A DNA stretch of 23,854 nt from a virus. The DNA lies in IMG/VR virus record IMGVR_UViG_3300033153_002950, positions 1 through 23,854 of that record; one strand, given 5' to 3'. The translations under genes and the position numbers were made by a program. Positions 1 through 23,854 of this stretch are shown in pieces. Each line of letters opens with the position of its first letter. Within the stretch, counting starts at the first letter, position 1. The notes beneath the pieces were generated by a model that was given only the letters and a program-made list of their open reading frames with translations, made no database searches and was not told the origin of the DNA.

Positions 1-1
1 A

Positions 2-109
2 CTCCGGTTTGCGATCAAGGCGACCGTCTGCGCCACGGGCGCGGCGGACAACTATGCGGCTGTGGTCAAGGGGCTGCTCGAAAGCTATGAGGACACCATT
101 CCCTTTTGA
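2..109 (+). CDS. 3' end of an unidentified gene; product ends in an SSB-tip-like peptide
   Basis: This is the open C-terminal end of a gene entering from the left edge; only about 35 codons are visible, ending in TGA at 107-109. The visible tail has a DNYAAVVKGLLE stretch and ends YEDTIPF. Seen: an acidic, IPF-terminated tail resembling the DDDIPF tip by which bacterial single-stranded DNA-binding proteins recruit partners, and which some phage recombination proteins carry. Alternative: the DNYxxxVKxLLE stretch loosely resembles the DNY/DNL-centred core of RusA-type resolvases, but those normally continue further. The next gene starts 8 bases downstream with its ribosome site overlapping this stop. 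A replication or recombination role is inference only; the upstream sequence is needed. Confidence 0.5.
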   Translation, partial: LRFAIKATVCATGAADNYAAVVKGLLESYEDTIPF

Positions 110-116
110 GGTGGCT

Positions 117-359
117 ATGAAATTCAAGCCGGAACTGCTAGCGTTTGTCCGGGAGCTTGCGGCACTGTGCGCAAGGCACCGCATCCACTTGTATCCGCAG
201 TCGAGCGGAATGCTAGGCGTAGGTCCGTCGCGTGATGTCGCGAACGTGACGCCAATGATGCTTGCTCAAGAGGTGCTGGATATGGTCCGCATCCTTGGCA
301 ATGACATTGTAGACCTTGAGCCGGGTGACATCGCAGGACAGTTGGAGTTGGAGGGATGA
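117..359 (+). CDS. Small hypothetical phage protein (80 aa)
   Basis: I do not recognise a family. The ATG at 117 is preferred over the in-frame ATG at 9, because it has GAGGTGG at 108-114 just upstream and because the previous gene occupies the earlier sequence up to 109. The product begins with an amphipathic helical segment (MKFKPELLAFVRELAALCARH) followed by a short Gly/Ser/Pro stretch and a second helix around residues 45-62, with an acidic end. It contains no membrane segment or catalytic motif. Its stop overlaps the next ATG (ATGA at 356-359), so it is probably translationally coupled to the ASCH-like gene. Confidence 0.7.
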   Translation: MKFKPELLAFVRELAALCARHRIHLYPQSSGMLGVGPSRDVANVTPMMLAQEVLDMVRILGNDIVDLEPGDIAGQLELEG

Positions 360-958
360 AAGAACGGCCGATCCTATTCACGGGCGCAATGGTGCGCGCT
401 ATCCTGGCAGGGGGAAAAACCCAGACCAGGCGGGTGGTAGACTCCGGCAGGCTGTGTAAAAAGCAACTTGCCGCCGGGGTAATCACGACAGATAGCGACA
501 TGGAAAACGGATGGCAGCGCCTTGTTCCGTTTTGCCCATACGGCCTGCCGGGTTCGACACTCTGGATCAAGGAAACATGGAAGCCAACAACAGCGCACGT
601 CGGCCCGCCCGAGACTTTCGTCCGCTACAGGGCTGATGATGGTAGGCGGTCAGTGGATCACACAATGGGCGGCAGCCAATCAGACAAGTGGCGGCCGTCA
701 ATCTACATGCCCAGATGGGCCAGCCGGATCACGCTCAAGGTTCTATCCGTCCGGGTTGAGCGGGTGCAAGAGATCAGCCAGGAGGACGCAAGGGCAGAGG
801 GCGTAACACTTCCCCACATCGGGACAGCCAGGGAACTGATGAGCCACCGCCTGGCATTTGAAGCACTCTGGGATTCGATCAACGCCAAGAAGCCGTGCCG
901 GGGGTGGGCGTCGAATCCTTGGGTGTGGGTGGTTGAGTTCAAGGTGGTGAGGTCATGA
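356..958 (+). CDS. Phage ASCH/PUA-like domain protein (200 aa)
   Basis: The product matches a family common in tailed phages and usually annotated as hypothetical or ASCH-domain protein. Seen: N-terminal RPILFTGAMVRAILAGGKTQTRR (split here as an ILFTG start and KTQTRR at about residues 21-26), a PYGLPG..LWIKETW segment at 61-75, the core YMPRWASRITL at 117-127, EDARAEGV at 143-150, and the closing NPWVWVVEFK strand at 187-196. ASCH domains have a PUA-like fold and are thought to bind RNA or modified nucleotides; the substrate of this phage branch is not established. It overlaps both neighbours by ATGA, placing it within one transcript. I am confident of the family type, not of its function. 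Confidence 0.82.
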   Translation: MKERPILFTGAMVRAILAGGKTQTRRVVDSGRLCKKQLAAGVITTDSDMENGWQRLVPFCPYGLPGSTLWIKETWKPTTAHVGPPETFVRYRADDGRRSVDHTMGGSQSDKWRPSIYMPRWASRITLKVLSVRVERVQEISQEDARAEGVTLPHIGTARELMSHRLAFEALWDSINAKKPCRGWASNPWVWVVEFKVVRS

Positions 959-1170
959 CCAAGCGATACGCATCCATTGACGGACGGATAGTCCAGCACC
1001 CGGAGGGCGAGTACGTCGAGTGGGAGGACTACCACGCCACAGAAAAAGAGCTAGCAGCCAGTCGGGAGAAATACAGGAACCTCGACCGCCTGATGTGCGC
1101 GGCGATAGATGAGATCGCAGCCGTCAAGGCGGAGCTTGCCAAATTGGAGGGCGGGGCGATAGACCCTTGA
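955..1170 (+). CDS. Small coiled-coil hypothetical protein (71 aa)
   Basis: The short product begins with a beta-like head (about residues 1-24) and continues as one charged helix from about residue 28 to 65, with heptad-like Leu/Ala spacing (ATEKELAASREKY, then AAVKAELAKLEGG). This suggests a coiled-coil oligomer. The start lies in an ATGA overlap with the upstream ASCH-like gene and has GGTGAGG just before it. No family was recognised. It is the last gene before a 33-base gap that separates the accessory genes from the beta-rich pair. Confidence 0.7.
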   Translation: MTKRYASIDGRIVQHPEGEYVEWEDYHATEKELAASREKYRNLDRLMCAAIDEIAAVKAELAKLEGGAIDP

Positions 1171-1203
1171 CATCCCGGCCCGCCCCGATCCATAATCCGG
1201 GCA

Positions 1204-1602
1204 ATGACCGAATCCCTGCAGACCGCGATCATCAATCTCACAGTTGCGCTGCAATACAAATCCACCGACTCAATCACAGAAACGCTGCAAGAAATCAGGC
1301 TGCAGGGGCGCCTGGTCCGCGAGCGGTACATTGACGCAAGCTCAAGCAATCAACTCTGGTTCGATGATTTCTCCACGCTGGACATGTGCATAATCCAAAA
1401 CATTGATGACAACGCCAACGACCAAACGCTGACCTGGACGGATGCCGAATCAGGCACAGCCGGATCGATCACAATCGCGCAAAACGAAATGGCAATCATT
1501 GGCGGGTGTAAGTGCACCACCGCCGCAGACGGCAGTCTGGTAGTTTCCGGCACAGGTAAAGAAAACATGGCGCACATAATCACAATCGGGAGGCCCGCCT
1601 GA
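1204..1602 (+). CDS. Hypothetical beta-rich phage protein (132 aa), possible virion component
   Basis: I do not recognise a named family. Residues 1-45 look helical, and the rest is a run of short Thr/Ser/Ala/Gly-rich beta strands (for example CIIQNIDDNANDQTLTW, then GSITIAQNEMAIIGG). That composition is typical of small phage surface or fibre domains. The ribosome site before ATG 1204 is weak. The stop overlaps the next start by one base (TGATG at 1600-1604), and the following gene encodes a protein with a similar strand layout, so the two may act together. Location just before the terminase genes is consistent with, but does not prove, a structural role. Confidence 0.7.
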   Translation: MTESLQTAIINLTVALQYKSTDSITETLQEIRLQGRLVRERYIDASSSNQLWFDDFSTLDMCIIQNIDDNANDQTLTWTDAESGTAGSITIAQNEMAIIGGCKCTTAADGSLVVSGTGKENMAHIITIGRPA

Positions 1603-1994
1603 TGGCCTACTCGTCTGATGCCGCTATGACTGTGACGCCTCTGGTCTACGCACTGGACGCATACGGCAGACGCCAGAAGGGCCGGGTGTTCACGGCGGTC
1701 AGCGCAACGGGGCTCGATTTCTTGACAGACGACACGCTGAAAGTGGACACCGCCGGGATCGGCATGTTCGGCGCCGATGCCATCCATAACGATCCAATCG
1801 AATACATGCTTGTTATCAACACGGGCGACGAATCGGCCAATGTCCAGTGGGTAGCCAACGGTGAAACGTCTGCGCAAGACACAACCGCCGGGCCGGGCTG
1901 TGTGCTACTGCTGCCGAACGTCCGGGGTGATACTCTGGTCACAATCAAGGCGTGGGCCAACACCACCACCGTGCGGGTGCTGGCCGTATCGTAA
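1602..1994 (+). CDS. Hypothetical beta-rich phage protein (130 aa), possible virion component
   Basis: The product is all-beta by eye, without Cys in its first two thirds. It has a hydrophobic-strand pattern ending in VTIKAWANTTTVRVLAVS, an ending common in small phage decoration or fibre-head domains. GGGAGG at 1588-1593 lies 8 bases before the ATG, supporting the start, and the TGATG junction indicates coupling to the gene before. The segment around residues 68-90 (YMLVINTGDESANVQW) loosely parallels the CIIQNIDDNAND segment of the neighbour, suggesting related folds; the match is too weak to call paralogy. Function unassigned. Confidence 0.72.
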   Translation: MAYSSDAAMTVTPLVYALDAYGRRQKGRVFTAVSATGLDFLTDDTLKVDTAGIGMFGADAIHNDPIEYMLVINTGDESANVQWVANGETSAQDTTAGPGCVLLLPNVRGDTLVTIKAWANTTTVRVLAVS

Positions 1995-2015
1995 ACAGCC
2001 GGGGAGGGGTCCCAA

Positions 2016-2297
2016 TTGCCATGCTACACCGGAAAATGCAGAGAATGCGGGCATGAAATGCTCCTGGTCATTTCGGAGTACCTTTCCACCGGGGACCAGA
2101 TAGATATCCCCGAACCATGCCCGGCCTGTGACTGCTTAGAGTGGTTCAGGCCACGCCCCGAACTGGTAGCGGCCGAGCAAGATAACTGGAAATTCCAGGC
2201 ACATGGAAACGACCTGGACGATCCGCGCCTGGCCGAAGCATTCTCCGAAGCACCGATCCAACGCCACGAAAGAAAGCGGCTGTATTTTGGCTGCTAA
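2016..2297 (+). CDS. FmdB-like zinc-ribbon protein (93 aa, TTG start)
   Basis: The first codon is most likely TTG at 2016: GGGGAGGGG lies at 2001-2009 with 6-base spacing, and no ATG fits the frame. The N-terminus MPCYTGKCRECGHEM resembles the start of FmdB-type putative regulatory zinc ribbons. The ligands would be C8/C11 and C35/C38 (C-x2-C, then CPAC), with extra Cys at 3 and 40. After the ribbon comes a charged, Arg/Glu-rich tail with no clear motif. Such proteins probably bind zinc and nucleic acid or protein partners; the role in phage is unknown. The 3' end overlaps the likely start of the GNAT gene. Confidence 0.68.
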   Translation: MPCYTGKCRECGHEMLLVISEYLSTGDQIDIPEPCPACDCLEWFRPRPELVAAEQDNWKFQAHGNDLDDPRLAEAFSEAPIQRHERKRLYFGC

Positions 2298-2724
2298 CTC
2301 CACACTGCCCGTCTCAATCCGCAGTATGCGGGGTGGTGACTTGGGTCTGATTCTACAGACCTGGACTCGCCACGCCCGTTCCGCCTTCCGATGGATGCCC
2401 CGCCGCATGTTCCTTGACGTATACCGCCGGGCGGCACTGGCTGCCCTGGAGACGTGTCCCGTTTGGGTGGTGTGCCTGCAGTCGGATCCGGATCAGGTCT
2501 TCGCCTGGACGTGCGCAGAGCCGGACAGGGGCCTGTTGCATTTCCTGTACACCAAAAGCAAGTTCAGGCGAATGGGGTTCGCATCCCGGCTGCTTTCAGA
2601 GGTGCGGGCCGAATCAGATGACGTGCTAACCACCACGGCCTGGACGGACGACATGGACCGCTTGAAAACAAACCACCTGAACGGCTGCAATCCGGGCCTG
2701 TTCAACCCGAGAGGTAAGCAATGA
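2287..2724 (+). CDS. GNAT-fold acetyltransferase-like phage protein (about 145 aa)
   Basis: The product resembles the GNAT-like proteins often found beside podovirus terminase genes: VSIRSMRGGDLGLILQTW at the start, a central strand region, HFLYTKSKFRRMGFASRLL (acetyl-CoA loop of the R-x-x-G-x-A type, RRMGFA at about 94-99), and a C-terminal TTTAWTDDMDRL region. I place the start at TTG 2287, with AGAAAGCGG shortly upstream and a 4-codon overlap with the zinc-ribbon gene. ATG 2326 is a shorter alternative; ATG 2203 would add a non-homologous-looking extension read through the neighbouring gene. The substrate is unknown. The stop overlaps the next ATG (ATGA at 2721-2724). Confidence 0.72.
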   Translation: MAANSTLPVSIRSMRGGDLGLILQTWTRHARSAFRWMPRRMFLDVYRRAALAALETCPVWVVCLQSDPDQVFAWTCAEPDRGLLHFLYTKSKFRRMGFASRLLSEVRAESDDVLTTTAWTDDMDRLKTNHLNGCNPGLFNPRGKQ

Positions 2725-2954
2725 AAATTATCAAGGCCAGGATTCGCGACGCTGCATACAACATAGGCGACGATAAGAAAACCATTCTGCCGTCCGAAAC
2801 GCGCAAGCTCAACTGGACCGAAGCCGGTCTTGAGATTGTGGACGAAACGGAAGGCGTTGCCCTGATGCCCGCAAGCAACGTGGTTTGTGTGTGGTTCGAT
2901 AGCAAGCCGGCCAGCGCACCCCCGCAACAGGGCAGGAACAAGGGCAGGCGGTAG
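2721..2954 (+). CDS. Small hypothetical phage protein (77 aa)
   Basis: A compact protein with alternating strands (MKIIKARIRDAAYNIG, KTILPSETRKLNWTE, and VALMPASNVVCVWF at about 51-64) followed by a basic Pro/Gln/Arg/Lys tail. It lies between the GNAT-like gene and the small terminase, which is a frequent position for conserved small genes in podoviruses. The start overlaps the previous stop (ATGA), and GAGAGGTAAG just before the ATG serves as ribosome site. I recognise the context but not a defined function; the tail may bind nucleic acid. Confidence 0.7.
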   Translation: MKIIKARIRDAAYNIGDDKKTILPSETRKLNWTEAGLEIVDETEGVALMPASNVVCVWFDSKPASAPPQQGRNKGRR

Positions 2955-2957
2955 GGG

Positions 2958-3374
2958 TTGACGGGGAAGCTTACATTGAAACAGCGCCGGTTCATTGAAG
3001 CATACATCGGAGAGGCGCAAGGCAATGCAAGCGAGGCGGCACACTTGGCGGGATATTCCGGGACAAGGAAAACATTAGAGGCAACAGGAAGGCAGAACCT
3101 CGCAAATCCACGCATAGCAAAGGCTATACTGTCCCTGGCCAGGCGAGAAGAAAAAACGTCCGAATTCACAAGACAGAAGCGGATCGAAATGCTGATCGAA
3201 ATTGCAAACACATCACCAAAGGATGCGGACAGGCTGCATGCAATAGACATCTGCAATAAAATGAATGGTGAGTATATCCAACGCCACCAAGTAGAAGTCA
3301 AAGACTTGACCGAACGGGAACAGACCACGCATATCAAGGAAACACTGATTGCAATCAGGGAGCGGAGCGATTGA
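2958..3374 (+). CDS. terS: Terminase small subunit
   Basis: The small terminase recognises the packaging site on concatemeric DNA and regulates the large subunit. Seen: the family's N-terminal pattern LTLKQRRFIEAYIG..GNASEAAHLAGYSG, a helix-turn-helix-like region followed by ETGRQNL-type residues (here EATGRQNLANPRIAKAI), and a long charged helical C-terminal half ending in HIKETLIAIRE, suited to ring oligomerisation. TTG 2958 is chosen because it keeps the conserved LTxKQ segment. TTG 2976, with GGGGAAG at 2963-2969 and good spacing, is a real alternative that would start at the KQRRF part. No ATG lies near the start. It precedes and overlaps or adjoins the large subunit. Codon use appears richer in A-ending codons than in the portal. 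Confidence 0.85.
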   Translation: MTGKLTLKQRRFIEAYIGEAQGNASEAAHLAGYSGTRKTLEATGRQNLANPRIAKAILSLARREEKTSEFTRQKRIEMLIEIANTSPKDADRLHAIDICNKMNGEYIQRHQVEVKDLTEREQTTHIKETLIAIRERSD

Positions 3375-3403
3375 ACCTTTGCGCAATAGTTCTGGGGGTC
3401 GCC

Positions 3404-4906
3404 ATGGCCCTGTCTGTTGATCCTGCCCTGTTGGACGAGATAGAAGAACTTCTACCCCGCGCAAATAAGGAAGAAAAGCGGGACATCATGCAATTCCTGG
3501 ATTCCCGCAATGTGCCAGCCGTCAAGGAAGGTCTATTTGATAAGCAACTGGACATATTCAATTCGGACGCCCGGCGAATCACGGCTGTCTGTGGTCGTCG
3601 TGGTGGCAAGACAACCACCATGGGGCGCAAGCTAGTTCAGACCATGGCAGACCACCCGGCAGAGGGGGAGGATGAAAGTCTGTGCGTATTCGCCGCCCCT
3701 ACCAAGAACCAAGCCCGCCGCCTGATGTGGGGACGCCTGCAGGCCATCGCAGAAAAGAACAAAGTTCCGATATCATTCAGCGCAACTCAGCTGATTGCGA
3801 CCCATGACAACGGGGCGCAATGCTGGATCATGGGGCTTGATGACTTCCGGGACATCGAACGGTTGCGCGGCTTTGCCTTCCGGCTGATCTGTATTGATGA
3901 GGCGCAATCACTGGCCGTGGATGTCCACGAACTGGTAGATGACATCATTGACCCAGCGCTCGGTGATTACGACGGACAACTGATTTTCACCGGCACGCCC
4001 AATGCCGCATGTCACGGGTTTTTCTACCTGGCTGCCACCGGGCAGCTGCCGAACGATGCCACGCAATACGAGAATCACACCTGGACCATTCTCGATAACC
4101 CGATGTTTCCCCGCTGGCGCAACCGTCCCGACTGGCGAGAAAAAGCAGCGGCATGGATGGAAGGGGAGCGCAAGCGGAAAGGCTGGAGTGAAGATAATGC
4201 AACGTACCTCCGGGAATGGATGGCCCGATGGATCAAAGACACCGGATCACTCATCTACCGATACGACCCTACCCGGAACGGTTTCTCTGAACTTCCGACC
4301 GGGGAAACATGGCGGTACGTTGTGGGCGTTGACCTCGGTTATAACGACTCCTTTGCTTACGTGGTCTTGGCGTTTTCGGATCGTGGAGCCAAAGTATATG
4401 CCGTCGATGAATTCGAGCAAGTCGGACTGATCCCGGCACAGTGGGCTGAACACCTGCAGGCTGTGACCCGGCGGTACAAGCCAGAGAAAATCATGGTAGA
4501 CACAGGCGGCATGGGCAAGGCTGTCATGGAGGAATTCAGAAGCCGGTACCAGTTGCCCGTCCACACTGCAGAGAAGCGGGACAAGTACGATTTCATCGCT
4601 CATCAGAATTCGGACATGCACGAAGCGAGCTATCTGGTCAAGCCTGACTCCCGTCTGGCCACCTGCTACACGCTGCTACAGTACGATGAAAAGCGGAAGA
4701 AAGAAGACCCCCGCATGCATCACCTGACCAACCTCACGGACGCGGGTCTTTATGGCTGGCGTGAGGCCAAGCACTGGGTCTATACTCCGACAGAGAAGGC
4801 GCCGGAGGTGGGCACAGAAGAACACTGGAACCGGGTAGCCGAACGAATGAAGGATCAACGCAAGCGAAACATGCGACGGCCTAAGAAGTCGCTCTTGGGG
4901 AATTGA
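3404..4906 (+). CDS. terL: Terminase large subunit
   Basis: This is the packaging ATPase and nuclease that drives DNA into the prohead through the portal. Seen, in the 500-residue numbering from ATG 3404: Walker A CGRRGGKT at about 63-70, an FAAPTKNQARRL segment near 97, Walker B RLICIDEA at about 160-167, coupling motif IFTGTP at about 194-199, then the RNase H-like nuclease with VVGVDLGYND (Asp about 309), IMVDTGG (Asp about 365) and a late DAGLYGW (Asp about 446). The ATG at 3404 has GGGGGT at 3394-3399. The TTG at 3371, overlapping the small-subunit stop, would add 11 residues and cannot be excluded. Length and motif order are normal for the family; all key residues appear intact. Confidence 0.95.
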   Translation: MALSVDPALLDEIEELLPRANKEEKRDIMQFLDSRNVPAVKEGLFDKQLDIFNSDARRITAVCGRRGGKTTTMGRKLVQTMADHPAEGEDESLCVFAAPTKNQARRLMWGRLQAIAEKNKVPISFSATQLIATHDNGAQCWIMGLDDFRDIERLRGFAFRLICIDEAQSLAVDVHELVDDIIDPALGDYDGQLIFTGTPNAACHGFFYLAATGQLPNDATQYENHTWTILDNPMFPRWRNRPDWREKAAAWMEGERKRKGWSEDNATYLREWMARWIKDTGSLIYRYDPTRNGFSELPTGETWRYVVGVDLGYNDSFAYVVLAFSDRGAKVYAVDEFEQVGLIPAQWAEHLQAVTRRYKPEKIMVDTGGMGKAVMEEFRSRYQLPVHTAEKRDKYDFIAHQNSDMHEASYLVKPDSRLATCYTLLQYDEKRKKEDPRMHHLTNLTDAGLYGWREAKHWVYTPTEKAPEVGTEEHWNRVAERMKDQRKRNMRRPKKSLLGN

Positions 4907-4907
4907 C

Positions 4908-6809
4908 ATGCCGATCGAACAGAAGAACACCCGTTGGTGGCAAGCGCCCAAAGCAGAAATGGCCCATGCTGTGGGAATGGCATTCAAGCGAATGGACCGC
5001 ACAGAGCGGCGCGCCCGGTACGCTGCGTACCTTGGCCTGTATGAGGCCCGCAACATCGGAAGCCTGGACGGGACGGATTGGGTCAACGTGCCCATGCCGG
5101 CGGAGGACCAGGCCGTCAAGGAGAACGTGCTCAAGTCCATCATTGACACGGCCACGGCAAAGATTGCCACAAGCAAGCCGCGGGCGGTGTTCTGTACCAC
5201 GGCCGGGGACTTCGAGGCGCAGAAAAAGGCAAAGCAGCGGGGCCTGTTTGTTGAAGGCGTGATCCACGAACAGGGTGGGTATGCCAAGGGGCGCCTGGCC
5301 TTCCGGGATGGCGCCGTAATGGACCAGGGGATCCTGAAATTCTGGCCAGACGACAAGCGACAGAAGGTCCGTATTGGCCGGGTGCTGCCGTCTGATGTGG
5401 TGTGGGACGTGATAGACGGCAAGTACGGGGAGCCCCGCACCCTGATGCAATTCCAACAGGTGAGCCGGTCTGTCCTGGCTGCCATGTACGCAAAAGGCGG
5501 GCGGGGTTCGAAGGCAACCGCACAGGCCATAGCCGAAGCGGGGGTCATACGGGAAATGGTTGGGGACGATACGGATTCGATAGACGACCCGGTACACCTG
5601 ATTGAAGCGTGGCACCTGCCAAGCGGTCCGGATGCAACGGACGGCAGGCATGTGATCTGTACCTCGACTGACACCCTGGTCAATGAGGAATGGACCCGTG
5701 AGCGGTACCCCCTGCTTATCTGGCGCTGGAAAACCAGGATGCTCGGGTTTGACGGCATGGGCGTGATTGAGGACGTGGTATCGCAACAGAAGGAATTGGA
5801 TTGGCTGGGGAGCAAGATCCAGATGTGGCTGAATAGCCTGGCCAAGCGTGGCTGGATTGAAAAGAATTCCGCAGTAGCACAGGACGAAATGGACACATCG
5901 GTGGACGGGTTCAATCAGTACACCGGCCAGCCCCCGGTATTCTCGACGGACCCCGGCCCGAACGCTGAGTTATACATGGAACGGGACCGCATGAAAGCGG
6001 CAGCTTTCGAACAGGTTGGCTTGTCGCAGCTATCCGCACAGAGCAAGAAGCCCGCCGGTCTGCAATCTGGCCGGGCCTTGTTGGAGTACAAAGACACCGA
6101 GAGCGAGCGGTTCCAAGACGTAGGCCAAGACTGGGACGCCTTCTGGGTTGCCGCCGCCTCCCTGATTATCGACGCGGCCACGGACCTCGCAGAGTCGAGC
6201 GAGGGCAAGTCCGTCCAGGTGCGAACGCCCCTGGCCACCGGGGACGGGTTCGAAGCGGTCAAGATGACAGCAGACGAACTCAAATCAGATCAGTATATGG
6301 TCCAGGTGCGCCCCGCATCCATGCTGCCCCGTGAGCCCGCCGGCCGAGTGCAGACCATCGAAAACCTGATGGGCATGTTCCCCCAAGCGGCGCCCGTGTG
6401 GGCAAGGTACTTGGACTACCCGGACGTGGCCGACGCTGTGTCCCTGGTCACTGCCCCGATTGACGCTATCCTGGCAGATATCGAGCAACTGCAAGAGGGC
6501 AAGACACTTGCCCCCGAGCCGTTCCTAGACCTTGAGACGGCCAAGATGCTGGTCCTGTCCTCATACCTACGGGCACGCAACATGGGAGCCTCTGAGGCGG
6601 TCCAGCGTGCCCACAGGGACTACCTGGCCAGTGTGCAAGACATGCTTGACGAACAGGCGCAGATGTTAGCGGCGCAAGCCGCACCGGTTGGCCTACCCGG
6701 GCCGGGGGCTCCCCCCCCCGCTCTCGGTCCGGGTGGTGCCGATATGCCCCCGGGTGGAATGCCGCCCGGGATGCCCCCTGACATGGGTCTGCCCCCGGGG
6801 GTCGTATGA
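4908..6809 (+). CDS. Portal protein
   Basis: The portal is the dodecameric ring at the capsid vertex through which DNA enters and leaves. The 633-residue product directly follows the large terminase, separated by one base, with TTGGGG at 4895-4900. Its sequence pattern fits podovirus-type portals: an N-terminal RMDRTERRARYAAYLGLYE helix, ENVLKSIIDTATAKIATSKP near 73-92, a central beta-rich wing with YPLLIWRWKTRMLGFDG, a long helical part with VSQQKELDWLGSKIQMW, and a C-terminal helix pair. Residues about 595-633 form an unusual low-complexity Pro/Gly/Met-rich tail. The assignment rests on position, size and pattern; no single catalytic motif exists for portals. Confidence 0.9.
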   Translation: MPIEQKNTRWWQAPKAEMAHAVGMAFKRMDRTERRARYAAYLGLYEARNIGSLDGTDWVNVPMPAEDQAVKENVLKSIIDTATAKIATSKPRAVFCTTAGDFEAQKKAKQRGLFVEGVIHEQGGYAKGRLAFRDGAVMDQGILKFWPDDKRQKVRIGRVLPSDVVWDVIDGKYGEPRTLMQFQQVSRSVLAAMYAKGGRGSKATAQAIAEAGVIREMVGDDTDSIDDPVHLIEAWHLPSGPDATDGRHVICTSTDTLVNEEWTRERYPLLIWRWKTRMLGFDGMGVIEDVVSQQKELDWLGSKIQMWLNSLAKRGWIEKNSAVAQDEMDTSVDGFNQYTGQPPVFSTDPGPNAELYMERDRMKAAAFEQVGLSQLSAQSKKPAGLQSGRALLEYKDTESERFQDVGQDWDAFWVAAASLIIDAATDLAESSEGKSVQVRTPLATGDGFEAVKMTADELKSDQYMVQVRPASMLPREPAGRVQTIENLMGMFPQAAPVWARYLDYPDVADAVSLVTAPIDAILADIEQLQEGKTLAPEPFLDLETAKMLVLSSYLRARNMGASEAVQRAHRDYLASVQDMLDEQAQMLAAQAAPVGLPGPGAPPPALGPGGADMPPGGMPPGMPPDMGLPPGVV

Positions 6810-7033
6810 CTTCGAACGAATCTGGAAAGGGCGCGGGCGGGTTGCCCGGGAACCGTCACGGGGATCATACCGGCAAGTGCCTATTGCCAAGGGACGCGCA
6901 AGGCGTCCCCGTGGTCTGTGGTGGCAACGTGGCCACGGACAAGCCGGATCAATCCGGCCGGTGTAGTTGCCCAAAACCGAGCGGCTGCATTCGCTGCGGT
7001 GTAGACTCGCCCGCGCCTTGCCCGGGCAGGTAG
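6806..7033 (+). CDS. Small Cys-rich hypothetical protein (75 aa)
   Basis: It begins inside the portal stop (ATGA at 6806-6809), with CGGGGGT immediately upstream. The product is hydrophilic and Gly/Pro-rich with seven cysteines, six of them in the last half. The CSCPKPSGCIRCG segment (about 53-65) and a final APCPG could form a zinc-binding knuckle, but the spacing does not match a family I can name. A Pro/Arg-rich reading of another frame overlaps this region, so coding status relies on the ATGA coupling and ribosome site. It is the first of four accessory genes between portal and scaffold. Confidence 0.58.
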   Translation: MTSNESGKGAGGLPGNRHGDHTGKCLLPRDAQGVPVVCGGNVATDKPDQSGRCSCPKPSGCIRCGVDSPAPCPGR

Positions 7034-7040
7034 GTGTAGA

Positions 7041-7295
7041 ATGACAGACCAGATCGAAACGGTGCGCCCGCGCATTTACAGCCCGACGGGTAAAGACCTG
7101 TTGGCACCCGAACCCGAACCGACACAAGAGCCCGCCCCGGCGTGGGCCTATGACGTGTCACGGGTCAAAGGGCAGAAGATCGCCTTTGGTGGGCACTGGT
7201 TCCGGCTCGACGGGTGGGGGGCGCAAGGGATCTACCTGACATATGTGGAACCCACAAGGGCCACGCTCAAGGCGATCAAGGGTGGGAAGAAATGA
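7041..7295 (+). CDS. Small hypothetical protein (84 aa)
   Basis: The start ATG at 7041 has CAGGTAGGTGTAG upstream. The first 35 residues are Pro/Glu-rich and probably disordered. Residues about 39-84 (YDVSRVKGQKIAFGGHWFRL, then GIYLTYVEPT and a Lys-rich end) look like a small beta domain with exposed aromatics. No family recognised. Its stop overlaps the ATG of the membrane-protein gene (ATGA at 7292-7295), implying coupled expression. Confidence 0.65.
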   Translation: MTDQIETVRPRIYSPTGKDLLAPEPEPTQEPAPAWAYDVSRVKGQKIAFGGHWFRLDGWGAQGIYLTYVEPTRATLKAIKGGKK

Positions 7296-7687
7296 AATTC
7301 TGGACCCTTGAGATCCTTGGATTCATCTGGGCCTTGCCCGTGACTCTGATCGGCCTGGTGTTGGTGCTCATCTCCGGAGGTGGCGAGTTCTGCAGTTACA
7401 GGCCGCGCTACCCTTTGAGGTGGGAGATCCACCCGCGCTGGCCGTGGTGGATGTTTATGGCGGGCGTGGGTATGGGCGCCTTTGTTTTCCTCAAGGGAGA
7501 CATATCGAGCGACCAACTCAGGATCCACGAACTCGAGCACACCCGGCAATGCTTCATTCTTGGCCCGTTTGTCCTGGTCCTATACCCGCTTTTCTCCCTT
7601 GTGTCCCTGGTCTGCTACGGGTCGATCTACAAGCTCAACTGGCTGGAGATCATGGCCCGGGTCAAGGATGGGCGGGCGAAAGTATGA
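7292..7687 (+). CDS. Membrane protein with HExxH metallopeptidase-like motif (131 aa)
   Basis: The ATG at 7292 is chosen for its ATGA overlap with the gene before and GGTGGGAAG upstream. Seen: a hydrophobic N-terminal segment at about residues 5-29, a second at about 51-67, and a third at about 87-112. Between the second and third lies HELEHTRQ at 79-86, a match to the zinc-binding HExxH signature; NWLEIMAR at 116-123 places a Glu (about 119) where some gluzincin-like membrane families have their third ligand. The arrangement of HExxH just before a hydrophobic GPFVLVLYPL stretch resembles small uncharacterised bacterial membrane proteins. Zinc binding and proteolysis are inference. Lysis or envelope remodelling are possible roles, neither shown. 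The stop overlaps the next start (ATGA). Confidence 0.72.
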   Translation: MKFWTLEILGFIWALPVTLIGLVLVLISGGGEFCSYRPRYPLRWEIHPRWPWWMFMAGVGMGAFVFLKGDISSDQLRIHELEHTRQCFILGPFVLVLYPLFSLVSLVCYGSIYKLNWLEIMARVKDGRAKV

Positions 7688-8052
7688 AAATCGTTGACGA
7701 CCTATTTGGCAAGCTTGGGCCGGACTGCCAAGCGTTTGTTGACGCCACGGATACGGAACCAAATGAACTCCTATACCATCCCGATGACAGGGTGCGAATA
7801 ATTCAGGAATTTCAAAAGTCAAACGAGCCGAGCCGGGCAACGATGAAGGACGCGGAATACTTTGCAACGTGCCCGGTGTTCAATATGTATCTCCGACTGA
7901 TGAATAGACGGATCGCGGCTGTTTCCAACACGACGTGTCAGCCTGGAACCGTGGAGCTTTGGCTTAATGACGGCCAAGACTACGGGGACTGGCCGGGATA
8001 CAGAAGGTTCCCCGGGCCAATCAGCGAAGGATTCGGGCCTGATGTCGAATAA
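7684..8052 (+). CDS. Hypothetical protein (122 aa)
   Basis: The start ATG at 7684 overlaps the membrane-protein stop by four bases, with GGGCGGGCGAAAGT upstream; the longer reading from 7420 runs antiphase through that gene and is rejected. The product has an N-terminal helix (IVDDLFGKLGPDCQAFVDAT), a central helical region and a Gly/Pro/aromatic C-terminal third (DYGDWPGYRRFPGPI). It has three Cys and no membrane segment or known motif. It is the last of the four genes between portal and scaffold. Function unknown. Confidence 0.68.
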   Translation: MKIVDDLFGKLGPDCQAFVDATDTEPNELLYHPDDRVRIIQEFQKSNEPSRATMKDAEYFATCPVFNMYLRLMNRRIAAVSNTTCQPGTVELWLNDGQDYGDWPGYRRFPGPISEGFGPDVE

Positions 8053-8072
8053 CCCACAATCGGAGGATACCA

Positions 8073-8966
8073 ATGGATCCTGAAACACCCGCAGTTGAAA
8101 CCCCGGCCGCCCCGCCGGTAGAACCACCCGCGACCCCACCCGATCCGGCCACGCCCCCGGTGGTAGATCCCCCTGCGACCACGCAACCAACCCCAGAACA
8201 ATTCGCCGCACTGGCCAAGGCCGAAGCCGAGATCCAGCAGATGAAACGGGATGGCAAGACAAGCGGCACTGAAATGGAACGGCTCAAGGCGCTGGAACAG
8301 AGCTTCAAAGATGACCCGTATGCAGCCATGGAAGCGGCCGGCGGGTCAATGGAGCACTACGCCAACCGCATCCTTGGGGACGGCAAGCCGGGCGCAGATG
8401 AGGAAAAAGCAGCGCTCATCAAGCGGCTGGACGATCTGGAGTCGGCAGCCAAGGCCCGAGACGAATCCGACGCTAAGCAATCGCAGCAGACGGAGATCTC
8501 CGGGCATGTCGGAGAAATCCGGGGCATCATGGAAGGCGATGCGGAGACGTACACCCCAATCAATCAGACCCTTGAGCTGTATTCAGCCATCGAAGGCGTG
8601 CCCGTCGAGGCCCTTTTACAGAACGCGGTCGGAGCCTACATTCAGCGTGCCGCAAGTGGCCCGGATGGCAAGGTGTTGACACCTGCGGAATCCGTTGATA
8701 TCCTCTTGGGTGAATCAACGAAAGCAATTGACCGGATGGTCAACTCCGTTTTGCAAAACGAATCTCTGAAAAAGCTATTCCTGGAGAAGCTATCGGCAGC
8801 CCCGGCAGCGACTCCACCCGCAACACCCGCGCAGCCGCGCCAGACATTGACACCAGAAGGCGAAACAGAGTCCGAGCCCGTGGACATGTCGAAGCTAACA
8901 CACGACGAAAAGCTCCTGGCCATGGCACGGATTATTGACGCACAAAAGGCAAAGCTCGCAAAGTAG
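8073..8966 (+). CDS. Putative scaffolding protein (297 aa)
   Basis: The gene lies immediately before the major capsid gene, the standard place for scaffold, and has CGGAGG at 8061-8066 before ATG 8073. Residues 1-45 are Pro/Ala/Thr-rich and probably disordered. Residues about 45-150 are strongly helical and charged (EAEIQQMKRDGK, RLDDLESAAKARDE), about 150-250 are helical, then a second Pro/Ala/Thr stretch leads to a helical C-terminus (LTHDEKLLAMARIIDAQKAK). Phage scaffolds often bind the coat protein through such a C-terminal helix. No protease motif was seen, so whether it is recycled or cleaved is open. Assignment rests on position and composition. Confidence 0.8.
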   Translation: MDPETPAVETPAAPPVEPPATPPDPATPPVVDPPATTQPTPEQFAALAKAEAEIQQMKRDGKTSGTEMERLKALEQSFKDDPYAAMEAAGGSMEHYANRILGDGKPGADEEKAALIKRLDDLESAAKARDESDAKQSQQTEISGHVGEIRGIMEGDAETYTPINQTLELYSAIEGVPVEALLQNAVGAYIQRAASGPDGKVLTPAESVDILLGESTKAIDRMVNSVLQNESLKKLFLEKLSAAPAATPPATPAQPRQTLTPEGETESEPVDMSKLTHDEKLLAMARIIDAQKAKLAK

Positions 8967-9038
8967 TACCCCGCCCGCTCAGGCGAACCCAACACAACCA
9001 AAAACGAACCGGCCGCAATGCGGCTGAAAGGGTTTTCC

Positions 9039-10283
9039 ATGAGCGCAACCGTTACCACCCAGGCCGCAGTCTTGAAAGAACACTACCCGTGGGACGAGGT
9101 AGCCGAGGGCGGCTATCGTCGCAACAAGGCATTCGCCACGGTCAACAAGCGCACCGACGCGGGCGGCGATCAGGAAAAATTCGCCGTTGACTTCGCGCAC
9201 AACCAGGCCGGGTCGTATACGTTCAGCGTGGCGCAAGCCCTGGCCGCCGATCTGAATTCGAACAAGAAAGCGTTCGAAGTCACGACCACCGAAAATTACC
9301 ACATGGCCCACATCTCCGGGAAACTCATCCGGGCCACGGCAGGCAACACGCACGCCTTTTTGCGGGGCGTGGATATGGAAATCAAGGGGGCATTCGGAGG
9401 CATCGAACGCGACATCGAGCGCGATTTCTTCCGCAACGGCAGCGGCAAAATCGGGACATTCGCCAGTGAATCCACCGTCACCATGACCCCGGGCAATGCG
9501 TGGGAAACCCATTGCTTCGAATACGGGATGGAGATCGGTGCCGCGGCCGATGGTGCCAGCGCGATCCGCTCCGGCACCACCACCGTGACGGGCGTCAGTC
9601 GCTCGGCCGGGACCGTGCTGTCGGATGCCACGTGGACAACCGCGATCACCAGCCTGACCGCCGGTGACATGCTGTTCCGCAAGGGTGACTATGACAGCGC
9701 CAACGACCTCAACAAGCTGTATGGCCTCGAAGCGTGGTGCCCCGCAACTGCGCCCACCACGGGCGACAGCCACTTCGGCGTTGACCGCTCGGTGGACGTC
9801 GAACGCCTGGCCGGCGTGCGGTACGATGGCAGTAGCGACACCGTAGAGGAAGCGTTCATCAACGGGCAGAGCGAAGGCTCGGCCAACGGCGCGAACCCCC
9901 GGGTCTGCTGGGCTTCGAACTACAACGTGCGCAGGTTGGTCAACACGATGACGACCAAGGCGCGCTACGGCAAGATGGATGCCCAGGGAGCCAAGGGTTC
10001 CAGCATCGCCGGACACCTCGGTTTCCGGACCATCATCATCGATGGCGACGAAGGCGAAATCAACGTGCTGGCCAACCCGCTCGTACCGTATGATGTCGCG
10101 TGGATGATCGACCCGGACTGCATTTTCTTGCTTTCCATGGGCAAGATGCCGGGCGTCCTGGAAGAAGACGGCGAAACCATGCTGCGGTACTACAACGCGG
10201 ACACGTACGAAATCCGGATCGGGTATTACGCCCAAATGGCGTGCAACGACCCGAGCGGAATCGTCAGAGTCAAACTAGCCTAA
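9039..10283 (+). CDS. Major capsid protein
   Basis: The product (414 aa from ATG 9039) has the size, position and character of an HK97-fold coat protein: an N-terminal arm (MSATVTTQAAVLKEHYPWDEV), an E-loop and peripheral region, a long helix with FLRGVDMEIKGAFGGIERDIERDFF near 104-130, a beta-rich domain, and a C-terminal A-domain-like part with VLANPLVPYDVAWMIDPD and LRYYNADTYEIRIGYYAQM. ATG 9039 has GAAAGGG at 9026-9032 with 6-base spacing. ATG 9018, seven codons upstream, sits inside a small hairpin without a clear ribosome site. The gene is followed by a structured untranslated region, consistent with separate control of the most abundant product. Confidence 0.9.
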   Translation: MSATVTTQAAVLKEHYPWDEVAEGGYRRNKAFATVNKRTDAGGDQEKFAVDFAHNQAGSYTFSVAQALAADLNSNKKAFEVTTTENYHMAHISGKLIRATAGNTHAFLRGVDMEIKGAFGGIERDIERDFFRNGSGKIGTFASESTVTMTPGNAWETHCFEYGMEIGAAADGASAIRSGTTTVTGVSRSAGTVLSDATWTTAITSLTAGDMLFRKGDYDSANDLNKLYGLEAWCPATAPTTGDSHFGVDRSVDVERLAGVRYDGSSDTVEEAFINGQSEGSANGANPRVCWASNYNVRRLVNTMTTKARYGKMDAQGAKGSSIAGHLGFRTIIIDGDEGEINVLANPLVPYDVAWMIDPDCIFLLSMGKMPGVLEEDGETMLRYYNADTYEIRIGYYAQMACNDPSGIVRVKLA

Positions 10284-10296
10284 GTGGCTGTGGTGT

Positions 10297-10334
10297 GGCC
10301 CGGGTGGATTGTGTTCGCGCACGGCACCCGGGCC
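10297..10334 (+). terminator. Perfect 10-bp inverted repeat downstream of the capsid gene; possible terminator or processing hairpin
   Basis: GGCCCGGGTG at 10297-10306 is exactly complementary to CACCCGGGCC at 10325-10334, around an 18-base loop in which TGTG-TTCG-CGCA can pair further. It lies 14 bases after the capsid stop. The following bases are TCCCCTTATC rather than a T tract, so intrinsic termination would be weak; partial read-through or RNA stabilisation is more likely. Confidence 0.6.
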
Positions 10335-10363
10335 TCCCCTTATCAAGGGCTTTAGCCCGGAGG
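10333..10363 (+). promoter_or_regulatory. Possible ribosome-site-sequestering leader of the next gene
   Basis: CCTCC at 10333-10337 is complementary to the GGAGG ribosome site at 10359-10363, and GGGC-TTTA-GCCC (10347-10358) can form a hairpin between them. A competing hairpin is CCCTT-ATC-AAGGG (10337-10349). The first option also shares two bases with the right arm of the upstream 10-bp stem, so the folds are mutually exclusive. Complementarity is seen; regulation is inferred. Confidence 0.35.
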
Positions 10364-10370
10364 TTTTCAC

Positions 10371-10763
10371 ATGGCAACTTGGGACCGTACCACATACGAC
10401 TTGCAGCACCTTGGCCATGGCCGGGTGTCAATCGCCGGTCGCTTCAAACCGAACGGGTCGAGCGCAGTAGTCAATGGCAGCAACAAAGGCCGGGGCTTTA
10501 CCGCGACCTACAATTCGACCGGGAAATTCACAGTCACGCTCAGCGCGGGCCTGGTGTTCAGCCAGGTGGATTCGTTCATTCCGTCGCTGTGGCTGAATGC
10601 AGCCGATGACAAAGATGTTCAGACCGGAGCGATCAGCGCATCGGCCCGAACCTTTGTGATCAACGTTTGGGACATCTCAGACACGGGTGTGGCAGACGTA
10701 GCAGCCAACGCAAACAACTGGATTTCTTTCGAAATCATCGGGCGTCTCGGCGCGGAGGACTGA
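10371..10763 (+). CDS. Virion structural protein sharing a domain with the next gene (130 aa)
   Basis: CGGAGG at 10358-10363 precedes ATG 10371. The product is all-beta by eye, rich in Gly, Ala, Ser and Asn. Its core (GRF at 23-25, KGRGFTAT at 39-46, then FIPSLWLNA, TGAISASART and VINVW at about 69-100) matches the ends of the following protein: GRF at 24-26 and KGLGFTVT at 252-259, FKPKLALA, TGAYDATART and IKIWI. The two are therefore probably paralogues. Its position directly after the capsid gene suggests a decoration, head-fibre or vertex protein. I do not know a named family. Confidence 0.78.
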   Translation: MATWDRTTYDLQHLGHGRVSIAGRFKPNGSSAVVNGSNKGRGFTATYNSTGKFTVTLSAGLVFSQVDSFIPSLWLNAADDKDVQTGAISASARTFVINVWDISDTGVADVAANANNWISFEIIGRLGAED

Positions 10764-10766
10764 CCA

Positions 10767-11792
10767 ATGGTGGGATTCGCCTCCGGATTCATGGCGCCCG
10801 CACAGGGCTACATGCCGAAACAGACGGTGATCAATGGACGCTTCACGCTCGGAATCGAAGACGCTTTCGCCGCTTACACCTGGCCGATTGCTGCCGGTGC
10901 GGATGTGGTTGTTACCGCCGACGCTGCCGGGACGGCCGGAAACGCTTTGGATTTTCAAGCCACCAACGACGGCACGGCCAAGGCTGAGATCAATTTCGCT
11001 ACAGCGGGCATGGTTCAATTAGATACCGTGATTGAGTTTGCGACCGGCGGGGTTGCGGGAAACGCCTGGGTTGTCACAGTCACGGCCGGCGCGGGTGGCG
11101 GTGAAGGCATCGATCTTCACGAGGATACGACCGAGAAGGTCTTGACCGTCCAGTATGAGGACGGCGTATCCGACGTGGCTGCTTTTGAGACTGCCATCGG
11201 AACAACTACCAATTTTGTGGTTGGCACTGGCGGCACGGGTGCAAGCGTTCTGGCAGCCGGTGATGACGATATCTATGCAGAGCCCATGGCGGGCGGAACC
11301 GCTGCAACGTGGGCAGAGGAAACCGGCACCCCGCTGAAAATGCACCTGCATTTCACCAACGCTGGATCCACCGGGACGGAATGCAAGGCCGCGATCAACG
11401 CAGTCAGTGGTAAGAGCATGACCGCAACGGGTGGTGATGCGAACAACGCAGTCACAGGCGATCTGGTGACAAAGCAGGACCTCTCAGGCGGCCTGGCAGA
11501 CACTGCCCCGGGTACGGTCAAGGGTCTGGGCTTCACCGTGACGCAGACCGTGCTGGGAGAGTACACCCTCACGTTTTCCCGGGAACTCCCGAACCTCCTG
11601 CACTTCAAGCCGAAGCTCGCACTGGCCACGGCCGCCGCGTTCCGGGTGATTACCGGGGCATACGACGCCACGGCCAGGACGATCAAGATCTGGATCCTGA
11701 ACAACTCGGGAGCCCTGGACGATCCGGCCGCCATTGCGAGCGGCGATGAAATCCACTTCAAGGCGGTATTCGAAGCCAGTAAAGTAGCCTAG
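10767..11792 (+). CDS. Virion structural protein with a large insertion (341 aa)
   Basis: GGAGG at 10754-10758 precedes ATG 10767. Residues about 14-26 (ending in INGRF) and 252-341 (starting KGLGFTVT) correspond to the 130-residue protein encoded just upstream; between them is an insertion of roughly 225 residues. The insertion holds two copies of a GxAGNA-type beta motif (AAGTAGNA at 53-60, TGGVAGNA at 93-100), an EDGVSDVAAFETAIG segment near 131-145 and an AGNA/GGDANNA-rich part, as found in phage surface beta domains. The protein is probably on the head or neck surface; a role as decoration or fibre is inference. No signal peptide or membrane segment. Confidence 0.8.
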   Translation: MVGFASGFMAPAQGYMPKQTVINGRFTLGIEDAFAAYTWPIAAGADVVVTADAAGTAGNALDFQATNDGTAKAEINFATAGMVQLDTVIEFATGGVAGNAWVVTVTAGAGGGEGIDLHEDTTEKVLTVQYEDGVSDVAAFETAIGTTTNFVVGTGGTGASVLAAGDDDIYAEPMAGGTAATWAEETGTPLKMHLHFTNAGSTGTECKAAINAVSGKSMTATGGDANNAVTGDLVTKQDLSGGLADTAPGTVKGLGFTVTQTVLGEYTLTFSRELPNLLHFKPKLALATAAAFRVITGAYDATARTIKIWILNNSGALDDPAAIASGDEIHFKAVFEASKVA

Positions 11793-11801
11793 GGGTAAGC
11801 C

Positions 11802-12497
11802 ATGCGCAGAGCCACTTTGGCAGACCTGAAAACACGGGCGCTACGCATGGCGGACACCCCGGCTGATTCTACGTCCCGGTCAGATGCGATCATAATCGAC
11901 GCTGAATTGACGGACATAGCCAACGACAAGTTGGCCGAGCTTCATGACATCGTTGTGCAGTCAGACGAAACGTACCTGCTTCAAATGGCAGATGTTTACA
12001 CCATTGCCAGCCAGCGGTACACCTATTTGCCGGATGACTTTTTCAAGCTCAAGAAATTGCTACTGCATGACAGCGGCACGCGCAACGAATTGGAGCGTTT
12101 GCACCTGAATGACCTGGACAGCCACAGCACCACGGACACCACGACCCGGCCAGCATACAAGCTTATGTCAGATCGCCTGTGGTGGCATCCACTCCCGGCG
12201 GGCGCCTACCGGATTGAACTCTGGTACACCCGGCAATTCCACCCGCTGGTTGACGCCCTGGACGAGCTTGACCCGATCATCCCCCGCGGCTGGGAGGCGT
12301 TTGTCGTTGCGGGCATGGCTGAGTACATCCTGTCCAAGCAAGAGCTAGATCCCCGTGCCGCAATCAAACAAATGGAACAGGCTCGGGACAGAATCACGCG
12401 GGGCCTCAAGGGCAGAGAATCCGGACCGATCAAAATCCGGGACGTAAACAACCGATTCGGGCCGAAGCATCCCAGACATCCCAGACCGAGGGAATAG
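11802..12497 (+). CDS. Head-tail adaptor (connector)-like protein (231 aa)
   Basis: Adaptor proteins bind the portal after packaging and begin the tail. Position between coat-associated genes and the nozzle supports this. Seen: an N-terminal LADLKTRALRMADTP..S region followed by AELTDIANDKLAELHDIVV, a pattern typical of phage adaptor or connector proteins of P22 gp4-like or gp6-like type; then YTYLPDDFFKLKKLLL, the LWWHPLPAGAYRIELWY strands at about 126-142, and a helical C-terminal region with EAFVVAGMAEYILSKQ and a charged helix. The last 20 residues are basic and His/Pro/Arg-rich. AGGGGTAAG at 11791-11799 precedes ATG 11802. Specific subfamily not resolved. Confidence 0.78.
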   Translation: MRRATLADLKTRALRMADTPADSTSRSDAIIIDAELTDIANDKLAELHDIVVQSDETYLLQMADVYTIASQRYTYLPDDFFKLKKLLLHDSGTRNELERLHLNDLDSHSTTDTTTRPAYKLMSDRLWWHPLPAGAYRIELWYTRQFHPLVDALDELDPIIPRGWEAFVVAGMAEYILSKQELDPRAAIKQMEQARDRITRGLKGRESGPIKIRDVNNRFGPKHPRHPRPRE

Positions 12498-12499
12498 CA

Positions 12500-12817
12500 A
12501 TGGCGAAGCCCCCGGCATTCGAACGGCTTGAAACGGGCGACACCGCGGCAACACAGCTGCAAGACTTGCTTACCGATTTCTTTCAGGCCATTGAAGACAA
12601 CCCGCTCCTGTCCGGGCGCATGCTGGACCTGGACGTTACCACGGTCGCAACCGCATTTCCCCACGGGCTGGGACGCACCCCGGAGGGCTGGATCGTTGCG
12701 GACACATACACATCTGGGGGCTTGTTGAGCAATACCATCTGGCGGACCGCCTGGGATGACAAGACGATCACGCTTGACGCTTCGGCGAGCTTCGCCGTCA
12801 AGGTGTGGGTGTTCTGA
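12500..12817 (+). CDS. Small conserved-type phage structural protein (105 aa)
   Basis: GAGGG at 12488-12492 precedes ATG 12500, two bases after the adaptor stop. The product has an N-terminal helical part (LQDLLTDFFQAIEDNPLLSG) and a beta-rich second half with FPHGLGRTPEGWIVADTYT and a final FAVKVWVF. That HGLGR-x-P-x-GW pattern and WVF ending occur in small proteins next to podovirus tail genes, whose role is not defined; they may belong to the tail or a short fibre. Its stop overlaps the nozzle start (TGATG at 12815-12819). Confidence 0.72.
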   Translation: MAKPPAFERLETGDTAATQLQDLLTDFFQAIEDNPLLSGRMLDLDVTTVATAFPHGLGRTPEGWIVADTYTSGGLLSNTIWRTAWDDKTITLDASASFAVKVWVF

Positions 12818-15800
12818 TGCCGTTGCAACGCAAGATAATCAACCTGCCATTCGACGCGGGGATCAACGAAAAGATCGATCATAAGCACCTTCCGGCAGGC
12901 CAGCTGGACACCTGCAGGAACGTGCGTTTCGACAAGATCGGGACCATCACAAAGCGTCCCGGGTTCGATAAAGAGGACATTGCGATCCAGACCGGCGGGG
13001 AAACCCGGATCGTCAACAAGACCGCTTCGCTATTCACCAGGGACTCTGAATTGTACGGGGTGCTTGAGGGATTCAACGATGCCCCCGCGCCAGACGCCCC
13101 GGAGGAGCCGGACGGCTACCACGTCTTTTCGCGCGATGATGCTAGTAGCAAGTGGTGGAAAGCCGGGCGCTGTGAGCCCATGCGGTACGGGGTGCGCAGT
13201 ATCAGCCAGGCCACGGTTGAAACGAAGTCGGCGGACTACGCGGAAAACACCACGCTCGGGATTGGCTGTGCGGCCTGGGTTGAATACGACCACGCATCGA
13301 CCAAGACCCGGATTGCCATTGCCTTGATCGACACTGCCACCGGCTCATTTATCCGTCACACCCGGGGGGAAAGCGCACTGGACGACGCGGTAGCACCCCA
13401 TGTAGTCAAGGTGGGTGCGTACTTCCACGTCTATGCGATCTCACCCACGACAGCCGAAATCGATCTGATCGTGATCAATACGGCAGCCATCCCGGCAGCC
13501 CCGGCCATGCGGACAACGACGGTGACGATCACAAATGTTCACGCTGGCGGGCTTTACGACTGCTGCTACTTCCCAGTCAATGGCACCACGGACCATTCAT
13601 GCTGTCTGTACAAGGAGAGCGTAGCGGGCAAGCTGACCCTGAAATATTACGAGGGGGACGGCACCCTAACCGGCACGGTTGACCTGAACGCGGTTTGCGG
13701 CACCCTGACCCCGAAGTCAGCGGTCACAATCGCCAACACCTACGATCACAACGCAGTAGCCGATCTGCTGACCGTGGCTTATATCGACAACGGGACCGGC
13801 AACACCAAAATCTGTATTCTTGCCGATGACCTGTCGCAGCACACGGCAGACGCCACGTTGACCACTGACACGGCAGCCGATACGATTCACAATATCACGC
13901 TGTGCGTTGACCCAAGCTGGGACCGCAACACGGTTGGGAATTCGGCCGTCCGGGTGTACATGTCAGCAACGCACGGTACGGACGCCTGTTACAACTACGT
14001 GCGCCAAGCGATCTTTATGTTCGCGGGCATTGCGGGCAGGGCGTTCGATGGAACCACGTTCAAGAATTGCGCGCTGGCCAGCAAGGCGTTCCCGTACAAT
14101 CACAGCGATACCGGGGGCTTGAGCCACTACCGGGCGGGCGTGTGGGTCGTGTATGACTCCGACCTGCAGTCAACGCTGTTCCTGGTTGGCAACACGGCCC
14201 CGGCCACTGACTACACTGCACCGGCACTGGACCAGGCCGAACAATTCACAGCTGCCAGGCTGCTTTGTTCGGTGGCCAGCGGTACACCAGCAGATCAACA
14301 CCTGCCGTCTGTCGTGCCATCACCGACCGGCGGGGATCCCGGTTGGCGCTTTGCCACGACCCGCCGGGAACGGTTTGACGCAGATGGGGACGTGATACTT
14401 TCTGCCGTCATTTGTAGCATGACCAAGCGCCTCCGAAACATGGATTCGGCGCAGATGGGACCCACTGCACAGGTGGCCATAGGCCAGCTCTTTGACGTGG
14501 ATGGGCGGGCGTATGAGTCAGGATATCACTACTATCCCGAGCCGCTGCAAGAGACGGACGCCGGGGGTGGTGCGCTGGCAGATGCCGATTATACCTATCG
14601 GGCGATCTATGAGTGGACGGACCGATCCGGCCAGGTGCACCGATCCGCCTACGGGGAAGTAACTTGCACCGTTGCGGGCAAGGCGGGCGCCGGGTCCTGT
14701 GTAATCGGGGGACCGTACCTTGAGCGGGGCGACACCAGCAAGATCCAGGAAGTCCGGATCGCACTGTACAGACTTTGCTCTGATGGCTCCTACCATCGGG
14801 TGGTTGAGGTCACGGGCGGGAAAATCAACGACCTGACGAACCCCCAATGGACCATAACAGACGGCGTGGCAGATGGGACGCTCCTGGATAACGAGATCCT
14901 ATACACGGACGGGAGCGCCCTGGAAAACATCGCGCCGCCGCCTTGCACAATCATTGCTGACCGCAGGGACAGGTTGTTTGTGGTGGATGATGAGGACCGC
15001 ACCAAGATCTGGCCAAGCAAGACAAAGGTCCACGGGGAAGGGTTGGCCTTCTCCGATATCACCCAGTTCTGGGTCAAGACAGGCGGGGATATCGTCGCCC
15101 TGGCTGTCATGGATGAGCGGGTGATAGTGTTCAAGGAACACCAGATCCACGTATTCGCCGGGCCGGGTCCGAATGACTACGGAGTTGGTTCGTTTACCGC
15201 GCCGCGTCCGGTGTCAACGTCCATCGGATGCAAGGATCGGAACTCGATTGCGCAGACAGACAAGGGAATCGTTTTCTGGAGTCATGACGGGTGGTACATG
15301 CTGAATCGTGGCCTCGGCCTGGAGTACATCGGGGCGCCGATCGAGGACCACAAGGCCAACATTCCAAGCTCTGCCGTGGCCGTCCCGTGGGAGCATGAAC
15401 TCCGGATCACCTACGGTTCAACTATCCTGGTTTGGGATTACCTGCTAAACCGCTGGAGTGTTTCGTCCCTTCCATCCACGGTGATCGCGTATTCTTCATG
15501 CCTCTGGGATGAAAAGCACTGCGTTCTGGATTCTCTCGGGAACCTCTGGACCCAGGACAAGACGGCCAGCGGGTTCCGGGACGACACCACCGAAATAGAA
15601 ACCAAGGCGATCACGTCCTGGATCAAACCGGGCGATTTGCTGGCCGGATACCAGCGGATATGGTGGGTACACCTGACCGGCCAGGTATTGGCCGCGCACA
15701 CGCTAAACGTGGATGTTTTCTATGATTATGAGGACACTGTGCCGGGTGAAACCTTCGATTTCGTGATAACCGCCGCCGCTGACCCGATGGAACTGCGGTT

Positions 15801-15954
15801 CAAGCCGGCGCGTCAAAGATGCAAGGCGATCCGGTTCAGCATTTACGATTCGGCACGCAGCACGCCGTTTTCGTCGTTTGACTTGTCGGAGATTGCGCTT
15901 GAAGTTGGCTACAAGCCGGGGCTGGCCAAGATGCGAGCCACCAACACGCTGTGA
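12817..15954 (+). CDS. Tail nozzle / DNA-stabilisation-like protein (1045 aa)
   Basis: The N-terminus INLPFDAGINEKIDHKHLPAGQ (broken here: INLPFDAGINEKID, then HKHLPAGQLDTCRNVRFDK) and IGTITKRPGFD match the start of podovirus tail-tube or packaged-DNA-stabilisation proteins, comparable in role to P22 gp10 or T7 gp12, which plug the portal channel after packaging. The rest is beta-strand-rich and looks like a propeller, with a VVDDEDRTKIWPSKTKVHG region and a C-terminal VWDYLLNRWSV strand pair common to the family. At 1045 residues it is clearly longer than P22 gp10 and T7 gp12, so extra domains are likely. It has more than 20 Cys, unusual for a virion protein. ATG 12817 sits in a TGATG overlap; ATG 12805 is a less likely start. 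Confidence 0.8.
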   Translation: MPLQRKIINLPFDAGINEKIDHKHLPAGQLDTCRNVRFDKIGTITKRPGFDKEDIAIQTGGETRIVNKTASLFTRDSELYGVLEGFNDAPAPDAPEEPDGYHVFSRDDASSKWWKAGRCEPMRYGVRSISQATVETKSADYAENTTLGIGCAAWVEYDHASTKTRIAIALIDTATGSFIRHTRGESALDDAVAPHVVKVGAYFHVYAISPTTAEIDLIVINTAAIPAAPAMRTTTVTITNVHAGGLYDCCYFPVNGTTDHSCCLYKESVAGKLTLKYYEGDGTLTGTVDLNAVCGTLTPKSAVTIANTYDHNAVADLLTVAYIDNGTGNTKICILADDLSQHTADATLTTDTAADTIHNITLCVDPSWDRNTVGNSAVRVYMSATHGTDACYNYVRQAIFMFAGIAGRAFDGTTFKNCALASKAFPYNHSDTGGLSHYRAGVWVVYDSDLQSTLFLVGNTAPATDYTAPALDQAEQFTAARLLCSVASGTPADQHLPSVVPSPTGGDPGWRFATTRRERFDADGDVILSAVICSMTKRLRNMDSAQMGPTAQVAIGQLFDVDGRAYESGYHYYPEPLQETDAGGGALADADYTYRAIYEWTDRSGQVHRSAYGEVTCTVAGKAGAGSCVIGGPYLERGDTSKIQEVRIALYRLCSDGSYHRVVEVTGGKINDLTNPQWTITDGVADGTLLDNEILYTDGSALENIAPPPCTIIADRRDRLFVVDDEDRTKIWPSKTKVHGEGLAFSDITQFWVKTGGDIVALAVMDERVIVFKEHQIHVFAGPGPNDYGVGSFTAPRPVSTSIGCKDRNSIAQTDKGIVFWSHDGWYMLNRGLGLEYIGAPIEDHKANIPSSAVAVPWEHELRITYGSTILVWDYLLNRWSVSSLPSTVIAYSSCLWDEKHCVLDSLGNLWTQDKTASGFRDDTTEIETKAITSWIKPGDLLAGYQRIWWVHLTGQVLAAHTLNVDVFYDYEDTVPGETFDFVITAAADPMELRFKPARQRCKAIRFSIYDSARSTPFSSFDLSEIALEVGYKPGLAKMRATNTL

Positions 15955-15962
15955 GGTGAATC

Positions 15963-16514
15963 ATGGGTATTTTCGACGCTGACTTCTGGATCGGACGTGG
16001 CCCCGGTCAATCACAGCAAGGCATGGAAGGCTACGGCTACAATGAGGCCCGTTTCGGCACTGGACAGGCCGGGGACACCCTGCAAAGCCAATTTCAGCAG
16101 GGTGCGGCTGGACAGGGGCCGTCTGCTGCCCGTGAGCAACTGGGTTGGGGGTTGGGACGTGCCAACCAGGCTGCAATGGCTCAGAGCCGCTCTATGGCCG
16201 GTGTCAACCCCGCTATAGCGCAACGCATGTCCCAACAGGCCATGTCGCAGAACGCCGCCAATGCGAATCAGCAAGCGGCCGTGATGCGAGCGCAAGAACA
16301 AGCGCAGCAACAGGGCATGCTTGCCCAATGGCTGCAAAGCCAGAGACAGGCAGGCATGGGCCTTGAGCAACTGAGAGGCCAGGACCAGATGGGCCTGAAT
16401 CAGTTGCGCCTGCAGCAAGACCTGTATAACCAGCAGGCGCAAGAGCAACAGGGGTTCTTGGGAACCGCTTTGGGCATGGCTGGCGATCTGGCCGGTGCCT
16501 TGATCCCGGGGTGA
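15963..16514 (+). CDS. Gln/Ala-rich internal virion (ejection) protein (183 aa)
   Basis: GAGGTGAATC directly precedes ATG 15963, overlapping the end of the nozzle gene region. After a Gly-rich head (about 1-40) the protein is dominated by Gln, Ala and Met, with helical stretches such as QAVMSQNAANANQQAAVMRAQ-type sequence near 90-115 and LEQLRGQDQMGLNQLRLQQDL near 133-155. It closes with a small hydrophobic segment (GTALGMAGDLAGALIPG). Such proteins lie between tail and ejection genes in short-tailed phages and are packaged in the head. The function in DNA delivery is inferred from position and composition. Confidence 0.75.
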   Translation: MGIFDADFWIGRGPGQSQQGMEGYGYNEARFGTGQAGDTLQSQFQQGAAGQGPSAAREQLGWGLGRANQAAMAQSRSMAGVNPAIAQRMSQQAMSQNAANANQQAAVMRAQEQAQQQGMLAQWLQSQRQAGMGLEQLRGQDQMGLNQLRLQQDLYNQQAQEQQGFLGTALGMAGDLAGALIPG

Positions 16515-16518
16515 TAAT

Positions 16519-18216
16519 ATGCCGACTGATGCCGACAGACGGGCCGCAATGGCTGTGCTGGGAATCCCGGAGGATGCCAGCCCGTGGGATATCACGGACG
16601 AACAGAGGCGTGCCATTGCCGGAGAGGCAACGGATCTCCCCCTGCAGATCGACCCGGGCGATCAAGTGGGCCTTGGTCAGATCCCGGCACAGGAGGGGTT
16701 TCAAACAGCCCCGGCCACCTCGATAGACCTGACCACCCAGGCCACTCAACCGGCACAGGCCCAACCCACTGCCCCGGCAGCACCACCAACTGGCCTCGAC
16801 GTGTCACGGGTGGCCGGACAAGACCCGGCAGGGACGATAGGAGCCCCCGGAGCGGGTGGGATGAGGGCTCCACGTCTGCCGGGCGTGGGTGTGTCAACCA
16901 AGCCGCTTAGAGAGGCCCGTGAGCGTGTCCAGGATATTGGAGACGAGGCTTTCAGCGAATACGACAGCCGGGCGAAACTGTACCGCGACGCTGCCGACAA
17001 AGAGCGAGCGGCAACGGCCGCCAAGACCGGGGCGCAATGGGAGAGCGCACAGGTACAAGAAGACATCATGCAATCCGGGGTCGAGAAGGCCGAACGGCTG
17101 CAGGTTGACCACGCGCAACGGGTCAACAAGGCACAGGCGGACGTTGACACCAAAATGGGTCAGTATGAACAGGCCCGGCAGGAGTTCGCGGCCAGCCGGA
17201 TAGACCCGGATGGATTCTACAAAGAGCCGGACGGCTCGACCAATTATGGCAAGAAAATCGGCGCCGCTGTAGCAATCGCACTTGGCAGCATGGCCTCTCG
17301 ACTCCCCGGCCGAATGGGTGGGGGTGGCCCCAATACGGCCTTGAAGATGATTCAGACCGCCATTCAGCGAAACATCAGGGGCCAGGAAGTCAACTTGCAG
17401 AAAAAGGGACAGGCCGTCGGGATGGCACAAACCGAGGTGGGCATGGCCCGCAACCTGTTTTCGGACGCCACGTCCCAAGCCCTGGCCGCTGAGAACGCCC
17501 ACTGGCAGCACGTCCAGCACAAAATCCAGCAAGCCATGATGGGCAGCAAGTCGCAGGAGATCCTTGCGACCGGCCAGCAGTTGCAAGCGGCGATTGTGGA
17601 CAAGGTGAATCAGAATGAGGCTCAACTGAAACAGGGGGAGTTGGCCACCCGGTTGAAAACAGCCTCGACCGAAGCCAGAATTGCGGGCACAGAGATAGGG
17701 CTGAAACAAAAGGGTAGACAGCTGGAACTCCAGCGGGCGGCGGCACAGAGAACCCTTGAAGCCAAGGCGGCACAGGTTCAAAAGCCGGACGTTATGCCCC
17801 CGGGTACGCGGTTGTCTCAGGAGTCGATACGAAAGGGGTTTACCCCAAACAAGAAAGATCGGGGGATTATCAAGGAAGCAATGGCCAGTTACAACCCGGC
17901 AAAAACCGGCATTACGAAGCTGATCGCGTGGCGTGTCAAGTACGGTGCAGAAAAGATGGACAGAACCGCCATGGCGGAGGGTGCCGCGATTGCCAAGGGC
18001 TTGATCCTTGAGTTGAAGGTAATGGAAAAGATGGGCGCCCATTTCACTGAAATGGAAAAAGAATTGCTGGGCATAACCGAAAACCCGGGTGATATCGGAT
18101 TTGTACTGACAACTCTGCGGACGATTGACCAAAGAATCGACGATAAAATCGCGGGCCGTCTGAACGCCTACGGGCTGGACCTGGACAGATCCACGGGGAG
18201 CCGGAAACGTAACTGA
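16519..18216 (+). CDS. Internal virion / DNA-ejection protein (565 aa)
   Basis: The start ATG 16519 follows GGGGTGATAAT. Residues about 1-135 are Pro/Ala/Thr/Gln-rich and likely disordered. About 135-235 are charged helix (ERVQDIGDEAFSEYD, DAADKERAATAAKTG). A conserved-looking core at 245-340 has KKIGAAVAIALGSMASRLPG, then GGGPNTALKMIQTAIQRNIRGQ and further coiled coil, a pattern I associate with internal proteins of short-tailed phages, where a Gly/Ala-rich segment may enter the host membrane. Residues 340-440 are Gln-rich helix and the C-terminus is a compact helical domain. Coupled to the next gene by TGATG at 18214-18218. Confidence 0.75.
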   Translation: MPTDADRRAAMAVLGIPEDASPWDITDEQRRAIAGEATDLPLQIDPGDQVGLGQIPAQEGFQTAPATSIDLTTQATQPAQAQPTAPAAPPTGLDVSRVAGQDPAGTIGAPGAGGMRAPRLPGVGVSTKPLREARERVQDIGDEAFSEYDSRAKLYRDAADKERAATAAKTGAQWESAQVQEDIMQSGVEKAERLQVDHAQRVNKAQADVDTKMGQYEQARQEFAASRIDPDGFYKEPDGSTNYGKKIGAAVAIALGSMASRLPGRMGGGGPNTALKMIQTAIQRNIRGQEVNLQKKGQAVGMAQTEVGMARNLFSDATSQALAAENAHWQHVQHKIQQAMMGSKSQEILATGQQLQAAIVDKVNQNEAQLKQGELATRLKTASTEARIAGTEIGLKQKGRQLELQRAAAQRTLEAKAAQVQKPDVMPPGTRLSQESIRKGFTPNKKDRGIIKEAMASYNPAKTGITKLIAWRVKYGAEKMDRTAMAEGAAIAKGLILELKVMEKMGAHFTEMEKELLGITENPGDIGFVLTTLRTIDQRIDDKIAGRLNAYGLDLDRSTGSRKRN

Positions 18217-21137
18217 TGCCTGTCACCATTTACAGCCGCCAGACCGGCGAAGCGGTCACGCTCCCCGAGGACCAGGCGCAGCAAGCCATCGCTGCCGGTA
18301 CGCATGGCCTTGAGAAGGGCACCCGGGTCAATATCATCGGGGAGGACAACCAGTCTTATTCCGTGGATGCCAACGACCTGCAGGCCGAGCTGACAAAGTA
18401 CGGCGCCCGGCTGGAGTCAAGCGAGGAAACCAGGCACAGGGAAGTCGTGGCCGAATACGGCCAGGGCATTGGTTCAGAGCTTGCGGCCGGGGCGCTTGGC
18501 GCGGCCCGTGGCATATCGCTCGGCCTGTCCGATCCGGCGTTGATCCATTCCGGCCTGATGAAAAAGGAATCCATCGCCGGGTACAAGGAAGCCCTGCCGG
18601 AAACATCCATGGGCGCAGAGCTTGTAGGCGTCGGTGGCTCCCTGCTAATCCCCGGCATGGGTGCCGCCCGGGCGGGCAAGCTAGCACAGGCTGGCCGTGC
18701 CGTGACAGCCCCCGTCCGGGGCGTGGCCAAGCTCGGCCTTGCCGTGGAGAAGGGTGTAGGGGCTGCCACCAAAAAGATGCTTGGCGGGGGTGCGGATCGG
18801 TTCGTCGGGCGCGCCATGACGAAAGCGACCGGACTTGGCGCCGGGTCTGCCGTCGAAGGTGCGCTGTATGGTGGGGGTCAATTCATAAGCGAGGCCAGCC
18901 TGGGAGAGATTGACGCCACGGCAGAAAACTTGCTCGGCCATGTGGGCATGGGTGCTGCCATTGGTGGTGGCTTCGGCGCGGGGCTCGGTGGTGGCTTCGA
19001 ATCCCTGGCAGCCATCGGCCGTGGTGCAAAGCGCATGTCCAAAAGCACAGCGGCCCGCGTGGTTGGCCTGTGGGAAAAGCAGACGGGCAACAAGGCCGTT
19101 CCGGGGTTGGCCGATGCATACGCCAAGACATCCGGGGTGGTATCGGGAGCCGGTGACGAGATAGCGCCCTTTTTCGGCAAGGGTGGGGCGGAGGTTCGAA
19201 GGCGATCAACCATCACAGACGACGCAATCAGCACAAAGGCTGCCAGCCTGTCGGCCGAACGGGACGCACTGGAAACGCTAGAGTCGGGAGTGATTGATTC
19301 AGCGACCGGCAAGATGAAAACCGAGTTTATGCAAGCCGCCGGTAAAGAGGCAAGCCGGGACGTGGTACACGCGGAAGTGTTATCGACACTTGGCGCAGTG
19401 GCGACCCCGGACGGCAAACAGGCGGGGTTACTTGGCGACCTGATGGAAATGTCGTCTAACAAGGCGGCGCCGCTATACGGCAAGGCACAAGGGGCATTGA
19501 TAGACGCCCGCAAGGCTGTCACAACTGCGAACGATGACTTGCTCAAGCTTGCTGCCAGAAAAGACACCGAGGCAATCGGGGAGATGTTTACCCGGGTGGA
19601 TGAGGTCAAGCGGTACATTGGCAGGAAAACAGAACACCTCGGGAATGCATACAAGCGGACCGGGGATCCGCAGATATTGAAGGCAATCGAGCAAATGGAC
19701 GGGCAATATCAAAGCCTTCGAAATCTGCTGGAACAAGACTCCATTTGGGGCAAGACCGCATCGGCGGCACAGAAGGAAGTCAATCAATACTGGGTCCCGG
19801 TCATGCGCCGGGTGGGTCACAAACCCAAGTACCGCCTGGATCGCATCATAGGAAAAGAGGACTTCCACAAGGCCCGGCCCGGCAAGACCACCATGAGACA
19901 GACGGACCCCGGGGAAATGGAAAAGTTCTTGCAGGACCTCGGGACCAACAAGGTCAAGCTCGACCGCGAATGGGTCAGCCAGCAGATGACAGCCAAGGAA
20001 AACCTGTTGGATGCCATCGGCCGTCATTACGATGTTGACCCCGCAAAGATAGCCGACGCCCGGGCGATCCGAAAGTCAATGAAGGCGCAGATTGACGATC
20101 TGGAGAAGTCCATCGGTATGCGCAATCAGTTACGCTCGGTTGAGGCAACCGCCCGGGGCAGTGGTTTGGACGTAGGCACGGCTGCCGCTGCCGGGTACAT
20201 GCTCGGCGGCCCGGTGGGTGCGCTTATCGGTGGTGCTGCCGGCGCGCTTATCAACCCGGCGAAAACCATCAGGCAGCTGGCCACACTGGACCGGGTGTCG
20301 GCAGGATACCGGCTCAAGATCTCCAACGCTGTGCGGGGCTTCACCAGCCAGGCGAAAAAGGGTGCTGCGCCCGTCAAGCGTGCTGGCCGGGTGGGTGCCA
20401 TTGTCGAGCGGCGCAGACAGGCAAAGCGTTTGATTGCCCCGGCTGCAGTGGGCGTGCTGAACCGTGTTTCCTTCGGGGAAAAGCCCCCGAACAAAAAAGA
20501 CAGTCGGGTTGAGGCGTACCAGAAGCGCATGGCTGAACTGTCGGTGCTGGTGAACAACCCGGACGCCGCGTTGGAACGCCTACATAAGGGCACGGAAGTG
20601 GCTCAAGAGGTGGCCCCGAAGGTCACCGACGCGGTACGAAACAAAATCGTCCAGGCCGCAAACTTCCTACTTGAGAAGGCCCCGAAACGCCCCGGGCAAC
20701 CGGGCATGTATTCCGGGGACCGGTGGCGTCCGCCTGAATCCGAGATCGACAAGTGGGAGCGGTACATTCAGGCCGTAGACAACCCGGCCAGCGTACTCGA
20801 TGACCTCAAGAACGGCACGGTCAACCGGGAGAGCGTGGAAGTTCTGCGCGAACTGTACCCCCGGCTGTATGAGCAAGTCACGGCCGAAATCGTTGAGAAC
20901 CTCGCAGACATCTCGGAACTGCCCTACCAGGAACGGATCCGGCTCGACGTGCTATTTCCCGAGGTGCAGATTGACCCAACGATGCGGCCGGAGTTCGTGG
21001 CCAGCATGCAGGCGGCCACAATCAAGGCACAGCCCGGGCAGATGCAAAAACCACAGGCGGGCCGAATGTCAGGGTTGAGCGGGGCGGGAAAACCTGAAAT
21101 GATGACGAAATCACAGCGGCTAGCCGCAAAGGACTGA
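18216..21137 (+). CDS. Large internal virion / DNA-ejection protein (973 aa)
   Basis: The product has a small N-terminal beta domain (about 1-60, with VTLPEDQAQQAIAAG and YSVDANDLQAEL), then Gly/Ala-rich amphipathic or membrane-like segments near 88-109 (ELAAGALGAARGISLGL), 132-153, 238-268 (GMGAAIGGGFGAGLGGGF) and 652-680 (GYMLGGPVGALIGGAAGAL). Long helical stretches separate them. This fits the third and largest protein of an ejection module that forms a trans-envelope conduit in podoviruses such as T7 (gp14-16) or P22 (gp7, gp16, gp20). No lytic transglycosylase motif was visible. The start overlaps the previous stop (TGATG). Confidence 0.75.
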   Translation: MPVTIYSRQTGEAVTLPEDQAQQAIAAGTHGLEKGTRVNIIGEDNQSYSVDANDLQAELTKYGARLESSEETRHREVVAEYGQGIGSELAAGALGAARGISLGLSDPALIHSGLMKKESIAGYKEALPETSMGAELVGVGGSLLIPGMGAARAGKLAQAGRAVTAPVRGVAKLGLAVEKGVGAATKKMLGGGADRFVGRAMTKATGLGAGSAVEGALYGGGQFISEASLGEIDATAENLLGHVGMGAAIGGGFGAGLGGGFESLAAIGRGAKRMSKSTAARVVGLWEKQTGNKAVPGLADAYAKTSGVVSGAGDEIAPFFGKGGAEVRRRSTITDDAISTKAASLSAERDALETLESGVIDSATGKMKTEFMQAAGKEASRDVVHAEVLSTLGAVATPDGKQAGLLGDLMEMSSNKAAPLYGKAQGALIDARKAVTTANDDLLKLAARKDTEAIGEMFTRVDEVKRYIGRKTEHLGNAYKRTGDPQILKAIEQMDGQYQSLRNLLEQDSIWGKTASAAQKEVNQYWVPVMRRVGHKPKYRLDRIIGKEDFHKARPGKTTMRQTDPGEMEKFLQDLGTNKVKLDREWVSQQMTAKENLLDAIGRHYDVDPAKIADARAIRKSMKAQIDDLEKSIGMRNQLRSVEATARGSGLDVGTAAAAGYMLGGPVGALIGGAAGALINPAKTIRQLATLDRVSAGYRLKISNAVRGFTSQAKKGAAPVKRAGRVGAIVERRRQAKRLIAPAAVGVLNRVSFGEKPPNKKDSRVEAYQKRMAELSVLVNNPDAALERLHKGTEVAQEVAPKVTDAVRNKIVQAANFLLEKAPKRPGQPGMYSGDRWRPPESEIDKWERYIQAVDNPASVLDDLKNGTVNRESVEVLRELYPRLYEQVTAEIVENLADISELPYQERIRLDVLFPEVQIDPTMRPEFVASMQAATIKAQPGQMQKPQAGRMSGLSGAGKPEMMTKSQRLAAKD

Positions 21138-21140
21138 GAC

Positions 21141-22391
21141 ATGAAAAAAGCACTTTTGATTTTGCTGGCCGTCTGTTTTCCCATTGCGGCCGTGGCGGGT
21201 GAAACGGTCAAGCTGATCGACCACCAGGACGTGCGAACGGAATACACGCAGCGCGGCATGTCCCCCGGGCGGGCGCATGTGTCAACCCAGATGACCTATG
21301 CGCTCTCCACCGGGGAATCGGTCACCGGCTGGACGGTTTTGGGCAACGATACAATCAATTTTGCCTTGACCGTCAACCATGTGCTGGGCGCGAAAGCACA
21401 CGAATACGACAAGACGGACGGGGCCGCGAACACAAAACACGGGGGCGTGCAATCGACAATTACGGCGGTTGACTTGACCAACTACCTCCAAAACGCTGGT
21501 ACCATTACCTGGACCCAGTACGTCTCGGCCACGACCGACATTGCGGAATGCTGGGTCAGGCTCGGAACGGATGCCAGCAACTACAATGAATGGTCTGTTG
21601 ATGATGACGCCATGGCTGCCGGGTGGAATCACATTTCCGCCAACGTGACTCAACCCTGCCACTACGCCGGGAACGGCTGGGATAGCGCAGTAGTAACATA
21701 TATCGCGGTCGGCTGTGAGTTTGACGCGGAAACAGACGCCCTGGCCGACATGGCTACCGACTGCATTTGTGTGTCGAGCGGGATCAAGACGCTGGCGGAT
21801 CTGTCGGCCTCCATTACCACCTCGGTAAACACGCCCAACATCAACCTGCATAGGCTCGGTGGCCAGCCGGTGAATGAGGGCGTGGGCAACGTCGGGAACG
21901 CCACGCAACGGATTACCATTGCGGACGACGATACTAATTTAGCGGCACAGACCACGGACCTTGCCGCCATCGAAGCCCTGCAGATTCTGATTGAGGCTCT
22001 GCTGACGACCATCGACAGTGATACCAACGACATCAAGACGGCCGTCGAGATAATGGACGACTGGGACGACGGGTCGGATCACGCGGAGGTGGTCACACTG
22101 CCACCGGCACTTGACGCGGACTTGAACACGGCTTGTGTTGCCCTGACGAATGGCGAAGTCGAAACCGTATTGGGCACCGGGTCGGATCACTTCCGGGTGT
22201 GCGCCTACGGAAATTCTGCTTTTATTGAGTGCGGCGCGTCCAGCCCGGCAGGCTTCGATCACACGGTTGGAGAGTTTTCATTCATGGTGGCAGACGGCCA
22301 ATGTCATGACGTGAAAATAACGGATGCCAACTGCTATCACATCGCAGTGGCTACGGCTGGCTGGATCTGCTTCAACAACTTCCTGCAGTAG
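21141..22391 (+). CDS. Signal-peptide-bearing jelly-roll protein, possible fibre or exported host-contact protein (416 aa)
   Basis: AAAGGA at 21128-21133 precedes ATG 21141. The first 20 residues form a classical Sec signal peptide: MKK, a hydrophobic LLILLAVCFPIA core and AVA-G cleavage pattern at about 18-20. The mature part has a jelly-roll-like domain with YTQRGMSPGRAHVSTQMTYA and the WTQYVSATTDIAECWVRLG strands, a linker with IADDDTNLAAQTTDLAAIEAL and MDDWDDGSDH as seen in phage tail proteins, and a C-terminal beta domain with FRVCAYGNSAFIECG. I count 11 Cys after the signal peptide. Fibre-like domains suggest virion attachment, but a signal peptide suggests export; which applies is unresolved. 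Confidence 0.75.
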   Translation: MKKALLILLAVCFPIAAVAGETVKLIDHQDVRTEYTQRGMSPGRAHVSTQMTYALSTGESVTGWTVLGNDTINFALTVNHVLGAKAHEYDKTDGAANTKHGGVQSTITAVDLTNYLQNAGTITWTQYVSATTDIAECWVRLGTDASNYNEWSVDDDAMAAGWNHISANVTQPCHYAGNGWDSAVVTYIAVGCEFDAETDALADMATDCICVSSGIKTLADLSASITTSVNTPNINLHRLGGQPVNEGVGNVGNATQRITIADDDTNLAAQTTDLAAIEALQILIEALLTTIDSDTNDIKTAVEIMDDWDDGSDHAEVVTLPPALDADLNTACVALTNGEVETVLGTGSDHFRVCAYGNSAFIECGASSPAGFDHTVGEFSFMVADGQCHDVKITDANCYHIAVATAGWICFNNFLQ

Positions 22392-22400
22392 GAGCGCACC

Positions 22401-23854
22401 ATGCGACGCCTAGCATGGATACTTATCCCGGCCCTGTGCCTGGCTGTGACGGTCGGGGCGGGTAGCAGCACGCCGCTGATTCGTAGCTTCACCTTCCAGG
22501 ACTCCGGCCACGGGTTCCGCACGCCCACATTTGAAAGCAACTTTGACGAACCATGCACGGGTGGTGACTACGTGTCCGCAAGTGGGCACACCATGACCTG
22601 TAACAACATGGTCGCAGACCCGCGCCTTGCAGACTACGGGCAGACCGAAGGCACGCGGGATGGGTACGCGCACGAATTCGACGGCTCTAATGATTTCCAG
22701 TCTTGCACTGATGGCGGGTGCGGGTTTGACGCTGACCCGGATGGGGACTTCTCTGTGGTGGTTGCGTTCACACCATATTCAGTGGCGGCTGGAACCGGCT
22801 TTCTTGCTGGTAAGTACGAGACTGCTGGCGACGAAAGAAGCTGGGAGTTTGTTAGGTCAACAGATGGCGTGGCCTTTGTCTTGAGCGATGACGGCACATC
22901 GGCCGGAGGGCATTTCAACATCTTGACCAAGGCGGGATCGCTTGCCACTGGTAGGATGTCTGTTGCGGTGATGTCCTTTGACTACATCTCTGATGGCACG
23001 TCCGATGCTGCGGTTTATGTGGATGAACTCGCCAGCGCAACAGATGGCAACTTCAACGGACCTGTTCACGATAGCTCCGGTGACTTCACAATGGGCATCG
23101 ACGCAGACGGCAACAACCCATTTTACGGCCGCATCCACTACGTCGCCTATCATGACGGCATCGCCTTCACAGCCGCCGAAGCAGCCCAAGAGATACGCCA
23201 CCAGCGCGGACTCCTTACAGCAGACGGGCTCAACCACGTCACGGTCACATCGGCATCTCCACCCATGGCCCTTGTTGCCGCTGCAGACTCCGGCGTGGAA
23301 CCGTTCTTGGTGCCACAACCCGCCAACACCGCAACTATAGGCCCAGCGGGGCTTTACGGGGCGAGCGGGACCACAAACAGATGCGAAAGATCAACGCTCG
23401 AAACCTGGGGTGGCGGGGCACCAACTGGGTGGGTGGAGCAACACACGGCGGGCAACGGCACTGCGGACATCGCGCAAGATACTGCATCCATGGCCGAGGG
23501 GCTGTCCAGTGGACAACTGCAAGTCACAAACACAACGTCAACCGCTGCGATCTACGCACAGGGATGCAATACGTGTACAGACCTTTGCGGGAACGACCCG
23601 TGCAACTGTGATGCGTATTTGTCAGCATGGGCAAAGAACGACGGCGTAGGGGAGTTGAGCCTAAAACTGATACAATACGACACAGCCGCATGCGGGACCG
23701 GGACGGGCACATTGACGCCAGTTTCGGCAAGTGACCCGGGTAGTACGTGGGAGCTTGTATCAGGTCCCATTGCTGCTGCAGCATGGCACGCTAACACGTC
23801 GTCGATGCTCATCAGGATAGAGGAAACCGGCGACGGTGGGGTCAATACCAATTT
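22401..23854 (+). CDS. Signal-peptide-bearing LamG-like / carbohydrate-binding-like protein (3' truncated by window end)
   Basis: An uninterrupted frame of 484 codons starts at ATG 22401, with AGTAGGAGCG just upstream, and runs to the window edge with no stop. The first 20 residues are a signal peptide (RR, hydrophobic LAWILIPALCLAVTVG, then AGS). Residues about 90-275 read as a concanavalin A-like/LamG-type domain: YAHEFDGSNDFQSC, FSVVVAFTP, a DAAVYVDELASATDG strand, and FYGRIHYVAYHDGIAFTAAEA near the end. After a linker, ETWGGGAPTGWVE to SMLIRIEETGDG resembles a CBM4/9-type jelly roll. I count 11 Cys after the signal, five in GCNTCTDLCGNDPCNCD. Likely glycan-binding; whether virion-borne or secreted is open. 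Confidence 0.75.
   Translation, partial: MRRLAWILIPALCLAVTVGAGSSTPLIRSFTFQDSGHGFRTPTFESNFDEPCTGGDYVSASGHTMTCNNMVADPRLADYGQTEGTRDGYAHEFDGSNDFQSCTDGGCGFDADPDGDFSVVVAFTPYSVAAGTGFLAGKYETAGDERSWEFVRSTDGVAFVLSDDGTSAGGHFNILTKAGSLATGRMSVAVMSFDYISDGTSDAAVYVDELASATDGNFNGPVHDSSGDFTMGIDADGNNPFYGRIHYVAYHDGIAFTAAEAAQEIRHQRGLLTADGLNHVTVTSASPPMALVAAADSGVEPFLVPQPANTATIGPAGLYGASGTTNRCERSTLETWGGGAPTGWVEQHTAGNGTADIAQDTASMAEGLSSGQLQVTNTTSTAAIYAQGCNTCTDLCGNDPCNCDAYLSAWAKNDGVGELSLKLIQYDTAACGTGTGTLTPVSASDPGSTWELVSGPIAAAAWHANTSSMLIRIEETGDGGVNTN

What the first reader, a model, noticed from the sequence alone, without database searches (positions are those of the whole stretch)
21141..23854. Two consecutive fibre-like proteins with Sec signal peptides
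Both last genes start with a clear signal peptide followed by phage-fibre-like jelly-roll domains and 11 cysteines each. Virion fibres assemble in the cytoplasm, where export would remove them. The pair may instead be secreted or surface-displayed by the infected cell, for example to mask receptors, retain progeny or bind released glycans, or may attach to virions outside the cytoplasm.
Basis: partly seen in the sequence, partly recalled or inferred. Interest (0 to 1): 0.58.

Follow-up and report, generated by a model that had tools for sequence, protein, structure and literature searches.

The report
Exported fibre-like phage protein pair
An uncultured bacterial virus carries, among its structural genes, two sugar-binding fibre-like proteins that bear an address label for export out of the cytoplasm, and related viruses carry whole sets of such genes, which suggests that some viruses make parts meant to work outside the place where their particles are built.

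Summary
ORF1 (21141-22391) and ORF2 (22401 to the contig end, incomplete) both begin with textbook Sec type-I signal peptides, follow good ribosome-binding sites, and have 11 cysteines each outside the signal. They sit 3 and 9 nt behind the preceding gene of a podovirus-like structural module. ORF1 holds a CBM/turret-like beta-sandwich; ORF2 holds a LamG domain.

It is not a one-off. ORF1-ORF2 recur as a pair, signals kept, in an unrelated phage (L017, 39% and 34% identity). Cassettes of two or more signal-bearing fibre-family genes occur in eight uncultured tailed-phage contigs, within or beside head, tail or packaging genes. With one strict rule, 23 of 39 cassette ORFs score as signal-bearing against 0 of 102 other ORFs in the same loci. 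Signal-less relatives exist; in L048 a signal-less and a signal-bearing copy (47% identical over 900 aa) lie 5 kb apart.

Export is therefore very likely. What the proteins do outside is not shown. I favour glycan-binding fibres that fold in the periplasm and reach virions at lysis; secreted, non-virion glycan-binding factors are nearly as likely. My literature searches found no description of such cassettes. The host is unknown and no isolate matched.

The parts
21141..22391 (+). ORF1, 416 aa, exported fibre-family protein: signal peptide, CBM-like beta-sandwich, phage-fibre linker motif, Cys-rich C-terminal domain
21141..21197 (+). ORF1 signal peptide (residues 1-19, AVA|G site)
   Evidence: score 5.64
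21321..21791 (+). ORF1 beta-sandwich domain (about residues 61-217)
   Evidence: blast relatives; VIA-align Z 8.1 to the HFTV1 turret head, Z 7.9 to CBM15
21837..22067 (+). ORF1 linker (residues 233-309) shared with signal-less phage proteins L006-L008
22095..22388 (+). ORF1 C-terminal domain (residues 319-416), six Cys all conserved in L017
22401..23852 (+). ORF2, at least 484 aa (runs off the record), exported LamG protein
22401..22460 (+). ORF2 signal peptide (residues 1-20)
   Evidence: score 4.91
22740..23180 (+). ORF2 LamG (Laminin_G_3) domain
   Evidence: 24.9 bits; 27.1 bits; cut-off 27.6
18216..21137 (+). upstream 973-aa protein, internal-virion-like by position and composition; ends 3 nt before ORF1
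   Evidence: no confident family; role is inference
9018..10283 (+). major head protein of the same module
   Evidence: phrog_14242, E 1.2e-11
12805..15954 (+). virion structural protein of the same module (1049 aa, 22 Cys, no signal)
   Evidence: phrog_3287, E 4.7e-9

Best explanation
ORF1 and ORF2 are phage fibre-family, glycan-binding proteins that have acquired Sec signal peptides and are the visible part of an exported fibre cassette shared by diverse uncultured tailed phages. Shown by sequence: signal peptides, domain families, conservation of the pair, operon-like packing behind structural genes, existence of signal-less homologues. Inferred: glycan binding, late expression, export by Sec and cleavage by signal peptidase, folding in the periplasm with disulphides, storage there until lysis. 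My committed mechanism for the last step, unproven, is that lysis mixes the stored proteins with new virions, onto which they dock from outside as head or tail fibres, adding glycan-binding surfaces that the cytoplasm could not make well.
For: Signal peptides in ORF1, ORF2 and cassette genes of seven further contigs. The pair kept in L017 at 39% (391 aa) and 34% (486 aa) identity, on a backbone with another MCP family (phrog_1328 against phrog_14242). In 5 of 7 pairs compared the signal is less identical than the mature part while its character is kept; in the other two (W2/L017 and W1/L003) it is the more identical part. Virion-type relatives: signal-bearing L002_11317, L034_6488, L047_1871 and L048_14456 match phrog_5939 'tail protein' (E 1.1e-26, 4.4e-12, 1.6e-43, 2.3e-27). 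Position within or beside the structural module: 3 nt behind the 973-aa gene in the window; major head protein, one or two genes, cassette in L017, L034, L045; shortly upstream of the sheath gene in L047; upstream of the large terminase in L003. Same-phage control: L048_6847 (no signal) and L048_14456 (signal) 47% identical over 900 aa. The first structural neighbour of the ORF1 domain is the capsid turret head of HFTV1 (Z 8.1, tied with CBMs at 7.9), which its authors propose binds host glycans (PMC12494034, passages). Decoration proteins can bind capsids from solution: Dec binds P22 in vitro (PMC7602432, passages).
Against: No virion proteomics; no isolate matched. Export puts the proteins across a membrane from the assembling particle, and dilution at lysis would work against docking. 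The N-terminal segment seen in signal-less relatives such as L012 and L024 (that it anchors fibres to virions is recalled) is absent from ORF1. The HFTV1 match is at the level the tool calls possibly just a common arrangement, and the model has mean pLDDT 36.7. Cys content is not a reliable export mark here. Glycan binding itself is inferred from fold likeness only.
Confidence: 0.42

Rival explanations
1. The proteins are exported and never join virions. They act in the periplasm, on the cell surface or in the surroundings as lectins or matrix-active factors, for example binding released glycans or debris that would trap progeny, masking receptors, or helping to loosen extracellular polymer.
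For: Signal peptides; LamG/CBM-like domains; the L047 cassette holds a trypsin-like protein with a hydrophobic N-terminus (Pfam Trypsin_2, 2.3e-12); L017 ends its cassette with a Cys-rich, lipoprotein-like gene; ORF1 lacks the N-terminus of signal-less fibres.
Against: Up to five genes inside or beside virion modules and homology to tail proteins fit virion parts better than a single decoy; signal-less and signal-bearing copies coexist in L048.
Confidence: 0.37
2. The hydrophobic N-termini are not export signals in practice: the proteins stay in the cytoplasm and the segment serves as an assembly or docking element on the virion.
For: The domains are those of phage fibre-type proteins without signals: 11 contigs carry the ORF1 domain without one.
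Against: Typical n-, h- and c-regions with small residues at -3/-1 in many different cassette genes; letters diverge while character is kept; the two L048 copies, with and without the segment, share the remaining chain.
Confidence: 0.1
3. The two genes are cargo of host origin (surface proteins) that happen to sit in the phage contig.
For: LamG and CBM-like folds are common in bacterial surface proteins (general knowledge).
Against: Signal-bearing relatives were found in phage contigs only; the only two hits in the species-genome scan are signal-less (the scan works by short patterns and is not exhaustive); gaps of 3 and 9 nt to the structural module.
Confidence: 0.04

Closest known systems
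Haloferax tailed virus 1 turret head protein gp31 (PDB 8QPG)
   Same: Galactose-binding-like beta-sandwich proposed to bind host glycans from the virion surface; first VIA-align row for the ORF1 domain, Z 8.1, 117 residues, rmsd 3.2
   Different: No sequence match; its second domain is deacetylase-like; the paper's main text holds no occurrence of 'signal peptide'; archaeal virus
Phage capsid decoration proteins and head fibres (T4 Hoc, T5 pb10, phi29 gp8.5, L Dec)
   Same: Surface proteins that bind carbohydrates or cells, and some bind capsids in vitro (PMC7602432, passages)
   Different: The word 'periplasm' does not occur in that review; recalled as made in the cytoplasm without signal peptides
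phrog_5939 phage tail proteins
   Same: Signal-bearing L002, L034, L047, L048 proteins match it, and ORF2 is similar to parts of the L047 and L048 proteins
   Different: ORF2 itself does not match phrog_5939; family annotation only, function not tested
Known exported phage proteins: Lom, SAR endolysins, spanins
   Same: Phage-encoded and exported or membrane-inserted (Lom: PMC12309495 passage; SAR endolysin: PMC3765740 passage; spanins: PMC3556154 passages)
   Different: Unrelated to fibres; lysis or outer-membrane roles

Membership tests
Sec type-I signal peptide proteins | positive n-region, uncharged h-region, small residues at -3/-1 | tested here: met
   ORF1 5.64, ORF2 4.91; control set
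Sec type-I signal peptide proteins | actual export and cleavage | not testable with these tools
   needs a fusion assay or N-terminal sequencing
Bacterial lipoproteins | lipobox with Cys at +1 | tested here: not met
   no lipobox found in ORF1 or ORF2
LamG (Laminin_G_3, PF13385) | score over the curated cut-off 27.6 | tested here: inconclusive
   ORF2 24.9 and 27.1 bits; relatives in L002, L003, L034, L048 exceed it
Phage fibre-type proteins | sequence homology to fibre-type proteins encoded in virion modules | tested here: met
   ORF1 domain in 11 signal-less contigs; linker shared with L006-L008
Phage fibre-type proteins | presence in the virion | not testable with these tools
   no isolate, no proteomics
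HFTV1-type turret head | same fold of the N-terminal domain | tested here: inconclusive
   Z 8.1 from a low-confidence model, tied with CBMs
HFTV1-type turret head | sequence similarity to the solved chain | tested here: inconclusive
   no PDB sequence match at E<=1; absence does not exclude distant kinship

The most novel reading that the evidence does not exclude
Some tailed phages finish their virions outside the cytoplasm: they export a cassette of glycan-binding fibres, some disulphide-bearing, through Sec, keep them in the periplasm, and load them onto virions when the cell lyses. The cassette moves between unrelated phages, and signal-less copies in the same genome can supply cytoplasmic versions.
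Probability: 0.3. Interest if true: 0.87.

Novelty: new variant of a known kind. Interest (0 to 1): 0.62.

Why it matters
Tailed phages are thought to complete their particles in the cytoplasm. A recurrent, multi-gene set of fibre-family proteins with export signals, lying among structural genes, either means that part of the virion is added from outside, or that phages secrete fibre-derived glycan binders as a separate weapon. Either would be surprising, both change how fibre-like genes in metagenomes should be annotated, and they can be told apart by one proteomics experiment once a host is found.

Tried and rejected
Isolate phages: tblastn of ORF1, ORF2, the window's portal, L017 ORF1- and ORF2-like, L003_11420, L048_14456, L048_4100 and L034_4977 against 50,697 phage records gave only two records (Manatee Spring, matching part of L017's protein; one read).

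Host: unknown. Profile A8 in 392 genomes of the phylum of the Planctomycetota MAG (L025) gave 0 matches at 1e-12, and in 369 genomes of the class of the Gammaproteobacterial MAG (L024) gave 3 genomes with partial matches (query residues about 262-526), which I did not read further. The tool warns that an empty answer shows nothing.

Structures: AlphaFold models of ORF1 and ORF2 are poor (mean pLDDT 36.7 and 32.9). ORF2's model was not searched. Foldseek against viral models gave mixed rows of low TM-score, including unrelated polyproteins; I draw nothing from it.

Cysteine as export mark: the ORF1-family test (4 signal-bearing against 12 signal-less, p 0.0045; it includes L027, which barely aligns, and ignores relatedness) and cassette against rest (median 1.79% against 1.18%, p 0.02) point one way; the counterexamples keep it weak. 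In ORF2 only two Cys are invariant with L017.

Direct search with ORF2 alone found nothing in viral contigs; its relatives came through L017 and the cassettes.

Literature: nine searches and passages of nine papers; none described exported fibre cassettes. The library holds open-licence papers only, and I read no paper whole.

Rejected: lipoprotein (no lipobox); wrong start codon (ribosome-binding sites in place and no earlier in-frame start).

Full report
What the window is. The window is a whole IMG/VR virus record of 23,854 bases classed as linear. It reads as a short-tailed-phage structural module in one direction. By family match: major head protein 9018 (phrog_14242, 1.2e-11) and virion structural protein 12805 (phrog_3287, 4.7e-9). 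By position and my reading of the sequence, not by a search: small terminase 2958, large terminase 3371, portal 4908, scaffold 8073, internal-virion-like proteins 15963, 16519 and 18216. ORF1 begins 3 nt after the 973-aa gene and ORF2 9 nt after ORF1. In T7-like phages the tail fibre gene lies in this place (recalled), and I see no other clear fibre candidate, although the record ends inside ORF2.

The observation. Both proteins start with a short positive n-region, an uncharged hydrophobic core and a small-residue cleavage site. SignalP is not on hand, so I wrote a rule and tried it on 52 genes of an E. coli K-12 stretch: 11 of 13 genes that I know as exported were called, 1 of 10 inner-membrane and 3 of 29 others, the false calls scoring 4.29 or less. 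ORF1 scores 5.64 and ORF2 4.91. Each has 11 Cys after residue 25.

Relatives of ORF1. Pattern scans of IMG/VR and one of species genomes gave 14 further contigs with the ORF1 beta-sandwich that I treat as distinct (L011 and L012 hold the same gene; L006-L008 share only the linker, and L027 barely aligns; none of these is counted apart). With the window that makes 15. Four have a signal (window, L002, L003, L017); 11 do not (L004, L005, L012, L013, L014, L015, L016, L018, L019, L024, L025). So the domain is a phage fibre-type domain that usually comes without a signal, and the exported form is the exception.

The pair is conserved. L017, a 40-kb phage with a different major head protein (phrog_1328), carries ORF1- and ORF2-like genes side by side, both with signals: 39% over 391 aa and 34% over 486 aa. 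L017's ORF1 has two copies of the domain and the same C-terminal domain with all six cysteines conserved.

Cassettes. Around these genes lie more signal-bearing genes. L002 and L003 each hold a run: ORF1-like, pectate-lyase-like (my reading; no Pfam match), a 236-243-aa Cys-containing protein, then one or two large LamG proteins. Further scans with the cassette genes brought L034, L045, L047 and L048. The contigs have GC from about 44% to 62% where computed and different head or tail families. Within the cassette intervals 23 of 39 ORFs score 4.5 or more; outside, in the same loci, 0 of 102; in 14 loci of signal-less relatives 3 of 209, which look like lipoproteins or membrane proteins. One more, in L045, scores 4.61 from a start deeper in its frame, and several with hydrophobic N-termini miss the rule (L002_13827, L003_11420, L034_4977, L047_7783). 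Of the 16 cassette ORFs below 4.5, some plainly have no signal, above all five small and large ones in L048 and one each in L017 and L047. Caveat: I drew the intervals, and the threshold of 4.5 was set after seeing the control, so the Fisher value printed should not be used as a probability. The eight contigs are also not independent samples.

Where the cassettes sit. In L017 the order is major head protein, one gene, cassette, connector-like genes, tail-tube-like gene, tape-measure-like gene (head protein by phrog, the rest by reading). In L034 and L045 it follows the major head protein (phrog_138) by one or two genes. In L047 it comes shortly before the tail sheath (phrog_2839); L048 has a similar layout, but its candidate sheath matched only a family of unknown function. 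In L003 it precedes the large terminase (phrog_38). Signal-less relatives such as L004 (by reading) and the phage have their related gene a few genes after the head protein too.

A built-in control. In L048 a signal-less 884-aa gene (6847) and a signal-bearing 894-aa gene (14456) are 47% identical over 900 alignment positions, residue 2 of one meeting residue 19 of the other. Both match phrog_5939 'tail protein'. The signal is thus an added segment on an otherwise shared chain.

Fold. The ORF1 model is poor overall, usable only around residues 97-213. VIA-align places that part with CBM-like jelly rolls; the first row is the HFTV1 turret head (Z 8.1, 117 aligned, rmsd 3.2), tied with CBM15 and others at 7.8-7.9. 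No PDB chain matches by sequence. From the HFTV1 paper I saw passages only: the turret head carries a galactose-binding-like domain at residues 57-198, proposed to bind host glycans; the companion paper's passages report head-first binding to cells. I use this as a fold likeness, not as kinship.

Cysteines. In the beta-sandwich a Cys pair (alignment columns 125 and 186) is present in three signal-bearing copies (window, L002, L003), absent from both L017 copies, and never complete in a signal-less copy; L012 has one of the two. This looks like a disulphide that comes and goes as a unit, on few sequences. Against a general rule: the signal-less 12805 protein has 22 Cys, and L048_14456 has almost none.

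Mechanism. Shown: signal-like N-termini that are kept, fibre-family domains, conservation as a pair and as cassettes, placement within or beside structural genes. Inferred: late expression, export, oxidative folding, glycan binding, release at lysis. For what follows I commit to docking on virions at lysis, at modest confidence. For: virion-type families, position, the signal-less twin, and the fact that decoration proteins can bind finished capsids in vitro (PMC7602432, passages). Against: nothing yet places the proteins in a virion, and ORF1 lacks the N-terminus of signal-less fibres. The secreted, non-virion reading is close behind.

Novelty. Phage-encoded exported proteins are known (Lom, SAR endolysins, spanins) and so are carbohydrate-binding virion proteins. 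Sets of exported fibre-family genes among structural genes did not turn up in nine searches of open-licence papers. I file it as a new variant of a known kind, because the domains are known and the new feature is where they are sent.

Noticed in passing
L047:7783-8373: Trypsin-like peptidase (Pfam Trypsin_2 2.3e-12, Trypsin 3.4e-8) with a hydrophobic N-terminus, last gene of an exported cassette in a phage; possibly processes the exported fibres.
   Followed up: partly
window 12805-15954: Signal-less virion structural protein with 22 cysteines in 1049 aa, unusual for a cytoplasmic virion part.
   Followed up: no
window about 7289-7687 (frame 7214-7687, +): Small hydrophobic protein with an HELEHTRQ (HExxH-type) motif between portal and scaffold; looks like a membrane metallopeptidase (motif recalled).
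   Followed up: no
L048:6847-9501 and L048:14456-17140: Signal-less and signal-bearing paralogues of a phage tail protein, 47% identical over 900 aa, about 5 kb apart in one contig.
   Followed up: yes
L017:11021-11578 and L017:11575-11850: Two very Cys-rich small exported or lipoprotein-like genes (7.5% and 10.6% Cys after residue 25) closing the cassette.
   Followed up: no
window 356-958: 200-aa protein of a kind also found in L002 (5755-6348, 28% identity); the L017 record has a similar-looking gene; reads like an ASCH-type protein (recalled).
   Followed up: no
L002:10589-11320, L003:10710-11420, L034:5738-6478, L048:13743-14459: Family of 236-246-aa proteins with hydrophobic N-termini and, in three of four, several cysteines, seen only in these cassettes; the three tested have no Pfam match.
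   Followed up: partly
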